Below are positions 1 through 64,000 of a stretch of 64,000 nucleotides of DNA, piece after piece (position 1 is the first letter of the stretch; each line of letters opens with the position of its first letter). The stretch is taken from positions 1 to 64,000 of the IMG/VR virus record IMGVR_UViG_3300037493_006316; one strand, given 5' to 3'. The DNA comes from a virus. Below the pieces are notes generated by a model, which was not told the DNA's origin, searched no databases, and worked only from the letters and a program-made list of their open reading frames with translations. Made by a program: the position numbers and the translations under genes.

Positions 1-158
1 TCGAGCGCGCGGTCGGCGCCGAGCACGTCGACGAAGGTGACGCCGGCCACCGCCGGCGGGCCATCGGGGATGACCAGCACGTCGGGGCCGGTGTCGTCGG
101 GGTTGCCGCACGCGGACAGCACCGCGCCAGCGAGAAGGGCGAACAGGACGCGGTGCAT
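1..158 (-). CDS. Putative lipoprotein, 3' part outside the window
   Basis: The ATG at 156-158 is preceded by AAGGAGCCCCC, a clear ribosome binding site. The first residues, MHRVLFALLAGAVLSAC, form a short lipoprotein signal peptide with lipobox LSAC, so the mature protein would start at the cysteine and be membrane-anchored. About 52 codons are visible before the left edge and none is a stop. The rest (GNPDDTGPDVLV and onward) is acidic and not recognised. It is the most downstream visible member of the leftward block. A role in lysis (Rz1-like spanin) or in host-surface modification is possible, but only the signal peptide is evidence. Confidence 0.6.
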   Translation of the reverse strand, partial: MHRVLFALLAGAVLSACGNPDDTGPDVLVIPDGPPAVAGVTFVDVLGADRAL

Positions 159-167
159 GGGGGCTCC

Positions 168-319
168 TTACGACAGGCGGAGGGTGTCGCCAAGGCGGCG
201 ACGGGCGGCATCGAGGGCGGCCTGGGCGGCTTCGACCTCGTCAAGGCCCATTCGTCGTCGGGAACGCCGGCGACGATCTCGGCCACCTGCGCGGATGTGA
301 GGCCAGCAAGGCGCTTCAC
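168..319 (-). pseudogene. Small gene, apparently frameshifted
   Basis: The GTG at 317-319 overlaps the stop of the upstream reading frame and begins VKRLAGLTSAQVAEIVAGVP, which looks like genuine protein. After codon ~23 this frame turns into low-quality Arg/Pro-rich sequence. A second frame then starts MGLDEVEAAQAALDAARRRL and ends in TAA at 168-170, just before the lipoprotein ribosome binding site. The simplest reading is one ~50-residue protein broken by a one-base insertion or deletion near 245. Two overlapping micro-genes are the alternative. Function unknown. Confidence 0.35.
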
Positions 320-518
320 AGCGCCACCAAGGGCCAGCGCTGCAGTGCGCGGGCGGCGATCCGGGAGCGCCTGCCGGCGCTGCTCAGCACGTAGGCGAAC
401 CGACCGTCGACCTTCTCGACGGTGACGGTGCGCTTGGCCTCGGTGCGAGGGTCCGGTCGCGCCGGACTTGGCCGGGTTCGAGCGGCAGGTGCTCGGCGAT
501 GGCCTGGGTGGTCTTCAT
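316..518 (-). pseudogene. Small gene, apparently frameshifted
   Basis: The ATG at 516-518 follows GGAGCCCGCA and starts MKTTQAIAEHLPLEPGQ. About 20 codons later the natural-looking protein continues in another frame (TEAKRTVTVEKVDGRFAYVL, then GRRSRIAARAL) down to the stop at 316. In its own frame the first segment would stop at 384. An in-frame GTG at 620 that overlaps the upstream gene's stop is another possible start. Like its downstream neighbour it needs a single one-base correction, so a sequencing error, decay or recoding are all possible. Function unknown. Confidence 0.35.
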
Positions 519-616
519 TGCGGGCTCCGTGGGGAGGGGTTGGCCGAGGACGCGCGGACCGGGGCGGCGAGGCTCGGACGGCTCGACTCGAACAGGCTGG
601 GCCATGCGGTCGGTGG

Positions 617-859
617 TCACGACGTGCTCCGGGGGTCACACGGCAGGCGCGAGCCTGCCGTGTCAAGGATGGCAAGGGCGGCCTCGAGGGCCGCGCGCAT
701 GGTGGGCTGGGCTGGCGTGGCCTGCGACAGGCGCGGCGTCCGCACGACGTAGCCGCCGGCGGCGCGCACGCACTCGGCGCCGGGGCCGACCAAGTGCAGC
801 AACAGGATGTCGCTGGGGCCGGTGGGTGGCAGGTAGTGCTTGCCGACGCAGGGGATCAC
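617..859 (-). CDS. Hypothetical protein, 80 aa
   Basis: It starts with GTG at 857-859, overlapping the TGA of the upstream gene as GTGA and preceded by GGAGCACCTC. The protein has a hydrophobic stretch (SDILLLHLVG) near residue 20 and a helical C-terminal half. It has two N-terminal cysteines (C4 and C30) but no recognised domain. Placement in a chain of GTGA-coupled genes supports translation. Function unknown. Confidence 0.55.
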   Translation of the reverse strand: MIPCVGKHYLPPTGPSDILLLHLVGPGAECVRAAGGYVVRTPRLSQATPAQPTMRAALEAALAILDTAGSRLPCDPRSTS

Positions 860-1119
860 GAGGTGCTCCGCTGGGCGATCTCGGCCTCAGGCCAGAGGGT
901 CAGCTGGGCGGCCAGCGTGGCCGCGGCCTGCTCACCCTCGGCGCCCAGCTTGAAGGCGATGTCCTCGCCGCTGTCGAGCGCGATCAGCGGGCGAGAGGTG
1001 ACCTGAAGGACCATCGAGCGCGTCACGCGCTCGGCCTTGTGGCGCTGCCCGGCGGGCCAGCGCAGGATGACGATGCCGGCGCCGTCGCCGACCTGGCGGG
1101 TGGCGTGCTGGTAGACCAT
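856..1119 (-). CDS. Hypothetical protein, 87 aa
   Basis: The ATG at 1117-1119 has a good ribosome binding site (GGAGACCAC). The protein begins MVYQHATRQVGDGAGIVILR, then has a strand-rich middle (MVLQVTSRPLIALDSGEDIAF) and a C-terminal Ala-rich helix. That pattern suits a small globular protein whose helix may mediate assembly. No family is recognised. It is translationally coupled to the next gene by a 4-bp overlap. Confidence 0.6.
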   Translation of the reverse strand: MVYQHATRQVGDGAGIVILRWPAGQRHKAERVTRSMVLQVTSRPLIALDSGEDIAFKLGAEGEQAAATLAAQLTLWPEAEIAQRSTS

Positions 1120-1193
1120 GTGGTCTCCGGTGGGGTGGTGCGCGCGGCGGGCGCCTCGCCGCGCTGATGGTGGGGCCAGGGCCGGCCGGGGGC

Positions 1194-1250
1194 TTAGGCC
1201 CAGCCGCCGTTGCAGAGGTCGAGCAGGGCGCGGATCAGGTCGGTCAGCAT
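1194..1250 (-). CDS. Candidate 18-residue peptide gene
   Basis: The ATG at 1248-1250 follows GGAGCCCACC at ideal spacing and reads MLTDLIRALLDLCNGGWA before TAA at 1194. The peptide would be an amphipathic helix. The strong ribosome binding site in a gap between two clear genes is the only support. It could instead be a leader peptide or a decayed gene start. Confidence 0.35.
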   Translation of the reverse strand: MLTDLIRALLDLCNGGWA

Positions 1251-1318
1251 GGTGGGCTCCAGAGCGCGTCGAGGTCCCGGTCGGCGCGGGGTGGTGGGCC
1301 GCCGGGGCGGCAGAGGAC

Positions 1319-1609
1319 TCAGGCGTCGGCGGGCAGCACGTCGATGGGCTGCGTGCGCCGGATCTGCGCCAGCGCTGAGGTCACGACCTCGCCCCACGCG
1401 CTGTCGTCTTCGCCGAAGGGCGGCCGAACCTCGCCCCGCAGGGCATCGAGGGTGTCGGGGCTGACGCGCAGGCGGCCGTCGACCTTCTCGGCGGCTTCGA
1501 GGATGAGGCAGCCGAGGTCGGCGGCCACCTCGGCGATCTGCGTGGCGACCGCGTCGGCGCGGTCTTGGCGGGCGTAGGCCGCGAGGGCCTGGGCGGGGGT
1601 GTGGGTCAT
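1319..1609 (-). CDS. Hypothetical protein, 96 aa
   Basis: The start at 1607-1609 has a CGGAGCTCAGC ribosome binding site. The protein begins MTHTPAQALAAYARQDRADA and is predominantly helical, with an acidic C-terminal half (FGEDDSAWGEVV). There are no cysteine motifs, membrane segments or recognisable domain. It lies between two unknown small genes in the leftward early block, which suggests an early host-interaction or regulatory role, but that is inference from position only. Confidence 0.6.
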   Translation of the reverse strand: MTHTPAQALAAYARQDRADAVATQIAEVAADLGCLILEAAEKVDGRLRVSPDTLDALRGEVRPPFGEDDSAWGEVVTSALAQIRRTQPIDVLPADA

Positions 1610-1668
1610 GCTGAGCTCCGAGCGAACGGGTGGGCGGGGCCTTTGACGGCGGCCCCCGACCGCGCCGA

Positions 1669-2208
1669 CTACTCGGCGTCGTGCTTGGCCAGCTCGGCCT
1701 GGACGTCGGACCACAGGGTCTGCATGTTGATGCGGAACCAGTCCGCGCTCACGACCCGGGTGATGAGCTTGGCGTCCAGCGCGCGGTCGCGCAGGTCGTA
1801 GACCAGCGCGCCCCACTGCACGCCGCCGCCCTCGTTGATGTGCTCGATCAGCTGGGCGCGCCAGCCGCTGGGGTGGTCCTGCAGCAGGGCCTTGCTGACG
1901 AGCCACAGACAGGCGTGCGGGCCCGTCTGGAACAGCACGTCGCCGTCCTCAATGTCGGCGCTGAAGCCGAGGTGCTCGTAGGCCTCAAGGCGGTCGAGGT
2001 CGGCGATCACGAGGTCGCCGTCGTCGTTGGTCTCGGCCCGCGCGCCCGCCTTGCGAACGGCCTGCTCGATCTCGGCGATGTCGTCGTCACCCATGTCTGC
2101 GAGGTCATCGGCGCAGATGACGACCTGGCCAACCTCAAGGCCGGCCGCGATCAGCTCGTGGGCGTTGAGAGCGAGAGCGGCGGAGGAGATCTGGGAGGGG
2201 GACATCAT
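1669..2208 (-). CDS. Hypothetical acidic protein, 179 aa
   Basis: The tandem ATGATG at 2203-2208 follows GGAGCCCCGCC, and the first codon was taken. The protein is acidic (MGDDDIAEIEQAV, then TNDDGDLVIADLDRL), with a Trp-rich C-terminal third. No catalytic motif or known family was recognised. It is the first gene after the promoter at 2257-2284 and a terminator at 2338-2366, so it probably heads the transcript that runs left to the lipoprotein gene. Confidence 0.65.
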   Translation of the reverse strand: MMSPSQISSAALALNAHELIAAGLEVGQVVICADDLADMGDDDIAEIEQAVRKAGARAETNDDGDLVIADLDRLEAYEHLGFSADIEDGDVLFQTGPHACLWLVSKALLQDHPSGWRAQLIEHINEGGGVQWGALVYDLRDRALDAKLITRVVSADWFRINMQTLWSDVQAELAKHDAE

Positions 2209-2256
2209 GGCGGGGCTCCGGTGCGGTTGGTGGCCAGGTCCGTCCTGGCCCCCCTG

Positions 2257-2284
2257 TTGTAACCGGGGGAGTAGCAACGCGCAA
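2257..2284 (-). promoter_or_regulatory. Repeated-type promoter, copy 1
   Basis: On the minus strand this reads TTGCGC, 16 bases, TTACAA. The spacer carries GTTGCTACTCCCCCGG, which is largely shared with the sites at 7526, 9031, 13610 and 16166. It lies ~50 bases upstream of the 179-aa gene and just after a terminator. The conserved spacer suggests an added protein contact, not a bare sigma-70 site. Confidence 0.6.
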
Positions 2285-2337
2285 GATGAGGCCACGAAGA
2301 AAAGTGCAGACCGATGAAGGGGTGCACCACAACGACA

Positions 2338-2366
2338 AAGCCGGCGCTGCGGGCGCGGGCCGGCTT
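2338..2366 (-). terminator. Rho-independent-type terminator
   Basis: On the minus strand AAGCCGGC and GCCGGCTT form an 8-bp perfect stem around a GC-rich loop, followed by TTGTCGTTGT. It lies 20 bases after the stop of the 139-aa gene and before the next promoter. Confidence 0.6.
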
Positions 2367-2385
2367 GGGTGCTCGGGGTCGACGG

Positions 2386-2805
2386 TCAGCGCAGGCGGCG
2401 CCAGTGGTCTGCCATTCCGCGGAGGGTCATCGCGCCCTCGAGCTCGGCCCAGCTGTGTCGCGCGCAGGTCAGCGCGCCCAGCTCGGTCCACAGGATCTCC
2501 TCCGCCCGCACGCCAGCGGTGCGGGTGCCGTCCGCGTTGAGCAGCAGCCACATCAGGCCGTCGCGGCTGTGGACCATGCGCACCAGTTCGAGGCCGAGGG
2601 CGAGAGCTTGGCGCCGCACCTCGGGCTGGTCTGGGCTCTCCGGCCCGGTGAGCGGTGGCACCAACAGGTGCGGCACCACGGGGCAGTAGCCGTAGGCGAG
2701 AGCCAGCCGGCCGAGCAGAGTCGCACGCTCGACGTTGCGCGCGACCTGCTCGGGGTCGGGGTTGCCGTAGGGCGCGGCGATGTAGCAGGGGCGGAGGCGC
2801 TTCAC
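2386..2805 (-). CDS. Nucleoside deoxyribosyltransferase-like (DUF4406 type)
   Basis: The GTG at 2803-2805 overlaps the upstream stop as GTGA. The N-terminus reads YIAAPYGNPDPEQVARNVER, the typical start of DUF4406/nucleoside 2-deoxyribosyltransferase-like proteins, followed by an A(x)G-Y-CPVVPHL strand and a loop at residues ~35-50. Phage members are thought to act on nucleotide pools or modified bases; the substrate here is unknown. At 139 aa it fits the small phage forms. A terminator follows. Confidence 0.6.
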   Translation of the reverse strand: MKRLRPCYIAAPYGNPDPEQVARNVERATLLGRLALAYGYCPVVPHLLVPPLTGPESPDQPEVRRQALALGLELVRMVHSRDGLMWLLLNADGTRTAGVRAEEILWTELGALTCARHSWAELEGAMTLRGMADHWRRLR

Positions 2806-3398
2806 GCGGTCACCCGCTCGAACTCGACCACCCACACCCAGGGGTTGTCTTCCCACCGCACGCCGGGGGCGTTGTAGGCGCCGCTCCACACGTGCGGCCA
2901 CTCCTCGAAAACGTGGACGCCCTCGGCCCTGATGTCGGCCAAACTGATGCTGCGGACGCGCTCGACGCGCACCGCGACGACGCGCAGGGTGAGCCGCGAG
3001 GCCCACCGCGGCATGTGGATCGACGGACGCCACTTGGGCGGGTCGAACTTGTCGCCGTACTCGTCAATCCCGCCGCGCAGGTCCTCAGGCGTGAAGTCGG
3101 CGCGATAGTCGACCACCGCGCTGTCGGGCCAGGGGTCGCGAGGCTTGGGGCGTTCGGCAAACTGTCGCCAGGCCTCCCGCACCCACAGCAGATCGCCGGG
3201 TGCGCCGAACGGGCAAGGCTTGCTCCACTCGCCGTCCTCGGTGTAGGCGCCAAAGCACTCAGGCCCGGGCCCGGCTTCGCCGTAGCGGTCGGTCACGACC
3301 GGGTGGTAGTCGCCCACCAACAGGCGGCTGACGTCCGGCACACCCTTGATGGGCCGGCGCGTCTGCATCTTGTGGCCAGCAAGGATGGCCTGGACCAT
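2802..3398 (-). CDS. ASCH-like phage protein
   Basis: It begins MVQAILAGHKMQTRRPIKG, the characteristic opening of phage ASCH-like proteins (usually MVrAIL.GrKTQTRR). It continues with GDLLWVREAW, then KWRPSIHMPRWASRLTL, and ends NPWVWVVEFERV. ASCH domains resemble PUA folds and probably bind RNA or modified nucleotides. The usual residues before MVxAIL are missing and there is no ribosome binding site at 3398. The start also lies inside the upstream gene, so the N-terminus may be truncated or translated by coupling. Confidence 0.6.
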   Translation of the reverse strand: MVQAILAGHKMQTRRPIKGVPDVSRLLVGDYHPVVTDRYGEAGPGPECFGAYTEDGEWSKPCPFGAPGDLLWVREAWRQFAERPKPRDPWPDSAVVDYRADFTPEDLRGGIDEYGDKFDPPKWRPSIHMPRWASRLTLRVVAVRVERVRSISLADIRAEGVHVFEEWPHVWSGAYNAPGVRWEDNPWVWVVEFERVTA

Positions 3399-3567
3399 AG
3401 CTGTAGTGGTTGCGGTACGGGTTGCCCCACCGGATGCCGGCCAACAGGGCGGGCGAATGCGGCCCCCTCAACTGGTGCAGGTCCGGCCAGCCGAGCGCGT
3501 GCGCCAGTCGGTTGACCTCCGTGTCGGTGAGGGCGCCAGCGAGGCGCAGAAGGTCGGTGGCGGTCAT
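3259..3567 (-). CDS. Hypothetical protein with suspicious 3' end, 102 aa
   Basis: The ATG at 3565-3567 overlaps the upstream stop as ATGA. The first ~55 residues (MTATDLLRLAGALTDTEVNR ... LGWPDLHQLRG ... WGNPYRNHY) look natural and resemble small phage proteins with an RNHY motif. From residue ~57 the frame runs across the ASCH-like gene for about 140 bases and becomes Pro/Arg-rich noise. The true gene probably ends near 3400, and an indel or small deletion may have removed its stop. Confidence 0.45.
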   Translation of the reverse strand: MTATDLLRLAGALTDTEVNRLAHALGWPDLHQLRGPHSPALLAGIRWGNPYRNHYSYGPGHPCWPQDADAPAHQGCAGRQPPVGGRLPPGRDRPLRRSRARA

Positions 3568-3971
3568 CGGCCCTCCTTGCGGCCCGTCTCGGCGTCCTCT
3601 TCGATGAGCAGCGCCAAGGCCTCGAGCTGCACGGACAGCGGTTCGGGGCTTGGCTTGTTGCGCACGGTCGCCGCGTAGGTCCGCAGCACGGCGGCGCAGG
3701 CCTTGTGCAGCGCGTACTCGTGCCGCTGGCGCTCCCGCTTCTCGACGTCGCCGATCAGGCCCCGAAGGCCAGCCTCGAGGATCTTGCGGGGCTGCGGGGC
3801 CGCCAGCATGACGGCGAGGGCCGCGCCCTCGGCGAAGGTCAGGATGCGGGCGACCGCCGAGCGGTCCATGGTGCGGTCGACGCCGGCAACCGGCAGGGAC
3901 AGCAGGAAGCGCTCAGCCTCTTCGGCGGTGATGGCGACGACGCCGGACGCTCTCGAAACGGTGACAGTCAC
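3564..3971 (-). CDS. Hypothetical helical protein, 135 aa
   Basis: The GTG at 3969-3971 forms a GTGA overlap with the upstream stop and follows AAGGAGAGCAC. After a short strand-like N-terminus (VTVTVSRASGVVAI) the protein is helical, with an acidic C-terminal tail (LLIEEDAETGRKEGR). It is flanked on both sides by genes coupled by 4-bp overlaps. No domain is recognised. Confidence 0.6.
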   Translation of the reverse strand: MTVTVSRASGVVAITAEEAERFLLSLPVAGVDRTMDRSAVARILTFAEGAALAVMLAAPQPRKILEAGLRGLIGDVEKRERQRHEYALHKACAAVLRTYAATVRNKPSPEPLSVQLEALALLIEEDAETGRKEGR

Positions 3972-4222
3972 GTGCTCTCCTTTGGGGTGGTGACGGGTGG
4001 CAGGCCCAGCTCGGTCCGCCACACCGCGGCGTCTTCGGGCAGGCAGATCGCCAGGCCCTTCAAGTGCGCGCCGACGTCGGTGACAGCGACGGCGCCGGGG
4101 CCAACATAGCGCCGCTGCGCCCGCATCAGCGGCGAGCGCGGCAGGAAGCCCGACAACGGGATCGGGTAGGGGATGAGCATGCGCCGGCGCTCGGGCCAGA
4201 CCTGAAAGCCCTGGTCGGCCAT
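3968..4222 (-). CDS. Hypothetical protein, 84 aa
   Basis: The ATG at 4220-4222 overlaps the upstream TGA. The sequence MADQGFQVWPERRRMLIPYP is followed by a basic middle and a hydrophobic VAVTDVGAHLKGLAICLP segment. It is a small, possibly nucleic-acid-binding protein by charge only. Function unknown; support comes from tight coupling with both neighbours. Confidence 0.55.
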   Translation of the reverse strand: MADQGFQVWPERRRMLIPYPIPLSGFLPRSPLMRAQRRYVGPGAVAVTDVGAHLKGLAICLPEDAAVWRTELGLPPVTTPKEST

Positions 4223-4857
4223 CAGGCCGGCCCCTTCGGCGCGTCCGCGGCCGCCCGGCAGGCCTGCCGGATGGCCTCAGCGACCACCTTCGGGTCCTCG
4301 CCAGCTTCCAGGCGCCCGGCTAGCGCCCAGCACGCCCAGCGCAGGTCGTTGGCCTCGCTGGCCCGGGCGGCGGCCTTGGCCTCGGCGCGGTCGAGGCCCG
4401 CAGCAATGCAGGCAGCATCGGCGCGCTGGCGTTCCCCGGCGATGATCTCGCTGGCGGTCAGGCCGCCGCCCATCTCGATGCGGACGGTGGCCACGAGGTG
4501 GTCGCCGTCGCGCACGGGGTACTCGAGGAAGGCGGCCTCGTCGGGGTGCTGCTCGAGCTGATGCAGCACCCACCGGCCGATGACTGCACGGGCCATGATG
4601 TGCGCGAGGTCCGGGTCGGTCGTGCCCGCGAGCAGCTCCGGGGTGACGACGCGCTCGGCGGGCCGTTTCGCGTGCATGATGCGCGTGCGCATCATGCGGA
4701 CAACGATGTCGACAAGCCAGTCGTAGTCACCGCTGCTGACGCCGGGGCGGTCGATCTTGTCGAGGCGAGCGCCCTCGGCGCGGATCATGCGCCAGCGGGC
4801 GGCGTCGCCATGGAGGGCGTGATCTTCGGTCGTGGTGGGGATTTTGGGGTCAGCCAT
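4222..4857 (-). CDS. Hypothetical protein, 211 aa
   Basis: It starts MADPKIPTTTEDHALHGDAA at 4855-4857. The protein is mostly helical, with a central GDHLVATVRIEMGGG strand segment and an Ala-rich C-terminus containing GERQRADAACIAAGLD. It has three scattered cysteines but no metal motif, and no family was recognised. It is coupled both upstream (overlap at 4857) and downstream (overlap at 4222). Confidence 0.6.
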   Translation of the reverse strand: MADPKIPTTTEDHALHGDAARWRMIRAEGARLDKIDRPGVSSGDYDWLVDIVVRMMRTRIMHAKRPAERVVTPELLAGTTDPDLAHIMARAVIGRWVLHQLEQHPDEAAFLEYPVRDGDHLVATVRIEMGGGLTASEIIAGERQRADAACIAAGLDRAEAKAAARASEANDLRWACWALAGRLEAGEDPKVVAEAIRQACRAAADAPKGPA

Positions 4858-5030
4858 TAGCGGTCATCCCTCGACATCTCGTCGTCGTAGGACTCGACGC
4901 CGTGATCGTCGAGCTCCAACCTGACGGCCCACTTGCCGTCGGCGCACCACACCAGCATCGGCCACAGGGCCGGATCGCCTTGGTGGGCATCCAGGGCGAC
5001 CCATGCCTCAGGGGGGAACTCAGGAAACAT
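4857..5030 (-). CDS. Small acidic protein, 57 aa
   Basis: The ATG at 5028-5030 overlaps the vWA gene's TGA as TGATG, so it is probably translated by re-initiation. It starts MFPEFPPEAWVALDAHQ and ends in an acidic YDDEMSRDDR. A longer frame upstream exists but would overlap the vWA gene by ~100 bases. Co-translation with the vWA protein may indicate a shared function, which is not known. Confidence 0.55.
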   Translation of the reverse strand: MFPEFPPEAWVALDAHQGDPALWPMLVWCADGKWAVRLELDDHGVESYDDEMSRDDR

Positions 5031-6538
5031 CAGGCCTCCAGGCTGCGGACAATGGCGTCCGCCATGCGGTTTGCGGTGTTGACGCCCCGCCAGACGCGCA
5101 GCGTCCGAGGGGTGCCGAAAGTCGTCGCGCACTCGGCGACGGCGCCCGGCGGCTCGTAGGCGGCAGGCGCGCTGCGGGCGCCGAAGCTGTCCGCCCAGAT
5201 CAGCGGGCGGGCGCTGGCCTTGGCCAGCATGACGAGGTCGGGCATGCCGTCCCCGTCACCAGCCCAGATCACGCGGCCGATCCGCCCAGCGGCCAGCAGC
5301 GGCGCCAAGAGCTCACCCACGGTGTCGTCGTGGGCCCAGGTCAGGCCGGCCAGCGGGCGGCCGATGGGGCGGTAGCCGTCGACCATCTGGCCGTTGCTGT
5401 GCACGATGACCGCCACGCGGTCATCAAGGCGAGCGGCCTCGACGGCGCTGGCGAGCAGGGCGTTGGTGACGCCAGCGCACGAGCCGCTGACGTCGACGAG
5501 AATGGCCACTACCGCAGGCTCGGCAGCCGCGCGACGGGCGCGGGCGAGGCGGTAGCTCCTGCCCGCCAGCTCGCGCACAAGGCGCGCGCCGTCGAGCTTC
5601 GGGATGGGGTCGCCGAGAGTGCCGAGGTCATCAGCAAGCCGGCGGATGGCGCGCACCACTTGGCCAGCCGCTTGGCGGGCCACAGGCATCTCGCGCTCAA
5701 TGTCCACCGGGGTCACCACAACCCCACCGAACGAGCGGCGGGTGGTGGAGGCGGCAGCGGGTGAGGAGGCATCCCCGCTGTCGTGGTCAGGCCGTGGCGC
5801 CTTGCCCCGCCGACGCTCATCCGAGGGCTTAGCCTCCCCCGGAGCCAGCTCCGGGGTATCGCTCTCGGTGTCGTCGTCGGGGGTTGCGCCGGTTTCGCCC
5901 TCACGGGCCTCCCGTCGCTCAGCCCCAGCTGCGGAGGGCGGGTCAGCCGGGGGCGCACCTTGCGGTGTCCCGTCGGCCTGACGTTCGCCTTGTCCGCCGC
6001 CGCGGGGCGGGGTCTGTGCATCGGTCACGTCCTTTGGGGGCTTGCCCCCACCTTGCGGCTTGGCGCCAGCCAAGCCAATCGTTTCGCCAGCGCAACCGCC
6101 GCTGCCTTCGTTGCGGGCGTCTTCGCGCTCGACCTCACCGGAGGCGCCGTCGCCCCCGTGAAGTTCACCATCGTCCGGCTCGTCGCCAGTTTCGGCGACC
6201 TCGTCGGTGCCCTTCGGGCGGGACTTCGGCGGCGCCACGGGCATCACCGGCTCCCGCCACCGGCCGACGCCAAGGCGGTCAACCGTTGCGGCGGGCAGGT
6301 GGTGCCAACAGCCGCCAGAGCGGTGGCCGCCCTCAGGCCGGCGGCGCGCCATGACGTCGCCCTCGCTGGTGCGGACGATGCTGCAGCACCAGCACCGCGC
6401 ACCGAAGCTGTGCACCGTGTCGTCAAGGGTCCGAACGAACGCCTCTGCCTGCCGCTCGATTTCGCTGGGCGCGTAGCGCTCGCCTGCAGGGCGAGCGCAG
6501 AGCCGGCGAAGGTCGCGATAGGTGAGAACGTTGGTCAC
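5030..6538 (-). CDS. vWA-domain protein of a MoxR-vWA pair
   Basis: A von Willebrand A-like domain fills the C-terminal ~230 residues. The MIDAS-type motif DVSGS follows the hydrophobic strand AVVAILV near residue 350. The N-terminus has a Cys cluster (ARCWCCSIV) and the middle (~residues 95-270) is a low-complexity, Gly/Glu/Asp/Pro-rich linker. The layout resembles CobT-like partners of MoxR AAA+ ATPases, which use a metal-bound vWA module to present a substrate to the ATPase. The ATPase gene is two genes upstream (7572-8417). The GTG start at 6538 has a GGAGGCGCCC ribosome binding site. What the pair remodels is unknown. Confidence 0.65.
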   Translation of the reverse strand: MTNVLTYRDLRRLCARPAGERYAPSEIERQAEAFVRTLDDTVHSFGARCWCCSIVRTSEGDVMARRRPEGGHRSGGCWHHLPAATVDRLGVGRWREPVMPVAPPKSRPKGTDEVAETGDEPDDGELHGGDGASGEVEREDARNEGSGGCAGETIGLAGAKPQGGGKPPKDVTDAQTPPRGGGQGERQADGTPQGAPPADPPSAAGAERREAREGETGATPDDDTESDTPELAPGEAKPSDERRRGKAPRPDHDSGDASSPAAASTTRRSFGGVVVTPVDIEREMPVARQAAGQVVRAIRRLADDLGTLGDPIPKLDGARLVRELAGRSYRLARARRAAAEPAVVAILVDVSGSCAGVTNALLASAVEAARLDDRVAVIVHSNGQMVDGYRPIGRPLAGLTWAHDDTVGELLAPLLAAGRIGRVIWAGDGDGMPDLVMLAKASARPLIWADSFGARSAPAAYEPPGAVAECATTFGTPRTLRVWRGVNTANRMADAIVRSLEA

Positions 6539-6555
6539 GGGCGCCTCCAGGGGAC

Positions 6556-7482
6556 TCAGTGGGTGACGGGAAACAGGGCGATGCAGCCGAGGCGGTCCAC
6601 GAACGCGCCCACGGCCCGCGTCGCGGCCTCGGGGTCAACCTGAAAGGTGCCACGGTAGAGGCGACCCGTGGGGGTCGACGCAATGACGTGATCGAATCGA
6701 CGAGCGGCCTCGCCGCCGTCGACGACGACCAAGACGCCCCAGCCGCCGTGGTCGGCGCAGTAGAAGGTCGTGCCCACGACGGTGGGCGGCGCCGCAAAGG
6801 CGCGATCAAACCGCGGCTCGTCAGGCGTGCCATCGCGCACCATGCTCTGCAGCATGGCGCCCCCCACCCGGCGAGGGGTGCCGGTGAGGCACACAGACGC
6901 GGGCAGCGACACAAGCTCCCGCGCGAGGAGCGCCTTGGCGAAGCCGCCATCCAGGCGATCAATCTCCTGCGCAATGACCGAGGCCCATTTGTCTGCCGCA
7001 GCAGCGGCAGAAGGCGCCCTCAGGGGCCAGAACACAACCCGCCCAGTCCGTCCGGATGTGTCGATCTGGGCACCATAGTGATCGTCGACCGGCAGACCGC
7101 CGATGAGCGCGCGCAGGCGGACGATGGCGCCGAGAACGGCGCGCACATCCTGCTGACGGTCCATCCGCCCGCCGACCCACTCGTGGGCCACGGGCCGGCC
7201 AGCCAGGGTCGAGAAGCTCGGCTGGCCGGCAAGCCGACCGCCGTGCAAGGCGAGCCACAGCGCGATGGCCAAGCGCCAGCCCTCAGATACGTCACCGCCG
7301 ACGTCAGCGGTGACGCACAGCGTTTTGCCGAGCAACGCGAACCGCATGCCCTTGGTTCCGACGGCGGCCACCGCTTGGGCGCCGACCACGAGTCGGTGAC
7401 ACCTGGCCAACTGGTTGAACAACTCGCCGCGGTCGTCGCTGCCGGGGGCGGCGACCAAGTCAAACTTCCACGATTCCATCAT
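6556..7482 (-). CDS. MoxR/vWA-associated unknown protein, 308 aa
   Basis: The start is at tandem ATGs (7477-7482) behind GGAGTCGACA. The promoter at 7526-7553 directly precedes it, so it heads the transcript that also carries the vWA gene. The protein looks globular, with alternating strand and helix: VVGAQAVAAVG, RFALLGKTLCVTADVGG, then GVLVVVDGGEAARRFDHVI. It matches no family I know. Its place between a MoxR ATPase and a vWA protein suggests a third component, perhaps a substrate or adaptor. Confidence 0.55.
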   Translation of the reverse strand: MMESWKFDLVAAPGSDDRGELFNQLARCHRLVVGAQAVAAVGTKGMRFALLGKTLCVTADVGGDVSEGWRLAIALWLALHGGRLAGQPSFSTLAGRPVAHEWVGGRMDRQQDVRAVLGAIVRLRALIGGLPVDDHYGAQIDTSGRTGRVVFWPLRAPSAAAAADKWASVIAQEIDRLDGGFAKALLARELVSLPASVCLTGTPRRVGGAMLQSMVRDGTPDEPRFDRAFAAPPTVVGTTFYCADHGGWGVLVVVDGGEAARRFDHVIASTPTGRLYRGTFQVDPEAATRAVGAFVDRLGCIALFPVTH

Positions 7483-7525
7483 TGTCGACTCCGCTGGTTG
7501 GTGGCCGGCGCCGCCGGCTCCTTCT

Positions 7526-7553
7526 CTGTAACCGGACAAGTAGCAACGCGCAA
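7526..7553 (-). promoter_or_regulatory. Repeated-type promoter, copy 2
   Basis: The minus strand reads TTGCGC, 16 bases, TTACAG, with spacer GTTGCTACTTGTCCGG, very close to copy 1 at 2257. It stands 44 bases before the 308-aa gene. Confidence 0.6.
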
Positions 7554-7571
7554 CCCGCGCGCCTGAGGTTT

Positions 7572-8417
7572 TCAGCCGGCGGCCCGAGCCAGCCTGAGCT
7601 CGCCCCACACAGGGGCAGCAGCGTCGCGGCCCGTGAGCATCTGGTAGCCGGCCGGGCCTCGGGCCAGGCAGCTGGCCAGCACCGCACCCACGTCGCCGAC
7701 ATCTTCAGCCTGCTGAAGGGCGCGAACCGCGCGCCCCATCTCGGCGAGGGTCGGCACCGCGCCGTCCGCCTGGGCGGCGCGGTTGGCGGCGCTGCGAACC
7801 ACCCGGCAAAGGCCGGCGCTTGAGCCCGTGCGCTCGCGCAGCAGGCGCAGCTCGGTGGCCTCATCCAGCCGGGTGATCGGCACGCGCCGGCAGCGGCGCA
7901 GCAGTGCATCGCCGATCTGGCGGGCGCCGTTGCTGGTGATGACCACCAGCACGCGCTCGGCGCGCAGGCGAAGGTGGCGACCGGGCGCCACCGGAACGCG
8001 GCCGCTCTGCAGCGCATCGAGGAGCAGGTGCTCCACGCGCTCAGGGGCCTTGTCCAACTCGTCGATCAAGAGTACCACGGGGCCCTCCTCGGCGGCCTGG
8101 GCTGCCAGCGCAAGCACGCCGGGCTGGCGCACCGCCGAAGCATCGCCAGCCACCGCAGCGGCCACGTCGACGCCCACAAACAGCTCGTCGGCGTCGCTCC
8201 AGGCGTGCGCCTGGTAGGCGACCAGCCGGGCGCCGGTCGCGACCGCTGCAGCCTCGGCCAAGGCGGTCTTGCCGGAGCCCGGGGGACCCTCAAGCAGCAG
8301 GGCTGCGATCTGGCCGCTCCGCTGCTCGGCCAGCTGGCCAGCAAGGGCCAGCAACTCGGGGCGACGGGCGACGTAGCCGGCAGCCGCAAGGGCCGCACTC
8401 AGCGCAGAGGGGGTCAT
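7572..8417 (-). CDS. MoxR-type AAA+ ATPase
   Basis: This 281-aa AAA+ ATPase has Walker A GPPGSGKT at residues ~44-51, Walker B VLLIDELDKA at ~115-124, a sensor-1-like VVITSNGAR and an arginine-finger region ALLRRCRRV. The order and spacing fit MoxR/dynein-related single-domain ATPases, which act as chaperones with a vWA partner; such a partner is encoded at 5030-6538. The ATG at 8415-8417 follows GGAGTCCGTC. The region upstream (8418-8667) is unusually AT-rich for this genome and probably holds its promoter. Confidence 0.75.
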   Translation of the reverse strand: MTPSALSAALAAAGYVARRPELLALAGQLAEQRSGQIAALLLEGPPGSGKTALAEAAAVATGARLVAYQAHAWSDADELFVGVDVAAAVAGDASAVRQPGVLALAAQAAEEGPVVLLIDELDKAPERVEHLLLDALQSGRVPVAPGRHLRLRAERVLVVITSNGARQIGDALLRRCRRVPITRLDEATELRLLRERTGSSAGLCRVVRSAANRAAQADGAVPTLAEMGRAVRALQQAEDVGDVGAVLASCLARGPAGYQMLTGRDAAAPVWGELRLARAAG

Positions 8418-8667
8418 GACGGACTCCAAGGGGGAAGGTGGCCGGGTATTCGCTCGCTTGCGCGAGCCGCCTCCCGGCAGGGCGACCATTTTAGAGTGTC
8501 GGCACTCTGAAAGTGGGTTTGTTTCAATGGGGCTCGGGTCTTGTCCCCGAGAGGTATTGTTATTTTGCGGGCACTGACGTCGGTTTTGGGATGTCTCAAT
8601 GAGCGCCACCCCGAAGGGCACCGGGCTTTCACCGGTCCGCGGCGGGGGCCGCGGGGCCTTGCGAGAC
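8418..8667 (-). promoter_or_regulatory. AT-rich control region before the MoxR gene
   Basis: This 250-base gap has no convincing gene. It has much lower GC than its surroundings. It contains a perfect 6-bp hairpin, AGAGTG-TCGG-CACTCT (8493-8508), and two near-repeats on the minus strand that begin CATTGA (g/a)ACA, near 8601 and 8527. These look like promoter or operator elements, but no single -35/-10 pair stands out. Confidence 0.4.
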
Positions 8668-8976
8668 TCAGGCCGCCTCCTCCCAGAGGTCCGGCAGGCA
8701 GTCCCAGGCGTCGACCGCCTTCTGCCATTCGAGGTGCGCCTCGTACCAGCCGGAGTCCTCTTCCTCGCCCTCGGCCAGGGCAAGGGCGGCCGTCTCATGC
8801 GTGCGCAGGGCGTCGGCGGCGGCCTCGAAGGCGGCCATGCGCTCGGGCTTCGCCAGCCCGTTGATGTGCTCGGCCTCGTCGGCCGACTCGCAGCTGAGAA
8901 ACTGCCGCTCGGCGGCGCGGGCCTTGGTGGCGGAGCCCTGGGCGAGCTTGATGGCGTTGCGGGCGAGGCTGTTCAT
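8668..8976 (-). CDS. Hypothetical acidic helical protein, 102 aa
   Basis: The ATG at 8974-8976 has a strong CAGGAGCCCGCC ribosome binding site and lies ~55 bases after the promoter at 9031-9058. The protein begins MNSLARNAIKLAQGSATKAR, is almost wholly helical and carries an acidic LALAEGEEEDSGW patch. It has no recognised domain. It is monocistronic or first in an operon. Confidence 0.6.
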   Translation of the reverse strand: MNSLARNAIKLAQGSATKARAAERQFLSCESADEAEHINGLAKPERMAAFEAAADALRTHETAALALAEGEEEDSGWYEAHLEWQKAVDAWDCLPDLWEEAA

Positions 8977-9030
8977 GGCGGGCTCCTGCGGTGGGGTGGT
9001 GGTCGCGGGCACCGCCCGGCGACACACAGA

Positions 9031-9058
9031 CCGTATCCGGGGGAGTAGCAACGGGCAA
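9031..9058 (-). promoter_or_regulatory. Repeated-type promoter, copy 3
   Basis: The minus strand reads TTGCCC, 16 bases, ATACGG, with spacer GTTGCTACTCCCCCGG identical to that of copy 1. It lies between the methyltransferase-like gene and the 102-aa gene. Confidence 0.6.
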
Positions 9059-9108
9059 GGCCGACCCGCGATCTTTTTTGCACGACCGCGGGACGGCTCA
9101 TGAGCGCG

Positions 9109-9747
9109 TTACTCTCGGCGTTCGCCCTTGATGCGCCACGCGGGCAGGGCGTCGAGCAGCGTGGGCCCAGCTCGACGCGTGCGCGCCGGCCGGCGCCAGA
9201 CGCACCAGGCCGAGCCGCAGTTGTCGCTCACCTTGGCGCCCGGGGTGCCGTCCTTCTTGAGCTTGCGGTGCAGCTCGCCGCCGGGCCCGTCCCACACGGG
9301 GCGCAGGTCGCTGACGTAGATCGCGCAGGGCGGGTCTTCGCCGCTCATGAGCTGCTCGATGGTCGTCGCCCGCAGCAGCAGGCCGAGCACCTCGGCGCCG
9401 GTCCGGTCCTGCAGGGCGCGGTGCTGAGCGATCACCTGGTAGATGTTCCGATAGGCCGGGTTGGTGGCGATCAACGTGCGGCCGACGCAGTCGGGGTGCC
9501 AGTCGTCGACGCGCGAGTTGTGGACCTGGATCGGGCGCGGGTGGGAGAGGTTGAGTGCGCCGCGGTTGTCGATGTCGCAGCCCTCGAGGTGATGCGGCAG
9601 CCACCGCTCCTTCGCGGCGCGCAGGAAGCTGGCCCCGCCTGCCATCGGCTCGAGCACGGTGTTGAAGACGCCGGGCAGCACCGACAGGCAGGCATCGGCG
9701 AGGGCGGCGGGGGTGTAGTAGGCGTCAAAGGGGTCGCGGTCGGCCAT
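9109..9747 (-). CDS. SAM-dependent (adenine-type) DNA methyltransferase-like protein
   Basis: A motif I-like VLEPMAGGASF (residues ~31-41) would bind S-adenosylmethionine. A motif IV-like ATNPAYRN (~93-100) stands where amino-methyltransferases have (D/N)PPY; the second Pro is replaced by Ala, so activity is uncertain. An acidic GCDIDNRGA follows motif I as expected for motif II. At 212 aa it is a compact phage form without a separate target-recognition domain. The ATG at 9745-9747 has a GAGGAC ribosome binding site. Likely role: DNA modification against host restriction. Confidence 0.6.
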   Translation of the reverse strand: MADRDPFDAYYTPAALADACLSVLPGVFNTVLEPMAGGASFLRAAKERWLPHHLEGCDIDNRGALNLSHPRPIQVHNSRVDDWHPDCVGRTLIATNPAYRNIYQVIAQHRALQDRTGAEVLGLLLRATTIEQLMSGEDPPCAIYVSDLRPVWDGPGGELHRKLKKDGTPGAKVSDNCGSAWCVWRRPARTRRAGPTLLDALPAWRIKGERRE

Positions 9748-9796
9748 TTTCTGTCCTCGTGTGTGCTATGTCAAGTGATTGATAATGCGCGGATCT

Positions 9797-9880
9797 AACC
9801 CCGCGCGAGGGGCTTTGTCTGGTTGTCGCGATGCCGCTACACGCGACACGCGCACGCGAAAGCGCCGCCCGAACGGCGCC
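9797..9880 (-). terminator. Two hairpins between DUF5131-like and methyltransferase genes
   Basis: On the minus strand GCGCCG-TTCGGG-CGGCGC followed by TTT (9859-9879) comes first, then GCCCC-TCGCGC-GGGG followed by TT (9799-9814). They lie after the stop at 9907. A TTGACA at ~9770-9775 may mark a promoter for the methyltransferase gene. Confidence 0.45.
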
Positions 9881-9906
9881 CCCGACGTGTTCGGCTGCGC
9901 AGGTGT

Positions 9907-10824
9907 TCAGCGCGGGAACGCAAGGTGCTCCACGCCGTCGAGGAGTCGACCTGTCTCCGCTCGTCCGCGGCGCTCCATCAGCTCTCCGTTGACGCGGACG
10001 CGGTCCCCTGTGGGCATTGCGTGGGGGTCAGCCGGGCCCCACTCCCCCCACTGCTTGAACAGGAAGGGCACCCCGGCAGTCGCCGCCTGGTCGCGCAGGC
10101 TGCGGGCCCAGTCTGGGTGCATCAGCCGCGGGTGCCGACCGGACTCACCGCCGACGATGACCCAGCCGATCCTGCGGAGCCAGCCGGCGCCGCCAACCTC
10201 AAGGCCGCACTCCCCGCACCTTGGCTGCAACGGCGGGTCGCACACGATGCTCGCGGTCGGATCGAACCCTCCCGCCTCGCAGCCCTCGCACCACAGCGGG
10301 CTCAGGTCCACCGCACCCAGCAGCGGCTCGCAGCTGACGAAGCGCACCCGCGCGGGCACGGCGAGCAGGTACGGCACGCGCTCGTTGGCCACAGCCTGGT
10401 CTTCGACCGACGTGCCAGCCCAAGCGTTGTCGGGCCAGCCATGCTGACGGGCCCAGCTCGCCATCCGCGCCGGCCGCTTGGTGAGCAGCAGCCAGTCGAG
10501 CTGGGGCGTCTCAGCGATGAGCGCCCACAGCCTGATCCGCAGCGGATCAAGGTCGGCGCGGTCCTCGAACACATCGGCCACCGACGCGCAGAACACCCGC
10601 CGACGCACGCCCTCCTTCGCCGCGGCCTTGGCCCACCGCAGCGGCTCCTTCCAGTAGGCCTCGCTGGCCGGGACGCGCTCGGCCTCCGGGCCCCATTCGG
10701 CACCCCGGCGCATGTGGGGTGGCAGAGTCGCGGCGTAGCAGTGCCTGCAGCCCGCTGACACCTTCGCGCACCCGGACCACGGGTTGAAGGTGTAGTCCGT
10801 CCATTCGATCTTGCTCTTCGCCAT
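9907..10824 (-). CDS. DUF5131 / phage Gp37-Gp68 family protein
   Basis: The N-terminus KIEWTDYTFNPWSGCAKVS and the cysteines C19, C26 and C29 (C-x6-C-x2-C) are diagnostic of the DUF5131 (Gp37/Gp68) family. Later blocks such as DWLLLTKRPARM, WAGTSVEDQ, RFVSCEPLLG and WVIVGGESGR also match. The three-Cys cluster suggests a radical-SAM-like or metal-binding function; the reaction is not known. A second cysteine group (WCEGCEAGG ... PRCGECGLE) around residues 178-213 is an insertion with zinc-finger character. At 305 aa it is full length. It sits beside two DNA methyltransferases, which may hint at nucleic-acid modification. Confidence 0.8.
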   Translation of the reverse strand: MAKSKIEWTDYTFNPWSGCAKVSAGCRHCYAATLPPHMRRGAEWGPEAERVPASEAYWKEPLRWAKAAAKEGVRRRVFCASVADVFEDRADLDPLRIRLWALIAETPQLDWLLLTKRPARMASWARQHGWPDNAWAGTSVEDQAVANERVPYLLAVPARVRFVSCEPLLGAVDLSPLWCEGCEAGGFDPTASIVCDPPLQPRCGECGLEVGGAGWLRRIGWVIVGGESGRHPRLMHPDWARSLRDQAATAGVPFLFKQWGEWGPADPHAMPTGDRVRVNGELMERRGRAETGRLLDGVEHLAFPR

Positions 10825-10844
10825 GCGCTCTCCGTTGGGATCGG

Positions 10845-12152
10845 TCAGGCCGCAGCCTGACGGGGGTGGGGCAGGTTGGCGCGGACGAGCGCCTCTGCCA
10901 CGGGCGGGCAGACGCTGTTGCCGATCCGCGCGACCTGCGAGCTCTTGGTGCCGGTGAGGATGTAGTCCTCCCCGAACCCCTGAGCGCGGGCGAGCTCTCG
11001 CGGCTGCAGCATGCGCATGCCGATGTCGGTGATGACGTGGGGCTCGCCGTTGACGTGCACGACGACGAGCCCGAAACGGTCCTTGGTCACAACCGCGGGC
11101 AGGGGCCCGTCCGGCCGATGCCCAATGGCCGTGCCGTAGTAGGCCGTCAGGAAGGCGTACACGAGGCCCGTGTGCCCGCCGCCGCGGCCGCCGCCGGTGG
11201 TGACGGTTGGCATGGGTTCGGTGAGCGCTTGTCCCGCGCGGGCGGAGCCGTACAACTTGTCGAGGAAGGCCACCACGAGGCTGTGATGGTCGACCGCCGT
11301 GACCGCGCCAAGCGGCCGGTCAGCCGGATGACCGACCACGCCGTTGCCGTAGTGCTTCGCGATCCAGGCCGCGCCCACAGGCGCAATGAACGGCGCAGGC
11401 GCCTCCACCACGAACCTGCGCACGCCCTCAGCGATCCGTCGCAGCGTCGCCTCGGCCAAAGGCTTGTCGCGCTCGAAGATGCTCGGGCAGGGCAAGCTCC
11501 AGTCGATGCACTCCGCGGCGGTCCGCCACGGCAGCGGGCGCCCCGGGCCGTGGGTCGGCGCGGGCCACACAGGCGCGCGGTCCAGCGTCGCGACCACGTA
11601 GACCCGGCGGCGGGTCGTCGGCGCGCCGTAGTCCGCAGCGACCAGCACGCGGTACTCGACGACGTAGCCGGCGCCCTCGAGCGCGCAGACCCAAGCAGCG
11701 AACGTCTCGCCGGCCCGCTCGCGAATCGGCTCGCCGTCGTCGCCCAGGGGGCCCCACGTCAAGAACTCGGGCACGTTCTCGACGATGATGCACCGCGGCC
11801 GGGCGTCCCGGGCCCAGTCGACCACGACCCAGGCCAGCGACCGCTGTTGCTCCGACTTCGGGGCGCGGCCGCGGGCTCGCGAGAAGTGGGTGCACTGCGG
11901 CGAGGCCCACAGCAGGTCCGGCCGGCGGCCGCGCGAGCCCACCCCGGGCGAGACCTTGAACACGTCCTCGCGGAAGTGCATGGTCTCGGGGTGGTTCGCG
12001 GCGTGCATGCGGATCGCGTCGTCGTCGTGATTGACAGCGACCACGGGGTGAAAGCCGGTGGCGCGGCGCATGCCCTCCGAGGCGCCGCCACCGCCGGCGA
12101 AGAGGTCGACGCACACCGGACCGTCCAGGCGGCCGAAGAGGCTGACGGTCAA
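10845..12152 (-). CDS. C5-cytosine DNA methyltransferase
   Basis: Motif I CVDLFAGGGGASEG (residues ~14-27), a motif IV variant ASPQCTHFS with catalytic Cys at ~87, motif VI ENVPEF (~125), RRRVYVVA (motif VIII) and the C-terminal RELARAQGF and GNSV motifs identify a Dcm-type enzyme of ~435 aa. The SPQC instead of PPCQ is a variation found in phage-type enzymes (SPxCTHFS). The start is TTG at 12150-12152, which overlaps the upstream TGA. Longer in-frame starts would overlap the upstream gene extensively. It probably protects phage DNA from restriction. Confidence 0.85.
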   Translation of the reverse strand: MTVSLFGRLDGPVCVDLFAGGGGASEGMRRATGFHPVVAVNHDDDAIRMHAANHPETMHFREDVFKVSPGVGSRGRRPDLLWASPQCTHFSRARGRAPKSEQQRSLAWVVVDWARDARPRCIIVENVPEFLTWGPLGDDGEPIRERAGETFAAWVCALEGAGYVVEYRVLVAADYGAPTTRRRVYVVATLDRAPVWPAPTHGPGRPLPWRTAAECIDWSLPCPSIFERDKPLAEATLRRIAEGVRRFVVEAPAPFIAPVGAAWIAKHYGNGVVGHPADRPLGAVTAVDHHSLVVAFLDKLYGSARAGQALTEPMPTVTTGGGRGGGHTGLVYAFLTAYYGTAIGHRPDGPLPAVVTKDRFGLVVVHVNGEPHVITDIGMRMLQPRELARAQGFGEDYILTGTKSSQVARIGNSVCPPVAEALVRANLPHPRQAAA

Positions 12153-12640
12153 GGCGTCACCCCGAGCACCGCCACCGACGGCAGCCGGGCCAGCGACCAG
12201 ACGTGGTCGTCGCGGTGCACCTGGTAGCTCAGGCCACCCTGGCTCAGTGTGCCCGTGCAGCGGCCCGTGCGTTCGATCCAGCCGCCCCACCACTCCCTCG
12301 ACTGGCCAGGGCGCAGGCGGTCCAGCGCCTCGGCTGTGGCGCCGTCCAGGGCCGCCCAGGGCCCGCCGTGGCGAGGGTCGTTGTCGACCCCCGGCAAGGG
12401 CGTGCCGCCCAGCTCGCGAGCAGGGCCATCGCACAGCGCCGCGGGTCGGGCCGGCCGGGTGACCAGCACGATCCAGCGCCCCCACACAAACCAGCGCCGC
12501 AGCGTGGCCATCGTGTGCAGGTCGTCAATGTCGACCGTCGACCACGGCCACCGATGGTGACCCAGGCTCACGGCCGAGCGGCCGACGTGCATACGGAACA
12601 CCCAGCCAAAGCGGTCGCGCCAGAGCCTCGCGCCGATCAC
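12149..12640 (-). CDS. Hypothetical Trp-rich protein, 163 aa
   Basis: The GTG at 12638-12640 makes a GTGA overlap with the gene before. The protein is rich in Trp and Arg (LWRDRFGWVFRMHVG, FVWGRWIVLVTRP) and ends just as the methyltransferase begins (TTGA overlap). No domain is recognised. Tight coupling to the C5 methyltransferase suggests a helper role. Confidence 0.55.
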   Translation of the reverse strand: MIGARLWRDRFGWVFRMHVGRSAVSLGHHRWPWSTVDIDDLHTMATLRRWFVWGRWIVLVTRPARPAALCDGPARELGGTPLPGVDNDPRHGGPWAALDGATAEALDRLRPGQSREWWGGWIERTGRCTGTLSQGGLSYQVHRDDHVWSLARLPSVAVLGVTP

Positions 12641-13224
12641 TGGTCACCATCCTTGATGCCGCACCAGTCGCGCCACTGCGCGACCGTGGCCTCGGCCGCC
12701 GCCTTGGCGACATCGTCGGGGATCTGCAGCTCCGGGTGCGCGCTCGCAGCGAGACGCAGGCGGTACTGCGCGGTCGCGGGCCCCTCGAACCGCCACGGCA
12801 GGACGGCCAAGAGCCGCCCGACCACGGTGTCGTGGTCCGCTTGCGACTTCATCCACCGATGGAAGCCCAGCGAGCCCTGGGCGCGGGTGGCGGCGATCTC
12901 CGCCGGCGTTGGGGGCGCGGCGAGCTCCAGATGAAACCGCGGCGCCGGCAACGGCACCGGCGCCGCGAACTCTGCCGGAGCGGGCCCGACCGCAGGAGCG
13001 TCGACAGCCTCGGCCACAGACCGCCGGGGGCGCTTCCGGCCCTTCATGCGCTCGATGTACGCCGCTCGAGCCGGCGTCATCCATGGCTTGGCCGGGTTGG
13101 CCTCGGCGCGACGCTTGCCCTCGGCGATGGCCGCCTTGTGCTCCGGGGTGTGCTTGCGGCCCTTGCGGGTCTCGCTCATCTTCGCCCGGGTCTCCGGGCT
13201 GTGCCTTGCAGGGCCGCGCCTCAT
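12637..13224 (-). CDS. Protein with NUMOD3-like DNA-binding motif, 195 aa
   Basis: Residues ~9-40 (SPETRAKMSETRKGRKHTPE and onward) repeat the S-x-E-T-R-x-K-M-S-E pattern of the NUMOD3 motif that homing endonucleases use to contact DNA. No GIY-YIG or HNH catalytic motif is present in the rest, which has a Pro/Ala linker and a helical C-terminus (FHRWMKSQADHDTVVGRLL). It may be a remnant or a DNA-binding regulator. Start: ATG 13222-13224, overlapping the upstream stop. Confidence 0.5.
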   Translation of the reverse strand: MRRGPARHSPETRAKMSETRKGRKHTPEHKAAIAEGKRRAEANPAKPWMTPARAAYIERMKGRKRPRRSVAEAVDAPAVGPAPAEFAAPVPLPAPRFHLELAAPPTPAEIAATRAQGSLGFHRWMKSQADHDTVVGRLLAVLPWRFEGPATAQYRLRLAASAHPELQIPDDVAKAAAEATVAQWRDWCGIKDGDQ

Positions 13225-13397
13225 GACCGCTCCGCCTCGAGCTGCAGGCGCAGCATGCGCACCTCCGCCTCCAGCTCGCTGTTGCGGTCGACAAGCGCAG
13301 CGACCGCGCCCAGCAGCGTTTCGAGCGCCTTGCGGGCGCCGGGCGCCGCGGCCTCCAGGTACTGCGCCAAGTAGGCGCAGGCGTAGTCGAGGTTCAT
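13221..13397 (-). CDS. Small coiled-coil protein, 58 aa
   Basis: The ATG at 13395-13397 begins MNLDYACAYLAQYLEAAAPG and the second half (NSELEAEVRMLRLQLEAERS) is a clear heptad coiled coil. It overlaps its neighbours by 4 bases at each end. Function unknown; probably oligomeric. Confidence 0.55.
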   Translation of the reverse strand: MNLDYACAYLAQYLEAAAPGARKALETLLGAVAALVDRNSELEAEVRMLRLQLEAERS

Positions 13398-13576
13398 CGG
13401 GCCTCCATGAGGATGGTGGGCGCCCGCAGGCGCCGTTGGGTGTTCGCGCGGCGCCGCACCTGCCGCCAGCGGCGGTAGATGTCGGGCGCCATCGCTGGGT
13501 TGGAGCGCGCCTCGGCGGCCAGTGCGCGCTGCACTGGCCCAAAGCTCTCGCGCTCCATTTCGTCGATCAGGTCCAC
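13394..13576 (-). CDS. Small basic protein, 60 aa
   Basis: The GTG at 13574-13576 follows GGAGACAAT and reads VDLIDEMERESFGPVQRALA; the C-terminal half is very basic (YRRWRQVRRRANTQRRLRAP). The promoter-like site at 13610-13631 lies just upstream, making it the first gene of the transcript that ends with the C5 methyltransferase and DUF5131-like genes. Possibly nucleic-acid-binding. Confidence 0.55.
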   Translation of the reverse strand: MDLIDEMERESFGPVQRALAAEARSNPAMAPDIYRRWRQVRRRANTQRRLRAPTILMEAR

Positions 13577-13609
13577 ATTGTCTCCAGGTTGGATGGTGCG
13601 CAGCCGGGT

Positions 13610-13631
13610 GCGTATCCGGGCGAGTAGCAAC
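13610..13631 (-). promoter_or_regulatory. Repeated-type promoter, copy 4
   Basis: The minus strand reads GTTGCTACTCGCCCGG followed by ATACGC. This is the conserved spacer and -10 part of the repeated promoter; the upstream TTGCnC box is not kept (CTGTAG instead). It is placed 34 bases before the 60-aa gene, as in the other copies. Confidence 0.5.
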
Positions 13632-14462
13632 CTACAGCGAGCGCAGCAGCGCCGCAAGCGCGCGCATGGCCTCCAACCGCCCCGGGCCCTCGGGCTCACG
13701 GTCAGCGCCAGCGGCGAGGAGGCGCGCCGCAGACGCGACAGGGCGGGTCGACGCGACGAAGCGGTCAACCGAGCCGACCGCCGCCGTTGTGATCGACTTC
13801 GGCCCTGAGCGCAACAGGCGCCTCAGTGCTTCGACGCCCTGGCTGGTCAGGGCGCGGACCTGCTCTTCGGCAGCCTCGGCTCGCTTCGTGGCCTCGGCCA
13901 GCTCGGCCCGGGTCTCGTCGAGCAGGGCCTGGGCGCGACGGTTGGCGGCCGGGGCCGACTGCTTGGCGATCTGGCTGCGCAGGCTCGCGCCCTCGGCGCG
14001 CAGCTGCTTGATGCTGCGCTCGGCATCGTTGAGGCTCTCCCGGGTCGAGAGCAGCGAGGCGCGGAGCCCGGCGATCTCGGCAGAGGTCTGGGCCTCCGCG
14101 CTCGGGGCGGCCTCGAGCTCTGCCACGCGGGCGGTCAGCTCGAAGATCCTCCGCTCAAGCGCCGCCGTGTCAGCCACAGCCGGCTGGCCCAGCAGAGCGG
14201 CCAGCTCGGCGTCGGCCCTGTCGAGCGCGGCGGACAGGCGCTGTACCTCTTGCTGCAGGCCCTCGGTCTCGGCTGCGTGCGCGGCCTGATCGGCCTTGCG
14301 CGCTTGAGACGCGCCAGCCAGCGCTGTCTGCAGCAGGGCGCGCCCGCGCTCGGCCGCCTCAAGCCGGACCGCGAGCGAGCCCTGCACCTTGACGGCATCG
14401 CGGCCCACGGCGGCCTCCACCTCGCGCTCCTCCTCGGCGCGGCGCCGGGCGAGCGCGATCAC
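13632..14462 (-). CDS. Long coiled-coil protein, 276 aa
   Basis: It starts with GTG at 14460-14462 (GTGA overlap). Nearly the whole protein is heptad-rich: EEEREVEAAVGRDAVKVQGS, TEGLQQEVQRLSAALDRADA, and DETRAELAEATKRAEAAEEQ. A short Ser/Gly C-terminal region follows. It has no ATPase motifs. It is coupled to the Cas4-like nuclease candidate, so it may be a structural or regulatory partner of that enzyme. Confidence 0.6.
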   Translation of the reverse strand: MIALARRRAEEEREVEAAVGRDAVKVQGSLAVRLEAAERGRALLQTALAGASQARKADQAAHAAETEGLQQEVQRLSAALDRADAELAALLGQPAVADTAALERRIFELTARVAELEAAPSAEAQTSAEIAGLRASLLSTRESLNDAERSIKQLRAEGASLRSQIAKQSAPAANRRAQALLDETRAELAEATKRAEAAEEQVRALTSQGVEALRRLLRSGPKSITTAAVGSVDRFVASTRPVASAARLLAAGADREPEGPGRLEAMRALAALLRSL

Positions 14463-15142
14463 GCGAGCCTCCCGCAGGCGCCCTGCATGCGGCACCGCTT
14501 GCAGGCGGAGGTCTCGTTGATCGGCGGCACGGGCGCCGCCCGGTCGCACTTCGCCTCGCGGGCGGAGGCGTCGGCGATGAGGCGCGCGTAGGCGGCCACG
14601 GCCACGTCGGCCGGAGCCGCCCAGTCGCTGAGGTCCACGAGGTAGCACTGGCGGGCCAGCACGCCTGGGGCAGCCTCGCGGACCACGGCGAGTTGCGCCG
14701 TCGCCGCGGTGATCTCCCGCTCGGACGTGGGCACGCGACCCACGCGGTAGAGCACCGCGTGCTCGCCCTTCTGGCCGCCCTGGTGCGACACGCGCAGCTG
14801 CGCGCGCACCGTCATCAGGCCGTCGACCGACGTGAACGACAGGCCCTCCACCTTGGCCCACGACCCCGCGGCGACGCCGCGGACGGCCCAGTGCTGGGCC
14901 CAGGCTGCGCTGACCCGGCTGGCGGTGAGGAGCGCGTCGGCGTCGATGGGGCCCTGCGCCAACAGGTGCTCGAGCACCACCTTGGGGCCCGAGGTCGACG
15001 GGTCGCGGTTGAGCTCGACGCAGGCGCGATCGACGGACCGCGCGAGGCGCAGGCCAAGGCCCTCGTCAGGGCCGTTGTCGGCCTTGTCGAGGAACAGGCG
15101 GACGGCGCGGGCGCAGTCCGGCAGCAGGAAGAGGTCACGCAT
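14459..15142 (-). CDS. Candidate Cas4/RecB-like nuclease with C-terminal cysteine cluster
   Basis: The C-terminus CKRCRMQGAC (cysteines ~214, 217, 223) has the CxxC-x5-C spacing of the iron-sulphur cluster that closes Cas4/AddB-type PD-(D/E)xK nucleases. The middle contains a strand-rich SVDGLMTVRAQLRVSHQGGQ where the D...ExK core could sit, but I cannot assign the catalytic residues with confidence. A fourth cysteine would be C204 in EAKCDRAAPV. At 227 aa it has the size of phage Cas4-like exonucleases. No Cas1 or Cas2 is nearby. A zinc-binding non-nuclease is an alternative. Confidence 0.4.
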   Translation of the reverse strand: MRDLFLLPDCARAVRLFLDKADNGPDEGLGLRLARSVDRACVELNRDPSTSGPKVVLEHLLAQGPIDADALLTASRVSAAWAQHWAVRGVAAGSWAKVEGLSFTSVDGLMTVRAQLRVSHQGGQKGEHAVLYRVGRVPTSEREITAATAQLAVVREAAPGVLARQCYLVDLSDWAAPADVAVAAYARLIADASAREAKCDRAAPVPPINETSACKRCRMQGACGRLA

Positions 15143-15737
15143 CAGGGCTCCGGGGGATGGTGGGTGGCTGGAGGATCAGCGTGCTTCCGCCCCGCCAGCC
15201 GCGGGCGCGGAGGTGACACCGCAACAGGGTGCGGAGGTCTTCGAGGTTGGCGCCGCCGCGGCCCAGCAGTCGACCGACCTGCTTGTCAGAAACACCGACG
15301 CTGGCGCATACTTGGCCAGGCCGAAAGCGTTCATGCTCAGGCGGCAGGGCCCGAATCGTGACCTCGCCCTTGGCGACTGGGCCGCGGACAGCCAGGCCGA
15401 GGAAGTCGAGGCCCGACGCCACGGCATCGTCGAGGCCCAGCGGATCGACCCACCCAAGCGCGTCCGAGCCGCCGTCGCGGATGCTCAGCACGCTCTCGGG
15501 CCGCAGCCAGGGGGCGTCTTGCAGCAGACGGCGCGCGCCAGCGCCCGCCCACGCAAGGCGCCGCAGCGCCCCGGCGTTGACGCCGTTGTCACCCAACAGC
15601 GCGCCCACGGCGCTTGTGGGCACGGCCACGATCCAGCTTGAGCCGTCCCAGCGGACGGTGACGTGCTGGTGGTAGTGCGGCTCGGTGAGCGCGAGGACCA
15701 TGCCTCGCACCCACTCGGTCGCCGAGTCGACGGACAT
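15135..15737 (-). CDS. Tandem KH-domain RNA-binding protein
   Basis: Two GxxG loops occur in KH-like context. The first is VGALLGDNGVNAGALRRL (GDNG ~49-52), preceded by EWVRGMVLALTEPHYHQHV and a strand, as in KhpA. The second is VGRLLGRGGANLEDLRTLL (GRGG ~159-162). KH domains bind single-stranded RNA or DNA. At 200 aa it is far longer than KhpA (~80 aa). It is the first gene leftward of the control region, so it would be expressed early. The ATG at 15735-15737 follows GGGAGCCAAG. The KH assignment rests on motif resemblance only. Confidence 0.5.
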   Translation of the reverse strand: MSVDSATEWVRGMVLALTEPHYHQHVTVRWDGSSWIVAVPTSAVGALLGDNGVNAGALRRLAWAGAGARRLLQDAPWLRPESVLSIRDGGSDALGWVDPLGLDDAVASGLDFLGLAVRGPVAKGEVTIRALPPEHERFRPGQVCASVGVSDKQVGRLLGRGGANLEDLRTLLRCHLRARGWRGGSTLILQPPTIPRSPDA

Positions 15738-15782
15738 CTTGGCTCCCTGCGGGGTGGTGGTGCTCCGTGGTAGCACGATAGG

Positions 15783-15797
15783 CGCCAAACCGCTACA
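15783..15797 (-). promoter_or_regulatory. Operator-like site, copy 1
   Basis: On the minus strand this is TGTAGCGGTTTGGCG, matching the TGTAGCGGTTTCGCG found at 16150 and 24417. It lies in the 68-base gap between the divergent KH-protein and XRE-regulator genes, ten bases before the regulator's ATG, where a repressor would control both directions. Confidence 0.5.
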
Positions 15798-15805
15798 GGG
15801 CACCC

Positions 15806-16204
15806 ATGCGTCTCACCCCGACACCCCTTGGTCGACTCATTCGCGAGCGTCGCGCCGCGATGGGCCTGTCTTTGCCCGCCCTGGCGCGCGCCGTCGGCGT
15901 CACCCCGGTCGGGATCGGCGACATCGAGCGGGGCAAGCGGTTCTCGCTCGGTGAGAGCTACTGGCCGGCGCTCGCCTCGGCGCTCGGGGTGGACCTCGAG
16001 GTCGTCGCCGCAGCGGTCGACGCTGACCGTGTTGTAGTCCTTGCGCCGGCCCGGTTCTCCACCGATCACCAGCGCCGGGCCGCGGCCGCGCTTGCCGACC
16101 TCTGTGAGAGCGTGCACCTGCTCAGCGACCCCGAGGCAGCCGCGCTGGCTGTAGCGGTTTCGCGCTTGCACGTTGCCGGTTTCCCGGATACGGATCGGGC
16201 ATGA
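15806..16204 (+). CDS. XRE-family (Cro/C1-type) transcription regulator
   Basis: The N-terminal ~65 residues form an XRE helix-turn-helix: LGRLIRERRAAMGLSLPALA, then VGVTPVGIGDIERGKRF. The C-terminal half is helical, with no peptidase motif, so there is no LexA-like self-cleavage. At 132 aa it fits a phage repressor or Cro-like protein. The ATG lies directly after an operator-like site and has only a weak ribosome binding site, suggesting a leaderless or autoregulated transcript. It stands at the divergence point of the leftward and rightward blocks, where lysis-lysogeny repressors usually lie. Confidence 0.75.
   Translation: MRLTPTPLGRLIRERRAAMGLSLPALARAVGVTPVGIGDIERGKRFSLGESYWPALASALGVDLEVVAAAVDADRVVVLAPARFSTDHQRRAAAALADLCESVHLLSDPEAAALAVAVSRLHVAGFPDTDRA
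16150..16170 (+). promoter_or_regulatory. Operator-like site, copy 2
   Basis: TGTAGCGGTTTCGCGCTTGC plus a following A is identical over 21 bases to 24417-24437. It overlaps the -35 box of the promoter at 16166-16193, so a bound repressor would block that promoter. Confidence 0.55.
16166..16193 (+). promoter_or_regulatory. Repeated-type promoter, plus strand
   Basis: TTGCAC, 16 bases (with GTTGC at the start and CCCGG at the end, as in the minus-strand copies), ATACGG. The predicted transcription start (~16200) coincides with the ATG at 16201, implying leaderless mRNA for the next gene. Confidence 0.55.
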
Positions 16205-16767
16205 ACACCTTCCGCCTCACCCCCGCCGAGCAGTGGCGGCCCGAGCACGACGCCTACATGGCCGACATGCGCGTCCGTGCGGGCGTGCTTGTGTCGATGC
16301 TGCTCGTGCGGGTCAAGAACCCGCGCGTGGACAACATCCAGCGTGAGGAGATCCGCCGAGAGCTTCTCGAGCCGATGGCGGCCTTCCGTGACGGCGGGCG
16401 CCCGCTGACCTGGGCGCACGTGCGGCGCCTCGACACGCTGGGCCACCAAGGGTGGTCAAGCCCCATCGGCGGCCGCTACCTGCTCACGGGTGAGGGGCAG
16501 GCCTTCGACAGCACTCTCGGAGAGCCCGCCGGCGAGCGGATGCAACTCTTCGAGATCGTCCGGTCGGCCCTGCGGGAGGCCATGACCGGCGAGGGTTGCG
16601 GGATCAGCCTCGTCGCCGGCGAGGTCCACGCCGCCGGCCTTCCGCTCCACAAGAGCCAGCTCAGCCGGGTGCTGAGCGGGCGACAGCTTCGCTTTCCCAT
16701 CGAGCTGTTCGATGGGATCTTCCGGGCCTGCGGGCAGTCGTTGCCGTGGGCGCTCACAGCGGCGTAA
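16201..16767 (+). CDS. Putative DNA-binding regulator, 188 aa
   Basis: The ATG overlaps the previous stop (ATGA) and coincides with the predicted transcription start. The C-terminal ~40 residues (LHKSQLSRVLSGRQLRFPIE) look like an XRE-type helix-turn-helix, in which SQLSRVLSG is the recognition-helix pattern. The N-terminal two thirds is not recognised. Placed just after the XRE regulator and followed by the rightward block, it may be a second switch protein (Cro/CII-like role), which is inference. Confidence 0.5.
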   Translation: MNTFRLTPAEQWRPEHDAYMADMRVRAGVLVSMLLVRVKNPRVDNIQREEIRRELLEPMAAFRDGGRPLTWAHVRRLDTLGHQGWSSPIGGRYLLTGEGQAFDSTLGEPAGERMQLFEIVRSALREAMTGEGCGISLVAGEVHAAGLPLHKSQLSRVLSGRQLRFPIELFDGIFRACGQSLPWALTAA

Positions 16768-16794
16768 GGCCGCCACCAACCACAAGGAGCTCCG

Positions 16795-18189
16795 ATGTCT
16801 CTTCCCAAGGCCGCCCAGGCCGAACTCAACGCGGCCGCCCGCCTCGGCGCGAAGGCGCTCATGGCCGCCGCTGACAAGATCGCCCCCGGCAACGTCGCGG
16901 GCCTGCTCGCCGAGCAGCTCGTGTCGCTGCGGCGGACCGACGTCGCCGTGATCGGCGACCAAGAGGCCTTTGTCCGTCGCACGGAGGACGGCAGTCTCAA
17001 GCAGGTCATCCGGCCGGTCAAGCTGACGGTCGCCAAGGGCGACCTCTTCCAGATCCCCAAGAACACCCCGGTCGACGTCCGCACTGGCGAAGTCGTGGCC
17101 CAGCTCAAGGGCCACCGCGGGGACGTTCGGTGGGAGAAGCGCCCGATCGACCCCAAGCGGGCCGCCCTGACGGTCCAGGGCATGCAGGCCATCAACTCTG
17201 TTGCGGGCGTCGCCGTGGCCACGCCCCCGACCGTCCTGGTGGACGGGGTTGTCCGCTCGAACCCCTACGTCGAGCGCAGCGAGGGCCGCAACGGTCGCCC
17301 CGGCGACATCGTCCGCATCGTGCAGAGCTGCGTGATCATCGGCCCGGTGCCCGCCACGGGCAACCCCGTGGCCGTCAACTACACCCTCGAGTACTCCCCG
17401 GAGCGGGAGCTGTTGGCCATGGCGGCCAACCTGCTCGGCCGCCAGAAGGGCGACGAGGACTACATCCGGCTCACCACCGACGTGGCCTTCGATGCCGCGA
17501 AGCTGGCCGGCTGGTCGTTCATTCCGATGTACGGCGGCCTCGGGTACGCCGTCAACTTCCGCAACAAGGCCGTGCAGGCCATGTACAGCGACTTCGTCAA
17601 CATGTTGACGAACGCGCCCAAGAAGGCACAGACGGTGTGCATGCGCAACGCCATGCGGCGGCACCCGGCGCTCGGCGCCTACCAGTCCGTCGCGGTCAAC
17701 GACGCGGGCGAGGCCACCGTGCCCGTCGTCGGCTGGGCTGGCAGCGGCGACACCCTGCGGCGCTACCAGAGCCTTGCCGGCCACATCGGCGCCGGCGCGA
17801 ACATGGGCGACCTGCAGCGCGCAGGCTTGCTGATCAGCGTGAACGAGATCGAGGAGTCCTTCGACCCCGCGGCTGAGACATCGCGGGAGCTCGAGACCAT
17901 TGACGTCGAGGCCGGCGAAGCCGCGGCTGTGTCGACCGCGGCCGTCGACCGTCGCGACGTGCTGATCGGCGACCTGTACGCGCTGGGCGGCGAGTACGCC
18001 CCGCTGGCCGCCAAGCTCGGGCTCAACCTCGACGAGGTGGCCCAGGGCGACCTCGGCATCCTTGAGCGCGCGGTGAACGACCTGCGCGAGGCCATTGTCG
18101 AGGCGGACAGCCGCCAGCCGGTGGCCTTCTCGAACGATGACGACCAGGACTACGGTGGGGACGACCCCACCGGTGAGGAGCAGGCATGA
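16795..18189 (+). CDS. Unknown protein, candidate recombination or DNA-binding factor
   Basis: This 464-aa protein starts at the ATG 16795-16797 behind AAGGAGCTCCG. It ends in a very acidic tail (SNDDDQDYGGDDPTGEEQA), typical of phage DNA-metabolism proteins that contact SSB-like partners or mimic DNA. The body contains AMAANLLGRQKGDEDYIRLT and WSFIPMYGGLGYAVNFRNKA, with a loose resemblance to single-strand annealing proteins but no RecT/Redbeta signature. The SMC-like ATPase gene overlaps its stop. Together they resemble recombination pairs; the specific function is not established. Confidence 0.5.
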   Translation: MSLPKAAQAELNAAARLGAKALMAAADKIAPGNVAGLLAEQLVSLRRTDVAVIGDQEAFVRRTEDGSLKQVIRPVKLTVAKGDLFQIPKNTPVDVRTGEVVAQLKGHRGDVRWEKRPIDPKRAALTVQGMQAINSVAGVAVATPPTVLVDGVVRSNPYVERSEGRNGRPGDIVRIVQSCVIIGPVPATGNPVAVNYTLEYSPERELLAMAANLLGRQKGDEDYIRLTTDVAFDAAKLAGWSFIPMYGGLGYAVNFRNKAVQAMYSDFVNMLTNAPKKAQTVCMRNAMRRHPALGAYQSVAVNDAGEATVPVVGWAGSGDTLRRYQSLAGHIGAGANMGDLQRAGLLISVNEIEESFDPAAETSRELETIDVEAGEAAAVSTAAVDRRDVLIGDLYALGGEYAPLAAKLGLNLDEVAQGDLGILERAVNDLREAIVEADSRQPVAFSNDDDQDYGGDDPTGEEQA

Positions 18190-20363
18190 TCGCCCGCATT
18201 GAGGCCGCGCTGTTCGGCCTAAACATCAACGAAGAGGTCGCCCCGGTGACCCTTCTCGTCGGGCAGAACCAGTCGGGCAAGAGCACCCGGCTGGGGCTCG
18301 CTGACCTCGTGATCCGCGGCGGGTCGGCCGGGGTGTACCCCGTGCTGGGCCGGCCCAAGGGCCCGTGGTCGGCGAGCGTGGTCCTGAACGGCAGGCGGTA
18401 CACCCGCGCCGGCAAGGATGGCTTGGCCAACGGCTGCCGGATCGACGGCGTCAAGGTCGCTGTGCGCGACTTCGACGCCGAGATCCAGGCCAAGGCCGGC
18501 GCCGCTGGCGTCTGGCGCCTGCGCGAGTTCAGCGAGGCGACGCCGTCGGCGCGGCTCGACTGGATCGTCGGCACCCTGTTCGAGGGCGCCGACACCTCCG
18601 GTCTGGCGTCGGCTGTCGAGGAGGCCCTGACTGGCCTCGGCGATCTGCGGGCGGCCCTGCAGATCGGCGCCGCGCCGTGGACGCCGGAGGCGGTGCAGCA
18701 GCTGCGCCGGGCGCTCGCTGACGAGCTGACCCGCCGCGGCCTGACGCCGGACCTTGCCCCGCGCGGCCCGCGCTTCAAGGAGGCGCCGCTGCCCGACACC
18801 CCCAGTGAGCGCGCCGTCGGCCACGCCTTGGTCGACACCCTGGCGACCGTGCTCAAGCTCGCCGCCCAGCTGCGGCGGGCAGACGCGAAGAGTGCTGAAG
18901 CGGAGGCTGAGCGGCTCGCCCAGCGGATCGCCGCGCGCGGCGAGCTGCCGGCCGGCACGGTGGCGTCGAACCGCGCCGCCGCAGAGGCGCTGCAGACCGA
19001 GATCAACCAGCTGCTGGAGCGCCGGCAGCAGGACTACGCCGACCTGCGCCGGCGCGAGAGCGCCGAGCAGGCAGTGGTCGACGCAACGACCGGGCTGCAG
19101 CAGGCCCGCGCCGCGGCGCCGCGGTCGGCGGCCGATGTCCGCGCCGCTCTGCTGCTGGCGCAGGCAGAGCACTCGGCGGCGCTGACCGCGCTTGAGACAG
19201 CCCGGCACCGCGCCGAGGAGCTTGAGCGCGAGGTGAAGCAGGCCAGCGACCGCGCGACGGCCACGGCCGACACCGAGGCCGCGGCCTTGGTGGCCGAGGC
19301 CGGTCGCGCTGAGGTTGAGCGCGTGGGGGCGGAGGTTGCCGAGCTGCTGGGCGCCGTCGAGGCGGCCCTGTTGGACCTGCGCAGCCTGATCGAAGCCGGC
19401 CGCCTGCGGGCGGCGGTGCTCGAGCGCCCCAGCATGGCGGCTCTGCTCGACGCGGCGGCCAGCGTGCGCGCGCGAGTCGCCGAGCCTGCACCCCCTGTCG
19501 TCGCGGCGGTGGAGGACAAGGCCGCCACCGAGGCCGCGCAGGCGAAGGCCGCGCTGCTTGAGGCGCGGGCCCGCTCGAGCGCGCAGGCGCGCGAGGTCAT
19601 GCAACTGACCGGCGCCGAGGCCGGCAAGCGCGCCACGATGGACGCGCTCGGCCGCGAGTTGCAGGAGCTCGACGCGAGCGCGGTGGCCCAGCGGGCCAAC
19701 GTCGAGGCGTGCCAGCAGCGCCTGCGCTTGGCCCAGGAGGCGCTCAACCGCGTGCCGGTCGTCGCGGGCCTCGAGCTCAGCGACGCGGTCATCGACTCGA
19801 AGACCGCCGACCGCGCCGCCCTCATCGCTGCCGCGGATCGCCTGAGCGACGTGGCCGGCGATCAGGTCGCTCTGGAGTCCGCCCGCGCCGACGCGCAGCG
19901 GCTGCAGGCCGAGCTGGATGTGGTCATCAAGGTGCGCGACGCCATCACCGCCGCCAAGGCGTGGTGGTTAACCACGCAGCTCGACGGCGCGCTTGAGCCC
20001 GCCCGGCGGATCACGCAGGCCGTGCTCGGCCTGGACGTCGACATCAAGACGTCCGACGAGGGCGCGCACATCGTGCTCGGCGACGTCGACCTCGACACCG
20101 TCCAGGGCGACCAGCTGCGCAGCCCGCAGATCGTGGCCCTCGCCGCCCTTCGCGTGGCCATGCTCGCTCGCCTTGACGGTCTGCGCGCCCTCTTCGTCGA
20201 CGACCTCGAGTCAATCGACGAGGGCCGTCGCGCAAAGTTCCTCGCCGCGCTCGCCGCCGAGGTCCGGGCTGGTACCATCCACCAGGTGATGGGCGCGTCG
20301 GTCGACGCGCTCCCCGCCCTCGACGGTGATGACGTGCGCGTCGTCACGCTGTTCCGGAGCTGA
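18186..20363 (+). CDS. SMC/SbcC/RecN-like ATPase with long coiled coil
   Basis: The N-terminus carries Walker A GQNQSGKST (~26-34) right after a strand (VTLLV). The middle ~400 residues are Ala/Glu/Arg-rich heptads (for example EVKQASDRATATADTEAAAL), and the C-terminus has Walker B LRALFVDDLESID (~673-685). The N- and C-terminal halves form one ABC-type head around a coiled-coil arm, as in SbcC, Rad50 and RecN. No zinc-hook CxxC is visible at the arm centre. There is no SbcD nuclease beside it. ATG at 18186, overlapping the preceding stop. It likely acts in recombination or DNA end processing. Confidence 0.75.
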   Translation: MIARIEAALFGLNINEEVAPVTLLVGQNQSGKSTRLGLADLVIRGGSAGVYPVLGRPKGPWSASVVLNGRRYTRAGKDGLANGCRIDGVKVAVRDFDAEIQAKAGAAGVWRLREFSEATPSARLDWIVGTLFEGADTSGLASAVEEALTGLGDLRAALQIGAAPWTPEAVQQLRRALADELTRRGLTPDLAPRGPRFKEAPLPDTPSERAVGHALVDTLATVLKLAAQLRRADAKSAEAEAERLAQRIAARGELPAGTVASNRAAAEALQTEINQLLERRQQDYADLRRRESAEQAVVDATTGLQQARAAAPRSAADVRAALLLAQAEHSAALTALETARHRAEELEREVKQASDRATATADTEAAALVAEAGRAEVERVGAEVAELLGAVEAALLDLRSLIEAGRLRAAVLERPSMAALLDAAASVRARVAEPAPPVVAAVEDKAATEAAQAKAALLEARARSSAQAREVMQLTGAEAGKRATMDALGRELQELDASAVAQRANVEACQQRLRLAQEALNRVPVVAGLELSDAVIDSKTADRAALIAAADRLSDVAGDQVALESARADAQRLQAELDVVIKVRDAITAAKAWWLTTQLDGALEPARRITQAVLGLDVDIKTSDEGAHIVLGDVDLDTVQGDQLRSPQIVALAALRVAMLARLDGLRALFVDDLESIDEGRRAKFLAALAAEVRAGTIHQVMGASVDALPALDGDDVRVVTLFRS

Positions 20364-20365
20364 TC

Positions 20366-20485
20366 ATGGTTCGCCGCGTAGGCCGGGTGCTCGCCTGGCT
20401 GCTCACCTCCTGCTCAATCCTCACCGGGGCCTGTGCCCTGGCCTACGCGGCCTTCCTGGCCTCCCGGGCGCTGCTCGCCGGATAG
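20366..20485 (+). CDS. Small membrane peptide, 39 aa
   Basis: The ATG at 20366 follows CCGGAGCTGATC. The peptide MVRRVGRVLAWLLTSCSILT continues as one hydrophobic segment (to FLASRALLAG). A positively charged N-terminus and a single membrane helix fit a small inner-membrane peptide. It sits in the gap between the ATPase and helicase genes; function unknown. Confidence 0.5.
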   Translation: MVRRVGRVLAWLLTSCSILTGACALAYAAFLASRALLAG

Positions 20486-20535
20486 GCGGGCGGCGCCTCG
20501 CCGCGCCTGCGGCCACCTTCCCCCTTGGAGCCCAC

Positions 20536-22236
20536 ATGCTGAACGCTGAGCAGTCCCTTGCCGTCCACAACATCGACCGCTACCGCGTTCTTGTCGCCGG
20601 CGCTGGGGCCGGGAAGACCTCGACCTTCGCGGCGGCGCTGGTCGAGCAGCTCAACCGCGAGCCCGACGAGCGCGTCCTGGCGGTGACCTTCACGCGCGCC
20701 GCGGCTCGCGAGATGGAGCACCGGGTGCGCCGACTCGTGGGCCGGCCCGACGGAGACATCAACCCGGGCGGCTCGCAGCCCTGGATCGGCACGCTCCACG
20801 CCTGGGCGTGGTCGCAGATCGAGGCGAACCCCGAGCTCTTCGGGCGCCTGCCGGGCGTGTCGCTGTGGGACGACGGCGACGTCGAAGATGCCGTGCGGCT
20901 CATCGCCCGCGGCATCGGGCCCAAGGCGCTGAAGGTCGCCGACGTGGCCAAGGCGCGCCTGTCGACGCTCATGGCGCGCGAGTCGGTGGTCACAGAGCTG
21001 CGGGCCCTGCTTGTCGAGGCCAACGCGTTCACCTTCGACGGCATTGAAAGCGCGGCCGCCGGTGCGTTCGAGCGCGATCCCGTCGCGGCGCCGGCCTTCC
21101 AGCTCGTGATGGTCGACGAGGCGCAGGACCTCAGCCCGACGCAGGCGCGCCTGCTTGACCTGCTCGGCGACCGCCGGTTCCGCGTGGGCGATCCGCGGCA
21201 GTCCATCTACGGCTTCCGGGGCTCCGACCCCGGCATCATGCGCGGCTGGCTCGAGCAGCCAACGTGGTCGGCCCTGCACCTGACGGCGAACTACCGCAGC
21301 CAGGCCGCCATCGTCGACGCGGCGAACGCCCTGGCCTCGGCCATGCCGGGCGACTGGCTGCCGATGGTCGCCACGCGCGAGGGCGGCGCCGTGTACGCCT
21401 GGACCACGGAGCTGCAGGGCCTGACCGCGGCGGCGCTGGTAGAGCAGGCGCTCGCCGCCGGCCGCTGCCCAAGCGACATCTACGTCATCGCCCCGACGTG
21501 GGGCGACGTCAACGAGGCCGCGATCGCCCTGCGGGGCCTGAGCGTGCCCGTCGTCGTGGGCAAGGAGGCCAACCCGTGGACCGAGCCGGCCGGCCGCTTC
21601 GTGCGGCGCGTGCTGGCTTGCCTGCACAACCGCCACGACGACGTGCTGTGGGCCCTGGTTGCCGCGGCGCTCATGCCCGGCAACGAGCCGTGGGCACTGC
21701 GGACGGAGGCCCGGCGCTCCCGGCGGCCGCTGTCGGCGGTGCTGGCCGAGCGCTACCCCTGGGCCCGCTGGCTGTGCGATGTGCGCGGCCACTTCATGGC
21801 GGGCGCGGTGCTGCGCCGCGTGCTCGAGCTGGCCCCCGGGCCGTCGGTGGCGCACCTGCTGCCGGTGCTCGACACGCTGCCCTCCGCCGACGCACTGCGT
21901 GAGCTGGCGCTGTACCAGCAGATCGAGGCGCCGGCCGAGCCCGCCGACGAGGTGAGGCTCGGCACCATCCACGGCGCGAAGGGGCTCGAGGCGCCCGTGG
22001 TCATCGTGCTCGGCGCCACCGCCTCGCGCTTCCCCGCTGGTCAGGGCGCCGAGGCCGAGGAGGCCCTGCGCCTGCTCTACGTGGCAGTGACCCGCGCGGC
22101 CGACGAGCTGCACCTCGTCTGCCCGGCCGCCAGCCGCGGGTTCGGCGGCCTCTCCGCAGAGGCGCCCACGCCCTACCTCGCGACGATGGGGCTCACCTCG
22201 GAGCCGGGCCCGCTGGCCGTGTGGGGCGCGCCGTGA
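20536..22236 (+). CDS. UvrD/Rep-family superfamily 1 helicase
   Basis: SF1A helicase motifs appear in order: Q-motif-like LNAEQSLAV, motif I AGAGAGKTST (~21-30), Ia VTFTRAAAREM, II MVDEAQDLSP (~198), III GDPRQSIYGFRG, IV YRS, V GTIHGAKGLE (~482) and VI YVAVTRAADEL (~520). At 566 aa it is somewhat shorter than UvrD, so the 1B/2B subdomains are reduced. It would unwind DNA 3'-5' during phage replication or recombination. The ATG at 20536 follows TTGGAGCCCAC. Confidence 0.9.
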   Translation: MLNAEQSLAVHNIDRYRVLVAGAGAGKTSTFAAALVEQLNREPDERVLAVTFTRAAAREMEHRVRRLVGRPDGDINPGGSQPWIGTLHAWAWSQIEANPELFGRLPGVSLWDDGDVEDAVRLIARGIGPKALKVADVAKARLSTLMARESVVTELRALLVEANAFTFDGIESAAAGAFERDPVAAPAFQLVMVDEAQDLSPTQARLLDLLGDRRFRVGDPRQSIYGFRGSDPGIMRGWLEQPTWSALHLTANYRSQAAIVDAANALASAMPGDWLPMVATREGGAVYAWTTELQGLTAAALVEQALAAGRCPSDIYVIAPTWGDVNEAAIALRGLSVPVVVGKEANPWTEPAGRFVRRVLACLHNRHDDVLWALVAAALMPGNEPWALRTEARRSRRPLSAVLAERYPWARWLCDVRGHFMAGAVLRRVLELAPGPSVAHLLPVLDTLPSADALRELALYQQIEAPAEPADEVRLGTIHGAKGLEAPVVIVLGATASRFPAGQGAEAEEALRLLYVAVTRAADELHLVCPAASRGFGGLSAEAPTPYLATMGLTSEPGPLAVWGAP

Positions 22237-22976
22237 ACCTGCCCTGGCCGACGCTCGCTGAGGAGTCGCGGACCGCCCTGCGCCTGATCTCCACGCAGCT
22301 CAGTGGGCGCGAGGTGGCCGCCCTCGACTGGCTCCTGGCCGAGACGGTCGGCAAGGGCGTGTGGTGGGTGAGCTTCCGGCCGCGCGACCTCGCCGAGGTC
22401 GTCGGCATGTCCGAGCGGCGCGCGTCGGACATGCTGCAGCGCTTCATCGGCGAACGCTACCTCGAGCTGCCGTCCATCGAGCGCACCACGCAGGACCCGT
22501 GGACGGTGCGCCCGGCGCTCTACGAGGACTGGCCCTGGCCAGCCGAGCTCAAGGCCAAGCTGCCGATCCGCATCCATGCCGTGCTGTGCGGCCCTTGGTG
22601 CAGCGGCGCGGTCATCGCGGCCGCGAACGACCTGTGGGACCTGGCCCGGGACACCGGCGCCGAGCGTGACCAGCCCAGCACGGACCTGCCCGAGCGCACG
22701 CCCTACGACGAGACCTGGCGGCGGTGGTGCGCCACGCTGTGCGACCTCATCGACCGCCCGCCGAAAATGGGCGGCACGCTGCCGACCTTCCGGCGCGTGT
22801 TGGCCTTCCTGCGCACCGACCCGCGTGAGCGCCAGCGCGTGCACGGGCCCTACGCTGACCGTCTGCTCGCCGTCCGCTACGAGCAGCTCTACCGCACGAC
22901 GCGCATGCAGCACGTCGTCGCCACCACCCGCTACCGGGACCATGAGCGTGGCCGGTACTCCAAGGAGCCCACGTGA
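22233..22976 (+). CDS. Winged-helix replication-type protein, 247 aa
   Basis: The GTG at 22233-22235 overlaps the helicase TGA. Residues ~45-80 (FRPRDLAEVVGMSERRASDM, then QRFIGERYLEL) form a helix-turn-helix/winged helix with a wing. The rest is Arg/Trp-rich and has no catalytic motif. Its position right after a helicase gene suggests a replication-initiator or loader role like lambda O or phage DnaD-type proteins, inferred from context. Confidence 0.5.
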   Translation: MNLPWPTLAEESRTALRLISTQLSGREVAALDWLLAETVGKGVWWVSFRPRDLAEVVGMSERRASDMLQRFIGERYLELPSIERTTQDPWTVRPALYEDWPWPAELKAKLPIRIHAVLCGPWCSGAVIAAANDLWDLARDTGAERDQPSTDLPERTPYDETWRRWCATLCDLIDRPPKMGGTLPTFRRVLAFLRTDPRERQRVHGPYADRLLAVRYEQLYRTTRMQHVVATTRYRDHERGRYSKEPT

Positions 22977-24421
22977 GCACGATCCCCATGGTCGCCGTCA
23001 TTCTTCGCACCGTCGACGGCAAACCCCAACGCGAGCGGATGCCGAGCAAGCGGCGGATCGCCCAGGCGATGGCCACGATGAGCGGCCATCCGGTGTTTCC
23101 GGCGCACTACCCGTTGCGCGACGCCACCGAAGATGACGGCCCCTTCGCCATCCTCGGCAAGGTCTACGACCTGCACATTCCCGTGCGCAAGGTCGGAGAC
23201 AAGGAGGTGCGCGCCATCGCAGGCTGGCACATGCCGGGCCTCGACGGCCCCGGACACCCGCTGGGCCCGCCGGCCGAATGGCCGCTCGACGCGCAGTTCT
23301 TGGAGCCCCTGGAGCACGCGATCAGCTTCGACCGCGTCGTCTTCACCGCGAGCGCGCCCACCGTCGCAGTTCAGGCGTGGCAGTGGTTGGGCCGGCGCAC
23401 CGTCGAAGCCCAGCGCGAGGCTGGCGTGCACGCCGACGTTGCGGTCGCAGCTGTGGATGAGGCCGTCGCGGCCATCGTCGCAGCCATGAACCGCTACAAC
23501 CCCTCGATCAAGCGCATCGCCCAGCCGGTCTACATGGACCTGAAGCGCGGCCTGATCACCGTCGACACCAGCGGCGCCGCGCGCGACGCAGCCCTGTCGG
23601 CCATGCGCTCGCTGTTGAGCACGGCATCCCTGCCCGAGGACTGCACCGAAGACGTGGCCACCAAGCTCAGCCCCGACGTGCTCCTGCGACCACTCGACAT
23701 CGTGACGTGGGTCATCGCCACGCACCCCGATGACCGGACGCTGACGGCGTCCGAGTGGCGCGACCGCTTCGGCCGGTGGCTGCTCGACACCATGCGCGGC
23801 GGGCCGCTGTACGTGTCCCTGCGCGACCCGGACTGCGTGTACCGCGTGAGCTTCGGCAACCGCATGAAGCTCACCGCCGGCGAGGGTGCGTTCAAGCAGA
23901 AGGTCCAGGCCGAGCTGTCCGACTCGCGGCGCGAGCGGCTCGCCGAAGTGGTCGACCTGGCCCGCGAGGTGGGGATGCAGGAGGCCACCATCGGCGCGAC
24001 CTTCGACCTCGAGATCGCCACGCCTGACGACACCGAGCCCGTCTACCTGACCCTGTCCGGCGGCGCCGTGATCGACGTGGACGTGCGCATCAAGCCGCTC
24101 GACATGAAGTACGACGCGCCCGAGCCGGGCACGATGGAGGCGAGCACGCAGGCCCCCGAGCGCCTGTCGGTCGCCGCCGACCGTGGCCTGCGCTTCGGCG
24201 CGGTCTTCGACGCGTTCTGCGTCATGGAGGCGCTGTGGACCGCGTGCTTCGGCGCGCTGCGAGACACGCGGCAGGCCACGATTCCGGCGGTGCCTGACCC
24301 CACCTACACCTGGCCGTTGCCCGCGCGCGGGGCGATCCTCTACACCGAGGCGGACCTCGACGCCTCGCAGTCCAGCGACAAGCGCGCCGCGGAGGTGCGC
24401 CGGGCCTGGGGCGTCTTGTAG
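22973..24421 (+). CDS. Unknown protein, possibly RdgC-like, 482 aa
   Basis: It starts with GTG at 22973 (GTGA overlap). The segment VYMDLKRGLITVDTSGAARD, followed by an AxxAMRSLL helix and SLPEDC, resembles the central block of RdgC (ring-shaped DNA-binding recombination regulator). LDLEIATPDDTEPVYLTLSG could be the following strand pair, but the protein is much longer than RdgC (~300 aa) and the match is weak. It ends the DNA-metabolism operon; a terminator follows. Confidence 0.4.
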   Translation: MSTIPMVAVILRTVDGKPQRERMPSKRRIAQAMATMSGHPVFPAHYPLRDATEDDGPFAILGKVYDLHIPVRKVGDKEVRAIAGWHMPGLDGPGHPLGPPAEWPLDAQFLEPLEHAISFDRVVFTASAPTVAVQAWQWLGRRTVEAQREAGVHADVAVAAVDEAVAAIVAAMNRYNPSIKRIAQPVYMDLKRGLITVDTSGAARDAALSAMRSLLSTASLPEDCTEDVATKLSPDVLLRPLDIVTWVIATHPDDRTLTASEWRDRFGRWLLDTMRGGPLYVSLRDPDCVYRVSFGNRMKLTAGEGAFKQKVQAELSDSRRERLAEVVDLAREVGMQEATIGATFDLEIATPDDTEPVYLTLSGGAVIDVDVRIKPLDMKYDAPEPGTMEASTQAPERLSVAADRGLRFGAVFDAFCVMEALWTACFGALRDTRQATIPAVPDPTYTWPLPARGAILYTEADLDASQSSDKRAAEVRRAWGVL

Positions 24422-24437
24422 CGGTTTCGCGCTTGCA
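24417..24437 (+). promoter_or_regulatory. Operator-like site, copy 3
   Basis: Starts TGTAGCGGTTTCGCGC and is identical over 21 bases to 16150-16170. It overlaps the TAG stop of the preceding gene and the -35 box of the promoter at 24433-24461. Confidence 0.55.
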
Positions 24438-24461
24438 TCCCCGCCGGCCCCGTGGTAGCCT
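24433..24461 (+). promoter_or_regulatory. Promoter with TAGCCT -10 box
   Basis: TTGCAT, 17 bases, TAGCCT. Same design as 31220-31248 and the minus-strand site at 56603-56631. It would serve the 73-aa gene and the accessory genes that follow. Confidence 0.5.
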
Positions 24462-24481
24462 CTGCAGGCGCACGGGGCTTT
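24447..24481 (+). terminator. Terminator hairpin after the DNA-metabolism operon
   Basis: GCCCCGTG (24447-24454) pairs perfectly with CACGGGGC (24471-24478) and is followed by TTT. The -10 box of the next promoter lies in the loop, so terminator and promoter are interleaved. Confidence 0.5.
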
Positions 24482-24514
24482 CGCCTTGAGCGCCACCACC
24501 CTGAACGGAGGCGC

Positions 24515-24736
24515 ATGGTCCAAGAGCAGCTCTTCGCTGACGTCGAGGTTGACGTGCGGGTGGTGTGGGTGTCGCTCATCGACCGCATGGCGCGGTTGGC
24601 GGTGGGCGGCGCCTACTACGAGGTGCACGAGGGGCAGGCGGCTCCGGCGCGTGGGCGGTTGGGCCGCGCGTTGGAGGCGGCGCTGCGGCGTGCCTTGCGT
24701 GAGGCTGCGGCCTCGGGGGTGTGTTTTGGGCAATGA
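24515..24736 (+). CDS. Hypothetical protein, 73 aa
   Basis: The ATG at 24515 follows CGGAGGCGC. The sequence MVQEQLFADVEVDVRVVWVS forms a strand-rich N-terminus, followed by YYEVHEGQAAPARG and an Ala/Arg helix. It is the first gene behind the operator/promoter pair at 24417-24461, so it may be regulated by the XRE protein. No family is recognised. Confidence 0.55.
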   Translation: MVQEQLFADVEVDVRVVWVSLIDRMARLAVGGAYYEVHEGQAAPARGRLGRALEAALRRALREAAASGVCFGQ

Positions 24737-24797
24737 ACGGACGACTGGCGCTAGCCTGAGCCCCGAAGACCTCGCCGCGATCAGCGCGGCCTTAAGG

Positions 24798-25436
24798 ATG
24801 GACGTGGTTCCGGTGAGGAGGGCGCCCGACCCCAGCGACCGGACCACCACAATGGGGTTTGACCCCGTGTCGGGGTCGGCGGAGCAGTTGCCGCCCGTTT
24901 TGGACGAGGGCCTCGCCGAGCTTATGGAAGAGCCTGACGCGGACGAAACCAAGCCGCTCCCGAGCGAGGGGGCCGACGATTGGGTCGCCGTCCTGACGGA
25001 GCGCCTCCGCGACTGTCCAGGGGTCTTTCTCGTTGCTCCCGACACCACGCGGCAACAGGTTGAGTCTAAATGGACCGATGCCGTGTTTTTGGTGGAGCGC
25101 GCTGAGGGCGGGTTTCGCTGGTTTCAACGGGGCGCCAGCGGTCTTGGCTGGGTTGCTGCCGGCAGGGTGGTTGCGACCTATAACGAGCTGCTCTCGAAAC
25201 TGCGGTTTGCCAACGATCTGGCGGCCGAGGTGGCGAAATCGACGCCACCAGCCAAGAAGGCCGTTTCCTTCTGGCAGCATCGCGCTGAGCGACTCAACGA
25301 CCACCTGGTCCTGCTTATGCAGCGCTCGACCCAGCGGCTTCATGATGACCTCTGCGCCGAAGAGTTTGACCTTGATGGGGTCGCAGTCCGAGCCGCCGAC
25401 ATCGCCGAGACCCTCCGCGTCCTGGCGGAGGCCTGA
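24798..25436 (+). CDS. Hypothetical protein, 212 aa
   Basis: The frame is open from further upstream, but the best start is ATG 24798 or GTG 24804; the latter has AAGGA five bases before it. The protein is acidic in its first 60 residues (LAELMEEPDADETKPL) and has a FRWFQRGASGLGWVAAGRV core and a long C-terminal helix. GC content is lower than in its neighbours, which may point to a recent arrival. Its stop overlaps the thyX start. Function unknown. Confidence 0.55.
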   Translation: MDVVPVRRAPDPSDRTTTMGFDPVSGSAEQLPPVLDEGLAELMEEPDADETKPLPSEGADDWVAVLTERLRDCPGVFLVAPDTTRQQVESKWTDAVFLVERAEGGFRWFQRGASGLGWVAAGRVVATYNELLSKLRFANDLAAEVAKSTPPAKKAVSFWQHRAERLNDHLVLLMQRSTQRLHDDLCAEEFDLDGVAVRAADIAETLRVLAEA

Positions 25437-26287
25437 TGCGCCCGCACTCTCCCGCCCTTGACGCGATCCTGGGCCAGCGCTTCGACGTCCTCGATCACGG
25501 CTTCGTCCGCGTGATCGACTACATGGGGGACGACGCTGCGGTGGTCCAAGCCGCGCGGGTGTCCTACGGCGAGGGCACTCGGGCCGTGCGCGAAGACCGC
25601 GGGCTCATCCGCTACTTGATGCGGCACCGCCACACGACGCCCTTCGAGATGTGCGAGCTGAAGCTCCACGTCAAGCTGCCGGTCTTCGTGGCCCGCCAGT
25701 GGATCCGCCACCGGATGGCGAACGTCAACGAGGCCAGCGCCCGCTACAGCGTGATGGATCGGGAGTTCTACCTCCCGGCGCCCGAGGCTGTGGCGCTCCA
25801 GTCCGCCGACAACAAGCAGGGCCGGGGGGAGGCGGTCGACCCGCACACCGCGGCGTCGTTCATTGAGGTCCTGACCAAGGTCTCGGCCCAGGCCCGCGAG
25901 GACTATGACGGCGCGCTCGAAGCCGGCATCGCCCGGGAGCTGGCCCGGATCGGCTTGACCTTGAACACCTACACCGAGTGGTACTGGAAGATCGACCTGC
26001 ACAACCTGCTGCACTTCCTCGCGCTGCGCATGGACGCGCACGCGCAGATGGAGATCCGCGTCTACGCCGACATCATCGCCGGCATCGTGGCGCAGTGGGT
26101 GCCGCTGAGCTGGGAGGCCTTCGAGGACTACCGGCTGCACGCGGTGACCTTCAGCCGGGGGCAGCTCTCCGCCCTGCGGGTCGCCCTCAAGGGCCAGCCG
26201 GTGTCGCTCGCCGAGCACGGCATCACCGCCCGCGAGCTGCGGGACCTTGTCGAGGCCACGGGCCTCGAAGACGTGGAGGTCCGATGA
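25436..26287 (+). CDS. thyX: Flavin-dependent thymidylate synthase
   Basis: The ThyX signature appears as RHRMANVNEASARYS at residues 91-105 (consensus RHRxxSxNExSxRY, with Ala in place of the first Ser). It follows QWIRH and is preceded by TPFEMCELKLHVKLPVFVAR, which provides dUMP/FAD contacts. The late ALRMDAHAQMEIRVYA matches the conserved LR..HAQ.EIR substrate-binding block. The enzyme makes dTMP from dUMP using FAD and folate, supporting phage DNA synthesis. Full length at 283 aa. Confidence 0.95.
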   Translation: MRPHSPALDAILGQRFDVLDHGFVRVIDYMGDDAAVVQAARVSYGEGTRAVREDRGLIRYLMRHRHTTPFEMCELKLHVKLPVFVARQWIRHRMANVNEASARYSVMDREFYLPAPEAVALQSADNKQGRGEAVDPHTAASFIEVLTKVSAQAREDYDGALEAGIARELARIGLTLNTYTEWYWKIDLHNLLHFLALRMDAHAQMEIRVYADIIAGIVAQWVPLSWEAFEDYRLHAVTFSRGQLSALRVALKGQPVSLAEHGITARELRDLVEATGLEDVEVR

Positions 26288-26883
26288 GCCTGATCATCAG
26301 CAACCGCGACGCCCTCGTTGCGCACGCCGCGGGCTGTTTGGCCGCCCGCCAGGCACAAGCCCCGGCGCCGCGCCTGCGCCTGGGCAACATCAGCGGCCTC
26401 GACTTCTCGGGGCTCAACCTCGAAGGGTTGACGCTGTTGGCGCCCTTTCTCGCCGGCGGGTACAACATCTCTCGCTGCAAGTTCCGCGGCAGCAACCTGC
26501 GGGGCGCGCGGCTGACGTTCCACGACCTGACGGGCGTGGACTTCACCGAGGCGGACCTGACCGGCGCGACGCTCTTCGGCGCCGACCTGCGCCGCGCGAC
26601 GATGGCGGGCGCCAAGGTCGCCGAGGGCGTGGTGCACGCGACCGCGCCGCTTCTCGCCAGTTTTGAGACCCGCGAGAACGACGAGATGTGGCACGCCTAC
26701 GCGCTCACCGACGGGCGCGTCATCCTGACCCTCGGCAACGAGCGCCAGCCGCTGGAATGGTGGCTGGCGAACGTCAAGGCTTGGGCCAAGGCCCGCGCCT
26801 ATGCGGACTGGCAGTTCCGGCAGAAGGTGGAGCCTGCCATCCGCAAGGCCCAGGAGCTGGCGGCAGAGGTGGCTCGTGGGTGA
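26284..26883 (+). CDS. Pentapeptide-repeat protein, 199 aa
   Basis: Residues ~35-120 contain A(N/D)LxG-type repeats: LDFSGLNLEGL, CKFRGSNLRGARLTF and VDFTEADLTGATLFGADLRR. These form a short right-handed quadrilateral beta helix. The last ~70 residues are a separate domain (ETRENDEMWHAYAL, LEWWLANVKAWAKARA) that resembles the end of phage-type small repeat proteins. Such proteins can mimic DNA and protect gyrase; that role is unproven here. ATG overlaps the thyX stop. Confidence 0.75.
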   Translation: MSLIISNRDALVAHAAGCLAARQAQAPAPRLRLGNISGLDFSGLNLEGLTLLAPFLAGGYNISRCKFRGSNLRGARLTFHDLTGVDFTEADLTGATLFGADLRRATMAGAKVAEGVVHATAPLLASFETRENDEMWHAYALTDGRVILTLGNERQPLEWWLANVKAWAKARAYADWQFRQKVEPAIRKAQELAAEVARG

Positions 26884-27034
26884 GCTCGCGGATGACGAGC
26901 GGGGCCTGTTGTGGGCCCTGCGGTGGACGCTGTTGGCCCTGGTGGTTGTGTGGGTGACTGCCGGGGGTCTGTTTGCGGTGAATCAGGAGAGCCGCGCGGT
27001 GGCGCGGTGGGAGGTGAGCGATGGGAGCCAATGA
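26876..27034 (+). CDS. Single-pass membrane protein, 52 aa
   Basis: The GTG at 26876 starts VGELADDERGLLWALR, followed by one hydrophobic helix (WTLLALVVVWVTAGGLFAV) and a short polar tail. It overlaps genes on both sides. Function unknown; possibly a host-membrane effector. Confidence 0.5.
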   Translation: MGELADDERGLLWALRWTLLALVVVWVTAGGLFAVNQESRAVARWEVSDGSQ

Positions 27035-27539
27035 CACGATCGTGAGGCCCGCGTACGAGATGAATCTGTGCTCCGGGCTGGTTGAGGCAGCGAACATGCT
27101 GGCCGCCGAGGCTGCAGCAGAAAGGCGGGTCATCGAGCGCCCATTCAACGGGCTGGCCATGAAGGCGTGGCCCGGCATCACTGGCGCGCAGGTCGTGGTC
27201 GACTGGCAGTACGGCCTTGGCTGCCGTCGTGAGACGAAGCAGCGCGCCGAGCGCGACGCCCTCCGCACCCGCGCCGAGGCCGCCGAGCAGCGCGCCGAGG
27301 CCGCCGAGGCCGCGCTGGCACAGGCCCGCGCCGACCGCGCGCTCATGACCGGCCTGTGGCTCGCCACGGTGCCGCCGGACGTGCTGCCTACGCTGCTCCC
27401 GGCAGACCCGGGCGACCGAGACCGGCTGGTCGCCGCGCTCGACGCGGTGGACCTGCAGTCGGGCACCGCGTCGCACACGGCGGCGGCGCGCGCGGTCATC
27501 GCGCGCATCGTGGCGGAGACGGCTGGGGGTGCGCGGTGA
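27021..27539 (+). CDS. Coiled-coil protein A, 172 aa
   Basis: The N-terminal ~75 residues form a small domain (MGANDTIVRPAYEMNLCSGL, WPGITGAQVVVDWQYGLGCR), followed by heptads (RAEAAEQRAEAAEAALAQAR) and a helical C-terminus. The heptad segment resembles the protein at 28934-29482. The ATG follows GAGGTGAGCG. Unknown role in the rightward accessory cluster. Confidence 0.55.
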   Translation: MGANDTIVRPAYEMNLCSGLVEAANMLAAEAAAERRVIERPFNGLAMKAWPGITGAQVVVDWQYGLGCRRETKQRAERDALRTRAEAAEQRAEAAEAALAQARADRALMTGLWLATVPPDVLPTLLPADPGDRDRLVAALDAVDLQSGTASHTAAARAVIARIVAETAGGAR

Positions 27540-27754
27540 CCCTCCGCCACCTCCTCCGCCGACCCCGCACCACCGCCGAGCGCCGCGCTGCCTGCGCTGC
27601 CGCGGCCGACGTGCGGAGCGGCGAGGACGTGGTGCCGGTGCGGGCCTGGTGGCGGCCGACGGCGTGGGATGACCGCCCGGTCAGCGCGCGCGGCGACAGG
27701 TCGCGGCGGTGGCCGGGGTGGTGGCCCTGTCCGCGTGGTGCGGGTGGGGCGTGA
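27536..27754 (+). CDS. Doubtful small Arg/Trp-rich protein, 72 aa
   Basis: The GTG at 27536 makes a GTGA overlap. The first 40 residues (VTLRHLLRRPRTTAERRAAC ... EDVVPVRAWWRP) look plausible; the last 25 are Arg/Gly/Trp-rich and could be read-through of non-coding sequence. Coupling is the main support. Confidence 0.35.
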   Translation: MTLRHLLRRPRTTAERRAACAAAADVRSGEDVVPVRAWWRPTAWDDRPVSARGDRSRRWPGWWPCPRGAGGA

Positions 27755-27790
27755 GGGTAGAGGCGCCGATGGGGCGCGATGGAGGTGAGC

Positions 27791-28135
27791 ATGGGCGATA
27801 TCAGCATCAGCGACCTGCTGCGGTGCATTCCGAGCACGCGCGCGCAGATCGCCTACACCGGCGACCCGCTGGTGTACCTGCAGGCCGCGTTCGAGGCGGT
27901 GGCGCGGGAGGCTGCCGAGGACGCGCTGAAGGTCCCGCCGGGGGCGAGACGGCAATTGTTCATCCAGCCGCAGGCCGGCGGCGGGTGGTTCCACCTCGGG
28001 CCCGCCGACCGGGTGCGGACTGGCGATCTGCGGGACTCGTTGGTTGATTTCGAGGCTGAGGAGGGCGTTGAGTTCGACGTGCGCCCGATGACCCAAGCAG
28101 CCGTTGACGCTCTGCCCGAGTTTGACGGCTGGTAG
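27791..28135 (+). CDS. Hypothetical protein, 114 aa
   Basis: The ATG at 27791 follows GGAGGTGAGC, the best ribosome binding site in the area. The protein (MGDISISDLLRCIPSTRAQI; then a helix, AAFEAVAREAAEDALKV, and FIQPQAGGGWFHLGPADRVR) is compact and acidic at the end (FEAEEGVEFDV). No family is recognised. Confidence 0.6.
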   Translation: MGDISISDLLRCIPSTRAQIAYTGDPLVYLQAAFEAVAREAAEDALKVPPGARRQLFIQPQAGGGWFHLGPADRVRTGDLRDSLVDFEAEEGVEFDVRPMTQAAVDALPEFDGW

Positions 28136-28232
28136 TTGTCACCCGCTGAAATCCGCCGGCGCCCTCCGGGTGCTACGCTCCGCCCAGGCCCGAGCCCCCA
28201 CCACACCCGGGGGACGTGCGCCCGGGGGGAGC

Positions 28233-28481
28233 GTGGCACCGCACCGCACACGGCAGGCCCTGCTCCTCACCCTCCGCGACGCCGCGCGCCTGCTCCGGGC
28301 GCCGGTCGCGGGGCCGGACGGGCCGCTGGCCGACCGGGCGGCGGTGGCGCAGCATGAGGCCGTGGGCCTGCTGCTGACGGTGGGTGGGCTGCGGGGTGGC
28401 TGGACATGGTGGGCCGCGGTCCGGGTGGTCTGGGCCGCGGGGAGACTGTACGAGAGGGCGCGAGGGGCGCCGAAGGGGTGA
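28233..28481 (+). CDS. Small protein with C-terminal hydrophobic helix, 82 aa
   Basis: The GTG at 28233 follows GGGGGGAGC. The last third (GGWTWWAAVRVVWAAGRLYE) is hydrophobic and ends RARGAPKG. The end resembles that of the 86-aa protein at 31457 (LAFAAGRLYG ... RAARGR), so the two may be distant paralogues. The 97 bases before it hold GC-rich hairpins and a TACGCT -10-like box but no clear -35. Confidence 0.5.
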   Translation: MAPHRTRQALLLTLRDAARLLRAPVAGPDGPLADRAAVAQHEAVGLLLTVGGLRGGWTWWAAVRVVWAAGRLYERARGAPKG

Positions 28482-28484
28482 GGG
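28456..28484 (+). repeat. Direct repeat, copy 1 (29 bp)
   Basis: This matches 28905-28933 with one mismatch (begins GGGCGCGAGGGGCGCCGA and ends GGTGAGGG). It spans the end of one gene and the ribosome binding region of the next; copy 2 sits in the same position before the next gene. It probably arose by duplication of a gene-start cassette. Confidence 0.7.
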
Positions 28485-28485
28485 C

Positions 28486-28860
28486 GTGTCTGAACTTGAA
28501 CAAGCTATCGCGAACATCAAGGCGCACGTTGATGTCGACGACTACGAGGGTCGCTGCGGTCTTGCGCTAGCTCTGTCACTTCTGGAGGCCATGCAGGCTG
28601 CGGACCATGCATCTATGGTCGGGCAGATGCTGGGCTACCGATGGGCGGTCAGCCCTGCCGTCGGGCACCCAGCCGGGTGCGGGCTGTTCCTGAGCTACCA
28701 GCGCGGAGCGTTCGACATGCTCGCCGCTCGGGACACCGACACCGACCCGTGGGACCTGCTGACGAGCGACAGCACGCGGGCCGGTCTGACGACTGCGCAG
28801 ATGGTCGCCGAGGCGCGCGCAGCCGCCGCCCGGTTCGAGCGGGAGTCCACTGAGGACTGA
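28486..28860 (+). CDS. Hypothetical protein, 124 aa
   Basis: The GTG at 28486 follows GGTGAGGGC. The protein starts VSELEQAIANIKAHVDVDDY and contains MLGYRWAVSPAVGHPAGCGL and an acidic DTDTDPWDLLTSD. Base composition is less GC-rich than its neighbours. It lies between the two direct-repeat copies, consistent with insertion as a unit. Function unknown. Confidence 0.55.
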   Translation: MSELEQAIANIKAHVDVDDYEGRCGLALALSLLEAMQAADHASMVGQMLGYRWAVSPAVGHPAGCGLFLSYQRGAFDMLAARDTDTDPWDLLTSDSTRAGLTTAQMVAEARAAAARFERESTED

Positions 28861-28871
28861 CAGCACCAAGC

Positions 28872-28895
28872 CCCGGCCTGCCGATGCGGGCCGGG
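28872..28895. other. Intergenic hairpin, copy 1
   Basis: CCCGGCC pairs with GGCCGGG around TGCCGATGCG. Preceded by TGACAGCACCAAG, almost identical to the lead-in of the hairpin at 29492. There is no T-run on the plus strand; on the minus strand CTTGGTGCTG follows. Confidence 0.45.
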
Positions 28896-28904
28896 CAACA
28901 CGAC

Positions 28905-28933
28905 GGGCGCGAGGGGCGCCGAGGGGGTGAGGG
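28905..28933 (+). repeat. Direct repeat, copy 2 (29 bp)
   Basis: The partner of 28456-28484, one base different. It ends one base before the ATG at 28934 and supplies its ribosome binding site (GGTGAGGG). Confidence 0.7.
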
Positions 28934-29482
28934 ATGGGCGACATAGAGAAGCTTGAGGCGAGGCTTGATGCGGCCCTGGTGAGAGTCAAGGCGGCGCGAG
29001 CCGATGGTCAGCGCGCCGAGAATGAGGCGCTTGACCTGATGATTCAGATCGGCACCCATTCGGCGCGCAAAGCCGAGGTCGAGCGAGACGCCGCCGTGGC
29101 CCGCGCCGAGGCTGCAGAGGCCCGCGCGACGCTCGCCGAGGCGGACCTCGACGCGCTCGCCCGCACCGTCGGAGCCGCCATCGTGGCGGGCTCGCTCGCC
29201 TCGGGCGAGTCGCTGACCAGCCCACCACAGCACGCCATCGTCTCAACGGTGAACCGGCTGCGCGCCCGCGCTGAGGCTGCGGAGGCAGCGCTGGCCGCCG
29301 CCAATGCGCGCGCCGACCATGCCGTACACCGCGCGGCCAAGGCTGAGGTCGACGTGGATGAGGCTGACGTGCGCTGCGACGGTTTCGAACGCCTGCTTAG
29401 CGAGGGGCTGGAGATCGTCGAGAGCCTGAGCGCCGGGCATGACGTGTGGGCGGCGCAGGTGCGCCGCGCTCTGGGTGTCTGA
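28934..29482 (+). CDS. Coiled-coil protein B, 182 aa
   Basis: The ATG at 28934 starts MGDIEKLEARLDAALVRVKA. Heptad-rich segments flank a short non-helical insert (GSLASGESLTSPPQHAIV). RLRARAEAAEAALAAANARA resembles the 172-aa protein upstream, suggesting a duplicated family. The C-terminus ends with SAGHDVWAAQVRRALGV. No enzyme motif. Confidence 0.6.
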   Translation: MGDIEKLEARLDAALVRVKAARADGQRAENEALDLMIQIGTHSARKAEVERDAAVARAEAAEARATLAEADLDALARTVGAAIVAGSLASGESLTSPPQHAIVSTVNRLRARAEAAEAALAAANARADHAVHRAAKAEVDVDEADVRCDGFERLLSEGLEIVESLSAGHDVWAAQVRRALGV

Positions 29483-29491
29483 CAGCACAAA

Positions 29492-29520
29492 GCCCCGGCC
29501 TGCTGGTAGCAGACCGGGGC
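29492..29520. other. Intergenic hairpin, copy 2
   Basis: GCCCCGG-C-CTGCT pairs with AGCAG-A-CCGGGGC around GGT, a strong 12-bp stem with one mismatch. The flank TGACAGCACAAAG repeats that of copy 1. A TTTGTGC tract follows on the minus strand, but no minus gene needs it; it may act as a plus-strand mRNA end stabiliser. Confidence 0.5.
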
Positions 29521-29591
29521 CAGAACGCCCGTGCGCCGGGATGCCGCAGCCCATCACACCGTCACCCACAACCAACCCAAACGGAGCCTCA

Positions 29592-30077
29592 ATGCTAACC
29601 ACGGCTTTCGCCCTGGCCTCCTACATACACGCGGGCCAACGCTACGGCAACCGTCCGTTCATCAGCCACGTCATCGACGTGCACGAAGTCATCGCCGCGC
29701 TCTACCCCGACGACGTCGAGCTTCAGGCCGCCGCCTACCTCCACGACGCCATCGAAGACGCCCCTGAAGGCATGGACGCGCGGCAGATGATCGCCGTGCG
29801 CTGCGGCGCCGGTGTGCTCGCCTTGGTCGAGGCCGTCACCGACGAGCCCGGCGAGACCCGCGCCGAGCGCAAGGTCAAGACCCTGCCGAAGACCGCCGCG
29901 GCCGGCTGGCGCGCGGTGGCCCTGAAGCTGGCTGACCGCAGCTGCAACATGCGCGGCCAGGCCCACGCCGCCATGTACCGGGCCGAGCTGCCCGCCTTCC
30001 GCGCCGCGCTCTTTCCGGTCACCGCTGAGCGCCCCGAGTTGGCGCCGCTGTGGGCCGGGCTGGGGGTGGTGTCGTGA
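29592..30077 (+). CDS. HD-domain (p)ppGpp hydrolase-like protein (SpoT/MESH1 type)
   Basis: The motifs follow the SpoT-hydrolase order: HAGQRYGNRPFISHVIDVHE (residues 13-32), AAYLHDAIEDAPEG (His51-Asp52, then Glu55-Asp56) and VALKLADRSCNMRG (~111-124). These provide the metal-binding H...HD...D set and the ED pair. At 161 aa there is only the hydrolase domain and no synthetase, as in MESH1. It would remove the host alarmone or a related nucleotide. ATG at 29592 after GGAGCCTCA; coupled to the ATP-grasp gene. Confidence 0.75.
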   Translation: MLTTAFALASYIHAGQRYGNRPFISHVIDVHEVIAALYPDDVELQAAAYLHDAIEDAPEGMDARQMIAVRCGAGVLALVEAVTDEPGETRAERKVKTLPKTAAAGWRAVALKLADRSCNMRGQAHAAMYRAELPAFRAALFPVTAERPELAPLWAGLGVVS

Positions 30078-30832
30078 TCGCCTGGATTGCCACCGACAAC
30101 TCGGATGGCGGCCCGCTCGCCTTCGACCATGACTTTGTGGCCATCGCCGAGGGCTACGAGCGCCTCGGCTACGAGGTCAAGGCCCTGCGGACCACGATCA
30201 ACCCGCACCAGACCCGCCCGGTGGACATGGGCGGGGTGACGGCCGAGACGCCCGTGGTCGGCGACCTGCGGCTGCTGCCGCGGCTGGTGACCGCCCTTGG
30301 CGGTCGGTGGGAGCCGATGCCGTCGTGGCCGGAGCAGCTCCGGTACTACATGCGCCGCGACCTGTCCGAGATCCGCGCCGAGGATGCCATCGACCGCATC
30401 CTCAACGGCGAGCGCCTGTTCCTGAAGCTCGATCACAAGTGGCTGCCGGGCGCGATCTACGACCTGGGCAACGTCGAGGCGCTGATGAACATCCACGAGG
30501 GTACGTTGCTCATGCGGTCGGAGATCGTTGACTTTGCGGCTGAGTGGCGCATCTTCTACGATGAGCACGGCGAGGTGGAGCACATGGCGCAGTATCGCGG
30601 TGAGGCCCATCCCATCGGTGACGCGCACTTCGAGCACGTCCGGTCGGCCGGCAAAGCCTTCGGCCGCGCTCCGGCCGGGCTCAGCATTGACTTCGGCGTC
30701 ACGCGCGGCTGGCACCTGCGCGTCGTCGAGGCGCACGCCGGGCCCGCCCTGGGGCTCTACGGCCTGCCCCCGCTTCTGGCTGCCCAACGGCACCTCCGCG
30801 CATGGCGCGCGTGCTTCGAGGTGGCGCCATGA
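30074..30832 (+). CDS. ATP-grasp protein, R2K type
   Basis: The GTG at 30074 makes a GTGA overlap with the HD gene. LFLKLDHKWLPGAIYDLGNV contains the lysine pair region of ATP-grasp enzymes, MRSEIVDFAAEWRIFYDE gives the E-W-R-I/F strand typical of the R2K clade, and SIDFGVTRGWHLRVVEAHAG supplies the late D...VVE metal ligands. R2K ATP-grasp proteins are predicted to ligate amino acids or peptides and occur in phage and conflict-related operons. The product here is unknown. Followed by the receiver-like protein. Confidence 0.6.
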   Translation: MIAWIATDNSDGGPLAFDHDFVAIAEGYERLGYEVKALRTTINPHQTRPVDMGGVTAETPVVGDLRLLPRLVTALGGRWEPMPSWPEQLRYYMRRDLSEIRAEDAIDRILNGERLFLKLDHKWLPGAIYDLGNVEALMNIHEGTLLMRSEIVDFAAEWRIFYDEHGEVEHMAQYRGEAHPIGDAHFEHVRSAGKAFGRAPAGLSIDFGVTRGWHLRVVEAHAGPALGLYGLPPLLAAQRHLRAWRACFEVAP

Positions 30833-31245
30833 CGCCCTGGGTCGCCCTCCTGGCCATCGACGACGACCGCGACCGCTACGCAGAGCTGGCCCGCCGGCTG
30901 GCGCCGCACCGCGTGGCGGTGCTGGTCATGCACGAGGTCACCCGCGTCGAGCGGCGCCTGTCGACCGCGTCGACCGCGCTGCCCCTGGTCGGGATCTTCC
31001 TCGACCGAGACATGCCGGAGCGCGTGGGCGAGGACTGGGTGGCGCACCTGCCCGTCGATCTGCCGGTGTGCGTGTCGAGCGCCAACCGGGCCATGGCTCG
31101 GGTCGTCGCGGCGCGCCTGCGCGGCCGGGGCATCCACCACGTCGTGATGAGCGCGCTGGACGCCTCGCCCGAGTGGCCGTGGATGGGGTGGGCGCTCGAC
31201 GTGGTCGGTCGACATCGGCTTGCGGCCGCCCAGGCCCCGCGGTAG
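30829..31245 (+). CDS. Receiver-like (cyclic-phosphate-processing REC type) protein
   Basis: ATG at 30829 overlaps the ATP-grasp stop. AIDDDRDRYAELARRLA opens with an acidic triad like receiver domains; ALPLVGIFLDRDMPERVGED carries the second Asp strand (LDxD), and VCVSSANRAMARVVAARLRG matches the SSAN block seen in small phage receiver-like (cREC) proteins. Such domains are predicted to process cyclic phosphates in RNA or nucleotide repair. At 138 aa it is a single domain. The last codons overlap the promoter at 31220-31248. Confidence 0.5.
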   Translation: MTPWVALLAIDDDRDRYAELARRLAPHRVAVLVMHEVTRVERRLSTASTALPLVGIFLDRDMPERVGEDWVAHLPVDLPVCVSSANRAMARVVAARLRGRGIHHVVMSALDASPEWPWMGWALDVVGRHRLAAAQAPR

Positions 31246-31248
31246 GCT
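31220..31248 (+). promoter_or_regulatory. Promoter with TAGGCT -10 box
   Basis: TTGCGG, 17 bases, TAGGCT. It spans the stop of the preceding gene. A terminator follows within ~65 bases, so the direct product may be a small RNA. Confidence 0.5.
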
Positions 31249-31254
31249 GGCGAC

Positions 31255-31314
31255 GTTCTTCGCCGTCGCGCTTTCGGCGCTTGAGGCCCGCTGGGATGTC
31301 CCCGGCGGGCCTTT
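31255..31314 (+). ncRNA. Candidate ~60-nt small RNA or attenuated leader
   Basis: The predicted transcript from the promoter at 31220-31248 contains a GCGACG...CGTCGC hairpin near 31250-31270 and ends in the terminator at 31285-31314. No good gene lies inside it, though a weak 83-codon frame begins at ATG 31297. It may attenuate expression of the membrane protein gene at 31457. Confidence 0.3.
31285..31314 (+). terminator. Rho-independent terminator
   Basis: GGCCCGC (31285-31291) pairs with GCGGGCC (31305-31311), with a GG/CC inner pair, followed by TTTCG. It ends the rightward accessory operon or the short RNA from the promoter just upstream. Confidence 0.6.
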
Positions 31315-31456
31315 CGCTGTTGGCCTTGTTGCTGTTCCAGGGCCCTGGCTGCAACAAGGCGCGCCGAACCGTCCCCATGTTGCAGCCCGTTGCCATCGCA
31401 GCCGCTGCCGCGGCGCGCTACCTTCTCGCTCGGCTCGAACGGACGGAAGGTGCCCC

Positions 31457-31717
31457 ATGGCGCCACGGAGGGACGTGCACCGCGCAGACCCACCGCCCGC
31501 CGACGACCCGCGCCACCGGCTCTCGCTTTGGCTCCTGTCGCAGTTGACCCGGCCGAAGATCGGCGAACCGATGCTGATGCACCTGATGGTCGGGATTCTG
31601 CTGCTGCTCATGATGCAAGGAGGCCCCCGGTTGGGGAGCCTCCTCAGGTTGGCCTTCGCGGCCGGCCGGCTCTACGGACAGACCGCAGAGCGGCTTAGAG
31701 CGGCTCGGGGTAGGTGA
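31457..31717 (+). CDS. Holin-like small membrane protein, 86 aa
   Basis: The ATG at 31457 follows GGAAGGTGCCCC. A polar N-terminus (MAPRRDVHRADPPPADDPRH) precedes a hydrophobic helix (MLMHLMVGILLLLMM) and a second apolar region (LLRLAFAAGRLYG) with a basic tail. This suits a small phage membrane protein next to the lysis cassette. It converges with and overlaps the minus-strand gene at 31695 by 23 bases. Confidence 0.5.
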   Translation: MAPRRDVHRADPPPADDPRHRLSLWLLSQLTRPKIGEPMLMHLMVGILLLLMMQGGPRLGSLLRLAFAAGRLYGQTAERLRAARGR

Positions 31718-32048
31718 AGCCGTTGTAGCGCTTCGCGTGGTTGCGCAGGGCCTGCCGCGCGGCCGTCGCGGTGATGCCCCGCGCGCCCGCCCCGCTGATG
31801 ACCCGGGCGTACCAGGCCGGGCTCTTGTCTTCGAGGTCCTCGGCCCAGTCGAGCGTGGTGACCTGGTCGTTGGCCGCGCTCGACCGCAGGGTGTTCCACT
31901 GCGCCATGGACAGGAACTCGTCTGGACTCATCGCGACGTGCAGCATGGCACCCTGGGACGGACTCTCAATGCCGAACGACAGCTCGATCATGACCGTGCC
32001 GTTCTTCTTGACCTTGTCGCTGCCGCAGTTGGTGATGTCGTGGCCCAT
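31695..32048 (-). CDS. Hypothetical protein, 117 aa
   Basis: The ATG at 32046-32048 overlaps the upstream gene's stop. The protein MGHDITNCGSDKVKKNGTVM goes on to a strand-rich centre (IELSFGIESPSQGAMLHVAM) and a helical C-terminus ending GFTYPEPL. It is the last gene of the lysis/tail-end minus block. No family is recognised. Confidence 0.55.
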   Translation of the reverse strand: MGHDITNCGSDKVKKNGTVMIELSFGIESPSQGAMLHVAMSPDEFLSMAQWNTLRSSAANDQVTTLDWAEDLEDKSPAWYARVISGAGARGITATAARQALRNHAKRYNGFTYPEPL

Positions 32049-32266
32049 CAGGCCTCCATGGGTTCGGGTTGGTGGTTGACGGTCGGGGTGGGCTCGGGGT
32101 CGAGGTCCAGCGGCTCCTCCGCGGTCTCTGCGGCCCGCAGGAGCAGCAGCAGCAGTGCGCGCTGGGGGGACATGCGGTTGGGTCCAGGCGGCGCGCCCGG
32201 GGCGACAGCGACGCGGCGCATCGCGCTCGACGTCCCCACCGACCGGGCCTCCATCGGTTGGCTCAT
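32048..32266 (-). CDS. Hypothetical small protein, 72 aa
   Basis: The ATG at 32264-32266 has a strong AAGGAGACCTC. It contains a short hydrophobic MSPQRALLLLLLRAA segment and a Pro/Glu-rich C-terminus (EEPLDLDPEPTPTVNHQPEP). It may be a membrane-associated lysis accessory protein. Gene overlap with the 117-aa gene indicates coupling. Confidence 0.5.
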   Translation of the reverse strand: MSQPMEARSVGTSSAMRRVAVAPGAPPGPNRMSPQRALLLLLLRAAETAEEPLDLDPEPTPTVNHQPEPMEA

Positions 32267-32345
32267 GAGGTCTCCTTGGGGGCCCAGCGCCCCCGACGCG
32301 CCGCCGCCCGGGAGAGCGCCCCGCGCGCCATCCGGGCCGCGCGGC

Positions 32346-32639
32346 TCACTTCGTGTCCTCGACGATGTCGTGGATGTTGCGGATCTCCTTGCCCAGGCCG
32401 CCGATCCGACCGGCGAGCTTCTGGTCAGCGAGGCGCCGCTCGGCCTCCTCGCCCTTCAGCGCCAGCGCCTGGGCGTCGACCTTGTCCTCGACGGCCTTCA
32501 TCCGGGCGTCGAGCTTCTGGTCAACGCCCGCGGTGACGTGCTTGACCATCCAGCCCAGCAGGCCCAACAGGCCGGCTACCAGCATGCCCAGAATGCCGAC
32601 CGTGGTGGCCGGCACCTCCATCGGCATGCCCTCAGGCAT
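32346..32639 (-). CDS. Membrane-anchored coiled-coil protein (spanin/holin-like), 97 aa
   Basis: An N-terminal membrane helix (TTVGILGMLVAGLLGLLGWM, residues ~12-31) is followed by a long amphipathic coiled coil (VEDKVDAQALALKGEEAERR). This is the topology of i-spanins or of phage XhlA-like haemolysin/holin partners. It lies directly downstream of another membrane protein and the endolysin, which supports a lysis role. Start ATG 32637-32639. Confidence 0.55.
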   Translation of the reverse strand: MPEGMPMEVPATTVGILGMLVAGLLGLLGWMVKHVTAGVDQKLDARMKAVEDKVDAQALALKGEEAERRLADQKLAGRIGGLGKEIRNIHDIVEDTK

Positions 32640-32997
32640 CGGGCCCGCCCTTGCGGCCGGCGGCGACCCGCTGGGCCAGGCGCCCGAGCGCAGTGTCGTC
32701 GTCGTCGGCCGCCCGGTTGGCGAGCAGGGCGAGCTCGAGCAGGCCGCGAACGATGGTGTCGCGGCGCGCCTCGCTCAGCTCGGCCCAGCCGGCCGGCATG
32801 CTGTCGACGTCGTCCACGGCCCTGGCGACCCGCTGCAGCACCAGCGCGCGCCGCTCGGCGCCCGACAGGTCCTCGCGGCCCTCAAGCTCGCGCACGAGGT
32901 CGAAGACCAGCATCAGCAGGGTGGCCAGGAGCGGGGCGATCCAGCGCGCGTGCGAGGGCAGGAGCGCGTTGAGCAGGGTCTTGACGATGAGGGTCAA
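32632..32997 (-). CDS. Holin-like protein, 121 aa
   Basis: Start TTG at 32995-32997, in a TTGA overlap with the endolysin stop. The N-terminal ~40 residues include a hydrophobic segment (WIAPLLATLLMLVFDLV), and the rest is helical and charged. Immediate coupling behind the endolysin gene fits a holin or antiholin, although only one clear membrane helix is visible. Confidence 0.5.
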   Translation of the reverse strand: MTLIVKTLLNALLPSHARWIAPLLATLLMLVFDLVRELEGREDLSGAERRALVLQRVARAVDDVDSMPAGWAELSEARRDTIVRGLLELALLANRAADDDDTALGRLAQRVAAGRKGGPDA

Positions 32998-33614
32998 AGG
33001 TCACTCTCCTCGATGAGGGTGTAGGTGAAGCGCTTGCCGCGGCCAGCCATGACCTGCAGGTCCGCCAGCCGCATCAGCTCGTCAAAGTCGCGCTTGTGGC
33101 GGAAGACCTGGCACCCAGCCGAGGCCGATCCCACCCAGTCGTCAGACGCGCCCGAGCCCTGGTGGTGGACGTTGGTCTTGATGTTGCCCTCGAACACCGG
33201 CCCGCCGATGTCGAGCACGCCGTCGCCGTTGTTGTCCCGGGCGTAGCGGGCAGGCACCCGCTGCTCAAGCGCGCGGTGGCCGCCGCCGGGCTTGGAGCGA
33301 CCGTGGATGCCGATCTCGTAGAGCCCGCGGTACTGGCCCGGCAGCAGGATGGCTGTGCCCTGGCTGTGTCGCGCGCCCGTCAGACTGGTGAGGCCCGGGT
33401 CGGTCGTGATCGGGAACGCTTTGGCCACCGGAGCGCCGGACGTGTCGCGGTAGGCGATGACGAACGCGTCGTCGAAGCTGCGCGGCTCGCGGCTGCGGCC
33501 GCGGATGCCGATCAGGTTGAGGTTGTAGGTGCCGACGTCGAAGAAGACGTAGCCCTTGCGCTCCAGCACGAGCTTCATCCGCTGGTAGAGGGGTGTGGCG
33601 CCTTCGAGCTGCAT
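32994..33614 (-). CDS. L,D-transpeptidase-like endolysin
   Basis: KTNVHHQGSGASDDWVGSAS followed by AGCQVF contains a His and a SAGC motif (Ser ~165, Cys ~168). This is the arrangement of YkuD-type L,D-transpeptidases (H...SxGC). An upstream EIGIHGRSKPGGG contributes the typical IHG strand. In phages this fold is used to cut or exchange peptidoglycan peptides. The two holin-like genes right downstream support an endolysin role. 206 aa, no signal peptide. ATG 33612-33614 after GGAGGCCCC. Confidence 0.6.
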   Translation of the reverse strand: MQLEGATPLYQRMKLVLERKGYVFFDVGTYNLNLIGIRGRSREPRSFDDAFVIAYRDTSGAPVAKAFPITTDPGLTSLTGARHSQGTAILLPGQYRGLYEIGIHGRSKPGGGHRALEQRVPARYARDNNGDGVLDIGGPVFEGNIKTNVHHQGSGASDDWVGSASAGCQVFRHKRDFDELMRLADLQVMAGRGKRFTYTLIEESDL

Positions 33615-33650
33615 GGGGCCTCCGGGTTAGCGTCGGGCCTGGGGGCCGAC

Positions 33651-34427
33651 ATGGTGATCGCGTGCGACCTGGACAACCAGCACTCCGGCCTCGCCCTTCT
33701 CGCTGGCGAGCCCGGCCGTGAACAGGTGCTCGACGTGCGGCGCGTGGTCATGGGCCCCGACCCCTTCGAGGCCATCATGTGCCGAGTCGCGCCCGTCGTC
33801 ATCGGCTGGCTTGAAGAGCAGCCCACCGCGCGGCTGCTCATCGAGCGGCCGCCCGGCAAGGTCAGCGCGAGCCTGCAGCACGGCCCTCAAGCGGTCATCG
33901 GGGAGGCGCAAGGGTGGGTCGCCGGCGTCCTGGCGGGCGCTGTGGCCTCCAGGCTGGTCGCTCCGCCCGTCCGCGTGCCCAACGGGGCCTGGCACGACAC
34001 GCTGGCCCTGGTGGCCGCCAGGCGGGGCGTCAGCCTGCCCACGGCCCACCGCAAGGGCGCGGGCCCGCCACCCGACCTGGTGCGGGTCGGCGGCGCCCTG
34101 CGCCTGCACTGGGCCTGCGGTCACGAGCTGCCCTTCAACCCGGCCGAGGCCGCCCGGGCGCCGCAGGCCTGCCCCACCTGCGCCAAGGCCCCAGCCGACG
34201 CGCGGCGCGACCTGCGCAAGCAGCGGGCGTGGGCGCTGGCCCAGGCGCTGGCCCCCGAGCTCATGGCTGGTGTCGTGGCCGAGGCCACCGCCAAAGCCCG
34301 CAGTGAGCGCGAGCCGTGGCGCCTCGCCGGCGTGGATGATGTCGCCGACGCTGTGGGCGTCGGCCTTCACGGCTTGAACACGAAGCTCGACACGAGCCCG
34401 AGCGGGACCGGCGTGGCCTGCGCGTAG
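33651..34427 (+). CDS. RuvC-like Holliday junction resolvase
   Basis: An RNase H-fold nuclease is indicated by MVIACDLDNQHSGLALL (Asp6 in the first strand), RLLIERPPGKVSAS (Glu65) and the C-terminal GVDDVADAVGVGLHG (acidic pair near ~228-232), as in RuvC and phage resolvases. An inserted CGHE ... CPTC (~residues 155-182) could bind zinc. It is the only plus-strand gene between the lysis and tail genes. It diverges from the endolysin (36-base gap) and overlaps the 3' end of the tail gene by 61 bases. It would resolve branched DNA before packaging. Confidence 0.65.
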   Translation: MVIACDLDNQHSGLALLAGEPGREQVLDVRRVVMGPDPFEAIMCRVAPVVIGWLEEQPTARLLIERPPGKVSASLQHGPQAVIGEAQGWVAGVLAGAVASRLVAPPVRVPNGAWHDTLALVAARRGVSLPTAHRKGAGPPPDLVRVGGALRLHWACGHELPFNPAEAARAPQACPTCAKAPADARRDLRKQRAWALAQALAPELMAGVVAEATAKARSEREPWRLAGVDDVADAVGVGLHGLNTKLDTSPSGTGVACA

Positions 34428-36313
34428 TGCACGTTGATGTGGCGGCTGGTGGTCGTGTAGAAGTCCTGATCCAGCGCGAAAATCAGCGCCCCCTCGGGGG
34501 TGAACTGTGCGTGGCCAGTCCGGGGCATGGTCGTGTAGCCGCAGCCGAACACACCGACCTTGCGCAAAATGCGCCGCTCGCGCTGGTAGGTGTAGGTCAG
34601 CGCGAGCAGAACGTACTCCTCAGGGACGACGACAGCCCTGCTCTCCACCGCTCCGGTGATGACGAGCTGCTCGCCGATGAAGTGCGGCTCCACGAGCACC
34701 ACGTCGTCGCCAATGGCCTGCATTTGCGCCGGCGAGCTCCACGTCGAGGGGTTGTCGCTGGTGAACCGGTAGACGCGCCACTCGCTGTCCGTCGTGCTGT
34801 AGATCGTGAAAATCGGCAGCTGGTCAAGCGGGTCGAACGTCATGCGGAAGTCGCGATCCGCCCCCGTCGTGAGCACGTTGAACCCGTTGTTGCTGTTCGT
34901 GCTCCAGGTCTCGCAGTAGTCGTCGCTGTAGATGACCCGGGAGCGCGTCGTGGTCGCGCTGTTGTCCACGTAGGTGGCCGAGAGGTAGACGCGCCCGTTC
35001 AGAGACTGCGTGATGGCCAGCTTGCTGATCGTGTCGGCCGCGTCGACCGCCGCCGGGTTCCAGATCGTGCCCAGCACGGTCCAGCTGGCGCCGCCGTCGA
35101 GGCTGCGGGCGGCCAGCACGCTGTTGGTGGACCCGATGTAGAAGGCCATGATCCGACCGTCGGTGTGGCCGGGCTGCAGGCCGACGGGCTCGGTGGCCGC
35201 GGTGTTGCTGGTGACCTGCACGTCGGTGAACGTCGACCCGTCGAAGTCGAGGTACTCAGGCGCCATGGAGCCGACCGAGCCGTCCCGGTAGCGGAACCGG
35301 ATGCCGCCACCGGTGAGCTTGAACAGCACGCCCATCGTGGGCGAGGCCCACGTGTCCAGGTAGCGGAAGAAGACCGGCCAGGGGTTCAGCAGGTCACCGG
35401 CCGCGTCGGTCCGCACCCGGGCGTATCGGCCCTCCACCCCACCCACGGGACCGGTGCCGTCCGGCGGGTTGAGCACGTCGATCATAGGCTGGAAGGTGAA
35501 GCTGAACGGCAGCCGCGGCCGGGCCCAGCTCTGCGCGCGCCGGTCGATGACCTGGATGGTCGAGCTCGCGCCGGTGTCGAGCATGACGTCAGCCAGCACG
35601 TAGCTGCCCGAGGCCGGGGTGCGCGTGCGGGACGCCAGCTCGTAGACCGGGCGCCAGCGCTGGACCGCGTCGGGCGCCGCAGGCGGGGTGACCCCCTCGG
35701 GGTAGTAGCCGCCGAGGCGCCACTTGCTGGCCGTCTCGCTGAAGCCGGGCGCCGTGGCTACGGTCAGCTCGGTGTCGCTGACGACCGTCAGGACCTCGAA
35801 CTCGCCCACGTTGGCCGCGTTGACCTCGCCGGACACGAGCCGGATCTTCGATGGCAGGGTGTTGCCGGCCGGGTTGCGCGGAGTCAGCATCGTGAACCGC
35901 GTGTTGGTGCCGGTGATCGTCGTGCTGCCCGACGTCAGCACCAGGCTCCCGCGCATGTAGGTCGTCTGCTCGAAGCGCACCGTGAGCGTGCGCCACGTCG
36001 CGTCGTCGGTCACGGTCGGCAGGGTGCGCTGATCGATCTCGACGGTGACCATGCCCTCGGGGGTGTACGCCACCAGCGGGTCCGTCGTGCGGAAGCCCAG
36101 GTAGGCGCCCGACCCGCCGACGAGGCTCTCGACCCGCCACTCGTCGCCGCCCACGCCGTCGGCCTCGGGGGCCACGACCAACCCGTAGGTCCGCAGGGCC
36201 GACCGCGCCGCGGCGAGGATCTCGTCGGACATCATCACGCTGCCCATCGACAGCTCGGCTTGGCCGACCTTGAGGTTCTTCTTCCAGGCGATGCCCTGCC
36301 GGTCGATGGTCAT
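34367..36313 (-). CDS. Tail tip/receptor-binding protein with BNR-type repeats
   Basis: This 648-aa protein is strand-rich and includes Asp-box (BNR) motifs SLDGGASW and SDDYCETW in its second half, found in sialidases and beta-propeller sugar-binding proteins. The N-terminal ~120 residues (MTIDRQGIAWKKNLKVGQAE) probably attach it to the baseplate. As the last gene of the baseplate cluster it is the best candidate for host recognition. Start ATG 36311-36313. Confidence 0.6.
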   Translation of the reverse strand: MTIDRQGIAWKKNLKVGQAELSMGSVMMSDEILAAARSALRTYGLVVAPEADGVGGDEWRVESLVGGSGAYLGFRTTDPLVAYTPEGMVTVEIDQRTLPTVTDDATWRTLTVRFEQTTYMRGSLVLTSGSTTITGTNTRFTMLTPRNPAGNTLPSKIRLVSGEVNAANVGEFEVLTVVSDTELTVATAPGFSETASKWRLGGYYPEGVTPPAAPDAVQRWRPVYELASRTRTPASGSYVLADVMLDTGASSTIQVIDRRAQSWARPRLPFSFTFQPMIDVLNPPDGTGPVGGVEGRYARVRTDAAGDLLNPWPVFFRYLDTWASPTMGVLFKLTGGGIRFRYRDGSVGSMAPEYLDFDGSTFTDVQVTSNTAATEPVGLQPGHTDGRIMAFYIGSTNSVLAARSLDGGASWTVLGTIWNPAAVDAADTISKLAITQSLNGRVYLSATYVDNSATTTRSRVIYSDDYCETWSTNSNNGFNVLTTGADRDFRMTFDPLDQLPIFTIYSTTDSEWRVYRFTSDNPSTWSSPAQMQAIGDDVVLVEPHFIGEQLVITGAVESRAVVVPEEYVLLALTYTYQRERRILRKVGVFGCGYTTMPRTGHAQFTPEGALIFALDQDFYTTTSRHINVHYAQATPVPLGLVSSFVFKP

Positions 36314-38265
36314 GAGGTCCCCAGGATGATGCGCATGCGGTCGCCAGAGCTCCAGGCCCCAGCGGTGCGCGTGGTGGTGATGGTCAGGCCGGTGATGTTG
36401 GTGATCGTCGCCCGCTCATAGCCCGAGCTGCTCACCAGCTCGACCACGTCGTCGACCGCGAAGCCAAGCGTGCGCGTGACGTCGAAGGAGATGAGCCCCG
36501 CGCCGGCAGACGCGCTCGAGGAGGTCAGCAGCGTGTAGAGCCCGACCCGGTAGGTCAGCTCGGCCGTGCTGATGGGCAGGATGTAGCGCAGGGCCAGCCG
36601 CGCGATGTCGCTCGGGGTCAGCAGCAGCGACTGCGCCGGGAACTCGTAGGTCACCCGGTGCGAGGCGCCCTCGGCGTCGAGGTAGATCGGCGTGACGTCG
36701 GGAAAGGACACGTCGAGGTACCAGCAGGCCGGCGCGCTGTCGTCGGTCTCGAACACGCTGGCGTTGCAGGTCAGGCGCTCCATCTCGACGATGATGCCCC
36801 GGCTGGTGCCGCGCATGGACGCGTTGTCGAGGCGCGACCGCTTCCACGTCTCGAGCTCCCCGTTGCTCTCGCAGCCGCCGCGGAAGACCAGCCGCTCGAT
36901 GGCTGTCTGGTAGAGCATGGACCGCTGCTCGCGCGAGAAGACCTCGCGAGTCGCGACCACGGCGCCGAAGTCGGCGACAACATCACGGCAGGTGCCGTCC
37001 TGCTGCACCGTCAGGTGCGCCCGGGCCGACGTCGCGCTCGACGGGAAGTCGGTCAGCGGTGTGCGGTCGACGATCCGTCCGTCGATCACCAGCAGCACGA
37101 CGCCATCGGCCTCGGCCCGGAGCTGAACGGTGTGCTCCTGGCCTGCGTTCACCCGCCACTGCCGACCGATGGGCGCCGCGTTGAGCCCATCGGTGAACGC
37201 CCAGAAGGCCGCCTCGTTGCGCCACGTGCCTGCGTCGGCCGCGTACAGCGCGACGCGCACGGCTCGCCCGCCGGTGAACAGCTCCAGCAGCGGGCCCAGC
37301 TCATCGTCGGCGCCCGGGGTGCCGCTGTGCCAGATGACCGTCGTCTGGATGGTCGACTCGGTCGCGGCTGCGGTGGGCGCCACAGACAGAGCCGGGAAGA
37401 TGGCCACGGCCCGCTGCAGGTTCACTCCGGCCGCAAAGCGCACGCGCTGCCGCACCAACGAGGCCGTGCCGGTGACGGTCCAGGCCGGGGACTCCGCCGT
37501 CGGCGCCCGCAGGCCGGTCAGCTCAAAGCGGCTGACGACCTCCCGGGCCGCCTGCAACTCAAGCCAGGCCTCGCTGAGCGCCGCGTCGACCGTGGAGTAG
37601 GCGCCAGCCATGCCGCGCAGCAGCGCGTCCCCGACGTTGCCCCAGGCCTGCTGCATCCGGGCGGGAATGCGCGCGACGAAGCGGTCAAGCAGGAAGCTCT
37701 GCGGCTGGAAGGCGTCGACGGACACCCGGGCCGCGGTGATCCGCAGGTCGGCGCCGGTCGCGCTCGCGTCGATGACGCCGACAGTCGCCGAGCCCCAGGG
37801 CAGGGTGCTGGCCGCCGCGCGCTCGTAGGCGATCCGCATCAGCTCCCGGCCGTCCACCTCGACGATCCACCACGCCGCGGTCCACTTCCGCACGCGCAGG
37901 TCGAACGGTCGGGTGCCGAGCGGATGGGCCACGTTCGCGACGACGTTGCCCGCAGAGTCGACCGCCTGAACGCTGGTGCCGCCGACAACGACGGCGAGCT
38001 CGCGCGTGCCGTCGGTCAGGAAAATGCCCACCGGGGGCGCGCCAGAGGCCCAGCCCGCGGCGCTGTACGACGCGAGCTCGACGCGCACCTCGGAGTCAAG
38101 GTGCGACGCGCTGGTCACGTTGCCCAGCGCGCGCGTCATCTTCGCGTCGCCCAGGAACTTCAGCGCGGTCGCGGTGAGCGTGATCGACCCCGTGCCGGCG
38201 TCCTCGGTCCAGTCCGTGCCGTCGGGGCGGACACCCTTGAGGCGGCTCCAGTCGGCGAAGGTCAT
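36310..38265 (-). CDS. Baseplate/tail protein with two lectin-like regions
   Basis: This 651-aa protein directly follows the J-like gene, the usual place for gpI/tail fibre connectors. It has two jelly-roll-like stretches, one near the start (GSITLTATALKFLGDAKMTR ... HLDSEVRVELASY) and one in the middle (VNAGQEHTVQLRAEADGVVL). Between them a helical part (QQAWGNVGDALLRGMAGAYS) resembles gpI-type baseplate proteins. Concanavalin-like folds suggest carbohydrate contact. Family assignment is by context. Confidence 0.5.
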   Translation of the reverse strand: MTFADWSRLKGVRPDGTDWTEDAGTGSITLTATALKFLGDAKMTRALGNVTSASHLDSEVRVELASYSAAGWASGAPPVGIFLTDGTRELAVVVGGTSVQAVDSAGNVVANVAHPLGTRPFDLRVRKWTAAWWIVEVDGRELMRIAYERAAASTLPWGSATVGVIDASATGADLRITAARVSVDAFQPQSFLLDRFVARIPARMQQAWGNVGDALLRGMAGAYSTVDAALSEAWLELQAAREVVSRFELTGLRAPTAESPAWTVTGTASLVRQRVRFAAGVNLQRAVAIFPALSVAPTAAATESTIQTTVIWHSGTPGADDELGPLLELFTGGRAVRVALYAADAGTWRNEAAFWAFTDGLNAAPIGRQWRVNAGQEHTVQLRAEADGVVLLVIDGRIVDRTPLTDFPSSATSARAHLTVQQDGTCRDVVADFGAVVATREVFSREQRSMLYQTAIERLVFRGGCESNGELETWKRSRLDNASMRGTSRGIIVEMERLTCNASVFETDDSAPACWYLDVSFPDVTPIYLDAEGASHRVTYEFPAQSLLLTPSDIARLALRYILPISTAELTYRVGLYTLLTSSSASAGAGLISFDVTRTLGFAVDDVVELVSSSGYERATITNITGLTITTTRTAGAWSSGDRMRIILGTS

Positions 38266-38271
38266 GGGGCC

Positions 38272-39657
38272 TCAGTAGGTCTGCAGGAGAGTGGCGTTGA
38301 TCTGGTCGCCGCTGGTCGCGTCGATCAGCCACAGCCGGGTCAGCACGGGCAGGCTGTCGGCCGCCACGTCGACGTTGGCGGCGGGCTCGAAGGTCGCGGT
38401 CTCCAGCGAGCCAACCCCGGGCGTCTGCCGCACCAGCACAAGCAGATCGGCCTCGTCGACGTCGTCGCCAAACTCGCGCTTGCGGATGTCGAGGAACTCG
38501 GCGATGCGGCTGGCCGCCGAGGCGTAGACCTGCCGCAGCGTGAAGCTCGGCCGCAGGGTGATGGTCGCTTTGACCTCCACCGCCGTCATCGTGGCGTTGA
38601 TGACGTCGATGCCAAGGTGCGAGCGCACCCGAGCCGCGATGAAGTCCTCGAGGGCTGCGAGCCGCGCCGCAGACATCGCCCCGCCGCCGCGCCCGACCAC
38701 TGCGATCTGCATGACGCCCACAGCGATGGACGTGGTCCGCACGGCGCGCAGGACCTCTTCGTCGCCCACCTGCGCCACCGACTCCACCCAGGCCAGGGTC
38801 TCCTGGGCCGCGCCCTGCGTGGTGTTGGCTGCCCGGCGCTTGGCCGCAAAGTCGCTCTCGGTGTCGGCGCCGCCCGTCGCCGCGTTGGGGTTGTTCACCG
38901 CGGTGATGGCCGCCACCGCCGGCGACAGGGTGGTCAGCGTGCCCGCAGCGACGTTGCCCGCGGCGCCGGCGGTGGTGCACTCAGCCCAAGCCTTGTCCGC
39001 AAGGGCCAGCGCGACGCTCTCGCCGGCGAGCACGGGGTTGGCGTCGCCGACCGACACCGCGTCGAGCAGCTCGAAGGTCTGGTTGCCGCCCGTGACCTGC
39101 TGCCCGACGGCAAGCACGCTGCGCAGGATCACCGCGCAGTCGTCTGTGCTCGGGGTGTAGGTTCCGCTGAGCGTGGCAACCTCGAGCTCATCGCCGCCGG
39201 CCGGGCCCGTGCCTGAGGTGACGGCGATCACCGTCGCGATCTCGGTCTCGGTGCCGTCCGAGTTGCGCACCCGGATCGACGAGCCCACGCTGAAGTTGGC
39301 GCCGTCGCCCGCGGCGATCTCAAGCAGGTCCGTCGCCCCGGACGTGATGTCGATCAGGGGCGTCGTGTAGGGCTGGAAGCAGACGAGCGCCTTGGCGCGC
39401 TGGGCGCCGCGCCGGGGCGCCCCGCTCTCGACAAGCACCTGGTCGAGCTGCTCACCGTCGGCCGCCTGCAGGGTGAAGCGCCGCAGCACACCGGTGTAGA
39501 GCTGCCCGGTGTAGCCGCCAAGCTGCGCCGACACGTCGAGAAGCGACCGCGCGACGCCGCCCTCACCGAACCACGTCAGCAGCGGCGTCGCGGCCACGGT
39601 GCGGCGGATGCCCTCCTGGGCGAGCTCCACCGCGTCAAGCACCCTGGGGAACGCCAT
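38272..39657 (-). CDS. Baseplate J-like protein
   Basis: The signature of Mu gp47/P2 gpJ proteins is clear: AAGNVAAGTLTTLSPAVAAI, then NPNAATGGADTESDFAAKRR. An N-terminal GGVARSLLDVSAQLGGYTGQ matches the start of the family. It forms the baseplate wedge that triggers sheath contraction. 461 aa, the usual length. The ATG at 39655-39657 follows the upstream gene with one base between. Confidence 0.85.
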   Translation of the reverse strand: MAFPRVLDAVELAQEGIRRTVAATPLLTWFGEGGVARSLLDVSAQLGGYTGQLYTGVLRRFTLQAADGEQLDQVLVESGAPRRGAQRAKALVCFQPYTTPLIDITSGATDLLEIAAGDGANFSVGSSIRVRNSDGTETEIATVIAVTSGTGPAGGDELEVATLSGTYTPSTDDCAVILRSVLAVGQQVTGGNQTFELLDAVSVGDANPVLAGESVALALADKAWAECTTAGAAGNVAAGTLTTLSPAVAAITAVNNPNAATGGADTESDFAAKRRAANTTQGAAQETLAWVESVAQVGDEEVLRAVRTTSIAVGVMQIAVVGRGGGAMSAARLAALEDFIAARVRSHLGIDVINATMTAVEVKATITLRPSFTLRQVYASAASRIAEFLDIRKREFGDDVDEADLLVLVRQTPGVGSLETATFEPAANVDVAADSLPVLTRLWLIDATSGDQINATLLQTY

Positions 39658-39658
39658 C

Positions 39659-41365
39659 TCAGACTCCGAACGTCAGGGGGCCAGTCGAGTTGATCGCGCG
39701 CGCTTCGATGCTCACCACCAGGTCGCCGTCGTTGTGGGTGACGGTGGCCACGGCTGACTCTATCCGGCGGTCCGAGCGCACGAGCGCCTCAATGCGCCTG
39801 GACAGGTAGACGAGCCGCACAACGTCCGGCACCGCCTGCGACGCGGTCAGCAGGGCGTCCGCGTTGTCGGCGAGCAGCATCGCCATGCCCTGCTCGAGCA
39901 CTGCCGGGCCGCTCAGGACCTCAAGGTCGCCCGCGCCGGTCACCCGCAGGGCGGCAGACAGGTCGGCGCCCCACGCCGCCTGCCCTCGGTGCGAGCCGAA
40001 GGTCGGCAGGCCGTCAATGGGCTGCGGGCCCAGCGGGCGCGTCACGGGGATGAGCAGCTGCCGGTCCCGCTGCAGAGCCTCGACGGGGGTGAGCCGGTTC
40101 AGCGCCAGGATGTCGCCCTCGGCGGCGCCATAGGTCTCAGCGATGCTGGCCAGCGTGTCGGTGGCGATGACGACGTGCACCGTCGTGCCCGACACCGCGG
40201 GGCCCAGGATGCCCGCCCGGGCGCCGCCGGTCAGGTAGAGCAGGTACTCGTCGCGGCTCATGCCGAAGAGCGCGCCGGCGGCGAGCTGCCACCGGCAGGC
40301 CGAGGCCACTTCGCGCAGCTGGTAGACCTGCTCCACGCGGTCGAGCTCGAGGTTGGTGCCCTCACTTGGCGCGCCTGCGTAGTCCGGGTAGCCGCCGTCG
40401 TCGGACGGAGACCGGCCGCCGCGGCCCAGGTCATCCGCTGCGGCGTCAGCGGCCGCCGCGGCCTCGCCGGCCAGGTCAGGGAAGTCCTGCGTGGGGCGCG
40501 AGGCCGCGGTCGTCGCTTGCGCACCAGAGCCCGCCGCGGTGCCCGGGCGCGCGGCCGTGCCGTAGGTCGGGGGCCCGGCCATGACCCTGCGGGCAGCCTC
40601 GAGCTGCCCCTCGAGCGCGTCGAGCGTCTCCCCAACCAGCGTCTTGACCGGGCCCGCGAGCGCCTTGAAGCTGTCGAGGATGGTCTCCAGCGTGTAGCTT
40701 TCGAGCACGTTGTTGACGTTCTTCCACAGCGTCAGCGCCGTGAAGAGCACGTCGAGGATCTTGGTGCCCAGCGAACCCTCGACGATGGGCCCGGCCTCGT
40801 CGAGCTGCATCCGGTAGAAGACCGCCCCGGATGCGCCGCCGCGGGCGGCCTGTCGGCCGTCGCTCCACGAGCGCACCACGACCTGAAAGCGCCGCTGGTT
40901 CCAGAAGTCCCAGAAGTTGATGTAGGGCGTGGGGCTCAGCTCGGCCACGTACTGGCGCGCCAGCAGCGACACGAACGGGGTGCCGGTCAGGATGTTGATG
41001 CAGTCGTCGAACTCGGCCTGCGTCAGCGCCTCGCCCATCTTGACGACCTCGTTGACGAAGCGCTGATGGAGCATGTCGCCGTTGCCGATGTAGGGGCCCA
41101 GGCCGCGGGGCTCGACGCCGAAGGTGCCTGCGAGCGAGACCCGCCACGGCGCCCGGCCGCCGCGGGTGCCCGACCAGCCGCCGGCGGTGCGGGTCACCGT
41201 CGACATCGAGCCCGTGGCGTAGTCGATGGACGAGGGGCCCTTCACCAGCGGGTGGATGCCCATCGTCTTCGGGATCTGCGAGCCGGTGACGGGGTCGCGA
41301 AGAAGGATGCCCACCTCGAACATGAAGATGTTGAGGTTGCCGCCGGTGTTGGCGCCGATGCTCAT
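39659..41365 (-). CDS. Baseplate protein with LysM-like and gp25-like parts
   Basis: The N-terminal ~230 residues look like a structural baseplate domain. A Pro/Ala/Gly linker (~270-330) leads to a LysM-like motif VVIATDTLASIAETYGAAEG (~400-420) followed by ILALNRLTP. The C-terminal ~110 residues (RRIEALVRSDRRIESAVATV, then DLVVSIEARAIN) match the gp25/W-type baseplate wedge or lysozyme-like family. Fusion of these parts into one 568-aa chain is unusual. ATG 41363-41365 overlaps the stop of the next gene upstream. Confidence 0.55.
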   Translation of the reverse strand: MSIGANTGGNLNIFMFEVGILLRDPVTGSQIPKTMGIHPLVKGPSSIDYATGSMSTVTRTAGGWSGTRGGRAPWRVSLAGTFGVEPRGLGPYIGNGDMLHQRFVNEVVKMGEALTQAEFDDCINILTGTPFVSLLARQYVAELSPTPYINFWDFWNQRRFQVVVRSWSDGRQAARGGASGAVFYRMQLDEAGPIVEGSLGTKILDVLFTALTLWKNVNNVLESYTLETILDSFKALAGPVKTLVGETLDALEGQLEAARRVMAGPPTYGTAARPGTAAGSGAQATTAASRPTQDFPDLAGEAAAAADAAADDLGRGGRSPSDDGGYPDYAGAPSEGTNLELDRVEQVYQLREVASACRWQLAAGALFGMSRDEYLLYLTGGARAGILGPAVSGTTVHVVIATDTLASIAETYGAAEGDILALNRLTPVEALQRDRQLLIPVTRPLGPQPIDGLPTFGSHRGQAAWGADLSAALRVTGAGDLEVLSGPAVLEQGMAMLLADNADALLTASQAVPDVVRLVYLSRRIEALVRSDRRIESAVATVTHNDGDLVVSIEARAINSTGPLTFGV

Positions 41366-42024
41366 GTGGCCCTCGTTGCGCGCGTGGAGAGGGTGCCGCC
41401 CCCGGCCGCCTGATCGGCCGCGAGCCGGATCAGTGCAGACGCTGTGTCGGGGGTGAGCGTGCCGGCCGCGAGCCCGATGGCCACGACCTCGGTGAACACG
41501 CTGATGAGCAGGTCGAACAGCTCAGGCGCGAAGGCCAGTCGATGGCCGCCCGGCCCGCCAAGCTCCACACGGGGCGCGTAGGCCTTGATCGCCTTGCTGG
41601 CGTCGAGTCGCACTCCGGCGCCCTGGCCGCCGCCGACCTCGAGGTTGACCGTGCCGGTCGACACGCCAGCGTCGGACTTGAAGTCCAGCGCGAGCTTGAG
41701 GTTGTCGCGCGCCGGTGCGTCGCTGGGCTTCTTGGCCAGGCCCGACTCGTCGGTGGAGGGCCGGATCGACCCGAGCACCACCGGTGAGCGCGCCTTGCCG
41801 CGGATGAAGCCGACGACGACCAAGTCGCCCTCGACGATGAAGGCCGCCCCCGACGTGCCCAACGGCACCCAGATCCGCGGGAACCACTGCGCGCCGGACG
41901 GCTGCACGATGGAGTAGGTGTCCTCATCGAACTGGCCGCCGCTCTCGATGCGCAGCACGCGCCGACCGCCGACCAGCACGATCCGGCCGGTCTCGATGGT
42001 CGGAAACGTGCCGCCCTGGCCCAT
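41362..42024 (-). CDS. Baseplate spike protein (gpV/gp45-like)
   Basis: FIVEGDLVVVGFIRGKARSP, followed by VVLGSIRP, is the OB-fold strand pattern of phage spike proteins (P2 gpV, Mu gp45). The C-terminal half (GVRLDASKAIKAYAPRVELG) is a beta-helix-like region. It would cap the hub and puncture the cell surface. Start ATG 42022-42024 (TGATG overlap), with GGAGACCTG. Confidence 0.7.
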   Translation of the reverse strand: MGQGGTFPTIETGRIVLVGGRRVLRIESGGQFDEDTYSIVQPSGAQWFPRIWVPLGTSGAAFIVEGDLVVVGFIRGKARSPVVLGSIRPSTDESGLAKKPSDAPARDNLKLALDFKSDAGVSTGTVNLEVGGGQGAGVRLDASKAIKAYAPRVELGGPGGHRLAFAPELFDLLISVFTEVVAIGLAAGTLTPDTASALIRLAADQAAGGGTLSTRATRAT

Positions 42025-43583
42025 CAGGTCTCCGCGAAGTGCAGGGGGTTCGTCGGCGGGGCGTCGAGAGTGATCTCGACCTTCAGCGCGTCGATGAGCG
42101 GCCCGTTGTAGCCCCGGGTGAGCCGCAGCGTGCACTCGTAGGGTGAGCCCACCGACCACGACCACGTCACCTGCGTGCAGTAGAAGTGCACGCCCTCGCG
42201 CAGGCCGAAGGTCGCCGCCGGCGGCAGGGGAGGGACCTCCTCAGGCAGGAACACCGGGTCGCCCGGGCGGTAGTTGTCGTTGCCCTCAACGGTGATGGAC
42301 CCGCTGAGCATGCGCGCCGACGCCCAGTACCAGTTGAACAGGCGGTTGCGGGCGTTCGTGGCCTCGTTGACCAGCTGGCTGTCGTAGGCGGCCGCGCCCT
42401 CGGCGCGCTGTGCCAGGTCGCCACCCACAAGGCTCAGGGCGGCGCGGTAGCTGCGCAGGCCGTACCTGCGGGCCGCCCAGGTGTCGACCAGCGGGTAGCT
42501 CAGGCCGGCGCCACCAGCGTCGGAGCCCAACAGGTACTCGCTGGTCACGAGGTAGTGCGAGCACACCGACCGGTCGTCGATCCCCAGCGCTGTGCGCCAG
42601 ATCTGGTCGTTGGTGAACTCGTGGTAGGGCTTGGCCTCGATGAGCGTGACGAGGTCCTCGCGCCCCGAGTAGGCGCTGGTGACGCGTGCGCGCTCGAGCT
42701 TGGGGTCGTCGAACGGCTTGGGCCGGATGATGAGCACCGGCTGGCACACCGGATCGAACTTGCCCGGCAGGGTCTCCCGCGGGATGTCGTCGACCCGCAG
42801 CTCGAACAGGTCGGCGTCGATCAACGTCTGCAGGAAGCCCCACACCGTGCCCGCGTACTGGTTGAGGCTCTGGTTCCACAGCCGCACGTCGGTCGGGGCG
42901 ATGAACGTCTCGGCGTCAATGATCTCGGCCGCGCTCGCTGCCGAGCGGGGCGACGTCGGCGCGCCGAACGCGTTCCGGAGCGCAGGGACCTGCAGCGTCG
43001 AGCCGAACCGCAGCGCAAAGAGGGCCGCCTGCGACACTTCGGCGCCCAGGAAGGTGAAGCCCTCGTCACCCTCTGCGCCCCGGGCGGGCCCGCGCAGGCC
43101 GTAGATCATCTGCAGCAGAGGGTGGTCGCTGCCCAGCGCCGCGGCGATCTTGCGCTCGAAGTCGGCCTGCGTGGGGCCCAGCACCGTGCTCAGCACGATG
43201 TGATCGTTCACGAGCAGCTTGCCCATCGTCCGGCCGCTCAGGGTGACGGCCACCGATGCCGTGCCGCTCCCGTTGCGAATGGCCTGCTGCCGCTGCACCT
43301 CGACACGGTCGACGAGGCCCAGCGTGATGCCGCCGGGGCGGTCGTAGCCGATGCTGACCACGTCGTTGGGCTGCACGGCCCGCAGCCACCAGGACTGGTC
43401 ACGGGTCTTGCCCGGCAGATCTGCGGGGCCCGACGTGCGCGGGGCCAAGCGCAGGGTCCAGGTGCCGACGGGGCCGTCCACGTCCTTCTGCACCTGCAGG
43501 GCGAGCACCTCGCCGCTGATGTCGACCTTGCCGACGAACGGGTCGGCGGCGAACAGCCAGACGTGGGGGCGACCGAGGTTCAA
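42024..43583 (-). CDS. Baseplate hub protein (gpD/gp27-like)
   Basis: A 519-aa protein between the tape measure and the spike, as for late control gene D proteins. It begins LNLGRPHVWLFAADPFVGKV, contains VVSIGYDRPGGITLGLVDRV, typical of hub beta-barrels, and has GSITVEGNDNYRPGDPVFLP near the end, the usual last hub domain. The start is TTG at 43581-43583, overlapping the upstream TGA, with GGGAGC upstream. Confidence 0.65.
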   Translation of the reverse strand: MNLGRPHVWLFAADPFVGKVDISGEVLALQVQKDVDGPVGTWTLRLAPRTSGPADLPGKTRDQSWWLRAVQPNDVVSIGYDRPGGITLGLVDRVEVQRQQAIRNGSGTASVAVTLSGRTMGKLLVNDHIVLSTVLGPTQADFERKIAAALGSDHPLLQMIYGLRGPARGAEGDEGFTFLGAEVSQAALFALRFGSTLQVPALRNAFGAPTSPRSAASAAEIIDAETFIAPTDVRLWNQSLNQYAGTVWGFLQTLIDADLFELRVDDIPRETLPGKFDPVCQPVLIIRPKPFDDPKLERARVTSAYSGREDLVTLIEAKPYHEFTNDQIWRTALGIDDRSVCSHYLVTSEYLLGSDAGGAGLSYPLVDTWAARRYGLRSYRAALSLVGGDLAQRAEGAAAYDSQLVNEATNARNRLFNWYWASARMLSGSITVEGNDNYRPGDPVFLPEEVPPLPPAATFGLREGVHFYCTQVTWSWSVGSPYECTLRLTRGYNGPLIDALKVEITLDAPPTNPLHFAET

Positions 43584-45394
43584 TTGCCGCTCCCGGCCGG
43601 GCCAACCCCGGACCCAGGCGTGTTCATGGCGCGCCCGGCGTTGTCTGGCGACTGGCCGAGAATGCCGATCCGCGTGGCGTATTCGGAGGGCGAGAAGTCA
43701 CGCACCCAAGCTGCGGTCTCGCCTGCTTGGTTGACCATCTCGGGCACCCCGCGCTGGACGCCTTGCGCGGCGCCGCGGAAGAACTCTGGCGCGCCCATGT
43801 TGCGGCTCGCCCCTTCAATGGCGCCGGTGAGCTCTTTCAGCGCGCCGACCGCGCCGCTGACCATGCCCGGGATGTCGCTCGCCTTGAAGCCCGTCAGGTT
43901 GCCTAGGGTCTTGACGAGGTCCATGACCATGTCCCGCAGGCCCATGATGAGCGTCGTGGCCGGCCCACCGATGGCCATCTGGATCGCCTCGGTCTCGACG
44001 GCGAACCCTTCACCAGCGCCGATGCGCCCGGGGGCCCGGCCAAGGCCCGCGAACCCGCTCTTGCCGTAGGTCGCGCGCTCGCCCTGGTCGAGGCTGCCCA
44101 TGAACGCGCGCAGAGCCTCGGGGTCGCCCTCGCCGATGACCCCTTGCAGCTGCGCAAGGCCCTCCGCCGTCCCGAAGCGGTCGACCATGGCCTCGAGCTC
44201 GTGCGCCTTGAGCGCGCCGCCCGTGGCGCTTTTGAGCGCCTGGAAGGTCGCCGTCCGGCCAAGCCCCATGCGCTGGAAGCCGGCGAACATGTCGGCGATG
44301 TTGCGCGGGTCGTAGGCGCCGGCCTCCAGACGCTTCTGGGCCTCGATGTAGCCGGGCCCGCCCTCTTCGCCGTAGCCCATCATCCGCAGCCGGAAGACGT
44401 CGGTGGCTGGGTTGCGCATGCCCTCGGACAGGCGCCCGAGCAGCTCGGCTGCCGAGCGTCCGCGCCCCCGCTCGTCGCCGGGGCCGAACGCCATCCCGGG
44501 GATCTGCGTCAGGGCGGCGAGCTGATCCAGGTCAGCGCGACCGGTCTGCCGGAACATGGCCTCGGCCAACGTCGTCTGCGACTCCAAGAACTCGCCCAGG
44601 CGGCCCTGGCCCATGCCCTGCAGCGAGGCCCGGCCGGCCATGCGGGCCATCTCCGAGCTGGTCAACTGCCCGCCCGACAGGTTGCCGATGCGCCCCAACG
44701 TGGCCGCGGCGGTCTGCGGGTCCAGGCCGCGGTCGCGGGCGAACCCGACGATGCGGTTGTAGTCGCCGCGGGTCACCTGGTCGGTTTGCCGGCCGAGAGC
44801 CTCGACGATGGCGGCGTTCTTGCTGATCGTGTAGCCGTAGCTGTAGCCGAAGGTCGCGACCTCGCTGCCGGTCTCGCGGAACTGGCGCCCCAGCTGCGTG
44901 ACGGTGCCCGACAGCTCCATGAACTTCGAGGCCGCTGACGACAGGATGCCGATCAGGCTGGTGCCCAGGCCGAAGCCTGCGGCGGCCGCGGCGCCCTGCG
45001 CCAAGCTCGACGCCGTGTCGCGCCAGCCCGAGCCCTCTCGCTGCGGCGCCTGGGGCCGCCCCAGGCTGCCACCCTGGCCGCCCTGGGCCGGCGCGGGGCC
45101 CGGCGCCGGAGCGCCGCCCTGTGGGCCGCCAGCGCCGGGAGGCGGGGGGCCAAGGCCGCCACCGGCCGGCGGCGGGGTGCCTGGCGGCGCCGGCGGCGCG
45201 GCCGAGGGGGACGGCGGGGCGCCTGCGTTGGCGCCTCCGCCCACAGCGCCCGCGCCGCCCGGGGCGCCCGCCAGAGAGGCCAGGGCCATGCTCAGCGCGT
45301 CGGTGTCCGCCTTGGCGCCGCGCAGCTCGGCACGGAGCGCCTGCAAGCCCGCCAGCTCGGCCTGTGTGCGGATCTTCAGGGTGGTCTCACCCAT
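43580..45394 (-). CDS. Tail tape measure protein
   Basis: It follows the frameshifted chaperone genes as in nearly all long-tailed phages. The N-terminus (ETTLKIRTQAELAGLQALRA) is coiled coil, then a Pro/Gly-rich stretch (~60-120) and a long helical, Ala/Gly-rich body with TSLIGILSSAASKFMELSGT. At 604 aa it predicts a rather short tail if length scales as usual. ATG at 45392-45394. Confidence 0.75.
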   Translation of the reverse strand: MGETTLKIRTQAELAGLQALRAELRGAKADTDALSMALASLAGAPGGAGAVGGGANAGAPPSPSAAPPAPPGTPPPAGGGLGPPPPGAGGPQGGAPAPGPAPAQGGQGGSLGRPQAPQREGSGWRDTASSLAQGAAAAAGFGLGTSLIGILSSAASKFMELSGTVTQLGRQFRETGSEVATFGYSYGYTISKNAAIVEALGRQTDQVTRGDYNRIVGFARDRGLDPQTAAATLGRIGNLSGGQLTSSEMARMAGRASLQGMGQGRLGEFLESQTTLAEAMFRQTGRADLDQLAALTQIPGMAFGPGDERGRGRSAAELLGRLSEGMRNPATDVFRLRMMGYGEEGGPGYIEAQKRLEAGAYDPRNIADMFAGFQRMGLGRTATFQALKSATGGALKAHELEAMVDRFGTAEGLAQLQGVIGEGDPEALRAFMGSLDQGERATYGKSGFAGLGRAPGRIGAGEGFAVETEAIQMAIGGPATTLIMGLRDMVMDLVKTLGNLTGFKASDIPGMVSGAVGALKELTGAIEGASRNMGAPEFFRGAAQGVQRGVPEMVNQAGETAAWVRDFSPSEYATRIGILGQSPDNAGRAMNTPGSGVGPAGSGN

Positions 45395-45773
45395 GCGCCC
45401 TCCCGAGGCTCAGCCGCGGCGCCTTGGGCGGCGCAGGCTCTGCTGGGGCAGCACCTATCGCGCGCAGGCGCGCCAAGGTCGCCGGGTCGCTGAGCCAGGC
45501 CTGCGCGTTCGACGTCATCTCCGCCTGCGCCTGCTTGTTGGTGGCGATCTTCCACACGTCCGAGAGGCCCGGGTTGCGCCGGAGCATCTCCCGCTCGTCA
45601 GCCAAGCGGTCGGCGTAAAGGTCCACCAGCATGTCGGTCTCGGTGAGATCCAACAGCGCAGGGTCGGCCGCAGAGAGGTTCCACCGCCGCCTGTAGGCGA
45701 AGCGCAGCGAGCTCGCCCGCTCGCGCGCCTGCTCGATCAGCCAAGCGTCCTTGCCGCCCTCCAGGTCCGGCAA
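45387..45773 (-). CDS. Tail assembly chaperone, frameshift extension (T part)
   Basis: This frame has only a TTG at 45771-45773 and no ribosome binding site, but it is open back to the GGGAAAA heptamer at 45809-45815. A -1 shift there joins it to the upstream gene, giving a G-GT-like fusion. The visible part (PDLEGGKDAWLIEQARERAS ... YADRLADEREMLRRNPGLS) is helical. The end overlaps the tape measure start. Its role is to hold the tape measure during tail-tube assembly. Confidence 0.65.
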   Translation of the reverse strand: MPDLEGGKDAWLIEQARERASSLRFAYRRRWNLSAADPALLDLTETDMLVDLYADRLADEREMLRRNPGLSDVWKIATNKQAQAEMTSNAQAWLSDPATLARLRAIGAAPAEPAPPKAPRLSLGRAHG

Positions 45774-45787
45774 AGGGCCGGCGACGC

Positions 45788-46324
45788 TCAGCGCCCGGAG
45801 GACAGCGCTTTTCCCGCGCGGAAGTCGACCACAGCCTCGTCGTAGGCGGCCTGCAGGGCGTCAATGGCAGCGTCACCCGCCACCACGCCGTCGAGCTTGC
45901 GCCAGGACTCAGGCCCGCGCAGGAAGCACGCGTTCCAGCGCCCCACCCACTCAGCCCGCTGAACGCTCGCCCGGGCGCGCAGGAACGCGTCCTTGAGCGG
46001 GCTGTTCAGTCGGCGGAACACCTCGTCACGCGCGGCCTCGCGCTCGTCGTCGGGGATGCCGGGGCCGGCCTCCTCGTCGCACTCCTGCGCCACCGCGGAG
46101 TACAGGTCGCGCACAGCCGCAGCCAGCTCGGCCTGCTCACGGAAGCCGCCGAGGAAGGCGGTCATCGCGCGCTCGGCCGCGGCCTGCTGCCGCACGGTGG
46201 GGTCGCCCTCGAGCACAACCTCGAGGGCCTCGGCCGGGTCGGTCGACCACCCACCGCCTGCGGTGACGAAGTGCGCCACGCCGTCGACGATGCGCGTGCC
46301 GCGCACCTTGACCGGGAAGCTCAC
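45788..46324 (-). CDS. Tail assembly chaperone (G part)
   Basis: The GTG at 46322-46324 overlaps the tube gene's stop. This 178-aa protein (VSFPVKVRGTRIVDGVAHFV; helical body; ends VVDFRAGKALSSGR) lies between the tail tube and tape measure genes. Its last codons contain GGA AAA inside GGGAAAA, a classic -1 slippery heptamer in the right phase. Most ribosomes would stop at 45788; a minority would shift into the T part. Confidence 0.7.
   Translation of the reverse strand: MSFPVKVRGTRIVDGVAHFVTAGGGWSTDPAEALEVVLEGDPTVRQQAAAERAMTAFLGGFREQAELAAAVRDLYSAVAQECDEEAGPGIPDDEREAARDEVFRRLNSPLKDAFLRARASVQRAEWVGRWNACFLRGPESWRKLDGVVAGDAAIDALQAAYDEAVVDFRAGKALSSGR
45809..45815 (-). promoter_or_regulatory. Programmed -1 frameshift heptamer GGGAAAA
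   Basis: In the zero frame it reads G GGA AAA, and after slippage GGG AAA A. The -1 frame has no stop from here to 45387. The stop of the zero frame is only ~6 codons downstream. The arrangement equals that of the lambda G/T and Mu-type tail chaperones. Confidence 0.7.
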
Positions 46325-46800
46325 GAGCCCGCCAGGGCGGCCCACTCGGCGCCGTTGTAGGCGCGCGAGAAGACCATGCTGAGGTTCGTGGTCATCGCGC
46401 CGCGGGCCCCGTGGCTGTCGCTGACGCCGGTGATCCGCGCCTTGGTGAGCACCCGCAGGGGGGTGCCCGCGCCGGCGCGCCCGGGGGCGATGCGCTCGAT
46501 CACGGTGTAGCTCTTGCCGATGAAGCTCTGGCGGGTCGGGATCGACTCCGCCCAGGCGGGGGTGAAGAAGGCCGAGATGTCGGCCCGGCCGGTGTGCCGG
46601 TCCTGCACGAACTCGTCAACACCGTCGTTGCCGGCCTCTTCGACGGGGGTGACGGCGAACTCTTGGGTGAGGTTCATCGAGCTCGCGGCGCCGATGATGG
46701 GCGCGCCCGGGTCCGCTGCGTCGAAGATGAGGATCTCGACGCCGGCGCCGGACTGCTTCTCGCGGAACTCCGGCAGGGCCTGGAAGTCGCTGTAGGACAT
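46321..46800 (-). CDS. Tail tube protein
   Basis: A 159-aa protein immediately downstream of the sheath gene, the canonical place for the tube. It has a strand-rich core (VEILIFDAADPGAPIIGAAS, SMNLTQEFAVTPVEEAGNDG) and ends FSRAYNGAEWAALAGS. It polymerises as rings around the tape measure. Start ATG 46798-46800. Confidence 0.7.
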   Translation of the reverse strand: MSYSDFQALPEFREKQSGAGVEILIFDAADPGAPIIGAASSMNLTQEFAVTPVEEAGNDGVDEFVQDRHTGRADISAFFTPAWAESIPTRQSFIGKSYTVIERIAPGRAGAGTPLRVLTKARITGVSDSHGARGAMTTNLSMVFSRAYNGAEWAALAGS

Positions 46801-46801
46801 G

Positions 46802-48562
46802 TCACACCAGCAGGTTGAGGGTGGAGCCGATGAAGTCGACGGTCTTCGGCGGCGAGCCGGTCCAGGTCACGTTGTAGCCGGCGCCCGAGGCGTCCTCGGT
46901 CACCGTCAGCACCCGGCCGGTGCCGGCCCGCAGCCAGCCGCGGTCGGCGATCTGGCCGAGCTTGGCCACCATCACCGACCGGATGCTGTCCGGGTCCACG
47001 CCGTCGGCGCCCTGCTGCGCACCCAGCGCATCGAGCATGGCCGCGTCGACCGCGTCGGCGAGGTCCCGCTGCATCACGAGGCAGCTCGCGTTGGCCGCGG
47101 TGTCCCAGGCCTGCAGGTTGGTCTGGTAGGTGCTCAGGCCCTGCTGGATGACGTAGCGCTTCTCCCGGTCGTACCGCAGGCGGTTGGTGACCACGCCCGC
47201 GCGGGTGAGCGACGTCAGCTCACCGAGCCCGTCCTCATTCCAGGTGACCTCGCTCGGCTCGATGGGGTAGGCGTCGCCGGTCAGGTTGTGGGCGACACCG
47301 CCCGCGCACCGCGCGCCCCAGACGAAGGCGGCCCGGGTCAGGTGCGCGCCCAGGTAGCCCATGCCGTTGGCCACCAGACAGAAGTCCTGGCTGTTGAGCG
47401 CCCGCGCCCGGAAGACCGGGGACGTGGAGTCGCTGGCCGAGACCACGACGTCGCCCCAGCCGCAGCCCGCGGTGACGTTGACCGGCCGGCGCCGGCTGCG
47501 CATGGAGCGGGCCCAGGTCGCGAACGACGCGTGCGCCGTCGTCGAGCTCGTGGCGATGAAGAACGCCCGCATGAGGCGGCCCTCGGCGAGGGCAAAGTCG
47601 TCGTACATGCCCGCGTCGAGCAGGCTGATCAGGTCGGCGTAGTCGGTGGCGGTCGCGGCCGGGCTCTCGCCCGGGGTGACGGTACCCCACGTGCTGATCT
47701 GCTTGAGCGGGGTCGCGCTCGACAGGTAGGCCACCGGCGCGGCGCCCGTGTAGGTGCCGGTCTTGGTGCAGTCGATCAGCCTGGACGTGTAGCGCGCCCA
47801 GGTGAAGAACTGCGCCGTGGTCGTGATGCCGGTCGCGGTCTCGCTGGCGGTCGTGTCGTACACCACCGCGTAGGGGAAGTCGGCCAGGGTCAGCGTCACG
47901 GTCACGCTCGACGCGAGGTCGATCCAGTACCGCTTCTGCCCGTTGGCCAGCGTCTCCTCGCCGGAGCCCGACACGACGGCGGCCACGTTGTTCGTGTCGT
48001 TGTCGCCGAGCTCCATCGCGAGGCCGGGCACGGCCCAGCTGTTGTCGGCCACGTAGATCCGCGTGCCGGAGCTGAACGCCTCGGTCACCGCGGTGAAGCG
48101 CTTCAGCGGAATGACCTCAACCGCCCCGCCCGACGTCCACTTCAGCTTCATGAACGTCGGGGGCGCCCCGAACAGGCGCGGAAACACGTTCAGCTCGGCG
48201 ACCGGGCCCGTGCTCGGGCACACCACGTTGCCGCGCACCAGCGCCGAGGCGTTGATGAAGAACGACCCCTCATGTCCAGCCCGCGCGGCCCACTCGGCGG
48301 CCTGGACGGCCTCAGCGTCCCGCGCCTGGCCCATCACCGACGCGGCCGTGGTGTTGGTGCCGAAGAAGGTCCAGGGCGCAAAGCTCTCGTGAGCCTCCCG
48401 CTCGGCCTTGGCCGTGTACGGGATGCCCTGGGGCGCGCTGCCGACCAGGATCGGCGTGTGGAACTCGGGCAGCGGGGTCGGGGTCCCGCTCACCGCTCGC
48501 ACCAGGCTGTAGACGCCCGGAACGTAGACCTCAGCGCCATCCGGGGTAGTGAACAAGGGCAT
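46802..48562 (-). CDS. Contractile tail sheath protein
   Basis: The 586-aa length, an N-terminus with PGVYSLVRAVSGTPTPLP (PGVY with following variable domain) and a C-terminal part with YVIQQGLSTYQTNLQAWDTA, DLADAVDAAMLDALGAQ and RVLTVTEDASGAGYNVTWTG match phage sheath proteins. It shows that the virion is a myovirus. The ATG at 48560-48562 follows GAGGCCCCC. Confidence 0.85.
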   Translation of the reverse strand: MPLFTTPDGAEVYVPGVYSLVRAVSGTPTPLPEFHTPILVGSAPQGIPYTAKAEREAHESFAPWTFFGTNTTAASVMGQARDAEAVQAAEWAARAGHEGSFFINASALVRGNVVCPSTGPVAELNVFPRLFGAPPTFMKLKWTSGGAVEVIPLKRFTAVTEAFSSGTRIYVADNSWAVPGLAMELGDNDTNNVAAVVSGSGEETLANGQKRYWIDLASSVTVTLTLADFPYAVVYDTTASETATGITTTAQFFTWARYTSRLIDCTKTGTYTGAAPVAYLSSATPLKQISTWGTVTPGESPAATATDYADLISLLDAGMYDDFALAEGRLMRAFFIATSSTTAHASFATWARSMRSRRRPVNVTAGCGWGDVVVSASDSTSPVFRARALNSQDFCLVANGMGYLGAHLTRAAFVWGARCAGGVAHNLTGDAYPIEPSEVTWNEDGLGELTSLTRAGVVTNRLRYDREKRYVIQQGLSTYQTNLQAWDTAANASCLVMQRDLADAVDAAMLDALGAQQGADGVDPDSIRSVMVAKLGQIADRGWLRAGTGRVLTVTEDASGAGYNVTWTGSPPKTVDFIGSTLNLLV

Positions 48563-48571
48563 GGGGGCCTC

Positions 48572-49330
48572 TCAGTAGAAGGTGCCAGGGAGGACTTGGA
48601 ACCCGCCGGGCTTCGGGCCGATGCGGTCGGTGTAGGTCACAGCATAGCGCGCCGAGACCTTGAGCACCGGCACCGACGCTATTGCCGGCTGCATCTGCGG
48701 GGATGGGGCGATGCCGCCATGGGACATGTCGAGCGCCAGCAGGCCGAGCGTGTCGATCAGCCAGCCCTTGCGCTCAAACAGCACCCGGTGCGCCGCGGCG
48801 TGGAGCGCCTCGGCGAGCTCACCGCTCAGCGACCACACGGCGATCTCGACGCTTTCGGCGATGATGCCGGCCCGCACGCGGTGCTCGATCACCGGGGCCA
48901 GCCGCACGGACTCGTAGCCGTCCGGCGCGGGCCCGATGAACTCCTGCTCGGTGCCGTCGGGCATGACCGCCACCGCCGGCCGGAGCTGCTGCGTGCTCGA
49001 GTACAGGTGGTCGGCCGCGGTGGCCTCGTCGGGCTGCTCGCCGCCGGTCATGACGTTGATCGACAGCGCGGGCATCTGCGCGTCGCCAGCCGGGTAGGCC
49101 GACACGATGCGCAGGCGCTGGTCGGTGCTGAGCACGCACGCCTTCAGCTTGGTGCGCAGCTCGGCCGCACGCTCTGCGTAGTCCGGGGTGCGCAGGCGGG
49201 TCTGCTCGGTCAGCAGCTCGATCAGCGCGGCGTCGTCGTTCACCAGCTCGACAAGGCCGCGCCAGAGCACATCGCGGAGCGCGCGAGACAGGGTCCCGAG
49301 CGAGCGGGCGCCGTTGGGTCGAACGGTCAT
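48572..49330 (-). CDS. Tail completion/terminator-type protein, 252 aa
   Basis: It lies just before the sheath gene, where tail terminator or sheath-end proteins are encoded. The N-terminus is helical (LSRALRDVLWRGLVELVNDD); the middle has IEHRVRAGIIAESVEIAVWS. ATG 49328-49330 overlaps the upstream stop. Assigned by position; no direct motif. Confidence 0.5.
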   Translation of the reverse strand: MTVRPNGARSLGTLSRALRDVLWRGLVELVNDDAALIELLTEQTRLRTPDYAERAAELRTKLKACVLSTDQRLRIVSAYPAGDAQMPALSINVMTGGEQPDEATAADHLYSSTQQLRPAVAVMPDGTEQEFIGPAPDGYESVRLAPVIEHRVRAGIIAESVEIAVWSLSGELAEALHAAAHRVLFERKGWLIDTLGLLALDMSHGGIAPSPQMQPAIASVPVLKVSARYAVTYTDRIGPKPGGFQVLPGTFY

Positions 49331-50310
49331 CGCGAGCCCCCAGGGGCGGCCGAGGGGTCGATCACGGACATAACGGCCTGCGAGAACAGCTCGCCCAGCT
49401 CGGGTCCGCTGTCGATGGCGGCCGCCGTGCGCGCCGCGACGTAGTAGCCGGTCATCGCGGGGATGTTCCACCCGTCGCTGTCGGGCGTGAGGGTGCGGAT
49501 CGTCAGGTAGCGCGTGTGGCCCGGGCCGCCGGTCTTGATCATCCCCTCGAAGCGGCTGGTCTTCCACTCGGGGTTGACGAGGTCCTTGCCGCGGCGGCCG
49601 GCGGCGACCACGCGGGCGCCCCGGCGCTCTTGCACCAGCTGCCCGGTGTGCGGGTCCGGCGCGAATGACGTCGAGGTCTGGCCCCGCCGCATGCGCGTCT
49701 CGGTGCCGCCCTTGCCGAGGTCCTCGGTCCGGTAGGTGTCCCGCTGCAGGAATCGGCCCTGGCCGCCGCCGGCCGGCGCCGGCGCGCGCACGGGGCCGCG
49801 GTTGTTGGCCACCCGCCAGACCTGCCGCTTGGCCTGCTCGTACACCGCCTGCGGCATCTGCGCCTTGGAGGCAGACTTGGTCATGCCGCCACCGGGCTGA
49901 CCTGGCACGGTGTGGCGGAAGGGGATGTGCAGGTAGGGCCGGCCCGACTCGCCGATCTTGATGCTGCCCCCGGTGTTACCCCAGTCGATCTTGTCGGCCA
50001 GCCGGAACGCGCCGTGGCCCTCTTCGACGATGGAGGCATGGGGTGCGGTGTTGGTGACCATCAGCTCCACACCCACGCCCACGCCGCCGTCGGGCATGCG
50101 GGTGACCTCGACGCGGCCCTCGTCGGTGATGCCGTTGCGGTACTCGCCGGTGTCGAACGCGCCGAGCTCGATGGCAGCCAGGCCCCACACCTGCTTGACG
50201 TACTCGCCCGCCAACAGCGCGCCCCGCTCGAGCGCGGCCGAGAGCCGGCCAGCGTCGAGGTCCATGTCCAGGGGCGCGCCCTCGATCCGCACGTCGCTCA
50301 GCAGAGGCAT
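49327..50310 (-). CDS. Head-tail connector/neck-type structural protein, 327 aa
   Basis: It contains GAFRLADKIDWGNTGGSIKI, then PYLHIPFRHTVPGQ, found in phage minor structural proteins of the gp10/neck type. The N-terminal helix (LEVGALLAGEYVKQVWGLAA-like) precedes a GxFDTGEYRNGI segment typical of these proteins. The second half is basic and Gly-rich. Lies between the zinc-finger connector and the terminator gene. Confidence 0.5.
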   Translation of the reverse strand: MPLLSDVRIEGAPLDMDLDAGRLSAALERGALLAGEYVKQVWGLAAIELGAFDTGEYRNGITDEGRVEVTRMPDGGVGVGVELMVTNTAPHASIVEEGHGAFRLADKIDWGNTGGSIKIGESGRPYLHIPFRHTVPGQPGGGMTKSASKAQMPQAVYEQAKRQVWRVANNRGPVRAPAPAGGGQGRFLQRDTYRTEDLGKGGTETRMRRGQTSTSFAPDPHTGQLVQERRGARVVAAGRRGKDLVNPEWKTSRFEGMIKTGGPGHTRYLTIRTLTPDSDGWNIPAMTGYYVAARTAAAIDSGPELGELFSQAVMSVIDPSAAPGGSR

Positions 50311-51119
50311 CAGCGCAGACCCTCCTCGCCCCAGCGGTCCAGGCGGTGTAGTTGCGCGTGGTAGGGCATCGACGCTCCGGCCTCCATCCGCGCCCGGGGC
50401 GCGCTCTCGGCGACCATGTAGACCGCCTGCGCGCGGTAGCGCAGGGACACGGCGCGGCCACGCTCGGGGCCCTGGCCCGGCCTCCAGACGATGTAGGTCT
50501 GGCGGTCGACCCGCTCAAGCGTGAAGTGCACGCCCTGCCGCAGCTCAATGGCGCCGGTCGGCCCGCGCACCGCGCAAAACTCGACCGCCAGGACGTTCGG
50601 GTAGAGCAGGCGGTCGCGCTCGGGCTCAACCGCCCGCGGGGGCGGCTCGGGGCCCCAGTCCATCTCGGACCGGTCAGCGAGATCGGGCATGCCGCCGCGG
50701 TAGAGCAACTGCGCGACCACGTGCTCCTCACCCTCTGGCCAGAGCTGATCGCCGCGCCCAGGGATGAGCGGCACGTCCTCGCTGATGGACGACTGGAAGG
50801 TGGCCGACAGGTGGCCCGTGGTCATCTGCCCAACCGACAGAGCGCGCGTGCTGGCGTCCCGGGACGTCAGCAGCACGGTCGTGTGCACGTCGAGGCTCGA
50901 CGGGTACAGCAGGCCCGTGCCGAAGCAGTCGGGGCAGTCGACGGCGGCCTGCTCGCTCGCCGCGCGGCGGCAGGGGCAGACCATCGCCCGACGCAGGCGC
51001 CCGCAGGTGCCGTGCTGGGCGATGAAGCTGTCGAACTCTTCTGGATCGAAGTGCACCGGCGTGAAGCTGGTCGCCTTCGCGAACAGCTCGTCAACGCTCG
51101 GCAGCCCGCGCTGGCTCAT
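50310..51119 (-). CDS. Head-tail joining protein with zinc-binding cysteines, 269 aa
   Basis: Residues ~38-70 contain CGRLRRAMVCPCRRAASEQA, then CPDCFGTGLLYP, a CxxCxGxG-type half of a DnaJ-like zinc site. The rest is strand-rich (VHFTLERVDRQTYIVWRPGQ). Structural proteins with this CPDCFGTG element occur in head completion modules. ATG 51117-51119 overlaps the upstream stop. Confidence 0.5.
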   Translation of the reverse strand: MSQRGLPSVDELFAKATSFTPVHFDPEEFDSFIAQHGTCGRLRRAMVCPCRRAASEQAAVDCPDCFGTGLLYPSSLDVHTTVLLTSRDASTRALSVGQMTTGHLSATFQSSISEDVPLIPGRGDQLWPEGEEHVVAQLLYRGGMPDLADRSEMDWGPEPPPRAVEPERDRLLYPNVLAVEFCAVRGPTGAIELRQGVHFTLERVDRQTYIVWRPGQGPERGRAVSLRYRAQAVYMVAESAPRARMEAGASMPYHAQLHRLDRWGEEGLR

Positions 51120-52075
51120 CGCAGGCTCCGCGTGCTCATCGCGATCACGCGCATGGGGTTCTTGTAGGCCCGCAGCGCCTTCCAGTCGATAGAGTCGGCG
51201 GCCTCTTTGTAGACGGCCTCCAGCGCGCTGTTGAGGCCGTACATGGCGCTTGCGGTGGTCGAGAACGACTTGCTCAGCCCGTCCACCGACAGCGAGGCTG
51301 ACGCGATGCCGCCACCCGACGCCGTGCCGGCAAGGCTCAGCAGGCGCACGCCGGCCGTGAGCCCGATCCAGTCGGCGATGGCGAGCTCAATGCGCCCGGG
51401 CATGTCCTTGCCGTCGTACTTGGCCCAGGGCCCGCAGGTGAAGTCGCAGCGCCAGAACCCCGGGATGGGTCGGTTCTGCGCCAGAACGGCCGGGCCGACG
51501 GCGCCGAACGCCACCGACAGGCTGCGCAGCTCGGTCGGTGTGACCGACACCTCGCCGCGCTGGCCGTCGACGATGTCGATGTGCACCCCGGTCGTCTCGG
51601 GGGTCCAGTCGAGCACCACGTTGCCCCACGCGACCCCGCGGATGCGCTCCACGCTGAGCAGCGAGGGCGGCAGGTCCAGGCGGATGAAGTCGCGGGACGT
51701 CGCGGGGTTGAAGGCGATGGGCTCGCTGCGCAGGTCATAGTCCCGCTGCAGGACGAAGCCGTCCTCGGTCGGCATGCCCTTGTAGCGGCGGATGGCCATG
51801 CTGATGCCGAGCTTGATCTCGGCGTCGGACAGCGCCGACCGCAGGTGCCACGCGATCACGTCGAGGGGGATGCCCTCGACGAGTCGCTTGAGGTCCTCGA
51901 GGTCGCGCTCGGTGCCGCCGCACCGGCGGATGGCCGCTTTGAGGTCCACGGAGCCGCCGAGAGCGACGCCCCACGCGTACCGCTTTCGCCAGAGGGCCGG
52001 ATCGATGGCCTCGGCGACCGAGCAGGTGGTGCCCAGGCAGCGATAGGACGGGGGGTCGTCGGTCCCGATGGTCAC
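51116..52075 (-). CDS. Structural protein near head-tail junction, 319 aa
   Basis: GTG start at 52073-52075. The N-terminus is helical (ALSDAEIKLGISMAIRRYKG is a pattern seen in head-tail connector proteins). The middle has strands (VHIDIVDGQRGEVSVTPTEL) and the C-terminus includes NSALEAVYKEAADSIDWKAL. Function by position: head completion or neck. Confidence 0.5.
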   Translation of the reverse strand: MTIGTDDPPSYRCLGTTCSVAEAIDPALWRKRYAWGVALGGSVDLKAAIRRCGGTERDLEDLKRLVEGIPLDVIAWHLRSALSDAEIKLGISMAIRRYKGMPTEDGFVLQRDYDLRSEPIAFNPATSRDFIRLDLPPSLLSVERIRGVAWGNVVLDWTPETTGVHIDIVDGQRGEVSVTPTELRSLSVAFGAVGPAVLAQNRPIPGFWRCDFTCGPWAKYDGKDMPGRIELAIADWIGLTAGVRLLSLAGTASGGGIASASLSVDGLSKSFSTTASAMYGLNSALEAVYKEAADSIDWKALRAYKNPMRVIAMSTRSLR

Positions 52076-52082
52076 AGTGTCC

Positions 52083-52574
52083 TCAGAGCCGGCGGAGGTA
52101 GACGGTGGTCCGCTGCGTGTTCAGCGCGCCGCCGCTGCCGCTGGTGCCGCTGATGCGCAGGCGGTCGCCGGCGGCCAGCGTGTGCTTGGTGTCGTCGATG
52201 GCCGCGTCGACCTCGGTGCCGACCGCGGTCTTCACGTCGGTCGCCGCCGTCTGGATGGTAGCGAAGGTGGTCGGGGTGGCCAGCGCGGCCTTGTGCAGCG
52301 CCATGGTGCCGGTGGCGCCGGCAGCGGTCATTGCAGAGTGGTGGACCTTCACCACCTCACAGGCGAACGGCACCAGGTACGAGGGCCCGGTGGTCGTGGT
52401 GCCAGCCGAGGCGTCGGCGCCGTGCAGCTCGAGCGGGATGATGCCGGCCTGCTCGTCGAACCGGTTCAGGTCGATGCCGATGGTGTTGAGCGCGGCGCGC
52501 GCCAGGGCGGCCATCGCCGAGGTGAAGCGGAGGGTGACGTTGCTGAAGAAGACCGGGGGCACAACGGCGGCCAT
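52083..52574 (-). CDS. Head decoration or fibre-like protein, 163 aa
   Basis: A Thr/Ala/Gly-rich strand protein (MAAVVPPVFFSNVTLRFTSA; CEVVKVHHSAMTAAGATGTM; AAGDRLRISGTSGSGGALNT). Placed shortly after the capsid gene, it suits a capsid decoration or tail-fibre-like small protein. No specific family. Confidence 0.45.
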   Translation of the reverse strand: MAAVVPPVFFSNVTLRFTSAMAALARAALNTIGIDLNRFDEQAGIIPLELHGADASAGTTTTGPSYLVPFACEVVKVHHSAMTAAGATGTMALHKAALATPTTFATIQTAATDVKTAVGTEVDAAIDDTKHTLAAGDRLRISGTSGSGGALNTQRTTVYLRRL

Positions 52575-52582
52575 GATGGACC

Positions 52583-53407
52583 TCAGGGGTATAGGTTGTC
52601 GAACAGGGACTTCAGCTGCAGCTTGGCGGTCTCGTCATCGTCCGACAGCGGCGGCAGCTTGTTGCGCTGCAGGGCGGCCTGCACCTTCGCCAGCGACGGG
52701 CGGGGGCCTCGGCCGCTCCACAGGTTCTTGAGGGTGTTGACGGCCTCCTCAGTGGCCTCGTAGCGCATGGCCTCAGGCAGGGTGATGGCCCCGCGCTTGA
52801 CCGGCGCCGGCGCGGCCTCCTCGGCGGCCGCCACGATGGCAGCGACCTCCTCGATCACCACGACCGGGTCGGCCGCGGCGGCGGGCTGCACCTTCGGCTG
52901 CACGGCGGGCTGCTTGAAGTTGGGCGGGGGCGCCCAACCCGGCACCTGCCAGGGCCACAGGGTGGCGACCACACCGCCCCAGCCCTCGGGCGCCGGGGCC
53001 ATGACCATCTGGCCAAGGTTCAGGCCCGTGGTCGCGCTCACCCCGCCTGCGGGCCCGGGATCGCCGTGGGCGCCCGTGCCGACAAGGTCCTCGGCGAACC
53101 AGCCGTTGGCCAGCGCGAGGTCTGCAGGCGTGGTCGACACGACAGGCCGGGCCGCGGCCGGGCGCGACACCGGGGCATCGACGGCCAGCGGCTTGCGGTC
53201 GAACATCTTGTCGTCGACGAGGCGGTACGACGGATGCCCGGCCGCGCGCTGCTTGACCTCGGCCTCGGCGCCGGCCGGGACCTCCGCGACGAGGCGAGCC
53301 ATGCCGCGGCGGTCCAGGAGGAGGGCGAACTCGAGCGCAACCGAGCCCAGCGACGTGCGAAACTCGGTGGACCGGACGCCCGGGGGTTGGATGCGCTCGA
53401 CGAACAT
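52583..53407 (-). CDS. Structural protein with Ala/Pro linker, 274 aa
   Basis: The ATG overlaps the capsid stop. An N-terminal domain (VRSTEFRTSLGSVALEFALL, PSYRLVDDKMFDRKP) is joined by an Ala/Pro-rich linker (QPKVQPAAAADPVVVIEEVA) to a C-terminal helical segment ending LQLKSLFDNLYP. Position right after the major capsid gene suggests a head-associated role, otherwise unknown. Confidence 0.5.
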   Translation of the reverse strand: MFVERIQPPGVRSTEFRTSLGSVALEFALLLDRRGMARLVAEVPAGAEAEVKQRAAGHPSYRLVDDKMFDRKPLAVDAPVSRPAAARPVVSTTPADLALANGWFAEDLVGTGAHGDPGPAGGVSATTGLNLGQMVMAPAPEGWGGVVATLWPWQVPGWAPPPNFKQPAVQPKVQPAAAADPVVVIEEVAAIVAAAEEAAPAPVKRGAITLPEAMRYEATEEAVNTLKNLWSGRGPRPSLAKVQAALQRNKLPPLSDDDETAKLQLKSLFDNLYP

Positions 53408-54939
53408 CAGTAGCTCCGACGGCCAACGTTGGTGAACACGTAGTTCTTGCGCGGGTCGCGCACCTCGACGCCGTAGACCGACGCGAGGAGCTGCCGGCTG
53501 ACCACGAAGCCGAGCTTGGCCAGGTCCATGGTCATGAGCTGCGGGCCCAGGTGGGCCAGCGCGACCGTGTTCATGGGGGCGTCAGCCATCTGCGCGAAGG
53601 CGGCGCGGCGCTGCCAGGCGGCGTCGTAGGCCTCGGCCGAGGGGTTGGCCAGGGCGTTGACGGCCGGGCTGACGATCCGCAGGGCGAACGCGGTGGACAG
53701 GCCGGGGCGCACGTAGTTGAGGTCGTCGAAGGTCACCGACGCGGCGCTCGGCACGCGGACCTCGCCGATCAGCTGCGCGGCGGTCGTGGCGCCATCGCCG
53801 CTCGCCGGGGCGCTGCCGCGGTAGATGCGGAAGCTCTCCACGTTGGAAGCGCCGGGGGTGATGGTCAGGCGCGCGCGCTCGCCCACCGCCACGGCCTGGT
53901 GACCCGACGAGGGCACGCGGACGCCGGCGCCCTCGCGCTCGCCGACGACGGGGGTGACGACCCAGTAGAAGTCGCCGGCGCCGCCCGGGTTGCTGTCGAA
54001 GCGCGAGTTCGAGTCGCTCGAGGCAGCCACGCTCGCGATGGGGACGGTGATGGGCGCGCCGTCCTCGAGCTCGTCGGTGTAGAAGGGCTGCGCGAACGAC
54101 GGGTCCAGGGTGTTGTCGGTGAGGAACGCCACCCGGTTGCCGTTGGTCTGGACGCCCGCGACCATCTGGCCCATGAACATGGGCGACAGGCCGGCGGGGA
54201 TCTCGAGGCGGGCCGCGCCGTCCAGCGAGCTCTCGAAGTCCGCGCGGGTGAGCGCGTCCATGAAGATGCTGTTGATGCTGCCGAACGCGCGGATACCGCC
54301 CGCGACGACGTTGCGGATGTTGATCAGCGACAGGGGCAGGCCCCGCATGTCGATGATGTGCGACTGGCCGTCGACACCGGTGCCGGAGGTGCCGTCGGTG
54401 CCCTCGCGGATCTGCTGCTGCAGGCCAGCCACGCGCAAGCCCGCGGTCAGGCTGCGGGTCTTGCTGTCGTCGCTGAAGTAGATGTTGCGGGCCTTCTTCC
54501 GCAGCATCAGGTTGAGGGTCGCCGCCAGTTGGAAGGCCGCCGGGGAGCCGCTCCCCATGACGCTGACCATCTTCTGCAGCTCGGCGAGCTGCGTGGTGCT
54601 GCTCTCCTCGCCCTGCAGCTTGAGGTTCACCGTCTTCTTGTCGGTCGACGGGGTGTTGCGGTTGGCCGACCCGGTCTCGCTGAAGAAGCCGTTGCCCTTG
54701 GCGTTGCCGTAGCTGAGCACCCGCGCGTACTCGTGGACGACCTTGGTCGCCTGGACGCTCGGGATGCACTTCAGCAGGGTGAGCTCGTTGGGGCTGTTCT
54801 GGTCCCACTGGGTGTTGAACGCGACCTCCTCAAGGCTCTGGGGGACGACGCTGCTGATGCCGTCCGACGTGGTGGCCTTGGCGAGGGCGGTCCAGTCCTG
54901 GGTCTCGAGCTGGGCGAGGATCTGTGCGGCGGTGATCAT
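53407..54939 (-). CDS. Major capsid protein
   Basis: A 510-aa protein following scaffold and protease genes. The N-terminal part (ECIPSVQATKVVHEYARVLS-like; the exact text has KCIPSVQATKVVHEYARV) and GLSPMFMGQMVAGVQTNGNR are typical of HK97-fold phage capsids. Residues ~300-400 (FYWVVTPVVGEREGAG, LTITPGASNVESFRIYRGSA) look like an inserted fibronectin-III/Ig domain that would project from the shell. The C-terminus is strand-rich with HLGPQLMTMDLAKLGFVVSR. ATG 54937-54939 after GAGGCCCATC. Confidence 0.75.
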   Translation of the reverse strand: MITAAQILAQLETQDWTALAKATTSDGISSVVPQSLEEVAFNTQWDQNSPNELTLLKCIPSVQATKVVHEYARVLSYGNAKGNGFFSETGSANRNTPSTDKKTVNLKLQGEESSTTQLAELQKMVSVMGSGSPAAFQLAATLNLMLRKKARNIYFSDDSKTRSLTAGLRVAGLQQQIREGTDGTSGTGVDGQSHIIDMRGLPLSLINIRNVVAGGIRAFGSINSIFMDALTRADFESSLDGAARLEIPAGLSPMFMGQMVAGVQTNGNRVAFLTDNTLDPSFAQPFYTDELEDGAPITVPIASVAASSDSNSRFDSNPGGAGDFYWVVTPVVGEREGAGVRVPSSGHQAVAVGERARLTITPGASNVESFRIYRGSAPASGDGATTAAQLIGEVRVPSAASVTFDDLNYVRPGLSTAFALRIVSPAVNALANPSAEAYDAAWQRRAAFAQMADAPMNTVALAHLGPQLMTMDLAKLGFVVSRQLLASVYGVEVRDPRKNYVFTNVGRRSY

Positions 54940-54950
54940 GATGGGCCTCC

Positions 54951-55757
54951 TCAGGCCTTGAGGGACTTGTTGAGGGCCTCGCGGATCGCCGCGTCCGTCG
55001 CGGCGTCAGCGGAGAAGACCCCGTTGAACTTGAACTTGACGGCTGCGTCGGGCGACAACACGCCCTGCTCGACACCCTTGCGCAGGTCTTCGTCGCTGAA
55101 GGCAGCGGGCGCAGACTTGCCCTCGGTGCCCATGCGGGCCGCGGCCGCCGCGGGGGACGACTGCAGCGAGGTGCCGGCCGGGACGCCGGCGGGGCGCGTG
55201 GTCATCGACTTGACCAGCGGATCGACGATGCTCTCGCCGAGCTTGGCCAGCGCGAGGTGGCCCGCGCCGACCAGGGTCTGCAGCGCTGCGTTCTCGGCGC
55301 GCACAACCTGAAGCTCGGCACGAATGACGGCGATGTCGGCCGCGTTGGTGGCAGAGGCGTCGGTGACGCTCTTGGCGAGAGCTTGCAGGCTGGCCGTGAG
55401 GTTGGCCACAAGCTCGGTGGCGTCGACATAGGCCTGGCCGTCGGCGCCCTTCTCGAGGTCATCGTAGCCGGCCTCGCTGCCGGGTTTCTCCATGTCCTCG
55501 TCGGACTTGGCGTCGCCCTCCTCCTTCTCGACGTCAGGCATCTCCTTGCCCTCGTCGCCCTTGTCGTCGGACTTGGCCTTGTCGTCGGCGTCGTCGCTGT
55601 CCTTGTTCTTGGCCATGTCCTCGGTCTTGTCCTCGGCCTTGCCGAGTTTCAGCAGGCCGAGCATGTCGCCCAGGCCCTGCTTGAGGCCGGCGCCAAGCTC
55701 GCGGCCGATGAGGGCGAGGCCGGAGCGCTCAAGCTCCGTGGGGGTGATGTCAGGCAT
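54951..55757 (-). CDS. Scaffold protein
   Basis: A 268-aa, very acidic/basic-alternating region (KNKDSDDADDKAKSDDKGDE, ~residues 50-75) and a helical C-terminal half (DIAVIRAELQVVRAENAALQ) are classic for phage scaffolds. It sits between protease and capsid genes. ATG 55755-55757; the first codons overlap the protease end. Confidence 0.7.
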   Translation of the reverse strand: MPDITPTELERSGLALIGRELGAGLKQGLGDMLGLLKLGKAEDKTEDMAKNKDSDDADDKAKSDDKGDEGKEMPDVEKEEGDAKSDEDMEKPGSEAGYDDLEKGADGQAYVDATELVANLTASLQALAKSVTDASATNAADIAVIRAELQVVRAENAALQTLVGAGHLALAKLGESIVDPLVKSMTTRPAGVPAGTSLQSSPAAAAARMGTEGKSAPAAFSDEDLRKGVEQGVLSPDAAVKFKFNGVFSADAATDAAIREALNKSLKA

Positions 55758-56499
55758 GGACGGCTCCGGCCGCGACGATGGCCGCGGCAATCTCAGGGGT
55801 GTAGCCCCGCGTTTCAGCCAACAGCCGGGCCACCTCGGCTCGGCGAAGAGGATCGGCCAGCTCGGCCCGACTCAGCGGCGTGTCAAGCGTCAGCCGGCGA
55901 GACAGCGCGAGCGGCTGGGCGGTCGCCTGGGGGTTCATCGGGATGGAGCACACCGCGGCCTGCGTGATCCGCGCACCGACGATGGTGTTGTTCCGCACCT
56001 TCGACTGGCCGTGCGCCGAGAAGCCGATGCCGCGACCCAGGGCCTCAATGGACTTGGCGAGGCCCCAGTACATGGACGCGCGGCCGAGCTCAGCCTCGGT
56101 GGGTCGCAGCGGCGCCGAGGGCTGCGGGATGGCGCCCCAGATGTCCGCCGGACGCCCCTTGGCGAACTGCTCCCAGGACGCCGGGTCGTCGCCGTCGAAG
56201 AGGTGACCCTCGGTCCACAGGCCGACCTTGCCGTGCTCCCGGGCGAGCGGATGGTCGGGCCCGCAGAACTCCAAGAAGGTCGGCACGCCCACGAACGTAG
56301 GCCGGTGCTCGTCGTTCCAGAGGCCCCAGCCGATGTAGGGCGCGAGGTCGACGGCGTCGACGCTGCCGCTGGCGAGGAAGACCTGCCCCTCGCGGTCGGA
56401 CACCGGCCGCAGGCTGCCGTCGGCCATGATCTCGTGCGAGGTCGCCAGCCAACCGCCAAGGGGCCGCGTGGGGGTCCACGAGGCCTTGCGCAGGTCCAT
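55750..56499 (-). CDS. Prohead protease (capsid maturation)
   Basis: GKVGLWTEGHLFDGDD (His ~99) and GRGIGFSAHGQSKVR (Ser ~161), then VGARITQAAVCSIPMNPQAT, match the U35/HK97-type protease H...S active-site blocks and the end of the domain (vSl..P.N..A). It would cleave scaffold and capsid precursor. Taken from ATG 56497-56499; an in-frame TTG at 56515-56517 is an alternative. It lies behind a leader with promoter and hairpin (56540-56631). Confidence 0.7.
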   Translation of the reverse strand: MDLRKASWTPTRPLGGWLATSHEIMADGSLRPVSDREGQVFLASGSVDAVDLAPYIGWGLWNDEHRPTFVGVPTFLEFCGPDHPLAREHGKVGLWTEGHLFDGDDPASWEQFAKGRPADIWGAIPQPSAPLRPTEAELGRASMYWGLAKSIEALGRGIGFSAHGQSKVRNNTIVGARITQAAVCSIPMNPQATAQPLALSRRLTLDTPLSRAELADPLRRAEVARLLAETRGYTPEIAAAIVAAGAVHA

Positions 56500-56539
56500 G
56501 AGGGCGGCGGACTTCAAGCGTGGACCCCAAAACGACGAA

Positions 56540-56572
56540 GGCCCACCGGCCGCCCGTAGGCGGTCGTGGGCC
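56540..56572 (-). terminator. Strong leader hairpin before protease gene
   Basis: GGCCCAC/GTGGGCC outer stem and GCCGCC/GGCGGT inner stem around CGTA, followed on the minus strand by TTCGTCGTTTT. It lies downstream of the promoter at 56603-56631, so it may be an attenuator for the virion operon and a terminator for transcripts arriving from the CRISPR-like operon. Confidence 0.55.
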
Positions 56573-56602
56573 GTTGCTCTCGGTGGAGCGGCTGCTGCTG
56601 CC

Positions 56603-56631
56603 AGACTACGGCGTGCCCGTCGGCCTGTCAA
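56603..56631 (-). promoter_or_regulatory. Promoter for the virion operon
   Basis: The minus strand has TTGACA, 17 bases, TAGTCT: a perfect -35 box and a -10 box like those at 24433 and 31220. It overlaps the 3' end of the zinc-finger gene. Predicted start ~56596. Confidence 0.6.
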
Positions 56632-56869
56632 CCCCAACGCGCACCACAAGGCGCCTGCGGGGCGTAGGCGCGGCCGGCGCCGGCGGCATAGTCAGGGCCA
56701 GGAAGGGCAGCGGAACGACCTCAGAGCACCTGTCGCCGGGGCACCGCAGGCTCATGGAGCCGTCGGCCTCCACGCGCAGCATGGCGCCCGCGAAGGTGAG
56801 CTGACCCGACCGCACGGCCGAGATGGGCGTGCTGCAGCGGGGGCAGCGTAGGCGGAAGGGGTCGTCCAC
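56606..56869 (-). CDS. Small zinc-finger protein (Com-like), 87 aa
   Basis: GTG 56867-56869 after GAGGCCAC. VDDPFRLRCPRCSTPISAV begins with CPRC, and SMSLRCPGDRCSEVVPL supplies the second cysteine pair; together they form a four-Cys zinc ribbon similar to Mu Com, a translational regulator. The C-terminal third is Pro/Arg-rich. It separates the CysH-like gene from the virion operon promoter. Could regulate translation, but unproven. Confidence 0.55.
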   Translation of the reverse strand: MDDPFRLRCPRCSTPISAVRSGQLTFAGAMLRVEADGSMSLRCPGDRCSEVVPLPFLALTMPPAPAAPTPRRRLVVRVGVDRPTGTP

Positions 56870-56901
56870 GTGGCCTCGCGGGCGCAGGCTATCGCGAGAC
56901 G

Positions 56902-57705
56902 TCAGCCGATGTGGCGGATGTCGGGCCAGATCAGCGCCGCCCGGCGGTAGGTCGCCGGCCACCAGCGTTGCAGCCACTGGAAGTGCAACTCGGCCATGTA
57001 GGTGTCGAGCCCGACGACGAACCACGAGTGCCGCATGGCCAACGCGTCGGCGCCGATGTCGATGCAGCCGTAGACCGGGTGCAGCGGCACCTTGTTGGCC
57101 CACAACATTGCGTGCACGTCCAGCGCGGTCCACGCCCGCAGAGGCGCGGCGCGCCAGGTGCCGTCGGCGATCTGGTAGAACGCGCCGCGCGACCACAGCA
57201 GCATGCGGCGGCGCTTGTTCTCCTCGGCGCGCAGGCCCCAGAACATCGAACGCCCCGCGCGTGTGCGGTTGGCGGCATCGAACCAGGGCCCGGACAGCGC
57301 GCCGCGGCGCTGGTCATCGGTGGAGCCGTCGAGCGGCCGCGAGGTGTCGATCTGCACCCACGGCAGCTCCAGCGAGCATTCGACCTCGAGCGCAACACGC
57401 TGCAGGTAGGTCTCCTCTCCCTCCCAGCACAGATCGTCGCGCAGCGACAGCAGCGGCACCCGAACGCCGGCCTCTCGCAGGATCAGCGCCAGCGCCGTCG
57501 AGTCCTTGCCGCCGGACACGCTGGCCTGCCAGGCGTCTGCTCGGGTCATGGCTGAGCGGACCACGTCAACGGCCTCGGCGCGGCGCCGGGCGAACTCGCG
57601 GCTGTTCGCGTGAAGCATCACCTGCCGCGCCGGGTAGCGAACGCCCCAGTCGTCGCGGTCGGGCATCGGGCCGTCCCACCAGCCCTCAAGCGCCTCACGC
57701 CGCAT
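56902..57705 (-). CDS. CysH-like PP-loop protein of the CRISPR-like operon
   Basis: QASVSGGKDSTALALILREA (SGGKDST at ~64-70) is the PP-loop of PAPS reductase/ATP-pyrophosphatase proteins, and MFWGLRAEENKRRRMLLWSR matches the CysH substrate loop (GxRxxEs..R). The C-terminus (MAELHFQWLQRWWPATYRR) has no ECGxH cysteine, so it is unlikely to be a sulfate-assimilation reductase. CysH-like proteins of this type are known companions of type IV-B CRISPR-Cas operons. It overlaps the upstream RAMP gene by 11 bases. Its substrate is unknown. Confidence 0.75.
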   Translation of the reverse strand: MRREALEGWWDGPMPDRDDWGVRYPARQVMLHANSREFARRRAEAVDVVRSAMTRADAWQASVSGGKDSTALALILREAGVRVPLLSLRDDLCWEGEETYLQRVALEVECSLELPWVQIDTSRPLDGSTDDQRRGALSGPWFDAANRTRAGRSMFWGLRAEENKRRRMLLWSRGAFYQIADGTWRAAPLRAWTALDVHAMLWANKVPLHPVYGCIDIGADALAMRHSWFVVGLDTYMAELHFQWLQRWWPATYRRAALIWPDIRHIG

Positions 57706-58441
57706 GCAGCACGCCCCACCCTTCGCTCCGATGGGCCCCCAGCGCAGTGTGCGGCGGCAGCACGGCGTTGCAGACGAAGTCGCAGACGAAGCCCACGGCG
57801 CGCGCGCCTTGGCCGCGGGCTGGCCGCTCGAAGGACACCGGCACCAGCCGCAGCGTCGACGAGTCGATGACGACGTGGGGCACGATGGACTGCCGCAGCA
57901 CGCCGAGCTCGCCCAACAGCGTCACCACCGCGGCCGACAGGTAGTGCCCAGCCCAGGCCAGCTCGAGCATGTCGTTGCCGCGCGGGCGCCGCTGATCCAC
58001 GACGCTGCTCGGGAAGATCGGCGACCGCAGGCTGTAGCGCCGCCAGGACTTGCCCAGGTACTGCGCGTCGGTCTCGCCGACCTCAAGCTCGCACCCGCGC
58101 ACCTCGAGGACCTCGCCGGCCGGCAGGCGCAGAGCGCGCACCCGGCCCAACAGCGCGGCGTTGGTCGCGGCCCGCGGCCCGACGAAGTACAGCTCGGGCA
58201 CGTCAAACACGCGGTAGTGCACCTCGGACGGGCGCGCCGACGACTGCGCATCGTCGCCGTGGTTGTGCCACGACACGGACGCGCCGCAGAGGTCCTCGAT
58301 CTGCTTGACGACCGCGCCGCGCAGGATGCGCGCCGGTTTGCGCCGCCAGTCGCAGTCGAGCCGCGCCAGCGCCCAAGGGGTGCGGCGCACCCAGGGGTAG
58401 CCCTCGACCTCGGCGCCGAGCGGCGGCAGCTCGGGCGTCAC
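57695..58441 (-). CDS. Cas6/Csf5-like RAMP candidate
   Basis: The GTG at 58439-58441 overlaps the csf3-like stop as GTGA. A RAMP-like N-terminus (PARILRGAVVKQIEDLCGAS) with a His pair (SWHNHGD, ~57-63), a middle YLGKSWRRYSLRSPIFPSS, and a C-terminal Gly-rich loop (LGAHRSEGWGVL) fit a Cas6-type ferredoxin-fold endoribonuclease. This would process a guide RNA precursor. Type IV-B operons usually lack such a gene, so this assignment is unusual and should be treated as a hypothesis; an extra Cas5/Cas7-like RAMP is the alternative. Confidence 0.5.
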   Translation of the reverse strand: MTPELPPLGAEVEGYPWVRRTPWALARLDCDWRRKPARILRGAVVKQIEDLCGASVSWHNHGDDAQSSARPSEVHYRVFDVPELYFVGPRAATNAALLGRVRALRLPAGEVLEVRGCELEVGETDAQYLGKSWRRYSLRSPIFPSSVVDQRRPRGNDMLELAWAGHYLSAAVVTLLGELGVLRQSIVPHVVIDSSTLRLVPVSFERPARGQGARAVGFVCDFVCNAVLPPHTALGAHRSEGWGVLHAA

Positions 58442-59100
58442 CGCGACACCGTCTGCCAGCACGCCACCGCGCGCCCCACCTGGTGGTAGGGCGGCCGGGT
58501 TGGCACGAAGGTTTGCCGCACGCGCCCACGGGGCAACTCCGCCACCGCGTCGACCGGCAGGTGCCGCAGGCGCACCTCAGCGGCGTAGGCCGCAAGCTCA
58601 GGCCCGCCCGGGTCGTCGATGACCTCCCAGCGGCGCACCCAGCCCCACCCGTGCGTGCGGCGGGCTCCGATGCCGTCGATGTAGCTGAGCGCCGTCGCAA
58701 TGGCCTCGGGATCACCGATGCACGTCCACGACACCTCGTTCATCTCCACCCGCGAGTAGAGCGGCACCCGGAGGCTCTTGTCCGGGCCGGCGCCGCTGTC
58801 GATGTTGCGCACGCCGTCGAGCAGCTCGGCGATGTGCCCCGCGTGCCGGCGGTGCGCGTAGCTGAGCGCCTCCATGCCGTGGAGCACCGCCTGCGACGCG
58901 GCCCACCACCAATCGCCCCCGGCCTCGACCCGGGCGAGCGGCAGGGGCAGCGCGTCGGCCTCGTCGAGGTCCATGATGCCGCCCGGCAAGTTGTGGCAGG
59001 CCACCTGCGCCACGCCGGCGAGAAGCAGCCCGTCGAGCATCGGCGGCACCTTGAGCAGCGCGGGCTGCGCAAGGTGCGCGGTGACCCTGAGCTTTCTCAC
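58438..59100 (-). CDS. csf3: Csf3/Cas5-like RAMP protein
   Basis: Starts VRKLRVTAHLAQPALLKVPP at GTG 59098-59100. Contains SRVEMNEVSWTCIGDPEAIA, and a RAMP glycine loop GIGARRTHGWGWVRRWEV (~145-162) near the usual Cas5 position, followed by a second half VRQTFVPTRPPYHQVGRAVA. At 220 aa and directly behind Csf2-like it has the size and place of Csf3. In type IV effectors Csf3 caps the 5' end of the guide RNA. Family-level call from motif and order. Confidence 0.65.
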   Translation of the reverse strand: MRKLRVTAHLAQPALLKVPPMLDGLLLAGVAQVACHNLPGGIMDLDEADALPLPLARVEAGGDWWWAASQAVLHGMEALSYAHRRHAGHIAELLDGVRNIDSGAGPDKSLRVPLYSRVEMNEVSWTCIGDPEAIATALSYIDGIGARRTHGWGWVRRWEVIDDPGGPELAAYAAEVRLRHLPVDAVAELPRGRVRQTFVPTRPPYHQVGRAVACWQTVSR

Positions 59101-60122
59101 AGGTTCAGCTCCTTGCGGATCTGCTCCGCGTTGGCCCGCACGTGCTCCGCGTAGGCCGTGGCAAAGGCCTCGGCCGACGGGTCGATGCTCTCGGCGTGCT
59201 CGAGGGCCTCGGCGGACGCGACCGTGACCGGCACCGGGCCGCCCACGCCCCGGGTGCGGCTGGCGACGGCGATCCGCACCGCGCACTGACCGTGCCCCTT
59301 CGAGGACGCCCCGCCCAGGTGCGCCCCGCTCGAGATCCAGCGTGTCAGCGCGAGCATCAGGCAGGCGGCTTCGTTGTCGGTGGCGTCGGTGAGCCGGATG
59401 GTGCACACCATCGGCGTTCCGGGCGCGATGGCTTGGAACGCGTGGGGCATGCTCTCGTTGGCCTCGCGGCGCTCATCCTTGCCAGCCGCCTTGCCCTTCC
59501 GGGCCGCGGCCGCGTCCTCGATCTGCCGGAGCTCGGCCGGGGGCAGCAGCGCCGCGGCGTGCGAGGTCTTCAGGTCGTGCCGGTAGTAGGTGATCGGCGT
59601 GGGGCTCTCGATCAGGTGGTGCGGCAGAGGCGGCTGGCCACCGAACAGCAGAGGCTTGAGCCCGGCGGCGCCGACGTCGATCAGGCCGCTGCCCACCGTC
59701 AGGTCGGTGTAGGGCATGACCGTCGAGACCTGCACACGGCCGCGCATGATCATCGCGCCATCCATCGCGCCAAAGACGCTGAGCACGGGCAGCAGGTCGC
59801 GCATGCGCCGGGCCTCGTCGAGGTTGGCCACGCGGTCGCTGCCCTCCATTTTGCCGCCCTTGAACAGCAGGCGCAGGCCGTCGCGGTTGACCTCGGAGAT
59901 GCCTGCGAGCTGCAAGAACAGCAGGCCCGCGTGCTCGCGCAGGGTGGCCTTCATCGCGGCGCCGGACACGCAGGCGACGTCCTCCTGGCCCCAGCGGCCG
60001 TCGCGACAGACGTTGAGCGTTCGGCGGTGCAGCTCTTGCTCGTTGCCGTTGTTGCCGGCCCCATGGGTCAGGGCCGTGCGGGGCGTGATCTCGAGCACGA
60101 AGGTGTAGCTGTGGCGGGTCAT
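59097..60122 (-). CDS. csf2: Csf2/Cas7-like backbone protein
   Basis: MTRHSYTFVLEITPRTALTH has the opening strand of Cas7 RAMPs, VACVSGAAMKATLREHAGLL (~50-69) the sGnalRg/lRe block, and SSGAHLGGASSKGHGQCAVR (~264-283) the GG-x-sxGxG loop. At 341 aa it matches Csf2. It would polymerise along the guide RNA. There is no obvious catalytic Asp pair that would indicate type III target cleavage. ATG 60120-60122 overlaps the upstream gene's stop. Confidence 0.75.
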   Translation of the reverse strand: MTRHSYTFVLEITPRTALTHGAGNNGNEQELHRRTLNVCRDGRWGQEDVACVSGAAMKATLREHAGLLFLQLAGISEVNRDGLRLLFKGGKMEGSDRVANLDEARRMRDLLPVLSVFGAMDGAMIMRGRVQVSTVMPYTDLTVGSGLIDVGAAGLKPLLFGGQPPLPHHLIESPTPITYYRHDLKTSHAAALLPPAELRQIEDAAAARKGKAAGKDERREANESMPHAFQAIAPGTPMVCTIRLTDATDNEAACLMLALTRWISSGAHLGGASSKGHGQCAVRIAVASRTRGVGGPVPVTVASAEALEHAESIDPSAEAFATAYAEHVRANAEQIRKELNL

Positions 60123-60625
60123 TCGGTCTCCTTGGCGTAGGCGCGGACCTGCCGCAGCCAGTCGATGAGCAAGCCGGTGGCCTGGATGACCTGCTCCATG
60201 CCCTCCCGGCTGCGGAGGGTGGTCCAGGTGTCGAGGCCGAGCTCCTGCCCGGCGCCGGCGGTGCCGCAGGCCCTGCGCCACCACAGAGCGCTCTCTGCGT
60301 GCAGCGCGTCGCCGCGGCAGCCCAGGCCTTGCAGGACGTTCAGGCCCCAGGCCTCGAGGCTGTGCGAGCGCGAGCGCGCGCCGCGCATGCGGGCGCCCAG
60401 CCGCTCCTGCGCCTCGAAGCCCTTGAGGCTCTTGAGGTTGCCGGTCGTGTAGCCGGCCCGCCAGGCGAGCACCCCGAAGTAGGCCGGAGCGATGACCTCA
60501 GCCGAAAAGGCTGAGCTGTCGTCGAGCAGGCCCGTCGGCACGAGGGCGCGCAGCAGGTGCGTCGCTCTCTCGGGCTCGCTCAGGGGCTTGAGGTACTCCA
60601 GCGCCGGGGTCGGCAGCTCGATCAT
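60119..60625 (-). CDS. Cas11-like small helical protein
   Basis: The ATG at 60623-60625 has a strong CAGGAGCCCATCC. A 168-aa all-helical protein (LEYLKPLSEPERATHLLRAL; EGMEQVIQATGLLIDWLRQV) between csf1-like and csf2-like genes corresponds to the small subunit of type IV-B effectors. No catalytic motif. Assignment rests on size, fold prediction by eye and operon position. Confidence 0.55.
   Translation of the reverse strand: MIELPTPALEYLKPLSEPERATHLLRALVPTGLLDDSSAFSAEVIAPAYFGVLAWRAGYTTGNLKSLKGFEAQERLGARMRGARSRSHSLEAWGLNVLQGLGCRGDALHAESALWWRRACGTAGAGQELGLDTWTTLRSREGMEQVIQATGLLIDWLRQVRAYAKETE
60497..60515 (-). other. Hairpin at the csf1-like stop codon
   Basis: CTCAGCC-GAAAA-GGCTGAG is a perfect 7-bp inverted repeat containing the TGA of the csf1-like frame, inside the coding sequence of the Cas11-like gene. 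It could affect ribosome passage or mRNA stability. Confidence 0.35.
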
Positions 60626-61676
60626 GGATGGGCTCCTGCGGCGCGGGCGCCGCCTTGGGGGTGACGGGCGCCGGGGGCGTGGCCCTGATGGCGTCGGTCG
60701 ACGGGCGGATGGCCTCGGCCAGCTCAAGCAGCGCCGAGCCGCGCCAAAGTCGGATGATGGGGTCCCAGGTGCGCGCCGCCAGCACGATCTGCGCGTCACC
60801 GCGAGGCCGATAGGCGCCGCTGAGCACCTCTTCGGGGTGCGCGCCGGCGCGGATCAGCTCTTCCATCGCCCGCAGCACGGCGGCCAGATCGGCAGGCGCG
60901 TAGCAGACGAGGCCCGGGCCGTTGCAGTAGACGCTCTGCACCTCGACGCGCCCGTCGCTGATGGGCGCGAGGTAGGCGCAGTGCTTCTGGCCGTCGCCCA
61001 TGCTGAGCGACCAGGGCGCCGCCGGGGGGTTGAGCAGCACGCCGCGGATGACCTCGCGGTCGGCCGGGCGCTGAGCCTTGAGTGCGTGCCAAGCGCCGTC
61101 GATGACCAGGTGGTCGTAGTTGCGGAACTTGCCCACCATGGCCGCGCCGACGTCGGCCTCATCCAGCGTCGCCAGCAGCGGCAGCTCGGGCGGCATCGTC
61201 GACAGGTCGCCGCCGGCGGCCGCTGCTCGAGCCGCAAGCCAGGCCGCCTCAAGCGGCGCGCCGCGCTTGCCCTGTGGCGGCCGCGCGAAGACGTAGACCG
61301 TCGAGCCGGGCCCGCGGCAGATGGATGCCTTCGCGCCGCGGTCGCCGCCGAGGCTCAGCGAGACCTTGCCGTCGCCGTCGAGAGCCGCCTGCAACTGCGG
61401 CGCCCAGACCGCGCGCGGCAGGCTCACCCAGTCGGACAGCGACCACCCGCAGGCGTGGCAGAGGAACGCGCTGTCGAGGATGGCGGGCCCGCGCGGGATT
61501 GTCGCGTGGAAGCTGTCTGGCAGCGTCGAGATCGGCCGGCCGGAGCCGCCCAGGTCAACGCCGCACCACCAACACCCGGCGCCTTGCGGCGCGGGCTCGG
61601 CCTGCTCTGCGGTGGGGCGACCGGCGGCGCGCCACATGAGCGCGACGCCGGTCCTGGGGCTGGTCGAGGGCTTCAT
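60498..61676 (-). CDS. csf1: Csf1-like zinc-finger large-subunit protein
   Basis: A four-Cys zinc finger lies at the N-terminus: GAGCWWCGVDLGGSG (C35, C38) and FLCHACGWSLSDW (C73, C76), linked by LPDSFHATIPRG. This equals the Csf1 hallmark CxxC...lP.sF...s..C..C. The following ~230 residues are mixed alpha/beta and include HALKAQRPADREVIRGVLLN. The last ~42 residues overlap the Cas11-like gene and end in RRQLSLFG, an exact bacterial sliding-clamp-binding pentapeptide QLSLF. At 392 aa it is longer than typical Csf1 proteins. ATG 61674-61676 after GAGGGC. Confidence 0.7.
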   Translation of the reverse strand: MKPSTSPRTGVALMWRAAGRPTAEQAEPAPQGAGCWWCGVDLGGSGRPISTLPDSFHATIPRGPAILDSAFLCHACGWSLSDWVSLPRAVWAPQLQAALDGDGKVSLSLGGDRGAKASICRGPGSTVYVFARPPQGKRGAPLEAAWLAARAAAAGGDLSTMPPELPLLATLDEADVGAAMVGKFRNYDHLVIDGAWHALKAQRPADREVIRGVLLNPPAAPWSLSMGDGQKHCAYLAPISDGRVEVQSVYCNGPGLVCYAPADLAAVLRAMEELIRAGAHPEEVLSGAYRPRGDAQIVLAARTWDPIIRLWRGSALLELAEAIRPSTDAIRATPPAPVTPKAAPAPQEPIHDRAADPGAGVPQAPERARESDAPAARPRADGPARRQLSLFG

Positions 61677-61691
61677 GCCCTCTGCGTAATC

Positions 61692-62981
61692 TCAGGCCCC
61701 GGAGGGTGCAACGAGAGACCAGTCCGCCGGGCCCGCCTTCGGCCCGGCCTCCCACCGGATCTTGTCCTGCCGGGCCAGCGCCGGATCGCCCACCACGCCC
61801 GCGCGGGCGCCGCCCGGGTCGCGGCCGGGGATCTTCGCGACGGGGCGCAGGCCCTTGTCGGCGAGAGCCTTGTAGGTCGCGCCCTCCTCGCTGCTCAGGC
61901 TGTAGGTCACCAGCTTGCTGGGCACCGCACGCGCAGCGAGCTGCCAGACGTCGAGCACCCGGGCGACCAGCTTGCTGGCCGCGCCCTTGACCGTGCCGTC
62001 GGTCGCCACCCGGGTCAGCTCCACGACGCCGTGCGGGTCCGCGTACCGCGCCGTCGGGGCGTTGCAGACCGCAACACCCACAAGCCGAGCGCCACGGGCG
62101 ACCCCGATGCAGAACAGCAGCCCGCGCGGGTTCGCCTCGGGCAGTGCGCTATGGTGCCGCTGCACGAAGTCGAAGGCGTCGCGCTTGCTCACCGGAACCA
62201 AGCGCAGTTCGGCGTCATCGCTGAGACTGTCGACCAGCACGGCCAGGGCCGCCCACTCCGGGAGCTCGAAGCCGTCGCCGATGGTCTTGCCGCCGCGGCC
62301 CGCGCCACCCACGCGCCACCGCCAGTCGGGCTCGTGTCGGCCCCAGACGTGAAGCGCCAAGCAGGTGACCAGCACCGCCAGATCAGCTTGCTCAACCGCG
62401 CTCAGCTCGCGGCCCGCTGCGTCCTGACCGGGCACGCCGACCAGCTCGGCCAGGGTCCACGCGTCGGGCTCTTCATAGGGGTCGTCGGGGTCGTCGAGGT
62501 CGTCGACCTGCCCCATCTCGCGGTCCCACGCCCACTTCATCTCGGGCTCGTTCATCATCGCGTGCGCCAGCGACAACATCGCCGAGGCCATGCCGAACGC
62601 GCGCACGTCGGCGTCGGGCAGCGGACGGAACGCCCGCGTCCCGGGCACGGGCTCAGCTACCGCGCCGAAGCGGTCATGCAGCGTGACGGGGGCGGCCTGG
62701 AACATCGTGGCCTGGGCGCCGACGGCGCCGCGGAAGCGCTCGGCGTCCCCCATGGCCTCGACGTCGGACGCGAACCGCCCCTCGATCACCCCGTCGCGCC
62801 GCAGCTCGTAGCGGAGCGCAGCCTTGACGAGGTCCACATCAAGCCGGTTAGCCACAGCCACCACGAACGACGCGCCGTGGCGCCGGACCGTCCAGGTGCC
62901 GTCTTCCTGTCGCCGCCAGGGGTCGTCGCGCAGGCCGTCGAGCTTGGCCTCGCGGGGCAGGATGTGCAGGCGCATGGTCAC
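61692..62981 (-). CDS. XF1762-like GNAT-type protein
   Basis: The C-terminal ~190 residues follow the phage XF1762 pattern: RDAFDFVQRHHSALPEANPR, LFCIGVARGARLVGVAVCNA, HGVVELTRVATDGTVKGAAS, and LVTYSLSSEEGATYKALADK. These are acetyltransferase-like strands with an EV.R..tDGT block. The N-terminal ~230 residues are a separate acidic domain (GQVDDLDDPDDPYEEPDAWT), larger than usual. GTG 62979-62981 or ATG 62973-62975. It lies 15 bases before the CRISPR-like operon, so it may be transcribed with it. Confidence 0.6.
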   Translation of the reverse strand: MTMRLHILPREAKLDGLRDDPWRRQEDGTWTVRRHGASFVVAVANRLDVDLVKAALRYELRRDGVIEGRFASDVEAMGDAERFRGAVGAQATMFQAAPVTLHDRFGAVAEPVPGTRAFRPLPDADVRAFGMASAMLSLAHAMMNEPEMKWAWDREMGQVDDLDDPDDPYEEPDAWTLAELVGVPGQDAAGRELSAVEQADLAVLVTCLALHVWGRHEPDWRWRVGGAGRGGKTIGDGFELPEWAALAVLVDSLSDDAELRLVPVSKRDAFDFVQRHHSALPEANPRGLLFCIGVARGARLVGVAVCNAPTARYADPHGVVELTRVATDGTVKGAASKLVARVLDVWQLAARAVPSKLVTYSLSSEEGATYKALADKGLRPVAKIPGRDPGGARAGVVGDPALARQDKIRWEAGPKAGPADWSLVAPSGA

Positions 62982-63568
62982 CGCCGAGGCCGGGTTGCGC
63001 GGAGGGCGCCCTCCATCGCCGCGGCCTGTTTGAGGACCTCGTCATAGCGCGCTGGGTCGTGCGATACCACGCGCTGCAGCGCGCTCATCGCCTCGTCGTA
63101 GGCGCGAAGCATGGCCGCGGGCGGCATTTCGCCGCGCTCGATCAGCGGCATCATCTCGGCGCGCCGCAGCTCGACGGCGGCCGCCGCCTCGACGTCGTCG
63201 CACAGAGCCACCGGCGGCGCGAAGGCTGCCAGCGAGAGCTGCGCCGACCCGACGCGCACCGGCTCGCAGCCGTCTGGGCGCGGCTCGAGCGCCAGCTGCT
63301 CGCCCTTCGGCTCACCCGTGCCGGCCGGCGGCGCCGGCGGCAGGCGCCGCTCTGTGGGCACCCGGCCGTGCGGCCGCACCGTCACCGCGCCAGCCTCCGT
63401 GCGCCGGACGTGACCCCGCACAGGCACGCCGGGCGCCTTGGGGATGGGCAGCAGCGCCAGCGGGCGCCCAGGGCCCGCCACGCGCACTGCGGCGCCCTCC
63501 AGGCCCTGGGGCGTCGCCGGCGCCGTCGCGGCAGATTCCGCCTTGCGCAGCACGAGGCGGGCCTGCAT
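62978..63568 (-). CDS. Hypothetical protein, 196 aa
   Basis: ATG 63566-63568 overlaps the upstream stop as ATGA. The N-terminal two thirds are Pro/Arg/Gly-rich (GVPVRGHVRRTEAGAVTVRP, VPTERRLPPAPPAGTGEPKG), a flexible basic region. The C-terminal ~70 residues are helical (EMMPLIERGEMPPAAMLRAY). No family was recognised. It links the right-edge gene to the XF1762-like gene by 4-bp overlaps. Confidence 0.5.
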   Translation of the reverse strand: MQARLVLRKAESAATAPATPQGLEGAAVRVAGPGRPLALLPIPKAPGVPVRGHVRRTEAGAVTVRPHGRVPTERRLPPAPPAGTGEPKGEQLALEPRPDGCEPVRVGSAQLSLAAFAPPVALCDDVEAAAAVELRRAEMMPLIERGEMPPAAMLRAYDEAMSALQRVVSHDPARYDEVLKQAAAMEGALRATRPRR

Positions 63569-64000
63569 CAGTCCTCCACGGTGGCGTAGCCGTAGGCGGC
63601 GAACGCGCTCACGCTGCGGTCGGGAATGGCTTCGACGGCAGCCCACTGCTGCTCGGCGACCTCGACAACGCGAGCGAACTCGGCCTGCGCCGGGGTGTTC
63701 TGGTACGTGTCGCCCGTGGCGAGGATCACCAAGCGGATCTGCTCGCCGCCCACCTCGAGCTTGTCGTTCAGTCCCAGCGAGGCCTTGGTCCCAAACACCT
63801 TCCGCGCATGCGCGGTCGGCTCGTCGGCGCCGAACACCCTGTCGAGCACGTCGCGCGTCGGGCACTCGCCGACCCGCATGGTCAGCGTGCGCGTCGCCGG
63901 GCTCCAGTCCATGCCCACGAGGTGACCCTGCAGGCCCCCGGGCTCGGGCTGCACCCACCCGTCGGACTCGGCCGAGGCCCAGGCGTCGGCAGCAGCCGCC
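63568..64000 (-). CDS. Unknown protein, 5' part outside the window
   Basis: The frame is open to the right edge, so the start lies beyond 64000. Visible residues include WSPATRTLTMRVGECPTRDV, FGTKASLGLNDKLEVGGEQI and, near the end, SVSAFAAYGYATVED. No known domain was recognised. A GTG at 63954 is a possible internal start (128 aa). In many phages the genes just upstream of the protease encode portal or packaging proteins, but nothing seen here proves that. Confidence 0.5.
   Translation of the reverse strand, partial: AAAADAWASAESDGWVQPEPGGLQGHLVGMDWSPATRTLTMRVGECPTRDVLDRVFGADEPTAHARKVFGTKASLGLNDKLEVGGEQIRLVILATGDTYQNTPAQAEFARVVEVAEQQWAAVEAIPDRSVSAFAAYGYATVED

What the first reader, a model, noticed from the sequence alone, without database searches (positions are those of the whole stretch)
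29592..31245. Three-gene cassette: (p)ppGpp-hydrolase-like HD, R2K ATP-grasp and receiver-like protein
These overlapping genes combine an alarmone-type hydrolase with two small families linked to nucleotide or RNA repair and conflict. They could counter host stress signalling or a nucleotide-based defence after infection.
Basis: partly seen in the sequence, partly recalled or inferred. Interest (0 to 1): 0.6.

Follow-up and report, generated by a model that had tools for sequence, protein, structure and literature searches.

The report
Phage alarmone-hydrolase gene with two companions
A phage carries three tightly overlapping genes: a well-supported enzyme of the family that erases bacterial starvation or alarm nucleotides, an unusual member of an ATP-grasp ligase family, and a small receiver-shaped protein; each kind is already known in phages, and only this exact trio is new.

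Summary
At 29592-31245 three plus-strand genes overlap by 4 nt (GTGA, ATGA), between two strong hairpins, in a phage record of 86,223 b with a 127-bp terminal repeat.

Gene 1 is a small alarmone hydrolase (SAH). It matches HD_4, keeps every metal and catalytic residue, and its AlphaFold model (pLDDT 95.6) matches solved SAHs best. Most likely it removes 3'-pyrophosphate from (p)ppGpp/(p)ppApp or from toxSAS-pyrophosphorylated tRNA, sparing phage production from a translation shut-down. A phage SAH with that tRNA activity is published.

Gene 2 is an R2K-clade ATP-grasp protein. That family is predicted to make peptide bonds, not to repair RNA. The usual metal-site motif ExN-D is H-A here, against N in 53 of 55 aligned homologues and D in 52.

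Gene 3 has a receiver topology in a low-confidence model. It lacks the conserved lysine and is not demonstrably a cRec.

The full triad was found nowhere else. SAH and R2K lie within 3 kb of each other in two other phage lineages, but 19-230 kb apart in at least seven. No alarmone synthetase was found in the record. Verdict: a new member of known kinds in a new arrangement; any joint function is unproven.

The parts
29492..29520 (+). Hairpin (7 + 5 bp stem around one mismatch, 3-nt loop) between the upstream gene and the HD gene; may mark the start of a separate transcription unit. No T-run, so not a textbook terminator.
   Evidence: Folding -23.3 kcal/mol, z -2.97; exact pattern unique in the window. 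Function inferred.
29592..30077 (+). Small alarmone hydrolase (HD_4), 161 aa; metal ligands H26, H51, D52, D115; catalytic E55-D56; N119; R17 at the position of the conserved arginine of Rel hydrolase domains
30074..30832 (+). R2K-clade ATP-grasp protein, 252 aa, GTG start; K118, K122, E157, R159, D206 and E219 kept; N to H at 221 and D to A at 222
30829..31245 (+). Receiver-fold (beta-alpha)5 small protein, 138 aa; acidic D10-D12, D58-x-x-M61-P62, S84-A85; Lys of the KP motif replaced (M109)
   Evidence: residue reading from the sequence
31275..31319 (+). Strong hairpin with short U-rich tail just after the third gene; likely transcription terminator of the cassette
   Evidence: -35.3 kcal/mol, z -4.45, 0 of 200 shuffles as stable; function inferred

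Best explanation
The first gene encodes a phage small alarmone hydrolase: a metal(Mn2+)-dependent HD enzyme that removes a pyrophosphate from a ribose 3' position. SHOWN HERE: family, fold and complete active site. INFERRED: the substrate is (p)ppGpp/(p)ppApp and/or 3'-CCA ends of tRNA pyrophosphorylated by toxSAS/CapRel-type abortive-infection enzymes, so that the enzyme keeps host translation and nucleotide pools usable during infection. The second and third genes are translated with it from one transcript (4-nt overlaps shown as sequence; co-transcription inferred). The R2K protein most likely modifies a protein or small molecule by ATP-dependent ligation, or is a degenerate binder, since its ExN metal motif is changed to ExH. 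The receiver-fold protein most likely is a small phosphate-handling or pseudo-receiver domain. They may serve the same anti-shutdown purpose, but no evidence shows that the three act together.
For: HD: Pfam HD_4 E 6.1e-12, over cut-off; phrog_990 'metal-dependent phosphohydrolase' 1.8e-22; closest solved relatives are SAHs, Mesh1 and Rel hydrolase domains. H26, H51, D52, E55, D56, D115 and N119 are invariant in 47 aligned sequences. AlphaFold model pLDDT 95.6 and Foldseek best hits C. glutamicum RelH, Mesh1 and P. aeruginosa SAH, TM (query-normalised) mostly 0.73-0.80. Phage SAHs are common: 81 records in the phage collection hold a match. A phage SAH, PaSpo of Salmonella phage SSU5, counteracts the toxSAS FaRel2 by removing its tRNA modification (PMC11559606). 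'HD-alarmone PDEase' of jumbo phages was already predicted to be counter-signalling (PMC7824862). SAH genes in some other phages sit near RtcB, PTH2 or RlaP, a translation/RNA-damage context. R2K: R2K_2 E 3.5e-16. Cassette: 4-nt overlaps and flanking hairpins.
Against: No biochemistry; SAH-fold enzymes also act on NADPH, CoA and PAPS, so the substrate is not fixed by family. No alarmone synthetase or toxSAS was found in the record, and the host and its defences are unknown. No tRNA genes were found in the window. The HD gene is a long lone branch among phage SAHs, so its substrate could have drifted. HD and R2K are far apart in most phages that have both.
Confidence: 0.6

Rival explanations
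1. The HD protein is a Mesh1-like metabolic 3'-phosphatase (NADPH to NADH, PAPS or CoA) that retunes cofactor pools for the phage rather than erasing an alarm signal.
For: Human MESH1 structures with NADPH and PAPS are among the best structural matches. Phage SAH genes lie directly upstream of NAD-salvage genes in Mesorhizobium phage Cp1R7A-A1 and about 2.5 kb from them in phiCbK. Bacterial orphan SAH promiscuity and MESH1 as a CoA phosphatase are reported (PMC9765508, PMC13221220, abstracts).
Against: No NAD-salvage or CoA gene was recognised next to this copy. The active site is the general alarmone-hydrolase one, so it cannot discriminate.
Confidence: 0.2
2. The three genes are unrelated accessory genes packed into one operon by genome compaction; only the HD gene has a counter-stress role and there is no joint function. 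(This can be true together with the best explanation of gene 1.)
For: The full triad was found nowhere else in 80 HD loci, 14 R2K viral loci, 30 bacterial R2K loci and 22 cRec loci. Phages with both SAH and R2K usually have them 19-230 kb apart. No receiver or cRec Pfam family was seen among 99 neighbours tested, of the 25 families listed.
Against: SAH and R2K lie within 3 kb in two other unrelated lineages, L050 and L132/L133. My rough uniform-placement estimate gives about 0.25 such cases expected in 10 lineages, which is suggestive but not decisive.
Confidence: 0.5
3. The receiver-fold protein is a cRec domain that opens cyclic phosphates (2',3'-cyclic RNA ends or cADPr-type signals), making the cassette a broad counter-nucleotide-signal unit.
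For: Best viral structural match of the model is an annotated cyclic-phosphate-processing receiver (E 9.7e-5). The sequence keeps DD, DxD and SxN at equivalent places (compare). cRec domains co-occur with nucleotide-processing genes in phages (PMC7824862).
Against: No PF20274 hit at E up to 10; profile comparison no better than the best of controls. The cRec DHD and HSxN histidines are absent. Canonical receivers match as well, and the model is low confidence.
Confidence: 0.2

Closest known systems
Small alarmone hydrolases of phages (PaSpo of Salmonella phage SSU5; HD-alarmone PDEases of jumbo phages; phiCbK and Nodularia phage HD proteins)
   Same: Single HD_4 domain, intact metal and ED motifs, phage-encoded
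   Different: At most about 41% identical to any other phage copy found over the matched segment; sits in an overlapping operon with R2K and a receiver-fold gene
R2K-clade ATP-grasp family 2/3 (DUF4343; CDC123-related)
   Same: Pfam R2K_2 and R2K_3 above cut-off; the two RAGNYA lysines, ExR, D and E conserved
   Different: ExN-D of 52-53 out of 55 homologues is ExH-A here; in a phage of about 86 kb rather than a jumbo phage
cRec, cyclic-phosphate-processing receiver (PF20274)
   Same: Receiver topology, small stand-alone phage protein, DxD and SxN
   Different: No family-level sequence match; DHD and HSxN histidines missing
Response-regulator receiver domain (PF00072)
   Same: (beta-alpha)5 order, acidic cluster, D58-xx-MP, S/T-A at beta 4
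   Different: Conserved lysine absent, below Pfam cut-off, no output domain

Membership tests
Small alarmone hydrolase (RSH hydrolase domain) | Metal ligands H...HD...D | tested here: met
   H26, H51, D52, D115 invariant in 47 sequences
Small alarmone hydrolase (RSH hydrolase domain) | Catalytic ED pair after HD, and N four residues after the last D | tested here: met
   E55-D56, N119
Small alarmone hydrolase (RSH hydrolase domain) | SAH/Mesh1 fold, single domain without synthetase | tested here: met
   pLDDT 95.6; best PDB hits are SAHs and Mesh1, TM up to 0.80; 161 aa
Small alarmone hydrolase (RSH hydrolase domain) | Hydrolysis of (p)ppGpp, (p)ppApp or tRNA 3'-PPi | not testable with these tools
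   Needs enzyme assay
toxSAS-SAH toxin-antitoxin module (FaRel/ATfaRel type) | Alarmone synthetase gene next to the SAH | tested here: not met
   No RelA_SpoT (PF04607) match in the whole record
R2K-clade ATP-grasp | Two RAGNYA lysines | tested here: met
   K118, K122
R2K-clade ATP-grasp | ExR in the first kinase-like strand | tested here: met
   E157-W-R159
R2K-clade ATP-grasp | ExN (or ExGD) metal motif in the last strand | tested here: not met
   E219-A-H221; N in 53 of 55 homologues. PMC4431377 notes N is occasionally replaced by other polar residues, so clade membership by profile stands while activity is doubtful
R2K-clade ATP-grasp | Pfam profile above gathering score | tested here: met
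   R2K_2 59.8 bits (cut-off 26.2), R2K_3 50.9 (26.3)
cRec (PF20274) | Family profile match | tested here: not met
   No hit at E up to 10; hhalign within control range
cRec (PF20274) | DHD and HSxN motifs | tested here: not met
   D58-R-D60 and S83-S84-A-N86
Response-regulator receiver (PF00072) | Receiver fold | tested here: inconclusive
   Single-sequence model pLDDT 60, Foldseek receivers E 7.5e-5
Response-regulator receiver (PF00072) | Conserved lysine at the end of beta 5 | tested here: not met
   M109 at the expected place

The most novel reading that the evidence does not exclude
SAH plus R2K is a recurrent phage counter-shutdown pair: the SAH clears 3'-pyrophosphate from tRNA or alarmones while the R2K enzyme tags or protects a component of the host translation apparatus, with the receiver-fold protein as a phosphate-responsive regulator in this version.
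Probability: 0.1. Interest if true: 0.65.

Novelty: new member of a known kind. Interest (0 to 1): 0.3.

Why it matters
If the SAH works as predicted it adds a divergent, high-GC-phage example to the few enzymes known to undo toxSAS/CapRel or stringent-response shut-down, an area where only one phage SAH (SSU5 PaSpo) was found tested in the papers read here. R2K enzymes have no proven substrate in bacteria or phages in the papers read; an R2K gene translationally coupled to an alarmone hydrolase gives a concrete, testable hint (translation/stress) about what they modify. The individual parts are otherwise ordinary.

Tried and rejected
Single-protein scans of viral contigs with each of the three proteins, and of bacterial contigs with the R2K protein, found no close relatives. 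PADLOC gave no defence label and NCBIfam no equivalog above cut-off. The SAH as antitoxin of an own synthetase: rejected, no PF04607 in the record. R2K as an RNA-repair enzyme by family: rejected after reading the founding paper, although RtcB precedes R2K in phage Tunturi_5 and RlaP follows it in L050. P0003 as a proven cRec: rejected as unproven. A general HD-R2K linkage: only partly upheld. It is present in L050 and L132/L133, and a catalytically degenerate HD homologue lies two genes upstream of R2K in phage XacN1. The two genes are far apart in phiN3, CcrColossus, Kabachok, BL47, GAP32, L111/L114 and L128, and no HD lies near 30 bacterial R2K loci. R2K profile search of the PDB found nothing. 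Receiver or cRec genes beside other HD or R2K genes: none found among 99 neighbours, of the 25 families listed. Host prediction by terminase gave only distant relatives of about 30% identity in several host groups, so the host was left open.

Full report
What is there. The window is the first 64 kb of a virus record of 86,223 b. Its last 127 bases repeat its first 127, so it is probably a complete genome, with 71.7% G+C. Terminase, capsid and DnaB genes make it a tailed phage. Three plus-strand genes follow one another at 29592-30077, 30074-30832 and 30829-31245 with 4-nt overlaps GTGA and ATGA. They end a rightward block that also holds ThyX and a pentapeptide-repeat gene. The block runs into leftward genes. 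Stable hairpins lie just before (29492-29520, z -3.0) and just after (31275-31319, z -4.5) the three genes, so they may be one transcription unit. That is inference; no sigma-70-type promoter was found.

Gene 1. The 161-aa protein matches Pfam HD_4 (E 6e-12) and PHROG 990 (E 2e-22). By sequence its solved relatives are small alarmone hydrolases, Mesh1 and the hydrolase domains of Rel/SpoT. In an alignment with 46 phage homologues the metal ligands H26, H51, D52 and D115, the catalytic pair E55-D56 and N119 never vary. R17 lies where Rel proteins have the conserved arginine nine residues before the first metal histidine (alignment). Its role in base stacking is from my general knowledge of RelSeq. 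AlphaFold with 47 sequences gives pLDDT 95.6, and Foldseek ranks C. glutamicum RelH, a Leptospira SAH, Mesh1 and P. aeruginosa SAH first with TM of 0.73-0.80. Membership in the SAH family is therefore secure; the substrate is not.

Gene 2. The 252-aa protein is above the Pfam cut-off for R2K_2 and R2K_3. The R2K clade was defined as ATP-grasp enzymes related to CDC123, predicted to make peptide-like bonds and to act in phage-host conflict (PMC4431377). R2K was later noted in jumbo phages (PMC7824862). This copy keeps both signature lysines, ExR, D206 and E219. At the metal-binding ExN motif it has H221 followed by A222, where 53 of 55 aligned homologues have N and 52 have D. Activity is therefore uncertain.

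Gene 3. The 138-aa protein has no recognised homologue in the collections searched. A single-sequence model (pLDDT 60, pTM 0.55) has receiver topology. Best PDB matches are response-regulator receivers; the best viral match is an annotated cRec. D58-x-x-M-P and S84-A85 fit a receiver, and the lysine is missing. A profile from 22 phage cRec proteins does not recognise it beyond controls. It is best called a divergent receiver-fold protein.

Survey for the triad. 80 HD loci, 14 R2K viral loci, 22 cRec loci (and L019) and 30 bacterial R2K loci were searched with profiles for the other families. No other triad appeared. SAH and R2K are close in L050 (about 155 bp apart, followed by RlaP and a nucleoside deoxyribosyltransferase) and in the related contigs L133 and L132 (one gene, or about 2.5 kb, apart). 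In the SAH tree L050 and L133 fall in different clades, and gene 1 is a lone long branch, so these would be separate associations. At whole-record level both families co-occur in several large phages but 19-230 kb apart. With a uniform-placement null I estimate about 0.25 close pairs expected in roughly 10 lineages against 2 seen. Phage accessory genes cluster, so this overstates the case. The link is a lead, not a result.

Mechanism. Published work shows that a phage SAH (PaSpo of SSU5) counteracts the translation-targeting toxSAS FaRel2 by removing the 3'-pyrophosphate it puts on tRNA (PMC11559606). SAH enzymes also promiscuously neutralise toxSAS products (PMC11782079), and CapRel-type enzymes defend against phages (PMC9712102, abstract). 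The most economical reading of gene 1 is an enzyme of this kind. The alternative that it acts on NADPH, CoA or PAPS is kept, because Mesh1 does so and because phage SAHs sit beside NAD-salvage genes in two phages.

Comparison and verdict. Each part is known in phages: HD-alarmone PDEases, R2K and cRec were all listed for jumbo phages in 2021 (PMC7824862), and a SAH is annotated in phage Adele with similar hypotheses (PMC12846349). What is new is the order HD-R2K-receiver with translational overlaps in a mid-size high-GC phage, and the altered R2K active site. I rate this a new member of known kinds, interest 0.3.

Noticed in passing
window 8589-8669, minus strand: Full-length twister-sister ribozyme (RF02681, 54.5 bits, model positions 1-81) at the 3' end of a small minus-strand ORF (8668-8976); a self-cleaving RNA in a phage.
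   Followed up: partly
window 1-127 and L005 end (record 86097-86223): 127-bp direct terminal repeat: the record is probably a complete phage genome.
   Followed up: partly
L002 5983-9075; L007 3914-8453: Phage SAH genes beside NAD-salvage genes (NMN adenylyltransferase/Nudix and nicotinamide phosphoribosyltransferase) in Mesorhizobium phage Cp1R7A-A1 and Caulobacter phage phiCbK; phiCbK also has RtcB and PTH2 nearby.
   Followed up: no
L050 4986-8281: SAH, R2K_3, RlaP (RNA-repair nucleotidyltransferase) and a nucleoside deoxyribosyltransferase in a row in a 205-kb viral contig.
   Followed up: partly
L165 4131-4706 (phage XacN1 ORF422): HD homologue with the catalytic HD and ED motifs replaced (HP, QA), two genes upstream of R2K: a likely non-catalytic SAH relative.
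   Followed up: partly
L167 3591-5780 (phage Tunturi_5): RtcB RNA ligase gene directly upstream of an R2K gene.
   Followed up: no
window 26284-26883: Pentapeptide-repeat protein gene directly after ThyX in the same rightward block.
   Followed up: no
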